Assembly: GCA_034521495.1 (NCBI GenBank)
Contig: JAXHMK010000004.1
Span: 434,001 to 498,000 of the forward strand
Length of the DNA stretch: 64,000 nt
Source: Balneolaceae bacterium
GTDB lineage: Bacteria > Bacteroidota > Rhodothermia > Balneolales > Balneolaceae
Direction: 5' to 3'
Notes under the pieces: model-generated
What the model was told of the DNA's origin: nothing
What the model saw: the letters and a program-made list of their open reading frames with translations, nothing else
Database searches by the model: none
Part shown: one piece after another, positions 1-64,000 of the stretch
How positions within the stretch are numbered: position 1 is the stretch's first letter
Layout of the letters: the number at the start of each line of letters is the position of its first letter
Translations under genes and position numbers: made by a program

Positions 1-1
1 T

Positions 2-2242
2 CTGAAAAAGGAGATGGAGGAGGAGGCTGACAAACTTCGGGAGCTTCAACAGTCCCTCAAAGATAAAGATGAAAAGCTTGAGCAGCGCAATCGGGAGATC
101 AAACAGATGCGGCTTCAAACCCGCAAGTTCGCAGATAATCACGATTATAATGAGGCCGAAACCAGGGAGCTTCTGATTGATGTGATGCTTCGGGAATCCG
201 GTTGGGATCCGGCGAAAAGAGACGTTCGGGAGTACAAAGTGGAAGGCATGCCAAACGATTCGGGAATTGGGTACGTGGACTATGTGCTGTGGAATGACGA
301 TGGCAAACCACTGGCATTGGTGGAAGCGAAACGAACGACACGAAATTATGAGGAAGGCCAACACCAGGCAAAGCTTTATGCGAATTGTTTGGAGAAGCGA
401 TTTGGTGTTCGTCCCATCATATTCTTGTCGAATGGGTATGAGATCTGGATCTGGGATGACGGTGAATATCCGCCGAGAAAAATTTTAGGTTTTTATACCA
501 AAGACAGTCTTCAAACACTGTTCTTTCAAAAGAAGAACAAAGAGCCTCTGCATAAAGCCGATATTAACCATGATATTACAGAACGTTATTATCAGATTGG
601 AGCCATTCGGCGGGTAGGTGAGCGATTCCAGGAAGGTCACCGGCGCGCACTGTTAGTGATGGCTACCGGTACCGGAAAAACACGAACATCTATTTCCATT
701 TCGAATATGTTGCTTCAGAACAGGTGGGCGAAGCGTATTCTATTCCTGGCCGATCGGAATGCGTTGGTCAGGCAGGCGTACAGAGCGTATGCAAACCATC
801 TTCCGTCAGTTCCGATTGTTAATCTTGTTGAAGAGAAAGACGATACGGCAGCTAAAGTAGTATTTTCGACCTATCCGACTATGTTAAATCAAATTGAGAA
901 TCTGGAAGAAGGCCAGCGAAAATTTGATCCGGGATACTTTGATCTTGTCATTATTGACGAAGCGCACCGCAGTGTGTATAACAAGTACAAAGCTATCTTT
1001 CACTATTTCGATTCGCTGCTGCTTGGTTTGACGGCTACGCCTAAAGAAGATGTGGATCATGATACCTATGAACTTTTTAATACCGAACAGGGGAATCCTA
1101 CTTTTGCATATGGCTTGGAACAAGCTGTAGAGGACAAATATTTACGACCGCCAAAGAAGATCTCTGTTCTTGGTAAATTTCTGACTGAGGGAATCAAGTA
1201 TGATGATCTGTCTGAAGAAGAAAAGAAGCAATACGATGATCTGTTAGCAGACGACGAAACCGGCGCCATTCCGGACCACATTGATGCTTCACAACTCAAT
1301 AAGTGGTTGTTCAATGAGGACACGGTGGAGAAAGTCATTAAGCAGCTCATGGAAGATGGGTTAAAAGTAGAAGGTGGAGATCGGTTGGGAGATACCATCA
1401 TTTTTGCCAAGAACCACAAGCACGCCGTGTTTATTCAACAGGTCTTTGATAAGAACTATCCACACTATGCCGGTCATTTTGCACAGGTCATCGATAATAA
1501 AGTGGAAAAATCACAGGATCTGATCGATAAGTTTTGCTCCTCTGAACATAAAAATCCAACGATTGCCATTTCTGTGGATATGATGGATACGGGGATCGAT
1601 GCGCCCGATGTGGTCAATCTTGTGTTTTTCAAACCGGTTCGTTCGAAGACAAAATTTAACCAGATGATTGGCCGCGGAACTCGCTTTCGTCCTGATCTTT
1701 TTGGTCCTGGTGAAGACAAGAAATATTTCCTGATCTTTGATTACTGTGGCAACTTCGAGTTTTTTGATCAAAATCCGGATGGGTATGAAACTGCTGCTGG
1801 GCCGTCCGTTAGTGCTCAGATTTTTGAAAAAAGGTTATTGCTCACTGCCAAATTAAAGAACGAGCCCTATAAACATGATGAAGAGTTACAGGAGTACAGA
1901 AAAACTTTGCTGGACCAACTTCATCAGCAAGTCTCAAACCTGGAAAGGCAAAGTGTTCAGGTTCGTCCACACCTCAAATTAGTTCACAAACTGGAGGACA
2001 GGGCGGTTTGGGAGCATCTTGAATCTCATGAAAGAAAAGAGATTGTACGGGAGCTGGCCGAGATTCTCCCGGTGGACATGAACGAAGATGAAGTTCGCCG
2101 GCGGTTTGATCTGCTGATGCTCGTTTTGCAACATGAGCTTTTAGATGGAATTCTGAATGAAAAAGCTACAAAGAATAAAGTCATCGATATGGCCGAGCAC
2201 CTCTATTCCAAAGAGCCATATTCCTGCCATCAAAAAAGTTAA
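2..2242 (+). CDS. hsdR: Type I restriction enzyme R subunit (HsdR), 5'-partial, frameshifted near its 3' end
   Basis: Motor and nuclease subunit of a type I restriction-modification complex. It cleaves unmethylated DNA after ATP-driven translocation together with HsdM and HsdS. Numbering from the first in-window ATG (position 14), the protein shows a charged coiled coil (about 1-40), a PD-(D/E)xK nuclease core (D89, E104-A-K106), Walker A MATGTGKT (about 216-223), DEAH at 315-318, motif III LTATP, and motif VI QMIGRGTR. The frame is open to the window edge, so the true start probably lies upstream. Near 2205-2220 the frame is lost: residues after LYSKEP become out of frame and stop at 2242, while the expected C-terminal sequence resumes in the next frame. 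No hsdM or hsdS lies in the window; they may be upstream. The frameshift is either real or a sequencing error. Confidence 0.9.
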   Translation: MKKEMEEEADKLRELQQSLKDKDEKLEQRNREIKQMRLQTRKFADNHDYNEAETRELLIDVMLRESGWDPAKRDVREYKVEGMPNDSGIGYVDYVLWNDDGKPLALVEAKRTTRNYEEGQHQAKLYANCLEKRFGVRPIIFLSNGYEIWIWDDGEYPPRKILGFYTKDSLQTLFFQKKNKEPLHKADINHDITERYYQIGAIRRVGERFQEGHRRALLVMATGTGKTRTSISISNMLLQNRWAKRILFLADRNALVRQAYRAYANHLPSVPIVNLVEEKDDTAAKVVFSTYPTMLNQIENLEEGQRKFDPGYFDLVIIDEAHRSVYNKYKAIFHYFDSLLLGLTATPKEDVDHDTYELFNTEQGNPTFAYGLEQAVEDKYLRPPKKISVLGKFLTEGIKYDDLSEEEKKQYDDLLADDETGAIPDHIDASQLNKWLFNEDTVEKVIKQLMEDGLKVEGGDRLGDTIIFAKNHKHAVFIQQVFDKNYPHYAGHFAQVIDNKVEKSQDLIDKFCSSEHKNPTIAISVDMMDTGIDAPDVVNLVFFKPVRSKTKFNQMIGRGTRFRPDLFGPGEDKKYFLIFDYCGNFEFFDQNPDGYETAAGPSVSAQIFEKRLLLTAKLKNEPYKHDEELQEYRKTLLDQLHQQVSNLERQSVQVRPHLKLVHKLEDRAVWEHLESHERKEIVRELAEILPVDMNEDEVRRRFDLLMLVLQHELLDGILNEKATKNKVIDMAEHLYSKEPYSCHQKS

Positions 2243-2924
2243 ACCCACACTCGTGAAAGTTTTGAGTGAAGAATTTTGGGAATCACCTACTGTGATAGAT
2301 TTGGACGAGGTTCGGTCACACATGAGAGATATTGTTGAACTCATTGACAGAAAGAAACAGGCGCCGGTATATACCGATTTTGAGGATACATTTAGTGAAG
2401 TGATCGAAAGAGATTCGGACTTTACAGTGGGTGATTCAGCGATCGATCCAAGACGCTACAAGCGTAAAATGGAGAAGTTCATTGAAGAGCATAAAAATCA
2501 TCTGATCATTGAGAAAATTCGAAAGGCACAACCTCTTACGGATAAAGAGGTAGAAACACTGGAAGAGTTTCTAATCAATGCAGATCCAAATATTAGCCCC
2601 AAAGACTTTCATGAAATATTGGGAGAGGGAATGGAACTGGTAACATTTATCCGGGCGGCTTCAGGGCTTGAAAGAGAAGCAGTGATCAAAGAGTTTGAAG
2701 ATTTTCTGCAAAACCGAAATTTGAGTTCCAATCAGATTCAGTTTATAAACCAGATGATTGAATTCTACACACAGAAAGGTCACTTGGAGATTGCTAATCT
2801 GTATGAACCACCTTTTGATTTTATAGATCAAGAAGGCATTGATGGCGTATTCCGAGATAAAAGTAATGTTGTAGATTTGCTGATTGGGAAAGTGAAGAAG
2901 TTGAATGAGGTTAAGGTTGGATAG
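2210..2924 (+). CDS. hsdR: HsdR C-terminal fragment, out of frame with the main hsdR reading frame
   Basis: This frame overlaps the end of the preceding hsdR frame and is open from an ATG at 2157, but convincing coding content starts near IPAIKKVKPTLV (about 2219). It encodes the helical C-terminal region of HsdR (EcoEI-type R subunit C-terminal), which contacts HsdM/HsdS. Length and position fit one gene of about 2.9 kb broken by a single-base indel; removing one C at 2216-2217 would restore YSKEHIPAIKK. If the shift is real, the nuclease/helicase part is made without its complex-assembly domain. Its stop faces the end of the convergent protease gene 13 bp away. Confidence 0.75.
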
Positions 2925-2936
2925 TCTCTCCAATAT

Positions 2937-4958
2937 TTACTTCGCCAGCAACATCTTTTCAACCCTCATCCCCTGGTCCGTTACCATCCTGTAAAAATAC
3001 ACGCCGGATGAAAGACCTCCTGCCTGAAATGGAATTTCGTAGTAGCCTACGGTAAATTCTTCATCAACAATAGTTTGAACGAGTGATCCGACGGAATTGA
3101 AGATATCCAACCGAACCCTTGATTGTTGAGGAACCACAATTGGGATTTGGGTTTGATTGTTGTAGGGATTAGGAAAGTTGTTGCCGAGAGTCAGCTCGCC
3201 TTCAGAAAAAAGAAACTCGATTTCAATTTCGCTGTTAAGTATTAGTCCTTCCGCTGAGACGCTGTACTCAACAACTTCTTCGGCATTATTGGTGATTGAG
3301 AAACTTGCCATACCTGATGCATCTGTATTGGTTTGGGAAGGTGATATAGATGACGAACCTCCCTCAGCTTCAATTTTAACATCTGCATCGGCAACAGGAT
3401 CGCCATTACTGTCTTGAACAAAAACGGTAACAATACTTTGCTGTATCCCTGTTGCCAAGACCCGATCTCTCGATAAAGTAACTTCTGAATTCGAAAGGCT
3501 GATATCGGTAGTAGTGATCTCCCTGACATTTGAATTCTCACTTTGTGTGGTTTCGGCACCACTTCGAACACGGTAGTAATAATGGTTCCCGGGCATAAGA
3601 TCATCTACCAAAAATTTAGTTCCATTTCCAACATTCCAGTCTTCGTACTCGTTGACGAAGGAATTGAAATCCGGGTCTGTCGATACATCCAGGAAATATC
3701 GTTCGGCAGCGGGTACTTCAGACCAACGAGCAGTAAATGAGACAGCATTCACTGAGGCGGGAAACAAGGCTTGTGGTTTTTGGAGTTCAAGGGTTGTGAA
3801 TGGTTTACTTTCTCCATAGCCAATTCCGGCTGTGTTTGTTGCGTAGGCCTGAACAAAGTAATTGCTGTTTTGATCTAATCCCGTCAACTTATATTCAAAC
3901 GATCCAACACCGGAGCCGATATTTTGACACTCTCCATTTAAAGCCGGGTTCTCTTCGGAACCCCAGCAAATTCCACGTTGTGAAACATCAGCACCGCCGT
4001 CAAAGCTTACGGTACCGCCAACTGTTGCCAGGGAATAAGAGATTTCCGAGGCGGGCGCTGTAGATACTGTAGGCACACTTATATCATTCGATTGTGTTCG
4101 ATAATTTTCGATAGCGTGCCGAACTTCATTCATGCTCCGGGCATTATCAGCAGGTGAATATTCACCATCATACGAACCTGTGGGAACCCCCTGGTATAAT
4201 ATGTTGGGATTGGAGAAATAATTTACGGCTACGGCCCCCTCTCTGTATGTCATTACGGAGGCGTACTCAGTTGTATTGTTTCCAAACCACCGCCAACCGG
4301 TAGAGTAGGGAAAGAGTCCGCCGTCGCTGCCGGCAGCTGAAGAATTTTGATTTCTGCTGTGAGCGTTCCCAAAGTTGTGGCCCATCTCGTGCGCATGCGT
4401 TCGTCCGGCTGCTTGCTGAACACGTGAAAGAGAAAAACCATATCGAGGCAAACCGTTTGGGTTGTTGATCACCCAGGCAATTCCGCCCACGTCCGATGTG
4501 TTTGTAAAAAGAGCCACAAGATCGGCTGAGTGATTATCTCGTATTTGATGGACTTCATCTAAGAAACCGGCATTTTCTGATCCCCAAAGATTAAAGGAAG
4601 GGGAAGCAGTGAGTCTCTGAAGATCAGTCAGTGAATTTCCAGATTCCTCATATTCAACCAGTTGCGAGTGAACCAGACGAAATTCAATATGTACGTTAGA
4701 GTTATCGGCAGCAAGCTGGGCTGTGGCCATCGATTGATTTATGATATTTTGAATTCCGCTTGAGTTGGTGTTCGCCCAGTTCATAGCGGATGGAGTATAG
4801 ACTATTAAAACATCAACTGTAGAAGGGCCGTGATCTTGTTCCGGCATTAAATTTTTTATTGGAGAATTTCCTGTTTTAATACTCATATCATGATTCTGTC
4901 CACACTCAAGTTCCTCAGTTTGATGAGGATCTTTTTCAATTAGCAGATGCTGATTCAA
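2937..4958 (-). CDS. Secreted M12B/reprolysin-like zinc metallopeptidase with Ig-like domains and T9SS sorting tail (main part)
   Basis: Secreted zinc endopeptidase. The catalytic signature is H190-E191-x-x-H194-x-x-G197-x-x-H200 (HEMGHNFGNAH), the extended HExxHxxGxxH motif of metzincins. It is followed by two fibronectin/Ig-like modules (about 280-480), a Big-1-like invasin domain (about 490-580), and a C-terminal sorting domain starting near GNNFPNPYNNQT and ending VEKMLLAK, typical of type IX secretion cargo. The reading frame continues upstream of the ATG at 4958 without a stop to about 5105, where it must join the signal-peptide fragment in another frame. The natural substrate cannot be told from sequence. 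Confidence 0.85.
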   Translation of the reverse strand: MNQHLLIEKDPHQTEELECGQNHDMSIKTGNSPIKNLMPEQDHGPSTVDVLIVYTPSAMNWANTNSSGIQNIINQSMATAQLAADNSNVHIEFRLVHSQLVEYEESGNSLTDLQRLTASPSFNLWGSENAGFLDEVHQIRDNHSADLVALFTNTSDVGGIAWVINNPNGLPRYGFSLSRVQQAAGRTHAHEMGHNFGNAHSRNQNSSAAGSDGGLFPYSTGWRWFGNNTTEYASVMTYREGAVAVNYFSNPNILYQGVPTGSYDGEYSPADNARSMNEVRHAIENYRTQSNDISVPTVSTAPASEISYSLATVGGTVSFDGGADVSQRGICWGSEENPALNGECQNIGSGVGSFEYKLTGLDQNSNYFVQAYATNTAGIGYGESKPFTTLELQKPQALFPASVNAVSFTARWSEVPAAERYFLDVSTDPDFNSFVNEYEDWNVGNGTKFLVDDLMPGNHYYYRVRSGAETTQSENSNVREITTTDISLSNSEVTLSRDRVLATGIQQSIVTVFVQDSNGDPVADADVKIEAEGGSSSISPSQTNTDASGMASFSITNNAEEVVEYSVSAEGLILNSEIEIEFLFSEGELTLGNNFPNPYNNQTQIPIVVPQQSRVRLDIFNSVGSLVQTIVDEEFTVGYYEIPFQAGGLSSGVYFYRMVTDQGMRVEKMLLAK

Positions 4959-5079
4959 TGTGGGCGCTAAACGAATTTCATAGAAGGTGTGTTGAGACGG
5001 AATATCAATTGAAGAGATTACTTTCTCATCAGAGGGAGAGTAGGAAAGAATGAATGAATTTATAGGCTTATTGTTGATT

Positions 5080-5358
5080 TTACCAATTGCCGACCATCCT
5101 CCATTGTGATAAGTGTATCACTCGTTCAATGGCTACATCAAAAAAATTACCTTTTATGCCGGGTACAGATATCAATTCTGTTTGGCCTGTTTGAATTGAG
5201 CGAAGAACGGACCGGTTCATCTCAATGGGAATTGATCTGAGATCACCACCTTGCTTTGCAGTCCATTCAGTTTGTACTTGCTTACCTGTTTCAAATAGTA
5301 ACGGCGATGAATTTTGTGCAGAAATAACAGTTGCAAATACGAGCAAGTAGAGCTGCAA
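5080..5358 (-). CDS. N-terminal signal peptide/propeptide fragment of the M12B-like protease
   Basis: A 92-residue frame starting at a TTG and beginning QLYLLVFATVISAQ, a Sec signal peptide, followed by propeptide-like sequence. It ends VIHLSQWRMVGNW in what is the wrong frame; from about 5105-5118 the adjacent frame gives HNGGWSAIGKINNKP and runs without a stop into the protease body. The two parts are therefore one gene of about 2.4 kb split by a frameshift. No ATG is visible near the start; an upstream continuation (RSSNIYKVLF) is open, so the real start may be a little upstream. The broken gene would leave the protease without its export signal. Confidence 0.6.
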   Translation of the reverse strand: MQLYLLVFATVISAQNSSPLLFETGKQVQTEWTAKQGGDLRSIPIEMNRSVLRSIQTGQTELISVPGIKGNFFDVAIERVIHLSQWRMVGNW

Positions 5359-5561
5359 AAATAGGACTTTATAAATGTTTGAAGACCTGATAGTGAATGT
5401 AATTTGTTGTAGTTCTGTAAACGTCTCTGTTCAACAGTATAAATAAATAGCAGAATCTATTAACTGAAGAGTAATATAAAAGTAATCTGAAGTGTAAGCA
5501 GTAGAAATTAATTGGGCAAGAAAGCATATATTCTGTCGTTTTTCAGCATTCAGAACCGACA

Positions 5562-5593
5562 TTTAAAAAAGTGCTTAGAAAGCTCTATTTTTG
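5562..5593 (+). promoter_or_regulatory. Candidate Bacteroidota-type promoter for mnmG
   Basis: TTTA at 5562-5565 and TATTTTTG at 5586-5593 are separated by 20 nt. This resembles the -33 TTTG / -7 TAnnTTTG consensus of the primary sigma factor of Bacteroidota. It lies about 55 bp upstream of the mnmG ATG. Weak evidence, by eye only. Confidence 0.3.
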
Positions 5594-5646
5594 TAGATGT
5601 TCGGATAGAATTATAATATATATAAATAAAATAAAAACAAGGGTTT

Positions 5647-7536
5647 ATGAAAAGTTTATATCCCACATATGATGTAATTGTAGTGGGTGCCGGCCATGCC
5701 GGAAGCGAAGCAGCTGCAGCTTCTGCAAATATGGGAGCAAAGACTCTCTTGATTACAATGAATTTAGATGCTATCGCAAAAATGTCTTGCAATCCCGCGA
5801 TGGGCGGTGTGGCCAAAGGTCAGTTAGTCAGGGAGATTGATGCACTCGGTGGTTTAAGTGGAAAAGTGGCTGACAAAAGTGGTGTTCAATTCAGGATGCT
5901 AAATAAAAGTAAAGGGCCGGCGATGTGGAGTCCTCGTTGCCAGAGTGATCGTGCCCTCTACTCCAAAACAATGAGAGAGGAACTGGAGAAGATTCCTAAT
6001 CTCTATTTCAGGCAAGACAATGTAGTTGAAATACTGACAGACGATGATGGAAAAGTTGTTACCGGAGTGGTAACACAAACAGGGCAGAGTTTTGAGTCGA
6101 AGTCAGTTGTATTGACGAGTGGCACATTTTTGAATGGACTGATTCATATAGGAGAGAGTCAGTACGGTGGGGGACGATCTGGTGAACGAGCTTCTGTTGG
6201 CGTCTCTGCATCACTGGAAAAACTCGGTTTTGAGGTTGGTCGATTAAAAACTGGAACGCCTCCAAGAATTGATGGTCGCTCTGTCGATCTCTCACAACTC
6301 GAAATTCAATATGGGGATGAGGATCCGAGTCCGTTTTCGTTTATGACAGATGAGCTTCCGGATAAAGATGATCAGTTGACCTGCTGGATTGGATATACAA
6401 ACAACGAAGTTCATGAGATGCTAAAGACCGGTTTTGACCGAAGCCCGATGTTTAATGGTCGTATTCAATCGGTGGGTCCGCGTTATTGCCCAAGTATTGA
6501 AGATAAAATCAATCGTTTTGCAGATAAGGATCAGCATCAGTTATTTCTTGAACCAGAGGGATGGGATACATACGAGATGTATCTTAATGGTTTTTCAACA
6601 TCTTTGCCCGAAGATGTACAATATCATGCACTTCGTACTATTCCGGGATTTGAAGAGGCTGTGATGCTTCGGCCAGGTTATGCCATTGAATACGATTATT
6701 TTCAGCCTTACCAGGTAAAACGATCTCTTGAGACAAAACGGGTAAATGGGCTTTTCTTCGCCGGACAAATTAATGGAACAACCGGATACGAAGAAGCAGC
6801 ATGCCAGGGATTGATGGCCGGAATTAATTCAGCCCAATATGTTCTGGAAAAAGAACCTTTTATTTTGAAAAGATCTGAGGCATATATTGGTGTTTTGATT
6901 GATGATCTTATTAATAAAGGTACAGAGGAGCCTTATCGAATGTTTACATCAAGAGCTGAGCACCGAATTTTGTTGAGACAAGATAACGCTGATCTGCGTC
7001 TGACGGAACTCGGAAAGCGAATCGGTTTAGTTGAGGATGAACGTTATGAACGATACACTCAAAAGAAAACCGAGATAGACAGGTTGTATGATTTGATCAG
7101 TGATTATACGGTTTATCCTGAAAAAATGGATCCAATGCTGGTGGAAAATGGCACATCTACACTTTCACAGCCAGTAAAAGCAAAAACTTTAGTTCCTCGT
7201 CCAGAACTTCATTTGCAGGATATTTTAAATGCCGATGAAGAACTTCAACAAAAAGTGAATGATATTACCAAAAGTACATATGTCATTGAACAGGTTGAAA
7301 TTCAAATTAAATATGATGGTTATATCAAGCGGGAATTTGAGATGGTAGAGGAGATGAGCAAGCAAGAGAATACTGAAATACCTGAAAAGATTAATTACGA
7401 TAAAATTCAAAGCCTTTCTTCGGAGGGAAAATCGAAACTCACAAAAATCCAACCCGAAACCATAGGCCAGGCTTCAAGAATAAGTGGAGTTTCAGCAAGT
7501 GATGTTGCAGTATTAATGGTCTATTTAAAAGGGTAG
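5647..7536 (+). CDS. mnmG: tRNA uridine-5-carboxymethylaminomethyl(34) synthesis enzyme MnmG (GidA)
   Basis: FAD-dependent enzyme that, with MnmE, adds carboxymethylaminomethyl groups to wobble U34 of certain tRNAs. The 629-residue length is normal. It opens with the Rossmann motif [12 protein letters not shown] (about 12-23), has [20 protein letters not shown] (catalytic Cys about 49), the [12 protein letters not shown] segment, and the C-terminal helical MnmE-binding region ending AVLMVYLKG. The stop (TAG, 7534-7536) overlaps the first bases of a parS site, and rsmG starts 6 bp later, so mnmG-rsmG form the classical gidAB pair usually found near the replication origin. Confidence 0.98.
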
Positions 7537-7550
7537 TTTCACGTGAAACA
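7535..7550. promoter_or_regulatory. parS: parS chromosome-segregation site 1
   Basis: AGTTTCACGTGAAACA contains the perfect 14-bp palindrome GTTTCACGTGAAAC, the ParB-binding core of the widely conserved parS consensus (TGTTTCACGTGAAACA; 15 of 16 positions match). It spans the mnmG stop and the GTG start of rsmG. ParB spreading and CTP-dependent clamp loading at such sites organise the origin region; parA/parB are not in the window. Confidence 0.9.
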
Positions 7551-8181
7551 TTCTATAAACACCATTCAGGTCGGTCCGGATAAGCTTCAACAAGCCAGGA
7601 ATCTATATTTTGAACATGAGACAGAGATGGAAACCTATCTTGATGAGCTTCTAAGTTGGAATGAAAAAATTAATCTTGTGAGTCGTAATGTTTCACGTGA
7701 AACGATTCGGGAACATATCATTCATTCGCTTCTGCCAAAACCGCTCGGATTAATTCAATGGCATGAGAAATGGATCGATTCAGGGACTGGCGGCGGACTA
7801 CCGGGGATACCATTAGCTATTTGTGAAAAAGAGATCAGGTGGTATTTGAACGACAATGTCCGAAAAAAAATGAAAGCCGTTGGGGATATTGTAGAGACAA
7901 TGAAGCTTAAAAATACTGAGGTCATTCCGAAAAGTATTTCATTGGTAGATCTTGAGGAGGGAACTGGAATCGTAACGAAACATGCTTTTAAGATAAAAGA
8001 TCTACTGAGATTATTGGGGTCGGCTCCATGGCAAACCATTTTAATGTGGAAAGGGGTGGAGGATGTAGAAGAGGAAGTTCGACGAACTCATAAAAATCTG
8101 AAGGTGTTAATCTACGAATTCAATTTTGGAAAGGACGAGCCTTTCTATGATGGAAAAGGAATTATAAAAATTGAGAGATAA
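7543..8181 (+). CDS. rsmG: 16S rRNA (guanine527-N7)-methyltransferase RsmG (GidB)
   Basis: SAM-dependent methyltransferase that makes m7G527 in 16S rRNA; its loss gives low-level streptomycin resistance in other bacteria. It is 212 residues long, has LLSWNEKINLVS at about 37-48 (typical RsmG N-terminal motif), and the SAM-binding loop DSGTGGGLPGIPLAI at about 83-97. The start chosen is GTG at 7543, inside parS site 1 and 6 bp after the mnmG stop; the next in-frame ATG (7627) would remove conserved N-terminal residues. A second parS lies inside the gene, read as NVSRET. Confidence 0.93.
   Translation: MKHSINTIQVGPDKLQQARNLYFEHETEMETYLDELLSWNEKINLVSRNVSRETIREHIIHSLLPKPLGLIQWHEKWIDSGTGGGLPGIPLAICEKEIRWYLNDNVRKKMKAVGDIVETMKLKNTEVIPKSISLVDLEEGTGIVTKHAFKIKDLLRLLGSAPWQTILMWKGVEDVEEEVRRTHKNLKVLIYEFNFGKDEPFYDGKGIIKIER
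7689..7704. promoter_or_regulatory. parS: parS chromosome-segregation site 2, inside rsmG
   Basis: TGTTTCACGTGAAACG carries the same perfect 14-bp core GTTTCACGTGAAAC (15 of 16 positions match the consensus). It lies 154 bp from site 1, within rsmG codons for N-V-S-R-E-T. Two close sites are unlikely by chance and point to an origin-proximal centromere. Confidence 0.9.
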
Positions 8182-8397
8182 GCGGCAAAACTTCCTTTAG
8201 AATAGGAATAAACCGATAGAAAAATATTGCACATCTTGAATCCGGCGCGTGAGTTCTCTTCGAAAGTGCAGAACTATATTGGGATGTAAAACCATGTGGA
8301 TTCAGAGCAAAATTCATAAAATGGTTTTTCGATCTTCTTTAGAATAGAATGACATTTCTTACCTTTCAAGTCGTACGATAATCAATCTAAAATATAT

Positions 8398-9354
8398 ATG
8401 TCCCGACTTAAAAGTTCCGAACGTCGAATGAAATTGATCCTGATGCTGCAGGAATCAAAAAAGAGACTTACTGTTGATGAACTCGCTGAAACATTTGGAG
8501 TCAGCAGGCGAACTATCTTCAGAGATTTCAATGTTTTATCGGAAATAAATGTACCCGTTACGTGGGACAAATATAGCGGGTATGGAGTCATGGACGGGTA
8601 CAAAGTCCCGCCCCTTATGTTTACCGCTCAAGAGCTGGCCACTATTATGGTTGGCCTTAATTTTGTAAAATCCCAGGTTGATAAACAGCTTGTAGATGAT
8701 GCCAAAGGAGTGGAGTTGAAAATCAAAAATACGATTCCCGATGAGCTGAAGGAATTCATGGATTCACTTAATGACAGAACCGTTGTCGATCCATTTCTTC
8801 ATTTTGGCCACGAAAAAAAAGAGGGGGGAAACTGGTACCTGATCAGCAGTGCGATTTCACAATCGAAATCTCTGGGATTTTCATACCAAAGTAAGGGTGA
8901 CAAAAAAGTGACAGATCGGATTATCGATCCGTATCTTCTCATTTTTTACCGCGACCACTGGAACGTTATTGGATTTTCTCATAAAAGAGAGGCAATTCGG
9001 AATTTTGTGCTCGACCGGATGAATGAAGTAAAAATTTTGGATCAAAAATTTGACCGAAAATCCGAAATCGACATAGAGGGCTTAATTTTTGGATCTAACG
9101 AATCTGGACAATTAATAGAGGTATTGGTACATGAATCCGCCGATCGCGCATTCAGAGCCAATCTGCCGACAAAAATATTTAAGGAAAACCCTATTTCAGC
9201 TAAAAAAATTAAGGTTAGTTTTAAATTCGAAAATTTAGACTATATCAATGAATGGCTCCTTCAATTTGGTGATAAGGTTGAGATTATATCTCCGGAAGAT
9301 TTGAAAGAAAAAAGAAAAGATATTTTGAAGGAGATGATTGCGAAAGTTACATGA
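8398..9354 (+). CDS. YafY-type transcriptional regulator with HTH and WYL domains
   Basis: A 318-residue DNA-binding regulator. The N-terminus (about 1-60) is a winged helix of the DeoR/HTH_11 type (LTVDELAETFGVSRRTIFRDF, recognition helix about 34-45). The middle and C-terminal part form a WYL domain (starting near NWYLISSAIS, with DPYLLIFYRDHWNVIGF) and a WCX extension. WYL domains sense small ligands or nucleic-acid fragments and often control DNA-repair or defence genes. It stands alone, with 216 bp of gene-free DNA before it, so its target cannot be named from context. Convergent with the kinase gene downstream. Confidence 0.88.
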   Translation: MSRLKSSERRMKLILMLQESKKRLTVDELAETFGVSRRTIFRDFNVLSEINVPVTWDKYSGYGVMDGYKVPPLMFTAQELATIMVGLNFVKSQVDKQLVDDAKGVELKIKNTIPDELKEFMDSLNDRTVVDPFLHFGHEKKEGGNWYLISSAISQSKSLGFSYQSKGDKKVTDRIIDPYLLIFYRDHWNVIGFSHKREAIRNFVLDRMNEVKILDQKFDRKSEIDIEGLIFGSNESGQLIEVLVHESADRAFRANLPTKIFKENPISAKKIKVSFKFENLDYINEWLLQFGDKVEIISPEDLKEKRKDILKEMIAKVT

Positions 9355-9390
9355 GATTCGAAATGACAGAAAAATTTATAAACGTCCATT

Positions 9391-12225
9391 TTATTGAGAA
9401 TCTTCAGCAAGTAGGTTTTTGAACTCTTCTAATTTTTCAGGTTTCGTCCACGAATCATAGAGTGTAACAAGATTTTCAATAGCTGTGTGTGTTCGGCTAT
9501 GAGTATCGCCCAGTTCTTCTGCAAGAATTTTATATCCTTCAATCAAAAGAGGTTCTGCTTCTTCGAACTTCTCCATTGCGGTAAGACACCTGCCCAATCG
9601 GCTTTTTATCAAACCGACCATCCAGTGGTTCTCGCCCGAAGAGGAGATTTGAATATCCAATGTTCTTTGAAGCAAGGGTTGAGCCTTTTCGGGTTCCCCG
9701 GTATCCAGGTGAATATGGGCAAGCCCAAGAAGCGGATAAGTAATCATGGGATGGTCATTCTCAAAATTTTGCAATAAAACATCGAGAGATTGCTCAAGAT
9801 ACTGTCGGGCCTCCGTGTATTGTTCCTGTCTGATCAGAGTCAACCCGAGGTTGTTCATCGTAAGTCCCGATTCTGAATGGGTTTCACCCAACCGGCTTTG
9901 CTGAATCTCAAGCGATTTTCTATAATAATTTTCAGAGGCTTTATAATTTTCTATTCGTCCCATCAAAATTCCCAAACTATTAAGAGTCTGTGAGATATCT
10001 GGATGCAGTGAATCAAGAACGTTTTTCTGAATATTAAGTGCTTGTTTTAAATTAACTTCTGACTCTTTGTATTCTTCAATATCAAGCAGAGCTGAGCCCA
10101 GGTGATATAAACTTTCTGCAATATCCGGATGTTGCTGATCAAAAATATTTCTTCTTATTTTCAGAGCATCTCTGTGATACTCTACAGCTTTTTCAACCTT
10201 TCCCATACGTTCACTAACACGGCCAAGATTGGTAAAGCTTGCCGCTATTCTCGGATGAGTGTCTCCAAAAAGTGTCCGATATAAATTCAGTGATTCAAGG
10301 TAATAATCGCGGGCTTCGGTGTATTCTCCCTGGCTTTCCATAAAATTACCAATATTATTGAGATCGTATGCAACTGACTCATGTGATTCGCCAAAAATTT
10401 CACGGTTCATGTCCAGCGCCTGCCGATAATATGGTTCGGCCTCATCAAACTCCCGTAGCTCTTTTAAAACGATGGCCAGGGAAGTCATTGTATTGGCAAT
10501 GGATTCGTCACTCTCTCCGTAAAGCTCGCGTTCCATTTGAAGAGCATCTCTGAGATAATTTTCTGCTTCTGAGTACTGGGCTCTATTCCAATAAAGAATT
10601 CCAAGGTTGTGGAGACTTTCGGCTATGTCATTATGGGGCGGAGTAAAATGATTTTCGCGAATCTGGTAGGCCCTGTTTAAAAGCTCATCCGCTTTTTCAT
10701 ACTCTCCCAGGTTCATGTACACACGTCCGGTAAGATCAAGCATTTGTGCCTGCACTTCCGGCTGTTCTTGTAACTGTTCGGCCTGATTAATACCACTTTC
10801 AAGAAGTTGGCGGGCAGTAACATTCTCACCCAGGGATTCGGAGGGATCACTGGCCTCAAACATACCCATCATAAATTCAGTTACCTGTTCCGCTTTCTCA
10901 GTTTCTTGTTCCGCTTGTTCCAATGCAGTTTGCGTGCGCTGGGAGTGATAGGTGATGGTTACTGCATAACCGATCAATAGAAGAATAATGACAGCAGTTG
11001 AAGCGACACCAATTTTATGGCGCTTTATAAATTTTTGGCTGCGATACAGGTATGAGTCGGGATGAGCGGAAACTGGCTTCCCCTGAAGGTAATTGTTGAT
11101 ATCAGATGCAAAGTGTCCGGCGGATTCGTACCTGCGATCAGGCTCCTTGTGCATTGCTTTGAGAACAATGATATCTAACTCTCCGCGCAACTGGCGCTGA
11201 AGCTGTTCGGGATCTGTTTTTCGAACAGAACCGATTTGCTGAGGAGTTACGGTTGAATCTTGATCAGGAATTTTGGTAATAGCTGTACTCGGTCGGGTGG
11301 GGATACTTTCACAGATAATATGTTCGATTTCACTGGGCGACCGGCCGGAAACATTGTAGGGTGTACAACCCGCAAGAAGTTCATAGAGTAAAACACCAAG
11401 CTGATAGATGTCGGAAGCCGTTGTAATGGATTCACCACGAATCTGTTCCGGGCTTGCATATGCAGGAGTCAGCGGCAGTAAACCGGTTTTTGTGACGGGC
11501 CTCGAACCTCCCAGGATTTCATCAGGTTTCAGGGCCTTGGCAATTCCGAAATCCAGCAGTTTCACGGATCCGTCATCTTCCACAAAAATGTTGGAAGGCT
11601 TGAGATCCCGGTGAACAATCAATTTTTGGTGAGCAAATTGAACGGCATTGCAAACATCTTTAAAAATCTCAAGCCGTTCTTTTACTGTAAGATGATTTTT
11701 GTCACAATATTCGTCAATGGGCAATCCTTCCACGTACTCCATGGCAAACCAGGGCTGACCGCTTTGCGTGATTCCGCCATCCATCAAGCGAGCGATGTTT
11801 TTATGAATCAGGGAAGCAAGGATTTGTCTTTCGGCCAGAAACCGCTGTTTCTGTGTATCCGAAATAAAACTGGTCCGAAGCAATTTCAGCGCTACTTGTT
11901 GATCATATTGTCCATCAGATCGTCTGGCCAGGAAGATACTTCCCATACCTCCATGCCCTATCTCTCTGATTATTTTGTATTTACCTATAACCTGATCTTT
12001 GTATGAATCTGTTTTAAACCGGGCAAACAGTGATTGCTTTAATTCCTCCGGCGATTTATCAAGAGGCCCCGGGTTTTTATGGGCGTCAAGCAGAGATTGG
12101 ACCTCTTCCAGCAATTCCCTGTCATCCCCGCAGGCTTCCTTCACAAAACTTTCCCGTTCTGATGATTCAACTTCCAGGGCATTCGAAAAGATCTGTTTGA
12201 TTTTTTGCCAGTTCTCAGTTGCCAT
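9391..12225 (-). CDS. Membrane-anchored Ser/Thr protein kinase with TPR repeats
   Basis: A 944-residue Hanks-type kinase. Residues 83-395 form the kinase domain: glycine loop IGHGGMGS (89-96), catalytic Lys114 (VALKLL), HRDLKPSN (205-212), DFG (225-227) and ASPEQ as the APE equivalent. One transmembrane helix follows (VASTAVIILLLIGYAVTI, about 403-423). The rest is about ten tetratricopeptide repeats of the Kinesin-light-chain type (repeated A..YY...L...R..G). The N-terminal 70 residues are the short ECF-partner region common to such kinases. The start is 8 bp after the sigma-factor stop, so they form one operon; the kinase probably signals to or from the sigma factor (inference). Confidence 0.93.
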   Translation of the reverse strand: MATENWQKIKQIFSNALEVESSERESFVKEACGDDRELLEEVQSLLDAHKNPGPLDKSPEELKQSLFARFKTDSYKDQVIGKYKIIREIGHGGMGSIFLARRSDGQYDQQVALKLLRTSFISDTQKQRFLAERQILASLIHKNIARLMDGGITQSGQPWFAMEYVEGLPIDEYCDKNHLTVKERLEIFKDVCNAVQFAHQKLIVHRDLKPSNIFVEDDGSVKLLDFGIAKALKPDEILGGSRPVTKTGLLPLTPAYASPEQIRGESITTASDIYQLGVLLYELLAGCTPYNVSGRSPSEIEHIICESIPTRPSTAITKIPDQDSTVTPQQIGSVRKTDPEQLQRQLRGELDIIVLKAMHKEPDRRYESAGHFASDINNYLQGKPVSAHPDSYLYRSQKFIKRHKIGVASTAVIILLLIGYAVTITYHSQRTQTALEQAEQETEKAEQVTEFMMGMFEASDPSESLGENVTARQLLESGINQAEQLQEQPEVQAQMLDLTGRVYMNLGEYEKADELLNRAYQIRENHFTPPHNDIAESLHNLGILYWNRAQYSEAENYLRDALQMERELYGESDESIANTMTSLAIVLKELREFDEAEPYYRQALDMNREIFGESHESVAYDLNNIGNFMESQGEYTEARDYYLESLNLYRTLFGDTHPRIAASFTNLGRVSERMGKVEKAVEYHRDALKIRRNIFDQQHPDIAESLYHLGSALLDIEEYKESEVNLKQALNIQKNVLDSLHPDISQTLNSLGILMGRIENYKASENYYRKSLEIQQSRLGETHSESGLTMNNLGLTLIRQEQYTEARQYLEQSLDVLLQNFENDHPMITYPLLGLAHIHLDTGEPEKAQPLLQRTLDIQISSSGENHWMVGLIKSRLGRCLTAMEKFEEAEPLLIEGYKILAEELGDTHSRTHTAIENLVTLYDSWTKPEKLEEFKNLLAEDSQ

Positions 12226-12233
12226 AATATTAA

Positions 12234-12800
12234 TTAGTTACTGTTATCAGCCAGCTCCCGATTTAACCAGGCACGCGCCATTTTCCAGTCGCGGCTGACG
12301 GTAGGCGTTGATATGCCGAGCGTTTCAGCAGTTTCCTCAATCGTTAGTCCTCCAAAGAACCGGCATTCAACCACTCGAACCTGCCTTTCATCCAATTTTT
12401 CAAGCTTTTTGAGTGCTTCATGAACAGAAAGGAGGTCATGTATATTCATTTCTGTAATGGCGTCCGCTTCTCCCAGGGTTACTCTCTGTTGCTTCCCACC
12501 TCGTTTTTGAGCCTGTTTTTTTACTGCGTAATCCACAAGAATATTTCGCATAACCTGTGATGCGATACCAAAAAAGTGAGATCGGTTTTGCCAGTCAATC
12601 CGGTTAAAGTCTACCAATTTAAGATATGCTTCGTGAACCAATGCTTTTGTGCTTAAAGTGTGGCCTGCCCGTTCACCCAAAAGACGCTGGTGAGCCATTT
12701 GCTGCATTTCATTGTAAACAAGTGGCATTAGCTTATCCAGAGCTTGGTTTTCGCCAGATGCATGGGCCTCAAGAAGTTTTGTAATTCTATTTTTCTCCAT
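12234..12800 (-). CDS. ECF-subfamily RNA polymerase sigma factor (TIGR02999-like)
   Basis: A 188-residue extracytoplasmic-function sigma factor. Region 2 is visible at about 50-105 (HEAYLKLVDFNRIDWQNRSH, then FFGIASQVMRNILVDYA) and region 4 at about 130-180 (VVECRFFGGLTIEETAETLG, then TPTVSRDWKMARAWL). This subgroup is known to sit next to Ser/Thr kinases in Bacteroidota, Acidobacteria and Planctomycetes and is thought to be controlled by phosphorylation rather than an anti-sigma factor. It is first in the two-gene operon with the kinase-TPR protein and divergent from the cupin-to-methyltransferase operon, its most likely target by context. Confidence 0.92.
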   Translation of the reverse strand: MEKNRITKLLEAHASGENQALDKLMPLVYNEMQQMAHQRLLGERAGHTLSTKALVHEAYLKLVDFNRIDWQNRSHFFGIASQVMRNILVDYAVKKQAQKRGGKQQRVTLGEADAITEMNIHDLLSVHEALKKLEKLDERQVRVVECRFFGGLTIEETAETLGISTPTVSRDWKMARAWLNRELADNSN

Positions 12801-12969
12801 TCACCTCTCTGTGTTTTGTGACCTTTTTTTAATTCTCTCACGTGGTAAAAAATTAAATGATAAAGAGTTATCGTTTTTTCGGCTTTTATAAGTGAGAGGA
12901 TGTTTTAACTAAATCATTAAAAATCATTAACACTATATAATTAAACAAACAAAACAGACTATTACCATT
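12801..12969. promoter_or_regulatory. Divergent control region between the ECF-kinase operon and the cupin operon
   Basis: 169 bp of AT-rich, gene-free DNA separating two divergent operons, so both promoters should lie here. TGTGACCTTTTTTTAATTC (about 12815-12833) and the A/T-rich run before 12970 are visible, but I cannot assign -35/-10 boxes with confidence. Confidence 0.4.
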
Positions 12970-13422
12970 ATGAACCAAATATTTAAAACAACTATAAATC
13001 TGAGTATAATCATTTTTCTAATTCCTACAGCAATTCTGGCTCAAAGTGAAAGTCCTGAGAAGGCTTTTACGACAGAAAAAGAGTCCGCGAATCTTGAATG
13101 GGGACCGTGTCCTGAATTTATGCCGGAAAGTTGCAGTATTTCTGTTCTTCAGGGAGATCCATCTCAGCCGAATACAGATATCTTTTTCAAAATGCAGGGG
13201 AATACCAAAGTTCCGAATCACTGGCACAACTCAGCCGAACGGATGGTTCTCATAGCAGGAGAAATGACGGTAGATTATGAAGGACAATCGCCGGTTACAA
13301 TAACCACTGGAGAGTATGCATATGGCCCACCGGAATTGCCACATACTGCTTCTTGCGAATCGAGTGAGCCATGTGTGCTTTTCATTGCATTTAACGAACC
13401 TGTAGATGCTTTTGAAAAATAA
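12970..13422 (+). CDS. Secreted cupin-domain protein
   Basis: A 150-residue protein with a Sec signal peptide (residues 1-24, ending ILAQ) and a single cupin barrel: N-x-W-H motif PNHWHNSAERMVLIAGEMTV (about 80-99) and the second motif PPELPHTASC (about 118-127). His residues in both motifs would bind a metal. Similar small cupins act as metal-binding sensors or dioxygenases in the periplasm. Four cysteines (positions 48, 55, 128, 133 approximately) could form disulfides. First gene of a seven-gene plus-strand operon divergent from the ECF sigma factor. Confidence 0.85.
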   Translation: MNQIFKTTINLSIIIFLIPTAILAQSESPEKAFTTEKESANLEWGPCPEFMPESCSISVLQGDPSQPNTDIFFKMQGNTKVPNHWHNSAERMVLIAGEMTVDYEGQSPVTITTGEYAYGPPELPHTASCESSEPCVLFIAFNEPVDAFEK

Positions 13423-13456
13423 CTATAAGTGATTTAAATACAGCTATTTAGAAATC

Positions 13457-13729
13457 ATGAAAAAATATATTATTGAACGGGAAATCCCCGGAGTGGAAAA
13501 GCTTTCAGAACGTGACACAAAAGCAGCCGCATTACAATCAAACCGGGCCCTCGCCGAATTGGGTCCGGATATTCAGTGGCAGCACAGTTATATCAGCAAA
13601 GACAGAACTCACTGTGTGTACATCGCCAAAGATGAAAACATTATCAGAAAACATGCGGAGAAAATAGGCACTCCGATTATATCCGTCACAGAAGTAAAAA
13701 GCATGTGGGACCCGACAACTTCAGATTGA
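13457..13729 (+). CDS. DUF4242 protein (SCO4226-like putative metal-binding ferredoxin-fold protein)
   Basis: A 90-residue cytoplasmic protein with the DUF4242 pattern: an N-terminal strand YIIEREIPGV, a helix rich in Ala, WQHSYISKDRTHCVYIAKDE (about 41-60), and IRKHAEKIGTPIISVTEV at the end. The family has an alpha-beta ferredoxin fold, and one Streptomyces member (SCO4226) binds nickel. His and Cys residues in the central segment are kept. Starts 34 bp after the cupin gene and shares its operon; a role with the cupin in metal or stress response is only inference. Confidence 0.8.
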   Translation: MKKYIIEREIPGVEKLSERDTKAAALQSNRALAELGPDIQWQHSYISKDRTHCVYIAKDENIIRKHAEKIGTPIISVTEVKSMWDPTTSD

Positions 13730-13784
13730 TAAATGATGAGATCAAAAAAGAATCTTATTCCATTTAACCAAAAACACCGATGCC

Positions 13785-14234
13785 ATGACTACCCAAAAAT
13801 TAAAAAAGATCAACACAGTAATTTTCTCAATTTTCTTAATTCCGGTTACCATTTGGAGTCAGCCACATTCAGACATAACAGTACAGGGGGAGGTATCAGG
13901 ATTTGACTGCGCGGTGGTTGAAGTTCTATGTCCCACAACCCATCGAGGTGCCGATTATACGAACGGTATATTTACCGAAGAAAAGGAGTTCTTCTTTGTG
14001 GTAAATATTCCACAAAGCTTTCTGCGCCAATATTTTCGTGAAACGTTTGTGGTAGAAGGCGCCATGTATGAGCCATATACCAAAGCTGTAGAACCAGAAA
14101 CCATTCAGTTGATCGAAAATGGTGAACGGCGTCTTGTTTATGAATCCGGCTACTTTATTGATGGAGAAGGCCGACGCGCAACATTCCAGGATGGTGTGGT
14201 GCAAAATGGTGAATGGACTGTAGAGGAAGAATAA
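13785..14234 (+). CDS. Secreted protein of unknown function
   Basis: A 149-residue protein that I do not recognise. It has a hydrophobic N-terminal signal (VIFSIFLIPVTIWSQ, about 12-26), then a beta-rich domain beginning ITVQGEVSGFDCAVVEVLCP with two Cys (about 40 and 47) and a second repeat-like stretch rich in Gly/Asp near the end (GYFIDGEGRRATFQDGVV). The start is ATG at 13785, 55 bp after DUF4242 in the same operon. Predicted periplasmic or exported; shared expression with a cupin and a TPR protein suggests an envelope role. Confidence 0.7.
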   Translation: MTTQKLKKINTVIFSIFLIPVTIWSQPHSDITVQGEVSGFDCAVVEVLCPTTHRGADYTNGIFTEEKEFFFVVNIPQSFLRQYFRETFVVEGAMYEPYTKAVEPETIQLIENGERRLVYESGYFIDGEGRRATFQDGVVQNGEWTVEEE

Positions 14235-14284
14235 TATCACTCTATAAATAACAGAAATAGATAATCTTAAAAAAAGAGAGAGTT

Positions 14285-15919
14285 ATGAGTAATTATAAGC
14301 ATCTAATTATTAGCATTATCATATTGATATCATTGATTATATCCCACAGGTTAAGTGCACAAGAACATATGCACGAGGAATTTCCTGTTGGAGAGGATAC
14401 CCCAATTGGAGAGGTGAATTTTGAAGCCAATTGCAGTGCGGAGGTTCAGGATGATGTGAATCGGGCTTTGGGGATGCTGCATCACATGATGTACGAAACA
14501 TCCCGGAGCTATTTCGAAGCCATTTCAGAAACCGATCCCAATTGTGCGATGGCTTACTGGGGAGTTGCAACTACTCTGTTTCAACCTCTTTGGGGAACCC
14601 GTCCAAGTGAAGAAGATATTCAGCAAGGCTGGCAAACCATCAACAAAGCGATAGATGTGGCCGAATCGGAACGCGAAAAACTGCTGATTCAATCAACTGC
14701 CGGTTTTTTTCGTGAACCGGAAACGGCCGATTTTCAAACCCGGATCCGGCGATGGACGGAGGGAATGGAGGATGTATATGAATCTTATCCCGATGATCTG
14801 GACATTGCAGCATTTTATGCACTTACACGGCTTACAATTGCACAGTTTGCAGAGAATTCTTCCCCGCTTCTTGATGAAGCTGAAACGATTCTTCGTGAGG
14901 TTTACGAACAGGAACCCACACATCCGGGTGCCATTCATTACACAATACATGCAACCGATATCGACGGACGTGCAGAAAATGCCCTGGATATCGTTGAAGC
15001 ATACGGTGAAATTGCCCCGGACGTTCCCCATGCACTCCATATGCCCACGCATATCTATGTTCGGCTGGGTGACTGGCCAAATGTGATTGACTGGAATCTG
15101 AGGTCAGCCGAAGCGGCTCTGAATCATCCGGTAAATGGAGCCGAATCCCACCATTACCTCCATGCAATGGACTATTTGGCGTATGCCTACCTGCAACAAG
15201 GTAAAGACGACATGGCTGAAAAAGTATTCAAAGAAGTGTTGAATAAAGAGAAGCACCAGGCGTCATTTGTAAGCGCATTTCACTTATCTGGAATTCCCGC
15301 ACGCTTGGCCGTGGAACAAAGAGACTGGGAGCGGGCTACAGAACTGGAGCCGCGAACTCCGGCTTATCTGCCCTGGGATGCATCTCCCTGGCCTGAAGGA
15401 ATGACGTGGTATGCGAAAGGACTGGGGGCCGTGCACACCGGCGATCTTCACTCTGCAAAAAAATCGGAACAGAAACTCCGTGAACTACGCGACCGGGCAA
15501 GTGAAAGTGGATCCGATAATATGGCCAATTATATAGAAATTGAGCGCCGGGTTTTAGAAGGCTGGATTGCACATGAAGAGGGCGATGCTGACCGGGCGGT
15601 TGAATTGATGAAATCAGCAGCCGATCTGGAAGAAACCGTTGAAAAGCATCCGGTTACGCCGGGAGCGTTGCAACCGCCATACGAAGCTCTTGGTGACCTG
15701 CTCCTGGAACTGGATCGTCCGACCGAAGCACTGAATGCGTATGAGGCCTCTGATGACATCTGGCCGGGCCGAATGAATACTCTTCTGGGTGCTGCCGTTT
15801 CAGCCAGGGTGATTGGTGAACATCAGAAAGCCAGAAGCCACATTGCAAAATTGTTGCAAAGTAGCAGAATACAGGAAATCTCATCAAACACTGAATTCAT
15901 TGGTGAAGTGGATAGATGA
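14285..15919 (+). CDS. Periplasmic TPR-repeat protein
   Basis: A 544-residue protein with a signal peptide (hydrophobic 8-21, cleavage after SAQ) and several tetratricopeptide repeats (for example MAYWGVATTLFQPLW near 81, HYLHAMDYLAYAYLQQGKDD near 293, and two more near 440-500). A His-rich stretch HPGAIHYTIHATD (about 220-232) and HMPTHIYVRLGDWPNVI (about 257-273) are typical of a conserved TPR family found in Bacteroidota and Proteobacteria whose biochemical role is not known to me. It is preceded by a purine-rich AAAAAAAGAGAGAG leader that may serve as ribosome binding site. Fourth gene of the operon. Confidence 0.85.
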   Translation: MSNYKHLIISIIILISLIISHRLSAQEHMHEEFPVGEDTPIGEVNFEANCSAEVQDDVNRALGMLHHMMYETSRSYFEAISETDPNCAMAYWGVATTLFQPLWGTRPSEEDIQQGWQTINKAIDVAESEREKLLIQSTAGFFREPETADFQTRIRRWTEGMEDVYESYPDDLDIAAFYALTRLTIAQFAENSSPLLDEAETILREVYEQEPTHPGAIHYTIHATDIDGRAENALDIVEAYGEIAPDVPHALHMPTHIYVRLGDWPNVIDWNLRSAEAALNHPVNGAESHHYLHAMDYLAYAYLQQGKDDMAEKVFKEVLNKEKHQASFVSAFHLSGIPARLAVEQRDWERATELEPRTPAYLPWDASPWPEGMTWYAKGLGAVHTGDLHSAKKSEQKLRELRDRASESGSDNMANYIEIERRVLEGWIAHEEGDADRAVELMKSAADLEETVEKHPVTPGALQPPYEALGDLLLELDRPTEALNAYEASDDIWPGRMNTLLGAAVSARVIGEHQKARSHIAKLLQSSRIQEISSNTEFIGEVDR

Positions 15920-15958
15920 CAAAGAAATAATCAAAAAATCAAACGAGGTAATTTTACA

Positions 15959-16693
15959 ATGGGACGAATACTCTCTTTTATCTACGGCATTGTAGCTTAT
16001 GTTATTTTTTTAGGATCCTTTCTCTATGCCATCGCATTTGTTGGCGACTTTTGGGTTCCCAAAACGATCAATACGGGAACAGACGCTTCTTCGTTGGGAA
16101 CTGCTTTACTGGTAAATGCCGGATTGCTTGGGCTGTTTGCCGTTCAGCACTCGGTTATGGCACGGCAGGGATTTAAGAAATGGTGGACCCGTATCATTCC
16201 AAAACAGATAGAACGCAGCACCTACGTGCTCATCAGCAGTTTGCTTTTGATATTGCTTTTCTGGCAATGGCGTCCACTGCCGGAGGTAATCTGGAGTGTA
16301 GAATCCGGTTTGGGATATTATCTGTTGATGATACTGTTTTGGATTGGATGGGCAATTGTATTGCTTTCCACATTCATGATCAACCACTTCGACCTGTTCG
16401 GCCTGCGGCAAGTTTACCTGCATTTTAAAAAGGAAGAAATCACGCCGGTGGAATTTAAAGAACCCGGAATGTATAAGTATATGAGGCATCCGCTGATGTT
16501 TGGATTCCTGGTTGCTTTTTGGGCCGCTCCAACCATGACTCTCGGTCATCTTGCATTTGCGATTGCTACAACAGGGTATATTTTTGTGGGAATCTGGTTT
16601 GAAGAGAAAGATTTGATTCGATTTCACGGAGAAAAATATAAGGAATACAGGAAGCGCGTAAGAATGCTTCTACCGATTCCAAAAAACAAGTAA
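15959..16693 (+). CDS. mddA: MddA/NnrU-like membrane methyltransferase (methanethiol S-methyltransferase family)
   Basis: A 244-residue integral membrane protein with about six transmembrane helices. [14 protein letters not shown] (about 61-74) and [15 protein letters not shown] (about 82-96) match the NnrU/MddA branch. The C-terminal active-site region of the isoprenylcysteine carboxyl methyltransferase superfamily is present: [14 protein letters not shown] (about 171-184) with the conserved R-H-P, then [20 protein letters not shown]. MddA methylates methanethiol to dimethyl sulfide using SAM. The assignment to that exact reaction is by family resemblance; other thiols or protein substrates are possible. 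Followed 9 bp later by an OsmC-family gene and then another SAM methyltransferase. Confidence 0.75.
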
Positions 16694-16702
16694 GAATGGC
16701 TT

Positions 16703-17242
16703 ATGACGAATACCAAAACCATTAAAAAAGCTTTTGAACGAATTCGAACGCTTGTAAAAAAGAAACCTGAAATCGGTCAGAAAACAGTTAGCACCAACGT
16801 GCGGCTGAAAGAGGGAACCACCTGCGAAGTTGTACACAAAGACTGGACTTTCAAGGTTGATATTGGGCAATCAGAGGGAGGCAATAATGCAGGCCCCGGT
16901 CCGGGTTTGCTTCAGCGAGGAGCGCTGGGCGGTTGTCTTGCAATCGGATATGTGCAGCAAGCGGCGGTTATGGGTGTGCCAATCAACCATATTGAAGTAG
17001 AAATTGAAGCCGATAAGGATTTACAGGGCAGATTCGGGATTAACAACTCATCGCCCGGAAGTTTGCAGATTCGATATAATATTAAAATTGAAAGCCCGGC
17101 TTCGGAAGAAGATATCCATAAGGTTGTTGAAGAAGCCGACCGGTTTAGTCCTGTTTTGGATGATTTTCGAAGGGCTGTTCCCGTTGAAAGAAATTTGGAA
17201 ATTCGTAAAACCGAACAAAAGAGTAAGGAGGAACACCAATGA
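16703..17242 (+). CDS. OsmC-family protein lacking the second catalytic cysteine
   Basis: A 179-residue OsmC/Ohr-fold protein. The core has the first strand pair VSTNVRLKEGTTCEV, the helix with the peroxidatic-type Cys (LQRGALGGCLAIGYVQQAA, Cys about 76), and the C-terminal sheet. In peroxide-reducing OsmC/Ohr a second Cys follows near ...CP...; here the matching place reads ADRFSPVLDDF, with no Cys. It is thus probably an OsmC-like protein with a different thiol chemistry, not a canonical organic hydroperoxide reductase. It overlaps the next gene by 4 bp (ATGA), so the two are translationally coupled. Confidence 0.85.
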   Translation: MTNTKTIKKAFERIRTLVKKKPEIGQKTVSTNVRLKEGTTCEVVHKDWTFKVDIGQSEGGNNAGPGPGLLQRGALGGCLAIGYVQQAAVMGVPINHIEVEIEADKDLQGRFGINNSSPGSLQIRYNIKIESPASEEDIHKVVEEADRFSPVLDDFRRAVPVERNLEIRKTEQKSKEEHQ

Positions 17243-18054
17243 AACCAGCACTTCAACGACGTGTTCAGCGATATGGTTGGGATAAGGCTTCTGCAGTTTA
17301 TGAGGATTCCTGGAAAACCCAGTTAAAACCTGCACAGAACAAACTACTGGAGATGGCTGATCTGAAACCCGGTGAAACGGCTCTGGAAACAGCCTGTGGC
17401 ACAGGCTTGGTCACATTTCGAATTGCAGAGGCTGTGGGGCCCTCAGGCGAGATTGTAGCCACGGATCTTTCGGAGGAAATGATAAACCTGGCCCAAAAAA
17501 CTTCGGAAGAGAGAGGAATAGAGAACGTAACCTATAAAAGAATGGATGCGGAAAAGCTGGATTTAGAAGACAACCGGTTCGATGTTGCGATCAATGCGCT
17601 CGGATTGATGTACATACCCGACCCGGTTCAATCTTTAAAAGAGATGCACAGGGTTTTAAAACCTCACGGACAGGCCCTGATTGCCATTTGGGGAGAGCGA
17701 AAAAACTGTGGTTGGGCCGAAATTTTTCCAATCGTTGACAAACGAGTGGAATCGGATGTTTGTCCGTTATTCTTTCAACAAGGAACCGGAAATACAATTG
17801 AGATTTCAATGTCAGAAGCTGGTTTTAAAGAGATTAAGACAGAACGGTTTTCTGCAGATTTGTACTATCCTTCAGATGAATTAGCACTCTCGGCGGCTTT
17901 TGCGGGCGGACCTGTGGCTCTTGCTTATAAAAAATTCGATAAAAAAACCCGTGAGGAAGCTCATCAGGAATATCTTGACTCTATTGCTGTATATAAGAGT
18001 GACAAAGGCTACAATATTCCCGGAGAATTTGTAGTGGCTGCAGGAGTAAAATAA
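17239..18054 (+). CDS. Class I SAM-dependent methyltransferase (UbiE/Coq5-like fold)
   Basis: A 271-residue soluble methyltransferase. Motif I is ALETACGTGLVTFRIA (about 49-64), the SAM-ribose acidic residue is in VATDLSEEMI (about 73-82), motif II/post II reads FDVAINALGLMYIPDP (about 114-129) and motif III VLKPHGQALIAIW (about 140-152). The substrate is unknown. Overlap with the OsmC-like gene and the presence of a second methyltransferase in the operon suggest joint processing of a small sulfur compound (inference). A strong terminator follows. Confidence 0.85.
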   Translation: MKPALQRRVQRYGWDKASAVYEDSWKTQLKPAQNKLLEMADLKPGETALETACGTGLVTFRIAEAVGPSGEIVATDLSEEMINLAQKTSEERGIENVTYKRMDAEKLDLEDNRFDVAINALGLMYIPDPVQSLKEMHRVLKPHGQALIAIWGERKNCGWAEIFPIVDKRVESDVCPLFFQQGTGNTIEISMSEAGFKEIKTERFSADLYYPSDELALSAAFAGGPVALAYKKFDKKTREEAHQEYLDSIAVYKSDKGYNIPGEFVVAAGVK

Positions 18055-18064
18055 CGTGAGTATA

Positions 18065-18098
18065 AAAAAAAGGCTCTCAAAAAATGAGAGCCTTTTTA
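18065..18098. terminator. Bidirectional rho-independent terminator between the methyltransferase operon and gyrA
   Basis: Perfect 12-bp stem AAAAGGCTCTCA / TGAGAGCCTTTT with a 5-nt A loop, A-rich on the left and T-rich on the right. It lies between two convergent genes (stops at 18054 and 18120) and so can end both transcripts. Confidence 0.9.
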
Positions 18099-18139
18099 AG
18101 TTTATATGCGAGTAATAAATCAGCTTACGACGGGTGGAT

Positions 18140-27107
<8,968 letters not shown>

Positions 27108-27844
27108 AAAAGAATGGTATTTCTTCAAAAAATTATGATAGTCGGTGAGGGGTAATTTCTAAGCTGTGTGAGAGGCGGTTTAAGTCTTATTTAATTCAAA
27201 CACATTATACCTAATAATTGAAAAAAAATGAAGTGTTTTATTGAGTCTGGTACTTTCCTGTTTGAAAACACGATGTGCGATTATAATCCCCATCAAAATG
27301 CAACGTGTTAAGTGAGTTAATTATGGAGTGAATCTATTTGATGAATAATATTTAGCCCGTCCCGGATCTTATTCTTTGATATATAAAGATGAATGCAACT
27401 GTGTTAATTCAATTAATCATTATTTGAGAACTCGGGTTAAAAAAAGCGCTGCAAGTAGCTATTTGAATGAGGGCGCATTCAAAAAATCTCTGATGTCAAG
27501 TGTAAGTATGAAATGTAAATATGCAAAAGATTAACAGATCAGTGGTAAAGTTTCCATCACATGTTAATGTGATATATCGGTTTTTTGAGAACCCGCTACC
27601 AATTGAGTTCAAGAAGCAATGTCAATTGTTTGAATGGGACATGTTTAGAGACTGATCATTCTCCAAATTTTTTAGTGGAAAATATCAAGCATAGTTTACA
27701 CCAGTAGGGGGCATTTATCATGCTTTTAATGATTGTTTTCGGCGTGATACTGAGAATTGATTTTAGATAGAAATATTAATTGAAATTAAATCCATTTAAC
27801 TTTATTTTTAAAGTCTATCAAAAATTCAGATAACAACAATTTAT
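27108..27844. other. Gene-free AT-rich intergenic region between divergent gyrB and rpmB
   Basis: About 740 bp with no open frame of credible length, no tRNA-like fold, and no repeat family seen elsewhere in the window. It should hold the rpmB promoter. I looked for DnaA-box clusters (TTATCCACA) because of the nearby parS sites and saw none. Confidence 0.6.
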
Positions 27845-28090
27845 ATGGCACGCAAAGACGATATTACTGGTAAATCAGCGCTGAATGGATATCGATCGTC
27901 TAAATCGAACAATAAGACCAAGCACAAGTTTGAACAGAATCTCCAGAAAAGACGATTTTATATTCCTGAAGAAGATCGATGGGTTACGCTGAAAGTGTCA
28001 GCCAAGACGTTAAGAACCATCAACAAGAAGGGAATTTCAGCGGTTCTGAAAGAAGCCAGGAAGAAAGGAACATTATTAAAAGAGGTATAA
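27845..28090 (+). CDS. rpmB: 50S ribosomal protein L28 (bL28)
   Basis: 81-residue basic protein of the large ribosomal subunit. It opens DDITGKSALNGYRSSKSNNK, in place of the more usual C-x-x-TGK start, and has the typical core KHKFEQNLQKRRFYIPEED and WVTLKVSAKTLRTINKKG. Followed 3 bp later by L33 and then by the DUF4295 protein, a gene order typical of Bacteroidota. Confidence 0.96.
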   Translation: MARKDDITGKSALNGYRSSKSNNKTKHKFEQNLQKRRFYIPEEDRWVTLKVSAKTLRTINKKGISAVLKEARKKGTLLKEV

Positions 28091-28093
28091 GTT

Positions 28094-28258
28094 ATGGCAA
28101 AAGGTAATCGTATACAGGTAATACTTGAATGCACGGAAAAACCCGGCAGCTCTCGATATGTAACGATGAAGAATCGAAGAAATACAACAGAGAGACTTGA
28201 ACTGAAGAAGTATAACCCGGTTTTGAGAAAGCACACCGTTCACAAAGAAATTAAGTAA
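28094..28258 (+). CDS. rpmG: 50S ribosomal protein L33 (bL33)
   Basis: A 54-residue protein beginning [15 protein letters not shown] and containing [35 protein letters not shown], the L33 signature. Only one Cys (ECTE), so it is a zinc-free (C-minus) type; zinc-binding L33 has two CxxC pairs. It starts 3 bp after rpmB and is too short to be caught by a 60-codon cut-off. Confidence 0.95.
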
Positions 28259-28272
28259 AACAAGGTACACCC

Positions 28273-28443
28273 ATGGCTAAACGACAGATATTTGGCGAAG
28301 AAGCAAAATCGTTGAAACAAACACACCGTAAAATGGCAAAAGTAATTATTTCAACGAAAAACGAACGTGGCAAATACGCGTTTAAAGAGACTATTATAGA
28401 CCAGGAAAATGTTTCTGATTATATTCAGAAAAATAAGTCCTGA
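28273..28443 (+). CDS. DUF4295 small protein (ribosome-cluster protein of Bacteroidota)
   Basis: A 56-residue basic protein, MAKRQIFGEEAKSLKQTHRK at the start and KYAFKETIIDQENVSDYI near the end, matching the DUF4295 pattern of proteins that always follow rpmB-rpmG in Bacteroidota. It starts 14 bp after rpmG and is followed by a terminator. Function unknown; association with ribosome assembly is inferred from context. Confidence 0.88.
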   Translation: MAKRQIFGEEAKSLKQTHRKMAKVIISTKNERGKYAFKETIIDQENVSDYIQKNKS

Positions 28444-28463
28444 GATCTCAGATAAGAATTTGA

Positions 28464-28499
28464 AAAGGTTTCATCCTAAAGGGTGAAACCTTTTTTTTT
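28464..28499 (+). terminator. Rho-independent terminator of the rpmB-rpmG-DUF4295 operon
   Basis: 14-bp stem AAAAGGTTTCATCC / GGGTGAAACCTTTT (one T-G wobble), TAAA loop, then a run of T. It lies 20 bp after the DUF4295 stop. Confidence 0.93.
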
Positions 28500-28547
28500 G
28501 CAATCTGTTTTCTATCATACATACTAATGGAACTGAATCTAATTACA

Positions 28548-28619
28548 GTCATCCTGAACTTGATTCAGGATCTCCAATTGTTATGAGGATAGGGGATTCT
28601 GAATCAAGTTCAGAATGAC
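28548..28619. repeat. Dispersed hairpin repeat, family H (GTCATYCTGAACTTGATTCAG), copy 1
   Basis: Two 28-nt arms in inverted orientation, beginning GTCATCCTGAACTTGATTCA and ending TCAAGTTCAGAATGAC, separated by 16 nt. The same arms occur at 49955-50026 and as a half-copy at 51900. Between the rpmB terminator and yqeY. Confidence 0.88.
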
Positions 28620-28688
28620 GAACTTTGGGTTCTGTTTTTGTTAATAAACTCTCATTACATTACAGGAAAAACTTTACCATAATCTATC

Positions 28689-29147
28689 ATGAGTTTAAAA
28701 AAGAGAATTTTAGATGATCTGAAAACTGCCATGAAAGCTAAAGAGGCAGATAAATTGAATGTGCTGCGATCACTGAAGGCAAAGTTGCTGGAAAAAGAGA
28801 TCAGTGAACGAAAAGGAGGCGAAGCTTCACTTAGCGACGAACAAGTAGTGGAAGTTCTGATGAAAGCTGCCAAGCAGCGAAAAGAATCCATTGAACAGTT
28901 TGAGGAAGGCGGCCGTGATGACCTTGTCGAGAAAGAAAAGTTTGAGTTGGATATCATCGACAAATATCTGCCTGAAATGATGGATGAAGATGAAATTCGT
29001 GAGGAAGTAAAAGAACAGATCGACAAAATGGGTGCAACCGATATGAGCGATATGGGTAAAGTAATGGGTGCACTTATGGGCCGGTTAAAAGGCAAAGCAG
29101 AAGGAGCAACTATCAGTAAGATTGTAAAACAGGAACTCTCAAAATGA
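28689..29147 (+). CDS. yqeY: GatB/YqeY domain-containing protein
   Basis: 152-residue cytoplasmic protein of the YqeY family, related to the C-terminal tRNA-binding domain of GatB. Typical pattern: SLKKRILDDLKTAMKAKEAD at the start, LNVLRSLKAKLLEKEI (about 23-38), KAAKQRKESIEQFEEGGRDD (about 61-80), and EEVKEQIDKMGATDMSDMGK (about 107-126). Thought to modulate tRNA amidation, but not proven. 7 bp upstream of cvpA. Confidence 0.93.
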   Translation: MSLKKRILDDLKTAMKAKEADKLNVLRSLKAKLLEKEISERKGGEASLSDEQVVEVLMKAAKQRKESIEQFEEGGRDDLVEKEKFELDIIDKYLPEMMDEDEIREEVKEQIDKMGATDMSDMGKVMGALMGRLKGKAEGATISKIVKQELSK

Positions 29148-29154
29148 CAGAACC

Positions 29155-29727
29155 ATGAACTTTCTTGATATCATCATCATACTGCCAATTGCATATTTTG
29201 CATATAAAGGGTTTGACAGAGGATTTATCAAGGAAGTTTTTGGAATTGTGGGGATTGTACTTGCCGTTTACATCTCGTTTGAATATATGGGTACCATATC
29301 TGGAATTTTAGCTCCTCATGTTGAAAACAGGGACCGATCCACGATTGTTACAGGAATCATCTTATTTATTATTATTGTTGCTGCTGTCCAAATTGTGGGT
29401 TTTGCGCTTGAAAGATTTATTGATGTGGTACAATTAGGATTTTTGAACAAACTTGCAGGAATGATTTTTGCCGGACTGAAAATAGCTGTGATTATCAGTG
29501 CAACACTGCTGCTGCTGGCAGGGATGGGAGTTCCGTCGGAAGAAACTACTTCAAATTCTGTTTCATACCCTGTGGTTATTTATGTAGCACCCGCTGCTTT
29601 TGATATTGTTGCTGCCATGGTACCGGGTACGGAAAATTTTATTAATACAATTGAACGATCAATACAGGAAAACAATACACTTAGAGAATTGCCAATTTTT
29701 GAAAAGTTAGATACACTAAATACATGA
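29155..29727 (+). CDS. cvpA: CvpA family membrane protein
   Basis: 190 residues with four hydrophobic helices (about 5-40, 55-80, 95-120 and 135-155) and the CvpA start [20 protein letters not shown], which has the G-F-x-R-G-F motif ([14 protein letters not shown]). CvpA homologues affect colicin V export and envelope stress. It overlaps tyrS by 4 bp, so the two are coupled. Confidence 0.9.
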
Positions 29728-30938
29728 GCTTTAAACCCGTCGAAGAACAATTAGCCGTTATAAAAAGGGGAACGGTGGAAATAGTCCCCGAACAGGAATT
29801 AGTTGAAAAACTAAAAAAATCAATTAAAACCAATACCCCTCTCAAAATAAAACTTGGTGTGGACCCTACTCGTCCGGATCTGCACCTGGGACACTCCGTA
29901 ATTTTGAGAAAATTGCGCCAGTTCCAGGATTTGGGCCACGAAGCGATTTTAATTATCGGAGGATTTACAGCCATGATTGGCGACCCCACCGGCCAAAATA
30001 AAACGCGACCGGCACTTTCTCTTGAAGAGGTGAAGGAAAATGCGGAAACCTACATCAGCCAGGCCCAAAAAATCCTGGATGAAAGCAAAACCACGCTCGT
30101 AAATAATGTGGAATGGCTGGGCGATATGAGCTTTATGGATGTGGTTCAACTCTCCTCAAAGTTGACTGTTGCCCGAATGATTGAACGAGATGATTTTTCC
30201 AAGCGGTTTGAAAACAACGAGCCAATTTCTCTTCACGAGTTTTTATATCCGCTGGCACAGGGACAGGATTCTGTCCACCTCGAATCGGATGTAGAGCTGG
30301 GAGGTACTGATCAAAAATTTAATTTATTGGTAGGACGCGAGCTTCAAAAAGCCGACGGACAAGAACCACAAGTTTGTTTGATGATGCCGTTACTTGTAGG
30401 AACAGACGGGTCGATGAAAATGAGTAAATCGTACGATAACTACATTGGGATTGATGAACCGGCCAATGATATATATGGAAAGGCCCTTTCTATTCCCGAT
30501 GAATTGATCTATACCTACTTTGAACTGGTGACAGATATTCCTATTGAAAAATTAGAATCAATCAAAAAGAAAGCTAAAGAAGACCCCAGAAATACAAAAC
30601 ATGATTTGGCTTTTGTTATTACTCGAATGTATCACGGAAGGCAAGCTGCAGAAGGGGCTCGAAAGCATTTTGAGGAAACTGTAATCAAGAAAAATATTCC
30701 TGATGATGCTCCTGAATTTCATTTTGAGCCTGGATCAACCCACCGATTGCTGGACATTATTTCGGATGCGAATATGACTTCGAGCAATGGTGAAACGAAA
30801 CGAATGATGAAGCAGGGCGGAGTTTCTTTGAATGAGGAAAAAATTAAAGACCCCGGGCATGAAATTACATTTGAGGATGGAAAGGAGTATGAGTTGAAAG
30901 TTGGAAAACGAAATTTTGCCAAGTTGTTTGGCGGTTAG
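29724..30938 (+). CDS. tyrS: Tyrosyl-tRNA synthetase
   Basis: 404-residue class I aminoacyl-tRNA synthetase. HIGH-type motif HLGHS ([13 protein letters not shown], about 52-64), KMSKS ([13 protein letters not shown], about 231-243), and a C-terminal S4 RNA-binding domain ([20 protein letters not shown], about 355-375). The long linker and the length are of the TyrS type with alternative HLGH spacing (as in Helicobacter/Bacteroidota). It starts in the cvpA stop (ATGA). Confidence 0.97.
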
Positions 30939-31010
30939 AAAAGCAATACTACTGAGTTTCCACAAAAATCCTATATTCTATTGTTGTCTAATGACTTAAT
31001 CTAAAACAGT

Positions 31011-31463
31011 ATGGGTACACATTATCCCGGTACGAAATCGGAAAAGAAAACATTGAATGCGTTCATCAAGCTGATGAGGGCAACTGAGTCGATGAATAAC
31101 CGGTTAAACAGGCACCTTGCTGAGGCCGATCTTACATTAAGTCAATTTGGAACCCTGGAGGTCCTTCATCATCTCGGGCCGTTGAATCAGCGGTCAATTG
31201 GAGAAAAGCTTTTGAAGAGCGGTGGTAACATCACCATGGTGATAGACAATCTCGAAAAATGTGGTCATGTAAAACGAAAGAGAGATCCTGATGACCGCAG
31301 AGCTGTTTTGATTCATCTCACCCCTCAAGGCGAAAAATTTATTGAGGACTTTTTTCCTAAACATCTCGAAAAAATCAAAGAAGAGTTCAGCGTGCTTACC
31401 GAAGAAGAGAAAGATACGTTGGCGAGTATTTGTAAGAAGTTGGGTTTGAAGGAAGAGGAATAA
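31011..31463 (+). CDS. MarR-family transcriptional regulator
   Basis: 150 residues with a winged helix-turn-helix (LNQRSIGEKLLKSGGNITMV, about 56-75) and the wing DPDDRRAVLIHLTPQGEKF (about 93-111), the MarR signature. Such regulators bind phenolic or oxidative ligands and usually control an adjacent exporter or detoxification gene; none lies next door (tyrS before, comEC after). It may autoregulate. Start ATG 31011, 72 bp after tyrS. Confidence 0.93.
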   Translation: MGTHYPGTKSEKKTLNAFIKLMRATESMNNRLNRHLAEADLTLSQFGTLEVLHHLGPLNQRSIGEKLLKSGGNITMVIDNLEKCGHVKRKRDPDDRRAVLIHLTPQGEKFIEDFFPKHLEKIKEEFSVLTEEEKDTLASICKKLGLKEEE

Positions 31464-31675
31464 TTGATCCCTGGCTAATTTGGAAGATGCGTGAAAGTCT
31501 TCGGTTGAGTAAAATAGAAATTAACTATATTCACTCATTCGATCATCTGCATATCTGCGTGATTTTTTAACAATTAAAAATATAACAAAACAGCCAAGTC
31601 TCGGTATTTTCTCTTATCTCAGTCCCAATCAAATAATATTCTGTAAGGATTTCAGATTCTACGGTTCATACAAGT

Positions 31676-34093
31676 ATGAGGGACAGAGACTCATACCGTT
31701 TTCCATTCGCTTCGCATCCGGCCGTGCGAATTATGCTCCTGATGGTGATTGGTATTTCAATCACCACAATTCTGTCTTTATCCATAAAATCTGTGCTTTT
31801 ACTATTAGCAGTAATTACCTCTGGCTGGATTCTGTTTGAGTTTGTATTGAGAAAGAAACTTGTCATTGCATCCAGTTATGGTGCCACGGTATTCTATTCG
31901 TTGTTGGTTGTTACCGCATCGATGGCATTGATAACTTTCCAATCCGAGCGGCTTTCTAATCAAATAAAAGAGTCTGAACCGATTGGGTTCTATGAGTGGG
32001 ATGAATTAATAATACAGGGTGAGATTGCAACTTCAGGGAGAAGTAGTACCGGACGAAATGTCTTTACGATTGACGTTCAAAGAACTACTCTGCCCGAAGG
32101 TTTAACCTGGGATGAAGAGTACAAAATACGACTCTATGCAGATTCATTATCGGGCCAAAAACTTTCTGTGGGAGATGAAGCTGAACTACAGATCAGAGTT
32201 TATGAATTCCCGGAACAGCAAAATCCCCATCAATTTGATTATGGCGCATGGCTTCATTCAAATGGAATTTCTGCCCATGGTGAACTTCAAACTGTAATTA
32301 CCGTTGACAAAAACAGTGGTATAAATTTTGGAATTGCCCGGGAAAAGGTGCTCAAAAATATCGATCAATTATTTAATCGTGAAGAAGCTTCTCTTGCAAA
32401 AGCCCTTTTGTTAGGCTACAAAGACGATCTGACTCCCGATGAGAAACAGGAGTTTAACAGAGCCGGCCTGTCTCATATCATGGCCGTTTCTGGATTACAT
32501 GTAGGATTTATAGTGGCTCCATTCTGGTTATTAATTCCATTCCTGTGGGGTTCAAGAAAGGGCAAATGGTTAGGACTCATTGGGCTTACAGTACTACTGA
32601 TTTTGTATGCAGGCGTTACCGGATTTAGTCCATCGGTCAGTCGGGCATCCTTAATGGCATGGCTTTTAACCTACGGCCGGCTGTTTCACAAAGTACGAAA
32701 CTCCATAAATATTACGGCAGTTGCTGCTATTATTTTACTATTGATTGACCCCTCTCAACTTTTTGATGCGGGATTTCAGCTTTCATTTGGCGCTGTATTC
32801 ATTATTCTTTTGGTGATGCCGGAAGCTCAGCGGCTTATCCCTCAGAAATATCGGTTCAAATGGTTGGGCGGTTTATTTACCATTATTCTTGTATCCATTG
32901 TAGTTCAACTTGGGCTGTTTCCTATTCTTACAACGTATTTTGGTGAATTTTCTATCGTTGGTCCGATTTCGAACGCATTGGTTATTCCGTTTTTAACGAT
33001 TGTAGTGCCGGTCGGGTTGCTGGTTGTGGTTCTTTATTCACTTCTACCGGGTGTAATTGGAATCTTTGCAATTCCAGTTGAATACCTGTTGGGGTGGATT
33101 CAGGGAGTAGCATCTGCTACAGGCGGGAGCAGTGTAAGTTATATTCGGGTAGATGATATATCATTATCTGTTTTTCTGATCTGGTTCTTTGCCATTCTGG
33201 CAATCTCAACCATTCGTATCCCAAAGCTGCGGTGGAAAATGGTTATCTGTCTGCTGCTGGCGGTAAATGGGTTTTTGGTTGAAAATGTTATCAAAGAGAC
33301 TCAGCCAAAGAAGCTGAAAATAACATTTTTAGATGTAGGCCAGGGAGATGCCATTCATATACAAACACCGAACAGAAAGCATCTGATGGTGGATGCGGGA
33401 CGATGGTCCCCCGGCGGAAATAGTGGCGAAGATGTGATTCTGCCATACCTGGAGGAAAATGGAGTTCAACGATTAGATGGAATATTGCTATCGCATCCGC
33501 ATGCTGATCATATTGGAGGGATTACGGAAATCATCGAAAATATTCCTGTGGATACGATTTATCAAACTCGCGCGGATTATGATTCAAATTTGTATCAAAG
33601 TTATATGAATCTGGCTGAAGAAAAAGAGATCCCCATAAAATATCCAATCGCCGGAGAGATATTGAACATTGATCCTTCCATTCGATTATTTGTGATTGGA
33701 CCGAATTCGGGGGCGGAGTCATCAAACATCAACAATCACTCGTTGGCTTTTAAATTGGTTTATGGAGATACATCGGCACTTTTCAGCGGTGATGCCGAGG
33801 TTAAGCAAGAGAACCGGATGGCTTCAAATTATGGTGAATTTTTAGAATCAGACCTTTATAAAGTGGGTCATCATGCCAGTAATACAAGTTCTTCTCAATC
33901 TTTTATGGAATTTATTCAACCTGAGGTAACAGTGGCATCTCTCGCATTTGAAAACCGGTTTCGGCATCCGGGTCTTGAGGCGGTTAGCAGATTGCATCAG
34001 AACAGCAAAGTACAAAATTACACAAGTTTGAATGGTGCAATTATTTATGAATCGGATGGGAGTTCTTTCAAAAGGATAAACTGGAAAGATTAG
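31676..34093 (+). CDS. comEC: ComEC/Rec2 DNA-uptake membrane channel
   Basis: 805-residue integral membrane protein that conducts single-stranded DNA across the inner membrane in natural transformation. An N-terminal helix region and OB-like DUF4131 (about 30-190), the competence helix bundle (HIMAVSGLHVGFIVAPFWLL near 264, and FQLSFGAVFIILLVMPEAQR near 367), and a C-terminal metallo-beta-lactamase domain with HPHADHIGG (about 606-614), DAGR and GHHASN (about 729-734). Its presence implies a natural-competence potential, but no comEA/comF or pilus genes are in the window. Start ATG at 31676, 212 bp after marR. Confidence 0.95.
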   Translation: MRDRDSYRFPFASHPAVRIMLLMVIGISITTILSLSIKSVLLLLAVITSGWILFEFVLRKKLVIASSYGATVFYSLLVVTASMALITFQSERLSNQIKESEPIGFYEWDELIIQGEIATSGRSSTGRNVFTIDVQRTTLPEGLTWDEEYKIRLYADSLSGQKLSVGDEAELQIRVYEFPEQQNPHQFDYGAWLHSNGISAHGELQTVITVDKNSGINFGIAREKVLKNIDQLFNREEASLAKALLLGYKDDLTPDEKQEFNRAGLSHIMAVSGLHVGFIVAPFWLLIPFLWGSRKGKWLGLIGLTVLLILYAGVTGFSPSVSRASLMAWLLTYGRLFHKVRNSINITAVAAIILLLIDPSQLFDAGFQLSFGAVFIILLVMPEAQRLIPQKYRFKWLGGLFTIILVSIVVQLGLFPILTTYFGEFSIVGPISNALVIPFLTIVVPVGLLVVVLYSLLPGVIGIFAIPVEYLLGWIQGVASATGGSSVSYIRVDDISLSVFLIWFFAILAISTIRIPKLRWKMVICLLLAVNGFLVENVIKETQPKKLKITFLDVGQGDAIHIQTPNRKHLMVDAGRWSPGGNSGEDVILPYLEENGVQRLDGILLSHPHADHIGGITEIIENIPVDTIYQTRADYDSNLYQSYMNLAEEKEIPIKYPIAGEILNIDPSIRLFVIGPNSGAESSNINNHSLAFKLVYGDTSALFSGDAEVKQENRMASNYGEFLESDLYKVGHHASNTSSSQSFMEFIQPEVTVASLAFENRFRHPGLEAVSRLHQNSKVQNYTSLNGAIIYESDGSSFKRINWKD

Positions 34094-34246
34094 TCAGAGA
34101 GGAAGGCATTTTTATAGATACGGTCCTGGTATAAAAAGATCATCTACTATGAACATTAATTCGTATTTTCACTATAACCATTTGGTTTGATGCTATTCGT
34201 TAAGAGGCTTACTTTTCAGTGTATTTACTATCAATAGAAATTAATT

Positions 34247-34462
34247 ATGGCAAATAAGGAACGCCCCAGTTTCGAAGAGGCTTTAGAGAAGTTGGAGACA
34301 ATCGTTGAAAAACTTAACGATGAAGATATTACACTTGAAAAATCTGTTGAACTCTATGAAGAAGGGCTAAAACTTTCAAAAATTTGTTCAGAGACGCTTG
34401 AAAATGCCGCACTCAGAATTGAGCAGATCGATCAATCTACAAATACTGATAAGCAAGTATAA
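34247..34462 (+). CDS. xseB: Exodeoxyribonuclease VII small subunit
   Basis: 71-residue helical protein with the XseB signature FEEALEKLETIVEKLNDEDI, followed by LEKSVELYEEGLKLSKICSE. It forms long coiled coils with the large subunit XseA, which is not in the window. Starts ATG 34247 and lies 8 bp before dxs, a gene order seen in many bacteria. Confidence 0.95.
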   Translation: MANKERPSFEEALEKLETIVEKLNDEDITLEKSVELYEEGLKLSKICSETLENAALRIEQIDQSTNTDKQV

Positions 34463-34470
34463 ATTGCACC

Positions 34471-36396
34471 ATGGAAGAATCGTATACACCAGAACCGGGA
34501 ACGCTCTTAAAGGAGATCTATACCCCGTCTGATCTTAAAAAATTAAATCCGGAGCAGCTGCAGCAAGTTTGTGATGAACTTCGCGAATTTATTATCGATA
34601 TGGTTTCTGTGCATGGGGGTCATTTTGGAGCCAGTCTGGGTGTAATTGAACTCACTGTAGCACTTCATTATATCTATAATACCCCTGACGATAAAATTAT
34701 CTGGGATGTGGGTCACCAGGCCTACGGTCATAAGATTTTAACCGGCCGTCGTGATCAGTTTCATACAAACAGGCAGTATCAGGGATTATCAGGTTTTCCA
34801 AAACGGTCTGAAAGCGAATACGATGCCTTTGGTGTTGGACACTCCAGTACATCCATTTCCGCTGGACTTGGAATGGCTATTGCACGCGATCTGAATAAAG
34901 GAAAAAACAAAGTGGTATCTGTAATTGGTGATGGTGCAATGACAGGAGGTATGGCATTTGAAGCGATGAACAATGCCGGTGCCCTGGAGTCGGATATGCT
35001 GGTAGTATTGAACGACAATAATATGTCCATTGATCCGAATGTTGGTGCCCTCAAAGAATATTTGGCTGAGATTACCACGAGCAAAACATTCAATAAAATG
35101 CGGGACGAAATTTACGATCTGCTCGGTCATTTTAAATCTGCCGGCGATAAAATGCGGAAGGTGGCTTCTAAACTGGAGCGGGCAATGACAGCCGCAATTA
35201 CTCCCGGAGCTCTTTTCCAGGCGCTGGGTTTTAAATATTATGGCCCGGTTGATGGACATAACGTGGATGCTCTTCGTCGCCACTTAGAAGATTTGCGTAC
35301 TGTATCCGGTCCCAAACTGCTGCATATTGTAACGGTGAAAGGAAAGGGTTTTGCCCCTGCTGAGCGTGAACAAACAAAATGGCATGCCCAAAGCAGCCCA
35401 TTCGATAAAATTACCGGTCAACCGCTGGCCGCGCCCAAAAAAACAAAAAATCAGCCCCCAAAATACCAGGATGTTTTTGGACAGGCATTAGTCGAATTGG
35501 CTGAAGAAAACGAAGATATTGTAGCTATCACTCCGGCCATGCCAAGTGGTTCAAGTCTCTGGCCGATGATGAACACGTTCCCTGATCGCGCTTTCGACGT
35601 TGGTATTGCCGAGCAGCATGCTGTTACCTTTGCTGCCGGCTTGGCTACACAGGGCAAGAAACCGTTTGCTGCTCTTTACTCCACATTTTTACAGCGTGGT
35701 TATGATCAGGTTGTCCATGATGTAGCTGTTCAAAACTTACCGGTAGTATTCTGTATTGATCGCGCCGGACTTGTTGGAGCCGATGGTCCGACCCATCATG
35801 GATTGTATGATATTTCCTACCTCAGGGCATTGCCGAATATGGTTGTTTCCTCTCCAATGAATGAGCAGGAACTCCGTGATATGCTTTTCACAGCTTCAAA
35901 ATATAATGAGGCTGCATGGGCAGTACGATACCCCAGAGGCCGCTCAACCGGAATGGACATTCGAAAAGAGTTCCGTGATGTTGAATTAGGAAAAGGCCGG
36001 ATTATTGCTGAAGGTGAAAAAGTGGCGATTTTGAGTTTTGGCCCGATTGGAAATTATGTTTTAGATGCCAGAACCGAACTCGAAAAAGAGGGCATCACTC
36101 CCGGCCATTTTGATTTGCGGTTTGCCAAGCCACTGGACACGGAACTGATCGATCATGTGTTGGCCAATTACGATAAAATAATAACCATTGAAGATGGCAC
36201 GAAGCTCGGTGGATTTGGCTCTGCTGTAGCTGAGTATGTTGCGGAACAGGGTGTTGCCGTTCCGGTAAAAATTATGGGCGTACCTGATCGAATTGTTGAA
36301 CACGGCACGCAACGAGAACTTCACGATGAAGTCGGCATCGGCCCCGATGGAATTGTTCAACAGGTAAAAGCAATGTATGGTGTATTGGTTGAATGA
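34471..36396 (+). CDS. dxs: 1-deoxy-D-xylulose-5-phosphate synthase
   Basis: First enzyme of the MEP isoprenoid pathway; condenses pyruvate and glyceraldehyde-3-phosphate using thiamine diphosphate. 641 residues. ThDP-binding motif GDGAMTGGMAFEAMNNAG (about 154-171) and NDNNMSIDPNVG, glutamate of the activation loop in GIAEQHAVTFAAG (about 376-388), and DRAGLVGADGPTHHG (about 425-439). This shows that isoprenoids (quinones, carotenoids) are made by the MEP path. Ends 8 bp before the first palindromic repeat element. Confidence 0.97.
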   Translation: MEESYTPEPGTLLKEIYTPSDLKKLNPEQLQQVCDELREFIIDMVSVHGGHFGASLGVIELTVALHYIYNTPDDKIIWDVGHQAYGHKILTGRRDQFHTNRQYQGLSGFPKRSESEYDAFGVGHSSTSISAGLGMAIARDLNKGKNKVVSVIGDGAMTGGMAFEAMNNAGALESDMLVVLNDNNMSIDPNVGALKEYLAEITTSKTFNKMRDEIYDLLGHFKSAGDKMRKVASKLERAMTAAITPGALFQALGFKYYGPVDGHNVDALRRHLEDLRTVSGPKLLHIVTVKGKGFAPAEREQTKWHAQSSPFDKITGQPLAAPKKTKNQPPKYQDVFGQALVELAEENEDIVAITPAMPSGSSLWPMMNTFPDRAFDVGIAEQHAVTFAAGLATQGKKPFAALYSTFLQRGYDQVVHDVAVQNLPVVFCIDRAGLVGADGPTHHGLYDISYLRALPNMVVSSPMNEQELRDMLFTASKYNEAAWAVRYPRGRSTGMDIRKEFRDVELGKGRIIAEGEKVAILSFGPIGNYVLDARTELEKEGITPGHFDLRFAKPLDTELIDHVLANYDKIITIEDGTKLGGFGSAVAEYVAEQGVAVPVKIMGVPDRIVEHGTQRELHDEVGIGPDGIVQQVKAMYGVLVE

Positions 36397-36402
36397 CTTA
36401 GA

Positions 36403-36541
36403 CTCTCCCATTGAGGGGAGACAGAGTTTTTCAATCGTTCTTGAAAAACTCAGAGGGGTGTTCGCGTAATCGCAGAGGACATCCCCCGAGTTCGTTCGCT
36501 GGACGCTCACTCACTTTCCCCCTTCGAAGGGGGAATTTTAA
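36403..36541. repeat. Dispersed palindromic element, family P, copy 1 (full)
   Basis: About 138 bp. Reading the minus strand: hairpin CCCCCTTCGAAGGGGG, then a stretch with GTGAGCGTCCAGCGAACGAA, CTCGGGGGATGT, a short variable centre, AACACCCCTCTGAG, the hairpin GAGTTTTTCAAGAACGATTG plus AAAAACTC, and TCTCCCCTCAATGGGAGA. The same order and spacing recur at 42013 and 54079 (plus strand) and 44743 (minus strand). Between dxs and queA. Confidence 0.88.
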
Positions 36542-36577
36542 AAGCTTCAACATTAGATTTAAGTATACTATTTACCC

Positions 36578-37579
36578 TTGTCTCTAACACTCGATGACTT
36601 CGACTACAACCTCCCCGAGGAACTGATTGCCCAAAAACCGGCTACTCCCCGCGATCATTCACGACTTCTTGTGTATGATCGATCATCTAAAAAAATCACC
36701 GATGATTATTTCTACAATATTGGTGATTATCTGCCTGAAAAAACTTCACTTGTAGTCAATAATAGCAAGGTGGAGAAGTGTCGATTACTGTTTGATGATG
36801 GCAAAATGGAGATTTTTGTCACCAAATCCATCAATGATAAAACCGTTGAGGCGATGGTTCGGCCCGGTAAAAAGTTCAAGCCGGGTAAGAAAGCAGTACT
36901 TACCGATCAGCTTTCAGCGGAAACAAGAGATATCACCGAAGATGGATTGCGGATTATAGAGCTATCCCATCCACTGGATGACCCACTCTTTGAATCACAT
37001 AAGTATACCCCGTTTCCGCCCTATATCGAACGGGATGAATCACTGGCGGACCGGTATCAAACCGTATATGCCAAAGACAAAGGAAGCAAAGCAGCCCCGA
37101 CAGCAGGCCTCCATTTCACACCTCAATTAATAAAAAAACTAAAGAAGCAGGGGATACAAAAAAAGGAAGTTACACTGCATGTGGGTTTAGGTACGTTTGC
37201 CCCGGTTAAAGCTGATAAAATAGAAGACCACATTATGCACAGTGAGTGGTTTCAGATAACAAAGAACCAGGCCGATGCATTAAATAAATCCAGGAGTATT
37301 ACGGCGGTGGGCACTACAAGTGTTCGGGTGTTGGAATCTGCTCCAAAAGAGGGCGGATCGTTTAAAGCCTGTTCAGGGGATACGGATATTTTCATCACAC
37401 CCGGCTATGAATTTAAGTCCGTCGATCACCTAATTACCAACTTTCACCTGCCCAAAAGTACGTTACTGATGTTGATTTCAGCCTTTGCAAGTTTGGAGGA
37501 AGTAAAACGAATCTATAATCATGCTGTTGAAGAGAAATACCGGTTTTACTCCTTTGGGGATGCGATGCTGATTTTATAG
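36578..37579 (+). CDS. queA: S-adenosylmethionine:tRNA ribosyltransferase-isomerase QueA
   Basis: Transfers ribose from SAM to preQ1 at tRNA position 34, making epoxyqueuosine. 333 residues; key segments FDYNLPEELIAQKPATPRD (about 7-25), GSKAAPTAGLHFTPQL (about 169-184), HVGLGTFAPVKADKIEDHIM (about 206-225) and the end segment LITNFHLPKSTLLMLISAFA. The start is TTG at 36578, chosen because it gives the usual LDDFDYNLP spacing and no in-frame ATG precedes it. Downstream, an imperfect inverted repeat (ATCCGCGAAGTTT / GAAACTTTGCGGAT) at 37587-37661 may end transcription. Confidence 0.95.
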   Translation: MSLTLDDFDYNLPEELIAQKPATPRDHSRLLVYDRSSKKITDDYFYNIGDYLPEKTSLVVNNSKVEKCRLLFDDGKMEIFVTKSINDKTVEAMVRPGKKFKPGKKAVLTDQLSAETRDITEDGLRIIELSHPLDDPLFESHKYTPFPPYIERDESLADRYQTVYAKDKGSKAAPTAGLHFTPQLIKKLKKQGIQKKEVTLHVGLGTFAPVKADKIEDHIMHSEWFQITKNQADALNKSRSITAVGTTSVRVLESAPKEGGSFKACSGDTDIFITPGYEFKSVDHLITNFHLPKSTLLMLISAFASLEEVKRIYNHAVEEKYRFYSFGDAMLIL

Positions 37580-37661
37580 TTAGAAAATCCGCGAAGTTTA
37601 AATTATAAAGGGAGGCAGATGTCTAAAAATTAGAAAGATATCTTCAGGAAACTTTGCGGAT

Positions 37662-37871
37662 TCAGGATTCCTCCTCATACTGACTCTTATAAGCCTTCGT
37701 AATCCTTTGATTCATGTGGCTCTTATAATTTTTAAACTCGTAGCGGCTCACTTTAAATTCGGAATGGTAATTTCCGTCGTTGCAATCCACATTTAATTTT
37801 TTGGGATCATCCGTTTCTGTGATGGTCACACGGATATTTCCCAGTTTGTATGATGCTACTTCTTTCGGCAT
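37662..37871 (-). CDS. Small hypothetical protein (69 residues)
   Basis: Frame starting at ATG, MPKEVASYKLGNIRVTITET, with a strand-rich N-terminal half and a charged helix-like end (YKSHMNQRITKAYKSQYEEE). I do not recognise a family. Codon composition is ordinary and it lies in an otherwise empty gap, convergent with queA; a small DUF-type protein is possible. Moderate support. Confidence 0.5.
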   Translation of the reverse strand: MPKEVASYKLGNIRVTITETDDPKKLNVDCNDGNYHSEFKVSRYEFKNYKSHMNQRITKAYKSQYEEES

Positions 37872-38068
37872 TCTTGCAAAGGGTTCAAGGTTTAAGGTCT
37901 AAAGTCTAAGGACAAAGATAAAGATATGGGAATTAGTGAAGAATTATGAAGTGAAGTAAAGCACTAAGGAAGCAGAGATTCGGAGAACATATTCTTGGCG
38001 ACTCGTTGCGGTTTTTAAATTGGCGGTTTTTAATACTTGAATAATGCGCGTGGAAAGTCGTTATTTGT

Positions 38069-38335
38069 ATGTACAAAAAGTGTTACAATAATCAGAACAT
38101 AATGAGTGAGAATTCAACGAAAAAACTGATTGAAGAGATTGAATCCTTGCCTATTGAGGAAAGAGCAAGGTTTGCCGATTCGGTATTAAAGACGTTAAGT
38201 CCTGTTGATTCAGAAATCGAAAAAAAATGGGTTAAAACGGCTGAAAAACGCCTTGAAGAGGTTAAAGCAGGAAAAGTAAATACTATTCCCGGAGAGAAAG
38301 TCTTCGAAAAGATTCAAAAACGATTTTCTAAATGA
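38069..38335 (+). CDS. Addiction module antitoxin-like protein (unstable antitoxin family)
   Basis: 88 residues from the track start; the second in-frame ATG (38102, MSENSTKKLIEEIESLPIEE) is more likely because the first 11 residues are odd. The core EIESLPIEERARFADSVLKT and the acidic/basic helix to KVFEKIQKRFSK match the small putative addiction module component family that pairs with ParE/RelE toxins. It overlaps the toxin start by 4 bp (ATGA). The toxin is broken, so the antitoxin is presently without its partner. Confidence 0.8.
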   Translation: MYKKCYNNQNIMSENSTKKLIEEIESLPIEERARFADSVLKTLSPVDSEIEKKWVKTAEKRLEEVKAGKVNTIPGEKVFEKIQKRFSK

Positions 38336-38976
38336 ACTACAGTTTTCACCCTGAAGCTGAAGAAGAATTTATAAAAGGAGAAGTTACCCCAATATTTTCA
38401 TATTAAAATATCTAAGACAAATATAATCAGTGTTTTATAATTTTTATAAAGTGGAAATGGTAAACATGGGAGTGTAATGGGCCTTGAATAGTTGGCGGGA
38501 AAAAGGACAACGAGTGAACCGTGAGATGAATCCTTTCATACCGGTGAGAAGCGAAATTTAAGGGCTAAAAGCGTGATGGACCATTGAAAGGATTCCACGG
38601 TGAACTCGGATCCGCCGCCAAGTATTCACAGCCTTGATTTTTTTCGTTCTTTTGTATCAAGACAAAAGAACAAACTACATGTAACATGTTTACATCATAA
38701 AAATGGGGTAAGTCCTCTTATAAAAGCCATTGATTTTTATGAGGAGCAAGAAAGGGAGCTCGGGTTAGATTTTTCCATTGAGGTGTATGAAGCCATTCAG
38801 AGAGTTTTAACAAATCCTAAATCTTGGATATAAATATCTAAAAAAATCAGACGAATCTTGCTCCAGCGCTATCTATTTGGAATTCTTTATCATTTCGATT
38901 CACAGGCAAAAAAATTTTCATTATAGCTGTTATGCATCTGCGCCGTGAGCCTGATTACTGGAAGGAACGAATTTAA
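38332..38976 (+). pseudogene. ParE/RelE-family toxin, interrupted by a 340-bp insertion and a stop codon
   Basis: 5' part (38332-38377) encodes MNYSFHPEAEEEFIK, and 3' part (38727-38976) continues AIDFYEEQERELGLDFSIEV, then QRVLTNPKSWI, a stop TAA, and KKIRRILLQRY, GILYHFDSQAKKIFIIAVMH, LRREPDYWKERI, ending at 38976. Together they form one normal toxin of about 95 residues of the ParE/RelE fold (Y-x-x-x-L, HxxxPxYW end). Two independent lesions: the insertion at residue 15/16 and an in-frame nonsense codon. The gene cannot make an intact toxin. Confidence 0.85.
38369..38726. mobile_element. MITE-like non-autonomous insertion (340 bp) with 9-bp target duplication
   Basis: Element 38378-38717 flanked by identical TTATAAAAG copies (38369-38377 and 38718-38726). 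Ends are inverted repeats: left GAGAAGTTACCCCAATATTTT, right (minus strand) GAGGACTTACCCCATTTTTAT, about 16 of 21 match. It contains no transposase. Internal features: GAATCCTTTCA (about 38530) pairs with TGAAAGGATTC (about 38590), and GTTCTTTTGT-ATCAAG-ACAAAAGAAC (about 38646-38671) is a perfect 10-bp hairpin. A 9-bp duplication fits IS1/IS4/IS256-type transposases, but family cannot be set. Confidence 0.85.
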
Positions 38977-38978
38977 TT

Positions 38979-40007
38979 CTACCTCGTCAACTGCCGTTTC
39001 CGGCGTCCGTCTGCATTCATCAGGTAGATGTGAGGTTCGCCCTCTTCTGTTGCCAAATAAGCGATTCGGCTGCCATTAGGAGACCACGAGCCATGAAATT
39101 CATGATACGGTGAATTGGTGAGCTGCTCCGTTGTTCCATCCTCCATATGATAGATATACAGATCAAAATATCCGGATCGATTTGAAGTGAAAAGAATTTT
39201 ATCTCCCTCCGGCGACCACACCGGCGAAATGTCGATTGCCGGAGATTCTGTAAGTACTCTCATTTCAGAACCATCGGCATTCATTACGAACACATCAAAC
39301 GAACCCAGCCGATTGGAGATAAAAGCAATTTTTTCACCATCGGGCGACCAAACAGCATCGATATCATACGAATCTGAGTTCGTTAATCTTGTTTGATTCG
39401 ATCCGTCTGCATCCATCGCGTAAATTTCAGGACGATAATCTCTGTCGGATATAAATACAATTTTACTGCCGTCAGGAGAGAAACGCGGATGGACATCTGT
39501 CGCCATATTATCGGTGACGGCAACACGATCTTTTCCCCGGCGATTCATTGTATAAATTTCGTAATCACCTACTTCATCCCTGAAATGTGCTGTGATTGTT
39601 TTTCCGTCTGGTGCCCAGGATGGACGATAGCCATCCCGTGCATAGGTTTCATAAAGTCCCTTTACATTATACACAACCGAATCTGGCGGAAATGGCGGGG
39701 TTTCCGGCGGACGGTCGGAATAGTAAGCCAAATTCATTCCGTTGGGAGCCCATTCGGGGTACATATCATTGGCGGGGTGATCCGTGATCTGTTGCTGTTC
39801 CATACTCCAGATATCAATGGCGTAGATATTAAAATTGCCGGAGTATGATGCTGCGTAGGCAATCACCATACCGTTAGGTGACCATGAAGGGCCATTGTGA
39901 AGACTTCTTGGCTCATAGGTTTGACCAAAAAGTAACGCAGGTATCAACATTATAATAAAATAAACCAGCGATACCTTTATAGATCGATAAGAGGTTTGAG
40001 TGTTCAT
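38979..40007 (-). CDS. TolB-like beta-propeller (PD40) secreted protein
   Basis: About 343 residues when read from ATG 40007 (MNTQTSYRSIKVS), giving a Sec signal peptide with hydrophobic VYFIIMLIPALLFGQ; the frame opens 8 codons earlier at 40031. Six or seven repeats of the PD40 type (for example SWSPNGMVIAYAAS, RFSPDGSKIVFISDRDYR, VWSPDGEKIAFISNRLGSFD, VWSPEGDKILFTSNRSGYFD, SWSPNGSRIAYLATEEGE) fold into a propeller as in TolB. It binds no known enzyme partner here; likely periplasmic or secreted scaffold. Its stop lies 3 bp from the broken toxin end, which is convergent. Confidence 0.88.
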   Translation of the reverse strand: MNTQTSYRSIKVSLVYFIIMLIPALLFGQTYEPRSLHNGPSWSPNGMVIAYAASYSGNFNIYAIDIWSMEQQQITDHPANDMYPEWAPNGMNLAYYSDRPPETPPFPPDSVVYNVKGLYETYARDGYRPSWAPDGKTITAHFRDEVGDYEIYTMNRRGKDRVAVTDNMATDVHPRFSPDGSKIVFISDRDYRPEIYAMDADGSNQTRLTNSDSYDIDAVWSPDGEKIAFISNRLGSFDVFVMNADGSEMRVLTESPAIDISPVWSPEGDKILFTSNRSGYFDLYIYHMEDGTTEQLTNSPYHEFHGSWSPNGSRIAYLATEEGEPHIYLMNADGRRKRQLTR

Positions 40008-40154
40008 GATGTCACCCTTATTGTGTAACAATGTCGATTTTAATAAGATGCAGAACGGGAGTCAATTATTATGTGATGTTAAAACCCGGAAAATATCTTA
40101 AGCCATACTTCTTATATTCATTCAATGATTATTTTACACAAAAACGTTCGGTCT

Positions 40155-40607
40155 ATGAAAAAATTGAGCTCAATTCTACTGCTTCATCTCCTTTTGATGC
40201 CCGCACTGTTTGCACAGGAAATGGATGAAAATGAGGTTCTCGAAAATTTGCTCGAAGAGTTTTTATCCGGAGCTTCCGAAAATAATGCTGAAATACACGA
40301 CCGGTTTTGGGCAGAAGATCTGATCTACACCAGTTCAAATGGCGAGCGTGTGACTAAAAAAGATATTATGGATGGTTTGTCGGAGAATCCTGAAAATAGC
40401 AGTCAGCAAATGCCGCAATATCATGCAGAAGAAACTCAGATTCAGTTGTTTGATGACATTGCTGTGGTTGCATTTAAACTCGTAGCGATTTCACCAAATC
40501 CAAGCGGAGAAGAACGACTCGAATTCTACAACACCGGCACCTTTCAAAAACGTAATGGCCAGTGGAAAGCTCTGGCCTGGCAGGCTACCCGAATTCCTGA
40601 GGAGTAA
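40155..40607 (+). CDS. SnoaL/NTF2-like domain secreted protein (DUF4440 type)
   Basis: 150 residues from ATG 40155 (MKKLSSILLLHLLLMPALFA, signal peptide); an upstream ATG in frame at 40125 seems too early. After the signal: LEEFLSGASENNAEIHDRFW, AEDLIYTSSNGERVTKKDIM, and ending NTGTFQKRNGQWKALAWQAT, the cone-shaped NTF2-like fold with W-x-x-L...W-Q-x-T end. The role (small-molecule binding or turnover) is not known. Confidence 0.85.
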   Translation: MKKLSSILLLHLLLMPALFAQEMDENEVLENLLEEFLSGASENNAEIHDRFWAEDLIYTSSNGERVTKKDIMDGLSENPENSSQQMPQYHAEETQIQLFDDIAVVAFKLVAISPNPSGEERLEFYNTGTFQKRNGQWKALAWQATRIPEE

Positions 40608-40610
40608 AAA

Positions 40611-40956
40611 CCTCCCCTCTTGAGAGGGGATAAGTGAAGATATAAAGGCGAAGCCGATTATATCAAACAAGGGGTGTGTTCACGTTTATTTATAGATATA
40701 CAACGAACGTCAGGCCCGTACTTTATATTAGCGGGACAAGCACAAGCGAGACGCTTGCGCCATCAGATTTTAGGTGAATAGCTCCCTCTTGAGAAGGGAA
40801 AGTGAAATGAGCGCTTAGCGAATGAACTCGGGGTGTGTTTCGCTGGTGCTACCACATACGTGAACACACCCCTGATAGCTCCGCTGGACGCTTTGCTATC
40901 TGTGCCCTTTCGAGAGGGGAGCTTTAAAAACTTAAATTAAATTCCAAGTACTTTAT
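40611..40956. repeat. Two palindromic elements (family P, variant) around a REP-like hairpin
   Basis: 346-bp gene-free stretch. 40611-40684 begins CTCCCCTCTTGAGAGGGGA and ends GGGGTGTGTTCACG (a partial copy). 40781-40922 begins CTCCCTCTTGAGAAGGGAAA, has GTGAAATGAGCGCTTAGCGA, the central pair GGGGTGTGTT / AACACACCCC, and ends CCCTTTCGAGAGGGGAGC. Between them lies CACAAGCGAGACGCTTGCGCC (40741-40761), a REP-like hairpin also at 60678 and, as a variant, at 20700 and 25027. Confidence 0.8.
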
Positions 40957-41696
40957 ATGCCACCAAAATCAATCGTCAGCCTCGTCCCGTCACTCACCGA
41001 ACTTTTATTTGATTTAGGTCTTGGTGAAAACGTTTCGGGCAGGACGCGATTTTGCATTCATCCGAAAGAAAAGATTGAGGCAGATTCCGATTGTAGGCGG
41101 AACGAAAAATCCGAGATTGGATAAAATTCGCGAAATTAAGCCGGACCTGATTATCGCCAACAAAGAGGAAAACCGACAGGAAGATGTCGAGGAGTTAAAG
41201 CGCGATTTTGATCTGCATGTGACAGAGGTTGGCAATATCAATGAGGCGTTATTTACCATTCATGATATCGGCTGGAAGTGCGGGGTTGAAGAGAAAGCCA
41301 AAGAAATGATTCACAACATCCAGGAGCGGATGGAAAATGTGCCCGATGAAAAACCGATGTCTGCCGCCTACATGATCTGGCGCGATCCCTGGATGACCGT
41401 CGGCGGCGATACCTATATCCACTCCGTGATGGATCACTGGAAACTGGAGAATGTTTATGCAGATAAAACACGCTACCCGAATATATCTCTTGAAGAATTA
41501 TCCTATAAAAAACCTGATGTGGTTTTGCTGAGCAGCGAACCCTATCCGTTCAAAGAAACACATATCAAAGAAGTAAGTGAGTATTGTAAGAAAGACAAGC
41601 ATTATTCTTGTCAACGGCGAGTGGTTTAGCTGGTACGGGTCGCGGATGTTAAAAGCGTTTGAGAAGTTGAATGTGCTGCGGCGGGCAATTGCGTGA
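40957..41696 (+). pseudogene. Helical-backbone metal/B12-binding protein (BtuF-like), two frameshifts
   Basis: Residues MPPKSIVSLVPSLTELLFDL and GLGENVSGRTRFCIHPKEKI in the first frame continue, after a one-base shift near 41077, as RQIPIVGGTKNPRLDKIREI and KPDLIIANKEENRQEDVEEL, and, after a second shift near 41600, as IILVNGEWFSWYGSRMLKAF. This is the substrate-binding fold of cobalamin/iron-siderophore ABC importers (type III), but without an obvious signal peptide and with no permease or ATPase nearby. Stand-alone cytosolic homologues exist. Two shifts in 740 bp point to a decayed gene, or to local sequence error. Confidence 0.75.
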
Positions 41697-42152
41697 TGAA
41701 AATGTGCTTTGAGTCAGCCGTCTGACCGCTTTGAGCGGTCTGACGACTATGTTGATTTTACTCGTTCCACAAGCTCCGCTTCTATTCCCCATCATTGCAA
41801 TATTGAAGTATTGAAGTCCCAAACTGGCGCAAGTGTTCAATCCGGTATTTGAAAGCAACCATTGGAAGATTGCAGGATTTGTCTTGCCGGAAGAATTATT
41901 CTGCCATCTGTAAATCAAGGATGTCACTTGTGCCCATGCTTTTTTTCAAGGGCAAGGGGCACAAGTGACGCTTCGCTGAACACTTGCGCCAGTTGGGAAA
42001 GGAGGAATTTGAAATCCCCCTTTGAAGGGGGAAAGTGAAATGAGCGTTTAGCGAATGAGCTCGGGGGATGTCCTGCGAGGGGCACAGACGAACACCCCTC
42101 TTGATTTCTCAAGAACATTTGAGAAATCATGTCTCCCCTGAAAGGGAGAATG
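41697..42152. repeat. Repeat-rich gene-free region with family P copy (42013-42150)
   Basis: 456 bp without a supportable gene. Holds GACCGCTTTGAGCGGTC (about 41716-41732, perfect 7-bp hairpin), REP-like GGGCACAAGTGACGCTTCGC / CACTTGCGCC, and a full family-P element (42013-42150): CCCCCTTTGAAGGGGG, AAGTGAAATGAGCGTTTAGC, CTCGGGGGATGT, AACACCCCTC, hairpin with TTCTCAAGAACATTTGAGAA, and TCTCCCCTGAAAGGGAGA. Several short frames cross it on both strands, but they follow the repeats and are not believable genes. Confidence 0.8.
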
Positions 42153-43241
42153 TTACGGCGCTAAAACAATATCAACCAACTCGCCGGGCATCAGTTCAAC
42201 ATTGGCAGAATCAGCCATAGCAATTTTTACAGGCAATCCGCTTTCAAAGATGGCGCCGGGGCGCTGTAGGTTTCTTTGCAGGAGCCGGATGTGTCCACCT
42301 ACTTCCAGAATAGTTGAATCAAAAAAAGTTCGATCAGCTTTTCGGGTTCGAACCTGTACATCCATACCCACTTCTGGGATTTGTGCAAAGGGTTGTCTCA
42401 CATATCCAACAATATGAGTTGGTTCGCGGGATTCAATTACCAAAAGAGAATCTCCGCGTGATACAAACTCTCCCCCAACATTTTGTACCGAACTGATCAC
42501 ACCACTGATGGGGGCATAAAACGGAGTGGGGCCAAACTCAGCCAGAATCGCCTCCATCTGTTGTTCCTGAACTTTGATAGCCGCTAAAATGGGATTCCGA
42601 TCGCGTCGATCTCCATACGAGGTATACTCTTCAATCTCCTGGATTCGGCCGGAGTAATACTCCAGCATATTTTGATATTCCCGGACCTGCACATTAAAAA
42701 GTTCCAGTTTTGTTCGTACCGAATCAAAACGCTGCTCAGAAATCAGGTCGCGATTCCAAAGATCTTCAAATCGTTCAAATTCAGATTTGGCCTGCTGTTG
42801 TTGAAGCCTTGCCTGTGCCAGGGAAATTCGCGTTTCCATCTGGCTGATTTTCAGGTCCTCGAGGTCTAAACGAACACGCTGTTCCGCTAAAACAGGTTCT
42901 CTTGTCTGTTTGATCCGTTCAATTTCAGCCTGAATCAGGTCCAACTGAGCCTGCAGATAAACGCTATCTCGCGGAAAAACCTGGCCCAGCAATTGTCCCT
43001 CTTGTACATTATCGAATGGTTCATAGTAAAAATTGATAACGGTTCCATCCACCGGGCTTGAGATGGCAGCTCGTTCTCCAACTACTTGTCCAATAAGCGT
43101 GGGGTGACTTGTAGTGTCTCGCCACAAATAGATAACAGCCGCTCCAACACACAAAAATACAATAATGGGTAAAACACGAACACGCAGTTCCCGCAGGCGT
43201 TGTTTCCATGGAATTGGTATCGGTTCAAACTGCTGAGCCAT
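42153..43241 (-). CDS. HlyD-family membrane fusion (periplasmic adaptor) protein
   Basis: 362 residues: one N-terminal transmembrane helix (VLPIIVFLCVGAAVIYL, about 18-34), a split biotinyl-lipoyl barrel (AISSPVDGTVINFYYEPFDN about 59-78; APISGVISSVQNVGGEFVSR about 245-264) and long coiled-coil hairpin (about 95-210). It resembles adaptors of type I secretion or tripartite efflux, but no ABC/RND pump or TolC lies beside it. It is the last gene of the minus-strand set VTC - DUF4956 - HlyD, starting 3 bp after the DUF4956 stop, hence one transcript. Confidence 0.9.
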   Translation of the reverse strand: MAQQFEPIPIPWKQRLRELRVRVLPIIVFLCVGAAVIYLWRDTTSHPTLIGQVVGERAAISSPVDGTVINFYYEPFDNVQEGQLLGQVFPRDSVYLQAQLDLIQAEIERIKQTREPVLAEQRVRLDLEDLKISQMETRISLAQARLQQQQAKSEFERFEDLWNRDLISEQRFDSVRTKLELFNVQVREYQNMLEYYSGRIQEIEEYTSYGDRRDRNPILAAIKVQEQQMEAILAEFGPTPFYAPISGVISSVQNVGGEFVSRGDSLLVIESREPTHIVGYVRQPFAQIPEVGMDVQVRTRKADRTFFDSTILEVGGHIRLLQRNLQRPGAIFESGLPVKIAMADSANVELMPGELVDIVLAP

Positions 43242-43244
43242 CTC

Positions 43245-43931
43245 TTAAACCTCCGATTCGTCTTCAGCCCGCATGCTGCTTACATCAGAAACTCCTTCAA
43301 TCTGTTTGATTTCAGAAAGCAGCAAGTCCACTTTTTCCGGATCACGCAAAAGCAAACGGTATGAAAGGTGTGTTTTATCCAGATCTTCATCAGATCGTTG
43401 CGAAGCGAGACGTGTTTTAAGGGAGTGTCGGTTTAAAAAATTTCTGAGATAATCGAGACGGGACAGAGGCTGCGACCAATGGAGATTTAAAATCAGGTCG
43501 TACCGCTGACGCGATCCAAAATTTGTGAACCAAATGAAGATAAGTGCGGATGATGCGACTGCAGTGCCCACAAGTGCCGTCGAGAATTTTTGAGTGCCGC
43601 ACGCCATTCCAATTACGATGAGAGACAGAATGTAGGCAGTATCAAGCGTATCACGTAAAATATTTCTGAAACGGACGATGGCAAAAACGGCGAGAAGACT
43701 GAAAGCGGTGATCAGGTTGTTGTCGAGAACCATCATTACAAGGGCAACCGTAATGGGAATGATAATCAGCGAGCTCACAAAATTTCTTGAATAGGAAAGC
43801 CCGGTATGCGTGTACATATAAATCCACGCCAGGATCTGGCCGCACATAAAAGAAAGAAGCAGTCCCAAAAGTAAGGTCGGCAGATCCGTTGGGATGGGTG
43901 CCGTATCGCCAAATTGAAACCATTCATTCAT
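43245..43931 (-). CDS. DUF4956 membrane protein
   Basis: 228 residues; four to five helices in the first 150 residues (LPTLLLGLLLSFMCGQILAW, ALVMMVLDNNLITAFSLLAV, YILSLIVIGMACG, TALVGTAVASSALIFIWFTN), then a cytosolic domain. The FAIVRFRNILRDTLDTAYIL motif (about 84-103) is the family signature. DUF4956 proteins are usually next to a VTC domain protein and are assumed to be its membrane partner (inference). The gene overlaps the VTC stop by 8 bp and is followed 3 bp later by the HlyD gene. Confidence 0.9.
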   Translation of the reverse strand: MNEWFQFGDTAPIPTDLPTLLLGLLLSFMCGQILAWIYMYTHTGLSYSRNFVSSLIIIPITVALVMMVLDNNLITAFSLLAVFAIVRFRNILRDTLDTAYILSLIVIGMACGTQKFSTALVGTAVASSALIFIWFTNFGSRQRYDLILNLHWSQPLSRLDYLRNFLNRHSLKTRLASQRSDEDLDKTHLSYRLLLRDPEKVDLLLSEIKQIEGVSDVSSMRAEDESEV

Positions 43932-44695
43932 GATAAACCGGTGTTGTGTTCATTCCTTTTTCAATTCTGTTGAAGCGGATAAATTCAATACTGTCTACAT
44001 ATTTTGAAGCCGATTCACGCCTCAGGTGAAACCGCTGTGTCAACTCATTCAGCCAATCGGGGAATCGGTTTGTAAACTTTAATTCCAGGATGACTGTATT
44101 CCCAAACACTGAGAATCCTCCGGACTGTCGAGCTTCAAACCCACCATGATGAACCCGGCTGCCTGTCACATCTCTGTCAATCGTGACCCGCACATCGTTT
44201 GATCGTCTTTCTTCATAGGCTTCCCGCATGTATGTGATGTGCATTTTGGGTGATGCCTGAAGTTTACCTTTCAGGAGGCAAAAATGTTCAAGGGCATCCA
44301 GTTCAGTCGGAGAATTTTTTACAAGATGATTTTTCGTGGGGGCATGTCCGTCCAGCAGATCCTGTATAACATCCCGATGAACCTGCGCCCGTTTTTTGTG
44401 AATCACGCGATTACGACGCTGTTTAATCTCGAAAAATATTGGAGAGTCGTCTGAGTCGTAATATCGCAATCTCAATTTATACCGATTTCGGTCTCCGTTG
44501 ACCGTACGATGGTAGGTGTTCAATCCCGGGGAATCGAGGTAGAGGCTGTGAACCGGGTACGATCGGTTTGGGTTGTCTGCTCCATGCGGATCGCATTCCA
44601 GGTAGTTCTCCACAAAAAAGCGAATTTCCTGCGCCTTCGACTCGCTGATGCGGTACTTCAGCTCAAAGCGTTGCTTCTGAAAAGTTCTGCTCCAT
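43924..44695 (-). CDS. VTC domain protein (polyphosphate-polymerase-like), frameshifted near its start
   Basis: Polyphosphate polymerase-like catalytic tunnel domain. 229 residues are open from a GTG at 44613 and carry SLYLDSPGLNTYHRTVNGDR, NRYKLRLRYY, IFFEIKQRRNRVIHKKRAQV and VILELKFTNRFPDW, the basic/acid tunnel residues of VTC4-type enzymes. The expected first strand QKQRFELKYRISE lies upstream in frame but has no start codon. A good ATG at 44695 (MEQNF) enters this frame only if one T of a TTTT run (44680-44683) is removed. So a one-base insertion, true or artefact, separates the start from the body. Product would be about 255 residues. Confidence 0.8.
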
Positions 44696-45258
44696 AACGG
44701 TTTATTTATTTACAGAATAAAAAAATGGCTGGAGTTTAAAAAGTCTCCCTTTCCAGGGGAGACAGAGTTTTTCAAAAAGTTCTTGAAAAACTCAGAGGGG
44801 TGTCCAGTTCGTGCCACGGTCATCCCCCTCGATCAGCCAAAAATACTTTTGTCTGATCCTACCCCCTTCAAAGGGGGAATTTTACTACTTCACTACACTC
44901 ATTTTTTCCTCGATCCGAAGGTCCTCCTTCGGATCGCAATATTTGAAGCTCTGCTTCTGGTCAAAAGTTGAATATGAAGAAGAGCTTCTGTACGAGTTAA
45001 AAGCTAAATTAGGGGGATAACCCGTTGAGTCGCGAGTACACCCCTCTGGCTTTTTCAAGAACATTTGTGCAATTGTTCAGCGGCCTGAATCATACAACCT
45101 GGCAGAGTGCCGTGCTTTTTCGGCTCCTGCCAGAGTTGTTGGACAAAGAAAATGCCTTTTGAAATAGCAATCCGCGACTCTTGCAGGAGCTCTCTGCCGT
45201 TCGCACTCTGCCAGGTCGCTAAACGCTCATTTCACATTCCTCCTTCAAAGGGGATTCA
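44696..45258. repeat. Nested palindromic repeats between VTC and the CotH gene
   Basis: 563 bp without a gene. 44743-44881 is a full family-P element (minus orientation). 44892-44918 holds CGATCCGAAGG-TCCT-CCTTCGGATCG, a perfect 11-bp hairpin. 45010-45075 and 45219-45250 are two pieces of a rearranged family-P copy, split by a 120-bp unit (45097-45216) whose ends ACCTGGCAGAGTGC / GCACTCTGCCAGGT are a perfect 14-bp inverted repeat, with a second inner pair (GGCTCCTGCCAGAG / CTCTTGCAGGAGCT). Confidence 0.8.
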
Positions 45259-45810
45259 TTATTTCACTACACTCATTTTTTTAATCTCTGAAAAATCATC
45301 TGTTAAAAGCCGATATAAATAGATACCGGTTGCCAATCCACTCACATCTACATCCACATGATGGCGGCCGGAGTCGGCTTCTCGGTCTTCCAGCGTGGCG
45401 ATGTGGCGGCCGTCAATCGAATAGAGGTCAATTTTTACATGTTGATCCGACGGCAAGTCATACCGGATCGTAGTATATGGATAAAACGGATTGGGATAAT
45501 TTTGAAACAATCGAACTTGCTGCGGCGGACCGGGATCTTCACCCAACAATGGTTCGGATGTAACATGAATCTCTGAAATATTCAGCATGGAGCGCTGACC
45601 ACTTTCTTCATCCACGCGTTCCCCGGAGTAATAATATCTCCATAAAAGCTGGACGTTCGGTTGATCTTCCGCATCGGCGGGAAGGGTTACCGGCCCGATG
45701 GATTCGAAATGCCCCGCTTCTTCGTTTCGCACATACTCAACCTGGTTTCCCTCTTCATCCAACACATCCCGAAAAGGTTCATCTGCATCTGTTCGATATT
45801 GCAGGCGCAA
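45259..45810 (-). CDS. C-terminal part of the CotH protein with T9SS sorting domain (out of frame)
   Basis: 183 residues continuing the preceding large gene in another frame: LRLQYRTDADEPFRDVLDEE, a discoidin-like or lamin-type beta region, then a T9SS type A sorting domain (QVRLFQNYPNPFYPYTTIRY, ending ATGIYLYRLLTDDFSEIKK, MSVVK). If the shift near 45815-45830 is real, the secreted protein ends without this domain and could not be anchored or exported by type IX secretion. Confidence 0.85.
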   Translation of the reverse strand: MRLQYRTDADEPFRDVLDEEGNQVEYVRNEEAGHFESIGPVTLPADAEDQPNVQLLWRYYYSGERVDEESGQRSMLNISEIHVTSEPLLGEDPGPPQQVRLFQNYPNPFYPYTTIRYDLPSDQHVKIDLYSIDGRHIATLEDREADSGRHHVDVDVSGLATGIYLYRLLTDDFSEIKKMSVVK

Positions 45811-45811
45811 A

Positions 45812-48532
45812 TTATAAATTCGTCGAGTTGGGTTCTACGGTTCCGGCTGTCCAGTTTACTCGTACTGAACCCTGCCCCTCCGTATTCAAAAAGAGAACAG
45901 CGCCGCCCAACCGGGTTCCCGGGTAGCCGTAATTTCCATCGCTATTTCCAGTATTGATAAAGGCGAATCCATCTGCACCCAGCCCGTTAATCCGGGTTCT
46001 GGAATCCAGATTATATACGCCCTGTGTCACACCCGCTATGGATGCATTCAGTCCCGGTTCAGTTTCATCCATATAGACAAAAGCCATCGATTCGGGATAC
46101 GTGTTTGCCGGCGCAACGGCGTACCATTCCGAAAAGTGATAGCTGGTGTCTGCCAACACATGAGGCTCAAAATCAGCCAGGGAAAGATCTTCAAAAACGG
46201 CGGTGATGTTATCAGTTGTATCCGGTAGAACGGTCAGTTCCTGTTCATACACCTGTTTTCCATCCACAACCCAGTGCGAATGTTGATTGCCGATTTCGGG
46301 ATCTGTTTTTAGGGTAACGGGAATCCCCGAAAAGTAAGTACCTGTCCACGGATAGGCATCGGCTGCAATGCCGGGCGTTTCGGGCGAAATCAACAGAGAG
46401 TTTACGCGGATTTTTCCCTGATCTGAATTTTCCAGATTAACAGTAATGGTTTCTGTGGATTCAATCCCAAAATGATTAAGAATATTTTGCCACAAAAAAT
46501 CGGGCCGCTTTTCTGCGAATCTTCTCATTCCGTTTACAAAACCATTCCACTGACCGATATGCGTTGGATAGTGCCACCTCTGGATAAATTGAGGCATCTC
46601 CGGTGCAATTTGGTTCTGAAACCGGTCGATGATATCCAACACCCGATCTGTTTGGAATGAGGTATTCAGATGGTCTGCCATCCGGTTGATGAAATCGTGC
46701 TTGAAGGATTCGTTTTCCAACAAGTTTCGCATTATTAGGTTGGGCCATTCGGCCCCCTGGTATCCGTCGGGGCGGGTGACCCATGAAAGCATGTTGTTAT
46801 TCGGTTCGCGCGTGAAACCGAAACTGGCATCCAGGTCATAAAACATCCATCGCCAGCGTCCGTCGTGACCTGCCGGCGAATTTTCATTATAGGGTATATC
46901 AAGTCGCCAGAAGTCGATATTACCATGCGGCCAGTCGGTATTGATGAAATAGATTTCGGCGGTAAAGTAATCCAGGTAATTGTCTATGTCCATCAGGGTT
47001 TTTACGGAATCCATATTGGCTTCAACAGAGAGATCTTCGGAGTCGATGAAATTCACCATATCCTGATAAGGCCAGTTGGTGCCGTATTCAATCTCCCAGC
47101 GGTTGGTCAGGTAGTCGATATTATCGCCATCCACGCCATAAACCCGTTCCAGGTAATTATCGTCGAACCGCTCACGGATGTTGTGAATGCCCCAATACTC
47201 CCCGTTGATATACACAACCGTGGGCCGGTACGCCTGCGTATCCATATTAAAATGCCGGACGATTTCATGCGCCGCCGCATCCCGAAACATGGTATATCCC
47301 TGGTCATTTCCTGAATTTCTGAGGATCAACCGCTCATATTCATCATAATCTTGATTGGGAAAAATCTCGTAGTTGATGCTGCTCTCACCATAATCGCCGC
47401 GTGCATAAAGCCGAAGACTCTTTTGGGCATACCGCCTTGTATAACTCCCGTGAATCCGCACGCCAATCTGTTGAGAAACCTGCAACTCTCCATTCTCATC
47501 AAAAAATTCAAAGGAGGATTCCCGCTCCCAGTTTTCCCCGCGTTGGTAGTAATTGCCGGTATCATCCCGACCGTCGTAATGCACGCCGGGAACGTAGATT
47601 CCCTCCTCCTCTCCAAAAAAATTGAGGCTGTCTGTGGTGATGGAGATCACCGGGAGTTGGTGTTTACTACTGCCTTCCGGGAACACAAAAAAGGTATATG
47701 TAGATTGAGATGGTTGAAATCCCTCCTTCACCGCTTTTACCCGCAAAACCGTTCCTTTGGGAATCAGCACATCCGGTTCTTGAAATCCGTACCGGCCGCC
47801 CATAAAATTGGTGGGAATGGTTGAATATGAATTTGGCTCGCTGCTTCTGTCTGTGATGGAGATGGGGCCATCATACACCGCAGATTCTTCCGTCGGGGTT
47901 GATCCGTCCAGCGTGTAATAGAAGGTAACATCCTCGCGGGAATGGGAAATTTCGAGATTAAAGGCAGATGTGTAAAAACCCGGTTCGTTAGAAAGATCGG
48001 GTTCTTCCAGAGGATCATTCATCGCTTCTGTGGTATTGGCCTCGCCCGGGGTTGGTTCATCAAACCGAAACCATTCGCCGGTGCCGTCGGGTTGGCGGCC
48101 TATTGAGATATCCTCCTCCAATTCTCTTTCGGGGGATTGATCCAGGAGCGTTCCGTCGGAATGAGTTAAGAACACCTCTTCGCCACCGGCCGACACGCCG
48201 TAGTTTGTATGAAGTTCTGATCCCGGAACGGATCGATCTTTATCAGATGCCCAGATCAGCATAAAATCTCCCGGCTGAATAGTGGTGTCGGGGAAGGCCC
48301 ATTTGAACGGTTCGTCGCCATCATCCGAAAGGCCAAAGCCCGAAAGGTTGATTGGTTCATCGCCGGAGTTGAAAATTTCGATCCAGTCTTCGAAATCGGC
48401 GTCTTCATCGGCCAACGTGGTTTCGTTGGAAGAGAGGATTTCGTTGAGGTGTAGGTTTTGAGCAAAGAGAGGAGTGAGGCCGAATCCAAAAAGGAAAAAG
48501 ATGAAAACGAATTTTTTAAATAGGGTAGTCAT
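45812..48532 (-). CDS. Secreted lamin-tail / CotH-kinase protein (main part)
   Basis: 906 residues. Signal peptide (FVFIFFLFGFGLTPLFAQ, about 8-25), a lamin-tail domain (about 27-150; ADFEDWIEIFNSGDEPINLS), a chitobiase/beta-hexosaminidase-like C-terminal stretch (EPGFYTSAFNLEIS, YYTLDGSTPT), then a CotH protein-kinase-like domain (about 285-640: SLRLYARGDYG, YVNGEYWGIHNIRERFDDNY is replaced here as INGEYWGIHNIRERFDDNYL, and WRWMFYDLDASFGF with the metal-binding D-x-D, about 553-566). CotH proteins are atypical kinases. The frame ends NSTNL; removing one base restores STRRIYNLRLQYR and joins the sorting-domain part. Confidence 0.88.
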   Translation of the reverse strand: MTTLFKKFVFIFFLFGFGLTPLFAQNLHLNEILSSNETTLADEDADFEDWIEIFNSGDEPINLSGFGLSDDGDEPFKWAFPDTTIQPGDFMLIWASDKDRSVPGSELHTNYGVSAGGEEVFLTHSDGTLLDQSPERELEEDISIGRQPDGTGEWFRFDEPTPGEANTTEAMNDPLEEPDLSNEPGFYTSAFNLEISHSREDVTFYYTLDGSTPTEESAVYDGPISITDRSSEPNSYSTIPTNFMGGRYGFQEPDVLIPKGTVLRVKAVKEGFQPSQSTYTFFVFPEGSSKHQLPVISITTDSLNFFGEEEGIYVPGVHYDGRDDTGNYYQRGENWERESSFEFFDENGELQVSQQIGVRIHGSYTRRYAQKSLRLYARGDYGESSINYEIFPNQDYDEYERLILRNSGNDQGYTMFRDAAAHEIVRHFNMDTQAYRPTVVYINGEYWGIHNIRERFDDNYLERVYGVDGDNIDYLTNRWEIEYGTNWPYQDMVNFIDSEDLSVEANMDSVKTLMDIDNYLDYFTAEIYFINTDWPHGNIDFWRLDIPYNENSPAGHDGRWRWMFYDLDASFGFTREPNNNMLSWVTRPDGYQGAEWPNLIMRNLLENESFKHDFINRMADHLNTSFQTDRVLDIIDRFQNQIAPEMPQFIQRWHYPTHIGQWNGFVNGMRRFAEKRPDFLWQNILNHFGIESTETITVNLENSDQGKIRVNSLLISPETPGIAADAYPWTGTYFSGIPVTLKTDPEIGNQHSHWVVDGKQVYEQELTVLPDTTDNITAVFEDLSLADFEPHVLADTSYHFSEWYAVAPANTYPESMAFVYMDETEPGLNASIAGVTQGVYNLDSRTRINGLGADGFAFINTGNSDGNYGYPGTRLGGAVLFLNTEGQGSVRVNWTAGTVEPNSTNL

Positions 48533-48716
48533 TACGCCTCTCAGTAAATTAAGGACCGGTGATGAAAACGGTCTAAGGATGTAGTAAAATAATCAGACTA
48601 CAAACAAATACAACCTATTCCTTTGCAATTCATTTGAGCAGTCAATATCTATCTTATAGAAGAAAAGGATGTGAAAAATTTCAGCAAGAGATTCAAATTT
48701 ATCAAACGGACCAAGT

Positions 48717-49676
48717 ATGAAAACAATCCTGCCTATTTTAGTCTTTTTAGTCGCCAATTTCACGTTCGGTTGTTCTGATAATTCAACCGACCCGAAAGAA
48801 GAGGAAGAAAACGAAAAAACATCTACAAATTATGTGTCTGAGGTTTACTATTTAACCGGCACGGAGATTGACAGAGATCCCGACTGCTTTCCTTGCACGG
48901 TAGAGTTTGAATACAGCTATGATACAACGTGGGTGGCCTCAGTCGTATCGGTGAAATACCTGGAAGAAAATCCCGACTCGGTCCAGTTTTTTGGACTCAA
49001 TGGTGCAAATTCCGGGCGCAAATCTGCTTTCCCACAAAACTGTAGAGAGAGCGAGGTACTTTATGAGTATTGTGTTTATGCATCATACAATAACGGGTTG
49101 ATAACATTGGACCTTTTTAGATCGGGTTATTTATATGAGGGAGAAGGATCACTACAAAATGACGAGTTGCAGATCAATGGCTTGTTTAAGTACAGGGGAG
49201 ATAGTGTTGGATATGATTTGTCTGGTCGAAAAATTGAAGGACTTGGCGGGTTAGGGGAACCGGAGTATCCTCACACCGGCCTCTACTTCGTAGGTGGCGA
49301 AAAAAGAACAACCAGCTATTCCGATTGGCCCATCCCTGAAGGAGAAGTGCCGGAGGTTGAAACTGAGCGAGTTGAGTTTTCAATCCATCTAAAAGTACAG
49401 GATGACCAGGAAACGATTCGATTTGTGGGACTTCACGGAGCCGATGCCGGTGAGATGGAAAATCGGGTCTATCCCGATTGCACGGTTTCAGAAGATTGTG
49501 TGATTCTTGGACAATCAACCGGCACGGAGTCGTTTGAAATTGATATAGAAAACAATGGACGAACATTTACAGCAACCGGAAATGCAAGGAGTACTGATTT
49601 TCAACTCAATGGCCAATATCAATATCAAAATGTCACGATTGATTATGACTTAGAGGGGCAAATGTATATTGAGTAG
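48717..49676 (+). CDS. Lipoprotein of unknown function
   Basis: 319 residues. Signal peptide with lipobox NFTFGC (Cys about 19), then an acidic linker and two similar halves: FPCTVEFEYSYDTTWVASVV, VQFFGLNGANSGRKSAFPQN in the first, and RVEFSIHLKVQDDQETIRFV, GLHGADAGEMENRVYPDCTV in the second. The internal duplication (F-x-G-L-x-G-A-x-x-G and C-x-V-x-E/S-x-x-C) suggests two beta domains. I know no family. Divergent from the CotH gene (184 bp apart); it may share the region that controls it. Confidence 0.7.
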   Translation: MKTILPILVFLVANFTFGCSDNSTDPKEEEENEKTSTNYVSEVYYLTGTEIDRDPDCFPCTVEFEYSYDTTWVASVVSVKYLEENPDSVQFFGLNGANSGRKSAFPQNCRESEVLYEYCVYASYNNGLITLDLFRSGYLYEGEGSLQNDELQINGLFKYRGDSVGYDLSGRKIEGLGGLGEPEYPHTGLYFVGGEKRTTSYSDWPIPEGEVPEVETERVEFSIHLKVQDDQETIRFVGLHGADAGEMENRVYPDCTVSEDCVILGQSTGTESFEIDIENNGRTFTATGNARSTDFQLNGQYQYQNVTIDYDLEGQMYIE

Positions 49677-49689
49677 TAGAAGAATAATT

Positions 49690-50026
49690 TGAGATCTCTG
49701 ATATGCGGTATGCGATCTCAGATCTAAATTTTCAAAGTCATCGGATAAGTGTTGGTGGCGTAAAACAAAAATTAAAATAGTTCCACTCATCCGATGACTG
49801 AAACCTTCGCATATCTGAGATCAAATATCTCCAATCGCATATCAAGCCTTCCAACAAAAACTTCCCTAACATCCCTTTGCAAAGAATGGTACATTTATTG
49901 AACATTCAGGTGGTTTAGAATGAAGTTCAAGTTTTTGAAAAGAACAAAGATTTTGTCATTCTGAACTTGATTCAGAATCCCCATATTTTAATACGACAGG
50001 AGATCCTGAATCAAGTTCAGGATGAC
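49690..50026. repeat. Two different inverted-repeat units in the gap before the TPR gene
   Basis: 49690-49845: a long imperfect palindrome with arms GATCTCTGATATGCGG / CGCATATCTGAGATC and inner TCAAAGTCATCGGATAAGTG / CACTCATCCGATGACTGA, about 150 bp overall. 49955-50026: family H copy 2 (GTCATTCTGAACTTGATTCA and TCAAGTTCAGGATGAC). No gene in the 451-bp gap. Confidence 0.8.
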
Positions 50027-50127
50027 CGATACAAAGTTACTCTTTTCATAATCTCGAAATCTTGAAATTATAATTACTTTTCCATTCGCTCGTTCTAAGA
50101 ACGGCGAAGAACGAATTCATACAATTG

Positions 50128-51828
50128 ATGATAAAACGATCCCTGCAATTTCTTCTCACAATCTTTTTGTTGCTTCCTGCGGCTATCGAAGCACAAGACA
50201 CGACTTCTGTCGATGAAAATATGGCCGAAGCCCTGGACTACTACATCCAGGGCATCAACGATTTTGAAAACCAGGATTATGAACTGGCACTCGATAAACT
50301 GACGGCAGCTCACCTGAAATTGTCGGATCACGCCGGTGTGAATTATGCTTTGTCGGATGTGTACCTGGAGATCGATGATTATACAAATGCCGCCTACTAT
50401 GGACAGATTGCAGCGGAACTGGAACCGGAAAACAAATGGTATCATCTGCACCTGGCGCGGGTTTACACTGAGTCGGGACGAAATGAGCAGGCGATCAATT
50501 CTCTGAATAAAATCCTCGAGTATCATCCAAATGATATAGATGTGCTCTATCGGCTGGCTGAAAATTATAAGGAGATTGGTCAGCTTGAAAAATCCAACGA
50601 GATGCTGGATAAAATCCTCGACCTGAGAGGCAGTGCTTTTGAAATTCACCTGAGTAAATTCCAGAATTACAATGCGCTCAACCAAAATGAGAATGCACTG
50701 GCCGAGCTTCAGAAAATGCGTGAATTGAACCCGGGAAATCTGAGTACGCTTCATACCATCAGCCAATTCTATCTTGAGCTGGATAAAGAGCAGGAGGCGA
50801 AAGATGTGTTAATGGAGGCGCGGGATCGAAATCCAAATGATACAAATACGCTGATTCTATTGGCAGAGATCTATGTCGAAAATAACAACTGGGAGGAACT
50901 GGGCAATACATTTGTGATGATGGTGGAGAACCCGATGATCAATCCGCGGCAAAAAATGGAACTTGTGCGCTTTTTGATGGTGAAATATCAAAACGAACCG
51001 GAGCAGAAAATTCTTGAGGAGCAAACCCGAAAAGTGATTGAGGCATTGAGCGAAGAGGAACCCGATTATGCTCCTGCCCAGTTGGTAGCTGCGGATTATT
51101 ACCTGCAAAACAACCAGATGGAACGGGCACTGGTGAACCTGGAACGGGCTACGGAGATCAATCCGGACCAGGCGGAGGCATGGGCCCAGCGAATCCAGGT
51201 GCTGTTTAGTTTGGGGCGATATGAGGAAGTGATTGAACTTTCGGATCAGGCGAATGAAAATGCCCCCGATAATGCGTTTGTGCAATTTTTTACGGGAGCT
51301 TCGTACATGTTTGAAGGTCAGCATGAGCAGGCGGAAACCTGGCTGGAAAATGCAACGATGGCTCCATCGCGGCGAAATTTTCGATCCGCTATTTACGGAA
51401 CTCTGGGTGATGTTAAACAGGAGCTCGATAAATGGGATGAAACCGTGGATGCATATGAACGTGCCCTTCGGCTCGATCCGGCAAATACCACAGCGATGAA
51501 CAATTACGCCTATTACCTGTCGGTTAGAGAAGAGAATTTAGAAAAAGCATTGCAGATGGCAACGGAAGCCGTAGAATCCAACCCCGAAAACTCATCTTTC
51601 CTGGATACGCTGGGATGGGTCTATTTCAAGATGGAGAATTATGAACAGGCCCGAAACTACATTCAACAATCGATCGATACCGGTGAAGCAAGTGCCGAAG
51701 TATTTGAGCATATGGGAGATGTTTTTGAAGCGCAAGGCGATATGGATGCGGCCAGAGAATGGTGGCAAAAAGCATTGGACGAAGATTCCGAACGTACGCA
51801 CCTCAATGAAAAACTCGAACAGATTTGA
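50128..51828 (+). CDS. TPR-repeat protein
   Basis: 566 residues from ATG 50128 (a TTG lies 3 bp upstream). Signal peptide (LQFLLTIFLLLPAAIEAQ, about 6-23) then about a dozen TPR motifs in tandem (for example NYALSDVYLEIDDYTNAAYY about 72-91, RDALRLDPANTTAMNNYAYY-like near 445-465, SFLDTLGWVYFKMENYEQAR about 491-510). It is likely a periplasmic or outer-membrane-associated scaffold. Followed by DUF4292 and an EnvC-like protein with short or no gaps; this trio is common in Bacteroidota and is likely one operon. Confidence 0.92.
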   Translation: MIKRSLQFLLTIFLLLPAAIEAQDTTSVDENMAEALDYYIQGINDFENQDYELALDKLTAAHLKLSDHAGVNYALSDVYLEIDDYTNAAYYGQIAAELEPENKWYHLHLARVYTESGRNEQAINSLNKILEYHPNDIDVLYRLAENYKEIGQLEKSNEMLDKILDLRGSAFEIHLSKFQNYNALNQNENALAELQKMRELNPGNLSTLHTISQFYLELDKEQEAKDVLMEARDRNPNDTNTLILLAEIYVENNNWEELGNTFVMMVENPMINPRQKMELVRFLMVKYQNEPEQKILEEQTRKVIEALSEEEPDYAPAQLVAADYYLQNNQMERALVNLERATEINPDQAEAWAQRIQVLFSLGRYEEVIELSDQANENAPDNAFVQFFTGASYMFEGQHEQAETWLENATMAPSRRNFRSAIYGTLGDVKQELDKWDETVDAYERALRLDPANTTAMNNYAYYLSVREENLEKALQMATEAVESNPENSSFLDTLGWVYFKMENYEQARNYIQQSIDTGEASAEVFEHMGDVFEAQGDMDAAREWWQKALDEDSERTHLNEKLEQI

Positions 51829-51899
51829 TCGGTTTGAAGTACTCTATGAAAGCTCTTCATGTTCCATTTGTCATTGCGAAGATGTTGGCCAAAAATGAT

Positions 51900-51976
51900 G
51901 TCATTCTGAACTTGATTCAGAATCTCCATTCGTTGATCAAGCTTGGTGATACCGGATCGGGGTCCGGCATGACCAA
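51900..51976. repeat. Family H half-copy within the 5' reading frame of the DUF4292 gene
   Basis: GTCATTCTGAACTTGATTCA GAATCTCC is one arm of family H, continued by ...CCGGATCGGGGTCCGG... as a second short hairpin. In the open frame it translates as DVILNLIQNLHSLIKLGDTG, a telling sign of repeat translation rather than protein. Confidence 0.8.
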
Positions 51977-52007
51977 ACTAAGCTTATTATCTTCTTTCAC
52001 ATCCTTT

Positions 52008-52808
52008 TTGGCCAACATCAAAAAAGCTGATTCTTATACGGACAGCTTCTTTAAACGTATATCACTCCCAGGAATTATGTTACTGCTTCTCTTCATGATC
52101 TCCTGTAGCTCATCCAGTGAATTAATCGAGAGCGAAGAGAATCTCACCGAGGCATCTATCTCTGTAAATCAACTATTGGAATCTGTTCCGAACTATCGGG
52201 AATCGCTTCAAACGATTTCCGGAAGCGGACGAGCAATTGTTAGCGAACCTGGAAACAGTGAGCGGGTAACACTTCAGTTTTTATCAAACCGGCAAGAAAG
52301 CCTGATCACCGTTCGGACCAGTGTTGGCATTGAGGGCGGGCAAATTTTTGTGGATTCAGATTCACTCCTGGTCTACAACCGTGTGGATAAATTTGCTGAA
52401 AAAGTGCCATTGAACCAGGGTAAACTGACAAGCGTCGGATCCATCGCCTCGGTGAATATGCTGGATCTTTTTAACTATACATTTACCGAATCAGATGTGG
52501 AGGGATTGTTTGAAACGGAGGATCTGTATGTAGCAATTCTGGTGAATCGGGTAAGAGTTCAGGTGGCAAAAGAGACCGGCAGAGTTTTGGAGGTGAATGT
52601 GCCTGAGGGGATTCAGGCGGTTCCGTACGGCCGGATTATTTATGAAGGGTATGGCGTTATCGAAGGGTTTCAACTACCGCGAAAAATCACGATTTTTAGC
52701 CGGGACGGTAAATCACGAGCCACGTTATTGGTTCAGAATTTAGAGATCAACGAAGAATTACCCGAGCTCGGAATCGAGCTTCCCGATGATATTCCCATTT
52801 ACAGGTGA
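52008..52808 (+). CDS. DUF4292 lipoprotein
   Basis: DUF4292 (LolA/LppX-like fold) lipoprotein. The frame is open from 51825, overlapping the TPR stop, but residues up to about 52000 derive from a dispersed repeat, so the real start is downstream. TTG 52008 gives MANIKKADSYTDSFFKRISL and a good lipobox MISC (Cys about 31); ATG 52077 gives a very short MLLLLFMISC without basic residues. The mature part has SISVNQLLESVPNYRESLQT, SGSGRAIVSEPGNSERVTLQ and ends VQNLEINEELPELGIELPDD. Such proteins may carry lipid or lipoproteins. Overlaps the next gene by a few bases. Confidence 0.85.
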   Translation: MANIKKADSYTDSFFKRISLPGIMLLLLFMISCSSSSELIESEENLTEASISVNQLLESVPNYRESLQTISGSGRAIVSEPGNSERVTLQFLSNRQESLITVRTSVGIEGGQIFVDSDSLLVYNRVDKFAEKVPLNQGKLTSVGSIASVNMLDLFNYTFTESDVEGLFETEDLYVAILVNRVRVQVAKETGRVLEVNVPEGIQAVPYGRIIYEGYGVIEGFQLPRKITIFSRDGKSRATLLVQNLEINEELPELGIELPDDIPIYR

Positions 52809-52813
52809 CAGGT

Positions 52814-54076
52814 ATGATGAACCTCAAATCCTTTTTGATGACATGCTTTATTGCATTGATTGCAATGGCGGGTGTGTCTCAGGCCCAATCATCGTACGAG
52901 AGAATGCGGGCCGAAATCCTGGAACGGCAGCAATCTACCCGTTCGCAGATTGAAACGCTGGATGAGCAGATTGAAACATATACCCGGCGCCTAAATGAAA
53001 GAACGGAAGAGTATGATGAGGTTTATCAGCAATTTGAAGAGCTGAATCGCCTGATCTCCCTCCAACAAGAACGCCTCCGGCAGATGAACCGGGAACAGCG
53101 CCAGATCCAGGAGGAGATTACGTTGATTCAAAACAACCAGGCTGAGCTCAGGCAACGGTTGACTGCCCTTTTGAATGAGTATAAAGAGAGCCTGACCTAC
53201 CTGTATAAGCACGGACGAACCACAGAGCTTGCGCTACTTCTGACCTCTGCATCTATCAATCAATTGATGGTTCGAACATTTTACCTTGCCAGATTCAATG
53301 ATTATTTGCAGGAGCAATTGAACGAGATTGAAGAGACCCGGCTGCAACTTGAGCAATCGAGGCAGGATTTGGAAGCATCAAGTGAAAGAAACCAGATTGC
53401 CCTTCAGGAAATTGAGGCTGAGACTGAAAATTTGGAACAACAACAGGCGAGGCAACAGCAGATGGTTCATTCACTCAAACAGGATATTGCAAACCTGGAA
53501 GAGCAGAAACAGAGCCGGGAGCAGCAGAAGAGAAATTTAGAGGATACAATGGAAAATCTGATCCGGGAGGAGGAGCGATTGCGCCGGGCGGAATCATCGG
53601 GGGAAAGTGTTGTAAGACGTGAAATGTCTGTTAGTGATAGTGAACTGAATGAGTACGAAGCAGATTTTAGGGATCAACGAGGTCGGCTCCCCTGGCCGGT
53701 GGAAAACGGAACCATCACCGAAAAATTTGGCGAACGTGTGCACCCGGTGTTTGGAACACGAACTACAAATTTGGGTGTGGATATTGCCGCTCCGCCGGCC
53801 TCAACAGTAAGAGTTGTAAACGGCGGCTACGTCTATGGAATTCAGCCGCTCCAGGGTTACGGTGATGTGGTATTTGTGAGTCATGGCGACTATAAAACCG
53901 CTTATGGAAATTTGAGTGAAATCTATGTGAGAAAAAACCAGGTGCTCAGCAAAGGCGATATGATCGGCCTTTCAGGAGACGGAAACTCTATTCGCGGTGA
54001 GGTGCTTTTCTTTTTAATCCGGGACGGCAGCCAGATGGTGGATCCGGAGTTGTGGCTCGAAGAGGCAAGGTTGTAA
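52814..54076 (+). CDS. envC: EnvC-like murein hydrolase activator (coiled coil plus degenerate LytM/M23 domain)
   Basis: 420 residues: signal peptide (FLMTCFIALIAMAGVSQAQ), long coiled coil (about 30-270), and a C-terminal LytM domain (about 300-420). In active M23 peptidases the zinc ligands are H-x(3)-D and H-x-H; here the first position is TTNLGVDIAAP (His replaced by Asn) and the last reads AYGNL where YAHL is usual, so it is catalytically dead. This is the EnvC/NlpD condition: it activates amidases that split septal peptidoglycan. The start is ATG 52814, inside the DUF4292 end. Confidence 0.9.
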   Translation: MMNLKSFLMTCFIALIAMAGVSQAQSSYERMRAEILERQQSTRSQIETLDEQIETYTRRLNERTEEYDEVYQQFEELNRLISLQQERLRQMNREQRQIQEEITLIQNNQAELRQRLTALLNEYKESLTYLYKHGRTTELALLLTSASINQLMVRTFYLARFNDYLQEQLNEIEETRLQLEQSRQDLEASSERNQIALQEIEAETENLEQQQARQQQMVHSLKQDIANLEEQKQSREQQKRNLEDTMENLIREEERLRRAESSGESVVRREMSVSDSELNEYEADFRDQRGRLPWPVENGTITEKFGERVHPVFGTRTTNLGVDIAAPPASTVRVVNGGYVYGIQPLQGYGDVVFVSHGDYKTAYGNLSEIYVRKNQVLSKGDMIGLSGDGNSIRGEVLFFLIRDGSQMVDPELWLEEARL

Positions 54077-54078
54077 AA

Positions 54079-54222
54079 ATCCCCCTTGGAAGGGGGAAAG
54101 TGAAATGAGCGTTTAGCGAATGAACTCGGGGGATGTCCTGATGATCACATTTATGACCACAAACACCCCTCTGAGTTTTTCAAGAACGTTTGAAAAACTC
54201 TGTCTCCCCTCAATGGGAGAAT
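54079..54222. repeat. Dispersed palindromic element, family P, copy (full) between EnvC and SerA
   Basis: CCCCCTTGGAAGGGGG, AAGTGAAATGAGCGTTTAGC, GAACTCGGGGGATGTCC, a 26-nt centre, AACACCCCTCTGAG, the hairpin GAGTTTTTCAA-GAACG-TTTGAAAAACTC and TCTCCCCTCAATGGGAGA. Convergent genes on both sides; it may act as terminator for both. Confidence 0.9.
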
Positions 54223-54226
54223 TAGT

Positions 54227-55426
54227 TTAAATCTGAATCAGAGTCGCACTTATCACCTCATCCTGTCGTGTTCGAATACTTTTCATGATTTCTGAGGATG
54301 GTTCCGCATCGAGCTGGATGGTACAGCAAGCGGTTTGTTTACCTTCAAAGATTACATTTGTGAGTTCCTGGGCGTTGATGTCCGCTTCTTTCAATTCATT
54401 CATCACGTTAGCAATAACACCGGGTTTATCATAATGCCGCACCACCAACTGCCAGGGTGCATCGGTATGATCGCACCGGTTGAGCCAGTTGCGGACGTGA
54501 CCTTCCTGAATATATCCGCGGACGATATCGACAGCATCTGATGCGACGGCAAGTTGAGCCTGTTTGGTGCTCGCTCCAATATGATGACTTACATACACAT
54601 GATCCAACTCCTGGAATCGGCTTGAAAACTCTCCCTGTTTAAATTCCGGTTCGTCGCTGATCACATCCAAGCCTGCTTTAATTCTGCCAGATTCTAATTC
54701 ATCAAAAAGTGCATCTTCATCCACAATTCCCGCTCTTGAGGTGTTAATGAAATAAGCCCCGTCCTTGAGTTCGGCAAGAATCTCTTTTGATATAATTCCT
54801 TTTGTTTCTTCATTGATCGCCAGATGCACACTGAGAATATCACATTTGGAAGCTACCTCTTCGATACTTTCGGCATGGATGATCCCCATCTCCTCTGCTT
54901 TTTCTTCTGATAAAGAACGCGACCATGCTATGACCGGCATGCCAAACGCCTTTGCTCGTGTAATTACTTCCGAACCAATCTGTCCGACACCAATCACGCC
55001 GAGAGCTTTTCCGTAAAGTCCATCTGCTTTACTGTACGTTGCTTTGTTCCATTTTCCGGCCTTAAAATCAGATACGTTATCTGCCAAATATCGATCGAGG
55101 CTGATGATTAAACCCATCGTCAACTCAGCTACAGCAATGGCATTTTTGCCGGGACAGTTGGCCACATAAATTCCAAGATTGCTGGCCGCTTCGATGTCGA
55201 TATTATTGACACCGGCTCCGGCACGTACAATCAAACTCAGGTTGGGACTGTTCTTGATACATGATGAACTTACAACTGTAGATCGCACAATCAACACGTT
55301 GGCTTCTCCCAATCCTTTATCCAGATCTGAGCCCGAAACGCCCGGATTATTAATCACATTCTGACCGAGATGTTCAAGTTCAGAAATGGCTTCATCGGGA
55401 AGTTTGTCGGCGATATAAACAGTCAT
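54227..55426 (-). CDS. serA: D-3-phosphoglycerate dehydrogenase with ACT domain
   Basis: First step of serine synthesis (oxidation of 3-phosphoglycerate with NAD). 399 residues: catalytic domain, Rossmann domain with GVIGVGQIGSEVITRAKAFG (about 143-162), catalytic Arg (VHLAINEETKGIISKE, NTSRAGIVDEDALFDELESG about 228-247), His in VSHHIGASTKQAQ (about 283-295), and a C-terminal ACT domain (NAQELTNVIFEGKQTACCTI) that may bind serine for feedback. The 399-residue length fits the short type with one ACT domain. Confidence 0.92.
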   Translation of the reverse strand: MTVYIADKLPDEAISELEHLGQNVINNPGVSGSDLDKGLGEANVLIVRSTVVSSSCIKNSPNLSLIVRAGAGVNNIDIEAASNLGIYVANCPGKNAIAVAELTMGLIISLDRYLADNVSDFKAGKWNKATYSKADGLYGKALGVIGVGQIGSEVITRAKAFGMPVIAWSRSLSEEKAEEMGIIHAESIEEVASKCDILSVHLAINEETKGIISKEILAELKDGAYFINTSRAGIVDEDALFDELESGRIKAGLDVISDEPEFKQGEFSSRFQELDHVYVSHHIGASTKQAQLAVASDAVDIVRGYIQEGHVRNWLNRCDHTDAPWQLVVRHYDKPGVIANVMNELKEADINAQELTNVIFEGKQTACCTIQLDAEPSSEIMKSIRTRQDEVISATLIQI

Positions 55427-55561
55427 AGTTTTTCTCCTTTATTCATTTGTATCTCTTTCTTTTAAAGGTACTAAAAGAGTTCAATTTCCTGAAATGACGG
55501 GTTAGAGCAACGAAAGAATTATGATCGAAACCGTTCCAGCTACAATCACAGCTGTTAAGAT

Positions 55562-56839
55562 TTAAGATATGGATTCCATCCGATTCTTTTCCTTCAGAAT
55601 AAGTCCGCCCGCAATCCAGATTGTTGCACCCACAATCACAGCAGTTGCAATGAACGGAAGGCCAAAGTAAACCGCAAAAAGAGCTCCGCCCCATGTCGGA
55701 CCAATCATTCGTCCCAGTCCGGAAAGTCCCTGAGAAGCTCCCATCACGGCGCCGTAATTATTTTCACTTGCCTCTTGAGAAATCAGGCTGGTGATGGTTG
55801 GTGTATTCAGGCTTTTTCCGAGCGCCATCAAACAGAGAAAAAGTGCGAGTGTGAGCATGTTATGGGCGAGTGGAATTAAACCGAGCCCGATTACCATCAA
55901 AATATTTCCAACCAGGAAAATTTTCTCCTCGGCAAAAAGGTTTGTTAGTGGCTTGATTAGAAATCCCTGAACAACGACCGCGATAATACCGATGTAAAAG
56001 AATTGAATTCCAACATCCGCGGCGCTCATATTGAGTTGGGATTCTGCAAAAAGCGGAAAAGCGCTGTAGAGGCTCGATTCTCCAAAAGAGAGTAGAAAAA
56101 AACCAATGATCAATGGAATGAGGAATCCTTTTGCAGAGGCGCCTTTCTGCTCTGAAAGCAATCGCCAGAAACGGGGTGAAAAAACACTTGGCCTGCGGTA
56201 AACATCTTCTTTCTTCGGTGCTGATTTATCGACGGTTTCCGGTAGTTTGAAGAGAACCATCAGGAAGCTGCAGAAGGAGAGAAAGGCGGCAAAAAATCCG
56301 GGAAGGGCAAACCGGTTGGCTTCCATCCATGCGGCGAAATCTGGAAATCCAAAACTGGCTACAAACTCGTGAAAGGCAGGGTGAATCAGGCCGGTGGCTG
56401 TGGCCGGGCCAATCACAAAACCGATGCCGAATGCCGCACCTATAAGTCCCATTCCCCGGGCACGATTTTCGCTATCAGTAATATCGGCAATGTATGCCTG
56501 CGCTGTGGAGATATTTCCCCCCATGGTTCCGGCCACAATTCGGGATAAAAATAGAACACCAAGGGACTCTGCAAAACCAAAAATGATGTAAGCGATGACC
56601 GCCCCGAAAGTGCTCATCAGCATGATGGGGCGCCGTCCTACACGGTCGGACCAACTCCCCCAAATAGGAGAGAAAATAAGCTGCATGAATGAATAGACAC
56701 TGTAAAGAAGACCAATCGTTACTGCTGAAGCTGAAAACTCCTGAGCGTAGAAAGGGAGTAACGGCAGTACGATCCCGAATCCGAGAAGATCGATGACTAC
56801 AACAAGAAATACAGTAGCAAGAGCAGATTTGTTCTTCAT
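55562..56839 (-). CDS. MFS transporter of the TetA/multidrug exporter type
   Basis: 425 residues with 12 predicted transmembrane helices. Motif A GSWSDRVGRRPIM (about 61-73) and the start DLLGFGIVLPLLPFYAQEF are typical of drug:H+ antiporters of the TCR/TetA group. Substrate unknown; no regulator adjoins it. A 98-bp inverted-repeat element lies just upstream (56906-57003). Confidence 0.9.
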   Translation of the reverse strand: MKNKSALATVFLVVVIDLLGFGIVLPLLPFYAQEFSASAVTIGLLYSVYSFMQLIFSPIWGSWSDRVGRRPIMLMSTFGAVIAYIIFGFAESLGVLFLSRIVAGTMGGNISTAQAYIADITDSENRARGMGLIGAAFGIGFVIGPATATGLIHPAFHEFVASFGFPDFAAWMEANRFALPGFFAAFLSFCSFLMVLFKLPETVDKSAPKKEDVYRRPSVFSPRFWRLLSEQKGASAKGFLIPLIIGFFLLSFGESSLYSAFPLFAESQLNMSAADVGIQFFYIGIIAVVVQGFLIKPLTNLFAEEKIFLVGNILMVIGLGLIPLAHNMLTLALFLCLMALGKSLNTPTITSLISQEASENNYGAVMGASQGLSGLGRMIGPTWGGALFAVYFGLPFIATAVIVGATIWIAGGLILKEKNRMESIS

Positions 56840-56905
56840 AAAAGTTTTTTCACAGACCAGTAAAGATAGGGTGATTGAATAAACATTTCATGAAGAGATT
56901 TCGCA

Positions 56906-57003
56906 AGACATTGTATTTTTCTTACTGGTAACAACTCTTAAAGCCAAGACAAAATTTTGAAAATGTAAAAACGCATTTGTCAGCAAGAAAAAATACAATG
57001 TCT
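56906..57003. repeat. 98-bp inverted-repeat element, family I, copy 1
   Basis: Arms AGACATTGTATTTTTCTT (56906-56923) and AAGAAAAAATACAATGTCT (56985-57003) surround a 61-nt centre. The arms recur, with an unrelated centre, at 62509-62604. Lies between the hemL stop and the MFS start, just 4 bp from the hemL stop. Confidence 0.85.
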
Positions 57004-57007
57004 CTCC

Positions 57008-58306
57008 TTAACCCAGCTTCGATTTCGCAACAGCCAGAGATTCATCCACAGCCGAGACGGTTTTATCGAGCATCTTATTCGTAAGTGTTGTGGCTAAAAA
57101 CCAGCTTTCGAAGGGTGATGGTGGGAGATACACGCCCCGCTTCAACATTTCGTGGAAGAATGTTTTGAACAGTTCCTGATCCGTTGTGTTTGCGGTTTTA
57201 AATCCGGTTACTTTTTGATCGGTAAAATAGACGCTGGTCATAGAACCGACCTGGTTCAGATGAAAATCGATCTCATGTTGATTCAGAACAACCCGCAGCC
57301 GCTTCGTCAAATATTCGGCTTTCTCTTCCAGTTCAACATACAGCTCGGGATGTTTTTCGAGGATACTGAGTTGGGCATAACCGGCGCTCATTGCTAATGG
57401 ATTTCCCGACAACGTTCCGGCTTGATACACAGGTCCAACCGGTGCCACAACATCCATAATCTCTTTCTTTCCGCCAAAAGCTCCGACCGGTAGCCCGCCG
57501 CCAATAATCTTTCCAAATGTGACGAGATCCGCCCACACATCAAATCGCTCTTGAGCTCCACCGCGGGCAAGACGGAATCCGGTCATTACTTCATCAAAAA
57601 TGAGGATGGTTTCGTGCTCGTCACAAAGTTTTCGCAATCCTTCCAAAAATCCGGGTTGGGGCGGGATACAACCCATGTTACCGGCAACCGGTTCAACGAT
57701 GATGGCGGCTACCTTATCCTTATTCTTTTTGAGGAGTTTTTCGACAGAATCGAGATCATTGTAATCGGCATTAAGAGTGTCTTTAGCCGTTCCTTTTGTG
57801 ACTCCCGGACTGCTCGGCTTACCAAGAGTCAAAGCGCCACTTCCGGCTTTGATCAAGAATGAATCTCCATGTCCGTGATAGTTTCCTTCAAACTTGATGA
57901 TTTTGTCTTTGCCGGTGTATCCGCGGGCGACCCGAATGGCACTCATGCATGCTTCGGTTCCGGAGTTGACCATCCGGACCTTCTCCACATTCGGCACCAT
58001 GGTTTGAACTAACTCGGCCATCTTGATCTCAATCTCAGTCGGTGCCCCAAATGATGTGGAATTAAAGGACGCATCCTGAACCGCTTTGATCACAGCCGGA
58101 TAAGCGTGACCCAAAATCATCGGTCCCCAGGAACCTACATAATCGATATACTCGTTACCGTCTTCATCGGTGATGATCGATCCCTTCGCCTTTTTGAAAA
58201 ACACCGGGACGCCGCCGACAGATTTAAAGGCTCTGGCCGGAGAGTTGACTCCGCCCGGGATGAATTGTTGTGCTCGGTTATAGAGATACTCGCTTTTTAA
58301 CAACAT
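57008..58306 (-). CDS. hemL: Glutamate-1-semialdehyde 2,1-aminomutase
   Basis: PLP enzyme that makes 5-aminolevulinate from glutamate-1-semialdehyde (C5 haem path). 432 residues; start [20 protein letters not shown], active-site Lys in [19 protein letters not shown] (about 265), [16 protein letters not shown] (about 236-251), and [19 protein letters not shown]. With hemB nearby (59520) the window carries two steps of porphyrin synthesis. The start is ATG 58306. Confidence 0.96.
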
Positions 58307-58331
58307 AGATTTTTAGTCTTGAGAAAAGTAC

Positions 58332-58416
58332 AACGGGCAGCTTGCCCGTTATATCCATTATTATTCACAATTATTAATCGTAATATTAGATTAAGTGGCC
58401 GGGCAAGCTGCCCGGC
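58332..58416. repeat. BIME-like pair of inverted REP hairpins
   Basis: AACGGGCAGCTTGCCCGTT (58332-58350) and GCCGGGCAAGCTGCCCGGC (58398-58416) are each near-perfect hairpins, and their cores are reverse complements of each other (GGGCAGCTTGCCC / GGGCAAGCTGCCC), the arrangement known for BIMEs. Sits between htpX and hemL (same strand). Confidence 0.85.
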
Positions 58417-58451
58417 ATACAAAATTTTAGAACTCATTACTGTGTGTGCCC

Positions 58452-59342
58452 TTAATCCGTCATATTTTGCAACGCCGCAATTCGGTCTTCCAGTGGTGGA
58501 TGCGTCATAAATAAGGCTTTCAAACCACTTCTTTTTCCACCTGTAATTCCAAATGCCTGCATCGATTCCGGCAGTTGGTTAGGCACTTCAGATTCCTTTC
58601 TAAGTCGTTGCAATGCGTTGATCATGCCATTGCGGCTTCCAAATCGTGCACCGGCTTCATCGGCCCGGAACTCACGTCGTCTTGAAAACCAAAATACAAT
58701 CGTGGAGGCAAGAATCGCCAAAACGATCTCGGCTGCAATGGTTGTAAGGAAATAGCCAATTCCAAACCCTCTTTCATTTTTGAGAACAACGCGGTCTACA
58801 ACAAAGCCGATCACCCGCGCCAGGAACATCACAAACGTGTTGACGACACCCTGGATCAGGGCGAGGGTAATCATATCGCCGTTGGCAACGTGGCCAATTT
58901 CATGGCCCAGTACCGCTTCAATTTCATCCTGATCAAATCGCTGAAGCATTCCCTGGCTAATAGCAACCAACGCTTTATTTCGGTTTGAACCGGTTGCGAA
59001 AGCGTTTGCCTGTTGAGCTTCAAAAACCCCAACTTCCGGCATACCGATTCCGGCATCTTTTGCCTGCCGTTCAATAGTTCGTACCAACCACTCCTCGCGG
59101 GAGTTTTGCGGATTTTCTACAATCTGAACTCCCATCGACCATTTTGCCATTTTTTTGGACAGAAGCAGGGATACAAACGATCCGCCCATCCCAAAAATAA
59201 AACAAAAGATCAGGAGAGCTTGCAGGTTCAATCCGGTTCCGTCCAGGTAAGATCCAACTCCTAAAAGGGAGAGGGTAATACTTGCAACGATGATAATTGC
59301 CAGGTTAGTGGCAAGGAATAAGAGAACTCGTTTCATAGTCAA
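58452..59342 (-). CDS. htpX: Membrane protease HtpX
   Basis: Heat-shock-type M48 metallopeptidase of the inner membrane that removes misfolded membrane proteins. 296 residues; two N-terminal helices (VLLFLATNLAIIIVASITLS and LQALLIFCFIFGMGGSFVSL), zinc motif VLGHEIGHVANGD (HExxH at about 144-148) and two later helices around VVNTFVMFLARVIGFV and ILASTIVFWFSRRREFRADE, where the third zinc ligand Glu is found. Ends HPPLEDRIAALQ, the family end. Confidence 0.96.
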   Translation of the reverse strand: MTMKRVLLFLATNLAIIIVASITLSLLGVGSYLDGTGLNLQALLIFCFIFGMGGSFVSLLLSKKMAKWSMGVQIVENPQNSREEWLVRTIERQAKDAGIGMPEVGVFEAQQANAFATGSNRNKALVAISQGMLQRFDQDEIEAVLGHEIGHVANGDMITLALIQGVVNTFVMFLARVIGFVVDRVVLKNERGFGIGYFLTTIAAEIVLAILASTIVFWFSRRREFRADEAGARFGSRNGMINALQRLRKESEVPNQLPESMQAFGITGGKRSGLKALFMTHPPLEDRIAALQNMTD

Positions 59343-59368
59343 TTTCTTAGTTAAATAAGGGTTTGAAA

Positions 59369-59511
59369 ACTCCCCTCTTGAGAGGGGACAGATGGCGTAG
59401 CGTTGAGCGGAGCCATCAGGGGTGTGTTCACGTCCGTGGTATAATCACGATAACACACCCCTCGTCATTCTGCTAAACGCAGTCTGACTTTTCCCCTCTC
59501 GAGAGGGGAGG
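59369..59511. repeat. Dispersed palindromic element, family P variant, between hemB and htpX
   Basis: CTCCCCTCTTGAGAGGGGA at one end, CCCCTCTCGAGAGGGGAG at the other, a central pair AGGGGTGTGTT / AACACACCCCT, and an arm hairpin GATGGC...GCCATC. Same plan as 40781-40922. Confidence 0.88.
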
Positions 59512-59519
59512 TAAAAAAT

Positions 59520-60748
<1,229 letters not shown>

Positions 60749-62416
60749 TTAATTCTCGGGGGCTTCTTCTATCATCTGTTGCCGGGCGGCTTGAAATTCA
60801 TCACCTTCATTCCATTTCATCATCTCATCCTGATTGAGAATATCGAAACTGACTCGGAAGAACAGCCGCACATCCTGAACTAATCCTGTTGGATCCCAAT
60901 ATTCATTGATCTCATCATTCACAGAGTGGTAATTAGCGGTATCCACGCTGTCTATGGTTTCGCTCCAATCTTCCGGTTTGTCAATATAATCCTGACCCGG
61001 GTTTGGAAAAATGGCGGGAACTCCTTTTTTAGCAAGTGAGAAATGATCAGACCGGTAAAAATATCCCTGCTCTGGGTGTGGGTCAGGTTTCACTGTTCGG
61101 CCGGCTTCTTCGGCATATTCTTCGAAGACGGGTGTAATAGAATTTCGTCCGTAGCCAACCAAAACCACATCTTCCGTCGGGCCGTAGACTTGCATGCCAT
61201 CCATATTAAAATTGGCGGAGATTTTTCCGGGATGAACCGTCGGATTATTTGCCCAGTATTTGGATCCCAGTAATCCCATCTCCTCAGCGCTCACAAACAA
61301 AAACAGGGCACTTCGCCGCATCTCGGGTTCTACTTCTTTATACGCTTTTGCAAGATTCAGGAGCGTGCTGATTCCAGCAGCATTGTCAATCGCACCATTG
61401 TTGATGGAATCACCATCAACCGGTGTCGTAATTCCGAGATGGTCGAGATGGGCTGTGAACACAATGTACTCGTCCATCAAATCCGGGTCACTTCCTTCAA
61501 TTTCTCCCACCACATTTTCAGAAGACATATTGCTGTAATTGGCCTCTAAATCCACATCAGCTGTAATTCCATCAAGCGGAACCGGTTGGAACTCGGGATC
61601 ATCGGCGGCTTCAAGCATTTCATTCAGATCATATCCTGCTGCTTCAAACAGTTCGGCACTTGTGGATTCGGTCAGCCAGCTATCAAAGGTCGTCATGTTA
61701 GAAGCTTCTCCTTCGGCGCTTTTCAGATAGAATTGTTCTCCACTCCAGCTGTTGGAAACCACATTCCATCCATATCCAGCGGTGGGTGTTGTGTGAATGA
61801 TGATTGCCCCGAGCGCTCCCATCTCGGCTGCTTTTTCAAATTTGTAACTCCATCGTCCATAATAAAGCCGACCTTCCCCGCCGAAGAGATTTTCATCATA
61901 CGACGGATCGCTGTTTTTAAAGACCAACACCTTACCTTCCACATCAGCATCTTTGTAATCATCCCAGTTAAACTCCGGCGCTTGTATTCCATAACCTACG
62001 TAGAGAAGTTCGGCGTCATTTACATCTACCTGCTCCTCTTGGTTAGATGGCCATGCAACAAAATCTGTACGGAACTCCAGATCGTTCAGAACCTGTCCAT
62101 TTTGTTTGAGGACAAAAGAAGCTGATGAAGGATCAACTGTTTGCCCCAACAGCGGAAATTCCTGTACGTACGAGCCATCATCCATGCCCGGCTCCACGCC
62201 AATACTCTCAAGTTCGTTAACGAGATAGTTGACCGTTTTTTCCTCTCCCTCAGATGCGGTGGCACGTCCTTCATATTCATTAGAAGAAAGAGTTTCGATA
62301 TGGTTCATCAGTGTCTCTTGTGTGATGGTTTGGGCGGCTTCCTCAATATTTGGAGAGGATTGACAACCAGCTAAGAAAAAAGACAGAATTAAGGTGGTGG
62401 CTAAATATTTTTTCAT
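60749..62416 (-). CDS. M28-family zinc aminopeptidase lipoprotein with PA domain
   Basis: 555 residues; lipobox LAGC (Cys about 18). Inserted PA domain (about 110-250; DAELLYVGYGIQAPEFNWDD, GALGAIIIHTTPTAGYGW) and M28 catalytic core: HLDHLG (about 322-327), INNGAIDNAAGISTLLNLAK (Asp about 343), EEMGLLGSKYWANNP (about 378-392, catalytic Glu pair), FNMDGMQVYG and SDHFSLAKKGVPAIFPNPGQ near the end. Cleaves N-terminal residues of exported peptides. The start lies 256 bp from the divergent SDR gene; the gap holds family I copy 2. Confidence 0.93.
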   Translation of the reverse strand: MKKYLATTLILSFFLAGCQSSPNIEEAAQTITQETLMNHIETLSSNEYEGRATASEGEEKTVNYLVNELESIGVEPGMDDGSYVQEFPLLGQTVDPSSASFVLKQNGQVLNDLEFRTDFVAWPSNQEEQVDVNDAELLYVGYGIQAPEFNWDDYKDADVEGKVLVFKNSDPSYDENLFGGEGRLYYGRWSYKFEKAAEMGALGAIIIHTTPTAGYGWNVVSNSWSGEQFYLKSAEGEASNMTTFDSWLTESTSAELFEAAGYDLNEMLEAADDPEFQPVPLDGITADVDLEANYSNMSSENVVGEIEGSDPDLMDEYIVFTAHLDHLGITTPVDGDSINNGAIDNAAGISTLLNLAKAYKEVEPEMRRSALFLFVSAEEMGLLGSKYWANNPTVHPGKISANFNMDGMQVYGPTEDVVLVGYGRNSITPVFEEYAEEAGRTVKPDPHPEQGYFYRSDHFSLAKKGVPAIFPNPGQDYIDKPEDWSETIDSVDTANYHSVNDEINEYWDPTGLVQDVRLFFRVSFDILNQDEMMKWNEGDEFQAARQQMIEEAPEN

Positions 62417-62508
62417 GCGGAAAAGTGATTTTGTTCAGTTTGATGAAAAATAAGAGTTTCATCCGCAACGTGACAATAAAAAGGATTAATGTAAATCAAC
62501 AAGCGAAG

Positions 62509-62604
62509 AGACATTGTATTTTTTCATAATTGGATTGAATGTTGATATTCTATTGTGGTTTTGAATATTTCAGAAAATATTAATTGCAAGAAAAATACAA
62601 TGTC
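62509..62604. repeat. 96-bp inverted-repeat element, family I, copy 2
   Basis: Arms AGACATTGTATTTTTTC (62509-62525) and AAGAAAAATACAATGTCT (62588-62604 region) surround a centre that is unlike copy 1 at 56906-57003, though the overall length is almost equal. It lies between two divergent genes (M28 and SDR). Confidence 0.85.
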
Positions 62605-62672
62605 TTTCACATCACCATCTCTCATAAAAACATTTTTTACAGGCCTGCTAATTTTGTAAGCTTTAAGTAGAA

Positions 62673-63491
62673 ATGATGAATTACTACCAACATAAAACTA
62701 TATTGATCACCGGCGCTGCCAGTGGAATTGGTAAACTTTTTGCTGAGCGAGTTTCAGAGATTGAAGGTGTCAGGCTGATTTTATGGGATCTGAACTCAGA
62801 GGCACTGTATGAAACGACCGATCGCTTGAAGGAAAACTGTAAAGTTGATAAATCCATCATCGATATTACCGATGCCAACCGTGTGGAGCTGGAAGCAGAG
62901 CGGTTGATAAAACAAAAATTGGTACCCGACCTGATACTCAACTGTGCCGGAATAGTAGCCGGTAAACTTTTCCATGAACATCGGTATCAAGAAATTGATA
63001 AAACGATCCGAGTGAATGTAAACGGCAGCATGTACGTAGCTCGTGCATTTCTTAATAAGATGATTGAACGCGGGTCGGGACACATTGTGAATATGGCATC
63101 GGCATCGGGCTACATCGGGAATCCAAAAATGAGCGTCTATGCGGCCAGCAAGTGGGCGGTGTTGGGGTGGACCGAATCGCTCTATCTTGAGATGAAACAG
63201 AATCGAACCGGAATTGATATCACTGCGGTAATTCCCAGTTATATTGATACGGGAATGTTTGAGGGAGTGAAAGCTCCACTTTTGACTCCAATTCTCACAA
63301 CAGAAGATATCGTCGACCGAATGCTGAAAGGAATTGCAAAGCGAAAGCGATCGATTAAAGCTCCTTTTATGGTGCGATTCACTCCATTTCTAAAAGGGAT
63401 TCTGCCGGCAACACTTTTCGACTGGATAGCTGGCCGTGTTTTTGGAGTGTATGAAACAATGGACTCATTTAAAGGACGAGAAACCAAATGA
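62673..63491 (+). CDS. Short-chain dehydrogenase/reductase
   Basis: 272 residues; Rossmann motif TGAASGIGKLFAERV (about 12-26), NAG region LNCAGIVAGKLF (about 88-99), catalytic Ser in NMASASGYIGNP and Tyr-x-x-x-Lys in YAASKWAVLG (about 154-163). NAD(P)-dependent reduction of a ketone or alcohol oxidation; substrate unknown. Overlaps the aldehyde dehydrogenase by 4 bp (ATGA), so they form an operon, possibly for fatty aldehydes or alcohols. The start may be 62676 as well (ATGATG). Confidence 0.92.
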   Translation: MMNYYQHKTILITGAASGIGKLFAERVSEIEGVRLILWDLNSEALYETTDRLKENCKVDKSIIDITDANRVELEAERLIKQKLVPDLILNCAGIVAGKLFHEHRYQEIDKTIRVNVNGSMYVARAFLNKMIERGSGHIVNMASASGYIGNPKMSVYAASKWAVLGWTESLYLEMKQNRTGIDITAVIPSYIDTGMFEGVKAPLLTPILTTEDIVDRMLKGIAKRKRSIKAPFMVRFTPFLKGILPATLFDWIAGRVFGVYETMDSFKGRETK

Positions 63492-64000
63492 CGGATATCG
63501 AACAAGTTGTCGCCAACCAAAAAAAGTGTTTCAGGGAGGGAAGAACCCGGAGTTTTGAGGCTCGGAAAGAGGGGCTTGAGAAGCTAAAAATTCTCGTTTC
63601 CGAAAACGAAAAGGAGCTGTGCAACGCCATTAAGAAAGATTTCGGGAAACCCTATTTTGAATCCTTTTCAACAGAGATCTATACCATTCTTCATGAGATC
63701 GATTTCCATCTGAAGAATCTGCAAAAGTGGATGGAACCGGAGTCGGTCGGCGGACCGATGGTTTCCTTCCCATCAAAAAGTGTGATTTATAAACAACCGC
63801 TCGGAACAGTACTGATTATTGGTGCCTGGAATTACCCGATTCATCTTACACTCATGCCATTGATCGGTGCAATTTCTGCCGGGAATACTTCTGTTTTAAA
63901 ACCTTCTGAGATAGCCCCTGAAACGTCTTCTGTTCTCAAAACATTAATTTCTGATTTTTTTGATCCGGGTATAATCACTGTGGTGGAAGGTGCGGTGAAC
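63488..64000 (+). CDS. Aldehyde dehydrogenase, 3'-partial (fatty aldehyde type)
   Basis: First 171 residues: VANQKKCFREGRTRSFEARK (about 8-27), LEKLKILVSENEKELCNAIK KDFGKP, and the NAD-binding strand QPLGTVLIIGAWNYPIHLTL (about 99-118), followed by AISAGNTSVLKPSE. This resembles class 3 ALDH (ALDH3, coniferyl/fatty aldehyde type), about 450-500 residues when complete. The gene runs past the window end; the catalytic Cys lies beyond it. Starts inside the SDR stop. Confidence 0.93.
   Translation, partial: MTDIEQVVANQKKCFREGRTRSFEARKEGLEKLKILVSENEKELCNAIKKDFGKPYFESFSTEIYTILHEIDFHLKNLQKWMEPESVGGPMVSFPSKSVIYKQPLGTVLIIGAWNYPIHLTLMPLIGAISAGNTSVLKPSEIAPETSSVLKTLISDFFDPGIITVVEGAVN

Follow-up and report, generated by a model that had tools for sequence, protein, structure and literature searches.

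What does an ECF sigma factor control when its gene adjoins that of a Hanks-type receptor kinase and stands back to back with an operon for exported proteins and small-molecule enzymes? For ECF sigma factors that a kinase activates, few outputs are known. The locus that raises this question lies in the window, meaning the whole 64-kb stretch of DNA analyzed here, which is part of a genome (G000) of 4.57 Mb. An earlier note made from the letters of the window had described an ECF sigma factor/TPR-kinase pair divergent from a seven-gene operon, and all nine open reading frames of this locus were confirmed, with families assigned by profile matches (Table 1). Because the sequence reveals a conserved target operon together with a precise promoter signature, the proposed pathway could be tested directly with a reporter.

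Table 1. Features of the sigma-kinase-operon locus, in window coordinates.
Feature	Coordinates	Strand	Basis or detail
Hanks-type Ser/Thr kinase, 944 aa	9391..12225	-	Pfam/NCBIfam, hydropathy, alignment
ECF sigma factor, phosphorylation-activated (ECF43-like) kind, 188 aa	12234..12800	-	TIGR02999; region 2.2 alignment
Promoter that the sigma factor is predicted to recognize	12858..12885	+	TGATA 12858-12862 and CGGCTT 12880-12885, 17 bp apart, with a T run at the end of the spacer
Exported cupin protein	12970..13422	+	Cupin_2/Cupin_7
DUF4242/SCO4226-like protein	13457..13729	+	PF14026, E = 9e-20
Exported 149-aa protein, no recognized family	13785..14234	+	No Pfam hit
Exported TPR solenoid protein, 544 aa, core member	14285..15919	+	Alignment; predicted structure
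MddA, methanethiol S-methyltransferase, accessory member	15959..16693	+	NF045656
OsmC-like protein, core member	16703..17242	+	PF02566
UbiE-like class I SAM-dependent methyltransferase, core member	17239..18054	+	Profile and homologue searches
Terminator-like hairpin	18067..18097	+	13 pairs; T tail on each strand; separates the operon from convergent gyrA

The kinase gene begins 8 bp downstream of the sigma gene on the reverse strand, and 169 bp separate the sigma start from the cupin gene, the first of the seven close-set forward-strand genes (12970-18054). Gaps within the operon are, in order, 34, 55, 50, 39, 9, and -4 bp, the last being the overlap of the OsmC-like and methyltransferase genes. 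Because these spacings and the hairpin before gyrA fit one transcription unit, we infer that the seven genes are co-transcribed. Terminator-like hairpins show no overall enrichment in the 64-kb stretch (eight found versus 8.8 expected by shuffling), and the 13-pair hairpin behind the operon is by far the longest of the eight, in agreement with the terminator that had been proposed to close it. An Rfam scan of positions 9300 to 18300 gave zero matches at gathering thresholds.

The sigma factor matches PF07638 (E = 2.4e-56) and TIGR02999 (209 bits, cut-off 126), and membership in this branch served as our stand-in for the ECF43 group model. Canonical ECF sigma factors carry a DAED motif in region 2.2, whereas ECF43 members lack it and gain the charge through phosphorylation (PMC8999054). 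In the alignment, region 2.2 of the window sigma factor reads S50-T51-K52-A53 (STKA), and the negatively charged DAED is absent. Lys52 occupies the position of the Thr that is phosphorylated in EcfP and EcfK; 27 of 36 relatives have Thr there, and Thr at this third position of the motif has been reported in 88% of ECF43 members. Activation of the window protein would therefore have to proceed via another residue, T51 or the linker residue T108, or by different means. Because EcfK needs only one of two Thr residues, that of region 2.2 or one in the linker (PMC13147305), our guess is that T108 or T51 is the site used, with T108 (32 of 36 relatives have Thr or Ser there) as the putative counterpart of EcfK T106. 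The gene lies beside that of a Hanks-type kinase, as is typical of ECF43, and the third motif position holds Lys rather than Thr. We call the pair ECF43-like because this Thr is not universal in the group and because the linker Thr can substitute for it in EcfK. Since Lys occurs naturally at the activating position, the window protein makes it possible to ask how generally the phospho-threonine model applies.

The kinase matches Pkinase (E = 6e-44) and contains at least seven TPR stretches. It has an N-terminal extension (residues 1-80), a cytoplasmic kinase domain (about 81-388), one transmembrane helix (about 404-428), and a TPR region (about 470-920), which hydropathy places outside the membrane, as had been supposed. 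Among 22 aligned orthologues, the active site is intact, with K114, E132, H205-R206-D207, K209, N212, and D225-F226-G227 invariant. The TPR part is hardly conserved among these orthologues, which suggests that they sense varied things.

The closest described kinase is PknS of Xanthomonas citri, which has an 83-aa N-terminal extension, a kinase domain, a transmembrane helix, and periplasmic TPRs, and which phosphorylates EcfK (PMC13147305). The window kinase shares this plan, its extension being about 80 aa. In EcfK/PknS, in EcfP/PknT of Vibrio parahaemolyticus, and in the window, the sigma gene adjoins a Hanks-type receptor kinase gene and DAED is altered (PMC13147305, PMC8999054). However, the window sigma factor has Lys at the phospho-Thr position of EcfK and EcfP, its gene is divergent from its predicted target, and its probable output is an exported-protein/OsmC/methyltransferase operon instead of T6SS or polymyxin resistance. 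The window thus holds an ECF43-like kinase-sigma pair with an output previously undescribed in the open-licence literature that we searched. The remark in the earlier note that nothing known describes this gene set as a unit held within the same literature.

A motif scan of the sigma-operon intergenic region, which had been suggested as a check, yielded a predicted ECF-type promoter oriented toward the operon. The pattern TGATA-N17-CGGCTT, with a T run ahead of the second element, is shared by intergenic sequences of relatives: a regular expression for it matched 21 of 31 upstream regions, versus an average of 0.36 in shuffled sequences and one match on the reverse strand, and the spacing is identical in 20 of the 21 sites. 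We then scored sequences with a 42-position matrix trained on sigma-operon intergenic regions. Two kinds of site count as independent of this training: those outside the intergenic regions, and the window site when scored by a matrix made without it. Above 17 bits there were 84 matches in 1.2 Mb (the loci and the window) versus none in reversed sequences. About 30 of the 84 are training sites or their neighbors; the remainder mostly lie 30 to 200 bp before DUF4242, OsmC-methyltransferase, cupin, and other module genes, on the correct strand. The window site scores 36.5 bits even though the window was excluded from training, whereas the next best site in the 64 kb scores 13.4 and the best in 60 simulated 64-kb sequences scores 19.8. 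By comparison across genomes, the predicted promoter is restricted to those that bear the sigma factor.

Only the window site lies within one mismatch of the consensus in the genome that holds the window, and looser matches (three mismatches or fewer) number 18 versus 20 in the control. The predicted regulon in this genome therefore appears to be limited to the seven-gene operon. The second-best site (C9:625865, two mismatches) falls in a region where the long genes run on the other strand and resemble housekeeping genes, and was treated as a chance match. The motif is absent at the sigma gene itself, which thus gives no sign of autoregulation. In G012, the promoter pattern occurs 17 times versus once in the control, with alpha/beta hydrolase, cupin, and methyltransferase genes downstream.

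Could the sigma factor and the operon simply be neighbors, with the operon run by the housekeeping sigma factor? Consensus sigma-70-like sites do occur near position 12982, but such sites are found at chance frequency overall, and a generic scan of the stretch for sigma-70 promoters and terminators was at chance level overall. Moreover, the ECF-type motif is tied to the presence of the sigma factor, and the divergent placement is kept in 25 of 28 loci (see below). We consider it very improbable that regulation is absent.

To assess conservation, the operon TPR protein was searched in 58 relatives and the methyltransferase and sigma factor in 195; DNA around nearly all matches was taken and its genes were clustered. 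Note that the sigma set was not selected by its neighbors, since all matches of at least 64% identity were examined. Counting as sigma orthologues those with at least 60% identity and at least 1 kb of upstream DNA, and as divergent those genes within 8 kb, we found the TPR protein, OsmC, or methyltransferase gene divergent from the sigma gene in 25 of 28 cases. The set thus recurs beside ECF-kinase pairs, contrary to one of the outcomes that the earlier note had named as fatal to its proposal, namely that homologues never occur near such pairs. The kinase gene is on the sigma strand in 23 of the 28 loci, and some of the others stop at a contig edge. Three sigma orthologues (L175, L178, and L185) lack the divergent core, yet all three have a promoter site nearby. 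Across the 195 genomes, sigma factor and methyltransferase occur together in 29, methyltransferase alone in 23, sigma factor alone in 13, and neither in 130 (Fisher p = 4e-11, uncorrected for relatedness). Because the grouping recurs in related genomes with a common promoter signature, it is not a product of chance.

By gene content, the shared core of the module is the sigma factor, kinase, TPR protein, OsmC-like protein, and methyltransferase. The DUF4242 gene is often separate, beyond the kinase gene. Among the members that vary between loci are the cupin, MddA, a second methyltransferase of about 218 aa, a BBE-type FAD oxidase, an SDR, SnoaL-like and MBL-fold proteins, extra cupins, DUF1326, and alpha/beta hydrolases. 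A Wenzhouxiangellaceae genome (L068), from a different phylum, has a sigma-kinase pair preceding a TPR homologue of 54% identity, and a single TPR-protein scan of the named genome collection yielded four loci only. Within the open-licence literature, the exported TPR protein, OsmC-like protein, and methyltransferase constitute a recurrent undescribed set in Balneolales-like bacteria.

These comparisons suggest the following mechanism. The TPR domain of the kinase would sense something outside the inner membrane, and the kinase would phosphorylate its partner sigma factor. The unmodified sigma factor is predicted to be inactive, needing modification because its motif for contact with core polymerase is uncharged or positive instead of DAED. 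Once activated, it would direct RNA polymerase to the predicted promoter and switch on the operon. Of the proteins then made, the cupin, the TPR solenoid, and the 149-aa protein would be periplasmic, whereas the DUF4242 protein, MddA, the OsmC-like protein, and the methyltransferase would be enzymes of the cytoplasm or membrane. Together, these products would probably trap or chemically neutralize a reactive small molecule. We regard this account as a whole as likely; its regulatory part, the kinase-sigma-operon circuit read from the comparisons above, is highly probable, and the general detoxification role of the operon is about evenly balanced between true and false.

What the products do was examined protein by protein. 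That three of them are exported had been claimed before; N-terminal hydrophobic stretches bear this out for the cupin and TPR proteins, and a weaker one is present in the 149-aa protein. In the cupin, H84, H86, E90, and H125, as well as C47, C55, C129, and C135, are invariant in 18 relatives. The 149-aa protein occurs in two of 244 genomes, that of the window and G030, both times in a divergent sigma operon of this kind; its resemblance to FosB, a weak PDB sequence match (E = 0.017), is not one we believe.

OsmC/Ohr peroxidases have a catalytic Cys pair whose second Cys lies in a CPV motif. In the OsmC-like protein, C41 and C78 are invariant, and C78 corresponds to the first catalytic-type Cys; the second is replaced by Ser in nearly all aligned relatives, which leaves C78 as the only residue of the pair retained.

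The predicted structure of the operon TPR protein (pLDDT 90) is all-helical and TPR-like. Searches with this model returned only general TPR/alpha-solenoid folds, at a query TM of about 0.4 or less, and a PDB sequence search gave weak TPR solenoids only; because the fold search gave only general folds, we assign the protein no enzyme function. Ten His residues (66, 213, 218, 222, 249, 252, 256, 290, 293, and 455) are invariant in the alignment, and through these the protein perhaps binds a metal or another ligand.

MddA had been labeled MddA/NnrU-like, which was too cautious. At 363 bits against a cut-off of 270 for NF045656, the protein is an equivalog-level MddA, an assignment made secure by the family cut-off, and it is the sole copy above that cut-off in its genome. 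It thus lends weight to an alternative in which the operon is a sulfide/methanethiol unit: the UbiE-like methyltransferase would produce methanethiol, MddA would convert it to dimethylsulfide, OsmC would act against the oxidants that come with them, and the kinase would sense stress from sulfide or thiols. Among known Mdd methyltransferases, MddH and MddM2 belong to the UbiE family, and exposure to H2S, MeSH, or H2O2 induces mddM genes (PMC12904073). MddA also turns up repeatedly in the module, chiefly in genus g7. However, it amounts to 12 genes in 11 of the loci examined and lies beside a sigma gene only in the window and in G030, and most versions of the module lack MddA while the TPR protein, OsmC, and methyltransferase persist. 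In addition, a PDB sequence search with the operon proteins gave, besides distant OsmC and weak cupin matches, only generic SAM methyltransferases as the nearest solved relatives of the core methyltransferase. The FAD oxidases, SDRs, SnoaL-like and MBL-fold proteins, extra cupins, and alpha/beta hydrolases of other versions indicate a broader detoxification. The earlier guess that reactive or volatile sulfur compounds are handled by methylation is therefore upheld as far as MddA itself is concerned and weakened as a description of the module, whose core is TPR-OsmC-methyltransferase. Unlike known MddA, the window enzyme belongs, as an accessory member, to a larger operon under regulation. Sulfide or thiol methylation seems unlikely to be the main job in the window strain, although in some species the set is possibly tied to dimethylsulfide production.

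A metal-stress operon is less probable still. Here the DUF4242 protein, the His-rich TPR protein, the cupin, and the OsmC-like protein would bind or handle a metal, nickel or copper for example. The invariant His residues of the TPR protein are compatible with such a role, and SCO4226 of Streptomyces binds nickel through D43, S46, and H76 and is induced by nickel (PMC4186839). However, the DUF4242 protein and SCO4226 share a Pfam family in different gene settings, and the likeness is at family level. On plasmid pILYOP02 of Ilyobacter polytropus, a TPR homologue (39% identity) adjoins a DUF4242 gene near multicopper oxidases, and the window operon likewise contains both kinds of gene; unlike the window, no sigma-kinase or OsmC-methyltransferase pair is annotated within 6 kb. 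The plasmid collection contained no close homologues of the methyltransferase or the 149-aa protein. Against a metal role, we recognized no metal transporter or known metallochaperone in the versions seen, and the accessory genes are mostly those of methyltransferases, oxidases, and hydrolases.

The preferred reading, a kinase-controlled detoxification operon, applies to genomes with the sigma factor. At ten loci (L056, L058, L142-L147, L187, and L188) in genomes without a sigma orthologue at the search threshold, the same effector genes follow a different regulator, c9, which has a hydrophobic stretch near its N terminus, TPRs, and a single transmembrane helix and ends in an HTH related to sigma region 4. 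The TGATA-CGGCTT matrix has no matches in these ten loci, where the kinase gene is missing as well as the sigma gene. Among the 52 methyltransferase-bearing genomes, c9 beside the genes and the sigma factor in the genome are mutually exclusive: both are present in one, c9 alone in 10, the sigma factor alone in 28, and neither in 13 (Fisher p = 0.0006, uncorrected for relatedness). On a tree of OsmC, the distribution of c9 requires five or more changes along branches with good support, and the regulators have therefore probably been exchanged more than once.

We raise, tentatively and as less likely than the account above, a wider reading in which a conserved stress module of TPR, OsmC-like, and UbiE-like methyltransferase proteins has repeatedly swapped a kinase-activated ECF sigma factor for the membrane TPR-HTH regulator c9 or the reverse. 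Since each of the two regulatory systems includes a TPR domain outside the cytoplasm, the signal may be the effector TPR protein itself or whatever it binds. Some members of this sigma group, that of the window included, would be activated without the canonical phospho-Thr. The window OsmC sits on a long branch of the tree and is poorly placed, and one genome, G111, carries both c9 and the sigma factor in a single locus.

The predicted sigma target, TGATA-N17-CGGCTT, is present in approximately 17 copies in the related genome G012 versus a single copy in the control, which indicates that the predicted regulon is much expanded in this genome. The genes downstream of these copies encode cupins as well as hydrolases and methyltransferases, along with large proteins whose family is unknown. 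In genome G069, a gene downstream of a pattern site encodes a SARP-like regulator (BTAD, AAA, and TPR domains), and this arrangement suggests a regulatory cascade.

One locus of genome G111 holds both the sigma-kinase pair and c9, the membrane TPR-HTH protein that precedes the same effector genes in loci devoid of that pair. There, a sigma-type promoter precedes the cupin gene and c9 comes after, and the locus possibly represents an intermediate stage in the exchange of the two regulators. Five related loci carry a small gene between the sigma and kinase genes, whose product, named by appearance alone, resembles a four-helix bundle of the 23S rRNA intervening-sequence type. The window's genome (G000) has an additional TIGR02999-type sigma gene that is divided between two overlapping frames; it appears either to be a disrupted paralogue or to result from faulty assembly.

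Locations of the features discussed (L, fetched locus; C, contig)
Feature	Genome	Location
Promoter-pattern sites	G012	C91, C200, C204, C205 (L173, L167, L245-L247)
SARP-like regulator	G069	L252:4304-7495
Sigma-kinase with c9	G111	L136:6004-12500
Small gene		L140:9003-9374
Small gene		L174:1347-1712
Small gene		L177:4698-5069
Small gene		L179:6688-6927
Small gene		L180:1372-1770
Split sigma gene	G000	C16:48848-49406 (L037 + L038)

A DUF4242 gene adjoins a TPR homologue in Fusobacteriota, on the Ilyobacter polytropus plasmid pILYOP02 (L240), and this pairing thus extends far beyond Balneolales. Hydroxylamine reductase, rubredoxins, and multicopper oxidases are encoded close by.

Follow-up and report, generated by a model that had tools for sequence, protein, structure and literature searches.

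Proteins of the OsmC fold are usually taken as peroxidases. Among the thiol peroxidases Ohr, OsmC and YhfA, the peroxidatic cysteine of Ohr and OsmC is neighboured by an arginine and a glutamate, and YhfA proteins with neither residue are described (PMC8945050). OsmC-like selenoproteins with a UXXT motif have also been listed (PMC1088965). On the side of thiol methylation, GtmA is reported to methylate both sulfurs of the dithiol gliotoxin (PMC5356443), and MddH, MddM1 and MddM2 are described as UbiE/UbiG-type enzymes methylating H2S/methanethiol (PMC12904073).

The window, i.e. the whole 64,000-nucleotide stretch of Balneolaceae DNA that was analysed, encodes an OsmC-like protein between two predicted methyltransferases. 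A preliminary description made from its letters alone had reported this arrangement, and it is present as three open reading frames on one strand (Table 1). We refer to the OsmC-like protein as OSM and to the methyltransferase downstream of it as MT. No description of an OsmC-MT pair, and no paper with both mddA and OsmC, was found in the open literature, a scope outside of which most subscription journals lie.

The locus and its neighbours

Table 1. Features of the window in and around the osm-mt locus
Feature	Coordinates	Strand	Basis
Ser/Thr kinase with TPR repeats, divergent	9391-12225	-	read from its sequence
ECF sigma factor, divergent	12234-12800	-	
Cupin, variable neighbour	12970-13422	+	
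SCO4226-like/DUF4242 protein, variable neighbour	13457-13729	+	
149-aa protein, variable neighbour	13785-14234	+	
TPR-repeat protein, 544 aa, common neighbour of the pair in Balneolota	14285-15919	+	
mddA, predicted membrane methanethiol S-methyltransferase, 244 aa	15959-16693	+	NCBIfam NF045656
osm, OsmC-fold protein, 179 aa; C41, R72, C78, Ser149 at the resolving-Cys site	16703-17242	+	Pfam OsmC
mt, class I SAM methyltransferase, UbiE-type, 271 aa; invariant C157 and C175	17239-18054	+	
Terminator-like hairpin 3' of mt, readable both ways	18067-18097	+	13 pairs, then a T run

The stop of osm and the start of mt share four bases, ATGA (17239-17242), consistent with the translational coupling claimed in the preliminary description, and the two products are probably made together via coupled translation. 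All three genes, mddA, osm and mt, apparently form a single operon. The number of terminator-like sites in the region (7) is close to that in shuffled sequence (5.5 ± 2.5), so only the strength of the hairpin downstream of mt counts in favour of a terminator. The membrane enzyme resembles MddA, as had been proposed, scoring 362.6 bits against the curated equivalog cut-off of 270, and it is the only copy above this cut-off in its own genome; it is accordingly annotated here as an enzyme predicted to make dimethyl sulfide from methanethiol and SAM.

The divergent ECF sigma factor and TPR-repeat Ser/Thr kinase (9391-12800) were found repeatedly by the OsmC-MT pair in Balneolota, which suggests a dedicated stress regulator for the pair. 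Also in Balneolota, a second, smaller class I methyltransferase of 217-231 aa often adjoins OsmC and sometimes lies between OsmC and MT (L120:9277-9969, L123, L058, L060). A berberine-bridge-type FAD oxidoreductase was repeatedly located near the pair in Rhodohalobacter and Fodinibius (L123:5397-6875, with a Pfam match on this copy; L110:8379-9800). Downstream of the locus, two tandem 4.3-kb gyrA-gyrB copies (18138-22466 and 22465-26793) with 99.5% identity stem from a duplication of recent date or from a fault in the assembly.

Conservation of the OsmC-methyltransferase pair

The constant unit across genomes is the OsmC-MT pair, not the set of three genes. An OsmC orthologue (E ≤ 1e-30) was found in 29 of 58 relatives, the genome of the window counted among them, and at each of these 29 loci an MT lay on the same strand in the fetched flank, including two loci where it is cut by the contig end (L018) or by the locus end (L031). 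When named genomes were scanned with an alignment of MT and the best 80 of 258 loci were taken, a match of at least 83 bits to the OsmC family model was located close to MT in 75 of the 80. Four of the other five (L072, L085, L099, L105) have their MT at most 190 bases from a contig edge, and the fifth (L110), a second MT copy in Fodinibius roseus, has its flanks present and no OsmC. When the 34 loci judged to be Balneolota were set aside, OsmC still accompanied MT at 45 of 46 loci.

By record titles, the MT loci belong to Balneolota, Bacteroidota, Ignavibacteriota, Calditrichota, Gemmatimonadota, Acidobacteriota, Pseudomonadota, Rhodothermota and SAR324; most of these records are metagenome bins in which stray contigs are possible, and the spread is stated as at least eight phyla. 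The pair was found in Rhodohalobacter, Fodinibius, Algoriphagus, Christiangramia and Flavihumibacter, and no constant third gene was observed outside Balneolota among the clusters listed. The samples overlap, in that many of the named-genome MT loci (L067-L091, L118, L123 and others) and of the loci from the Algoriphagus phylum come from Balneolota genomes that are also in the 58-relative set.

The reverse control consisted of OsmC searches in phylum samples of Acidobacteriota (3 of 199 genomes), Gemmatimonadota (18 of 200) and the phylum of the Algoriphagus genome (28 of 296). The matches fell into two classes with a clear gap, at least 190 bits and below 120 bits, and MT was present in the fetched flank of 32 of the 35 strong matches versus none of 16 weak ones, three further weak matches in the Algoriphagus-phylum sample having no fetched locus and standing outside the 16. 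No MT was found on 15 kb around the three strong orphans (L194, L207, L213).

Among 59 loci with OsmC 5' of MT, the genes overlap in 13 and lie at most 20 nt apart in 43, the gaps at L094 and L102 being approximate with MT starts placed on a non-start codon. The order is turned round at two Pseudomonadota loci (L115 and L139), where MT lies 5' of OsmC with the genes adjoining, and these were not counted as overlaps. A candidate OsmC-MT fusion in L027 was rejected on account of a TGA stop between the two. The distance matrices of OSM and MT correlated with r = 0.51, a value reached in 0 of 999 permutations, and shared ancestry alone could give such an r.

MddA is an optional yet linked companion, occurring also without the pair just as the pair occurs also without MddA. 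It was detected in 5 of the 58 relative genomes, each time inside an OsmC-MT cluster, and thus in 5 of the 29 pair-bearing relatives, and among the best 80 of 258 MT loci it was seen at 4 and not at the other 76, as far as the fetched flanks reach. In phylum samples, MddA exceeded its cut-off in 23 of 395 genomes and MT was found in 21 of 390. Both occurred in 13 genomes, on the same strand and at most 10.8 kb apart in 12; in the remaining one (G423) they lie on separate contigs, and one of the 12 linked genomes, Melioribacter G087, is from beyond the family of the window. A hypergeometric test on lists drawn from these samples of 395 (MddA) and 390 (MT) genomes gave P ~3e-13 with genomes treated as independent, yet 11 of the 13 come from one family, so that the real number of co-occurrence events is much lower. 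The MT query that had matched in 21 of 390 genomes was also run directly on the 10 MddA genomes left of the 23, and it matched in none of them.

Cysteines and folds of the two proteins

OSM matches Pfam OsmC with 52.8 bits, and its structure model (mean pLDDT 95.8) aligned to OsmC/Ohr structures with Z up to 15.9, so that the structural comparison named as a check in the preliminary description places it in the OsmC fold. Its best PDB sequence match, 2OPL (GSU2788), reads SPV and aligns over residues 2-160 with a Z of 15.1. In the window protein, Cys78 lies in GGCLAIG and Ser149 in RFSPVLDD, bearing out the earlier observation that the first cysteine is kept and that FSP occupies the site of the second. 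The arginine in the GGRNG motif of the Ohr structure 6mjn, which we take to be the catalytic arginine next to the peroxidatic cysteine, aligns to window residue 37, counted by hand on the alignment, and this residue is Glu37. Ser149 and Glu37 thus leave the window OSM with neither the canonical second cysteine nor the arginine.

The 62 aligned family members display the same pattern. R13, R72 and C78 are present in all 62 and C41 in 58, being missing in 4; position 149 is Ser in 57 and Cys in 3, and the residue-37 column holds Arg in 2. Comparison of 36 strong OSM rows with 22 other OsmC rows separated the two groups at C41 (36 versus 0, position 41 being a gap in 4 of the 22), R72 (36 versus 1) and Cys149 (3 versus 21), whereas C78 was common to both (36 versus 22). 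The alignments (A3/A4) include rows from phyla searched later. As judged from these alignments, the family has swapped a cysteine rather than merely lost one, the resolving cysteine having gone and C41 having been gained. The earlier claim of one missing cysteine holds for the loss of the resolving residue, but a single remaining cysteine does not fit, as the protein carries C41 and C78 as a relocated pair.

Compared with Ohr, OsmC and YhfA, OSM shares the fold and the cysteine at the peroxidatic position and differs by the serine in place of the resolving cysteine, by a column at the position of the catalytic Ohr arginine that rarely holds Arg, and by the new C41 and R72. YhfA, too, is without this Arg and the Glu, yet both of its cysteines are retained (PMC8945050). 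The scarcity of Arg at position 37 and the prevalence of Ser149 agree with the earlier expectation that the protein is not a normal peroxidase.

MT belongs to a sharply bounded family, with matches among frames of at least 120 aa in the scanned loci scoring either ≥392 bits or ≤101 bits and none between. C157, C175, Y12-G13-W14, W151, R154 and W159 are identical in all 102 strong rows, and none of 21 weaker matches has a cysteine at 157 or 175, where 15 and 16 of them, respectively, have no alignment. The window MT stays below the cut-off of every NCBIfam model shown for it, scoring 86.0 and 87.4 bits with the UbiE/MenG quinone methyltransferase models (cut-offs 158.35 and 235, respectively) and 79.4 bits with the ArsM arsenite methyltransferase model (cut-off 263).

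The best structural match of the MT model was the fungal gliotoxin bis-thiomethyltransferase GtmA (Z 25.4 over 254 residues, rmsd 3.7, 16% identity), followed by TmtA (25.2), OxaG (23.8) and RoqN (23.3). GtmA and TmtA are two names for one gliotoxin thiomethyltransferase, which leads OxaG by just 1.4-1.6 Z. In comparison by sequence only, other methyltransferases outscore GtmA/TmtA, and the nearness to this enzyme is therefore a lead rather than a proof. We know of no OsmC partner of GtmA. With this modelled fold as a guide, a thiol (S-)methyltransferase is the tentatively favoured assignment of MT. It would share its kind of chemistry with MddH, MddM1 and MddM2, of which MddM1 and MddM2 are 210 and 204 aa long (PMC12904073); the window MT has 271 aa.

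Possible roles of the pair

OSM and MT may constitute an uncharacterised two-protein system that methylates sulfur compounds. Tentatively, we lean towards a mechanism in which MT S-methylates a small thiol or dithiol with OSM as its substrate-handling partner, and MddA, where present, performs the same chemistry. MT would transfer the methyl group of SAM to a reactive small thiol or dithiol; OSM, devoid of the peroxidase residues and equipped with the new C41 in its second strand, would bind or present the thiol via C78 and C41; and MddA, where encoded, would act as a membrane enzyme converting methanethiol to dimethyl sulfide. From the pairing, the cysteine exchange, the invariant MT cysteines, the GtmA/TmtA match and the MddA linkage, we infer S-methylation, a physical OSM-MT complex and the role of OSM as substrate handler. 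Counted against S-methylation are the single GtmA/TmtA lead at 16% identity, the three OSM genes and the one MT found alone within the stretches covered, as well as the OSM members that have no C41 or have Cys149. With MddA not seen at 76 of the best 80 MT loci (of 258) and with no constant third neighbour outside Balneolota, loci devoid of MddA hold no pointer to sulfur.

The preliminary description had suggested a small-thiol methylation pathway made up of the three genes. Its thiol theme finds indirect support in the GtmA/TmtA match and the MddA linkage; its three genes do not form a fixed pathway, given that MddA was seen at just 4 of the best 80 of 258 MT loci and that 5 of the 29 relatives with the pair have it. 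The role of thiol carrier that it proposed for the OsmC fold stays a hypothesis. A bolder version of the S-methylation reading, which we consider doubtful, is that an OsmC-fold family was turned from a peroxidase into the dedicated thiol- or dithiol-presenting subunit of its own S-methyltransferase, a widespread and undescribed thiol-methylation machine in at least eight phyla. In such a conversion, the catalytic arginine would have been lost along with the resolving cysteine, and C41 in strand 2 would have been gained.

Annotation gene by gene conceals the OSM-MT pair. As a small module with conserved cysteines on both sides that is present in named strains, it is a ready target, and it could provide a further way of forming methylated sulfur gases or of detoxifying reactive thiols. 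A sulfur-gas role, if true, would make it a further member beside MddH, MddM1 and MddM2, with the OsmC partner as the new element.

An alternative that we judge unlikely is that OSM is a redox partner guarding or reactivating MT, in which the putative C41-C78 pair would resolve oxidised C157/C175 or the substrate, and a non-thiol acceptor would be methylated under oxidative stress. The OsmC fold of OSM suits this role, and so do the four conserved cysteines, two per protein, of which C78 alone is common to the paralogues aligning there; the nearest fold match of MT, however, is a thiol methyltransferase.

It is distinctly improbable that OSM works as a one-cysteine peroxidase that depends on an external thiol for its reduction, with MT as an independent enzyme in the same operon. 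C78 does occupy the peroxidatic position throughout the family (62 of 62), and other OsmC proteins with no second cysteine exist, such as 2OPL with its SPV, but the pairing is kept in many phyla, and outside Balneolota no third gene is constant among the clusters listed; C41 and R72 are characteristic of the OSM family, and the Ohr arginine column is seldom Arg.

Even less credence is given to metalloid methylation, in which the cysteines would bind arsenic, selenium or tellurium, MT would methylate in the manner of ArsM and OSM would deliver the substrate. Arsenite methyltransferase models matched all 63 MT rows (ArsM_AhpD_UU, best 1.1e-28), but the window MT scored 78-79 bits against cut-offs of 263-575 in these models, and menaquinone methyltransferase models match too. 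On the OSM side, the NCBIfam model NF041052 for an OsmC-related (seleno)protein matched all 62 rows, the window OSM scoring 63 bits against a cut-off of 95. A selenocysteine form was rejected, as all OSM matches listed in three phylum samples are free of in-frame stops. Among the 58 relatives, one stop each occurs in the OSM of L020, L027 and L032, that of L027 being its own stop, and all three have a cysteine at 78.

A fixed three-step dimethyl sulfide pathway of MddA, OSM and MT is the least probable reading and was rejected, since MddA, while adjoining the pair in the window and linked to it in 12 of the 13 genomes with both, accompanies it in just 5 of 29 pair-bearing relatives and MT is absent from 10 of 23 MddA genomes. 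In comparison with the known MddA system, the first of the three genes is above the NF045656 cut-off, but MddA is here an optional companion of OSM-MT and elsewhere occurs also without the pair.

Some MddA loci had arrangements of their own. In G181, which has no MT, the gene directly 5' of MddA encodes an OsmC from another subfamily that has its second cysteine as usual (L151:841-2235), and in Melioribacter a DUF4395 membrane protein sits between MddA and the OsmC-MT pair (L101:8984-9466). In G271, one OsmC-MT pair is located between two MddA genes, each ~5 kb from MT (L249).
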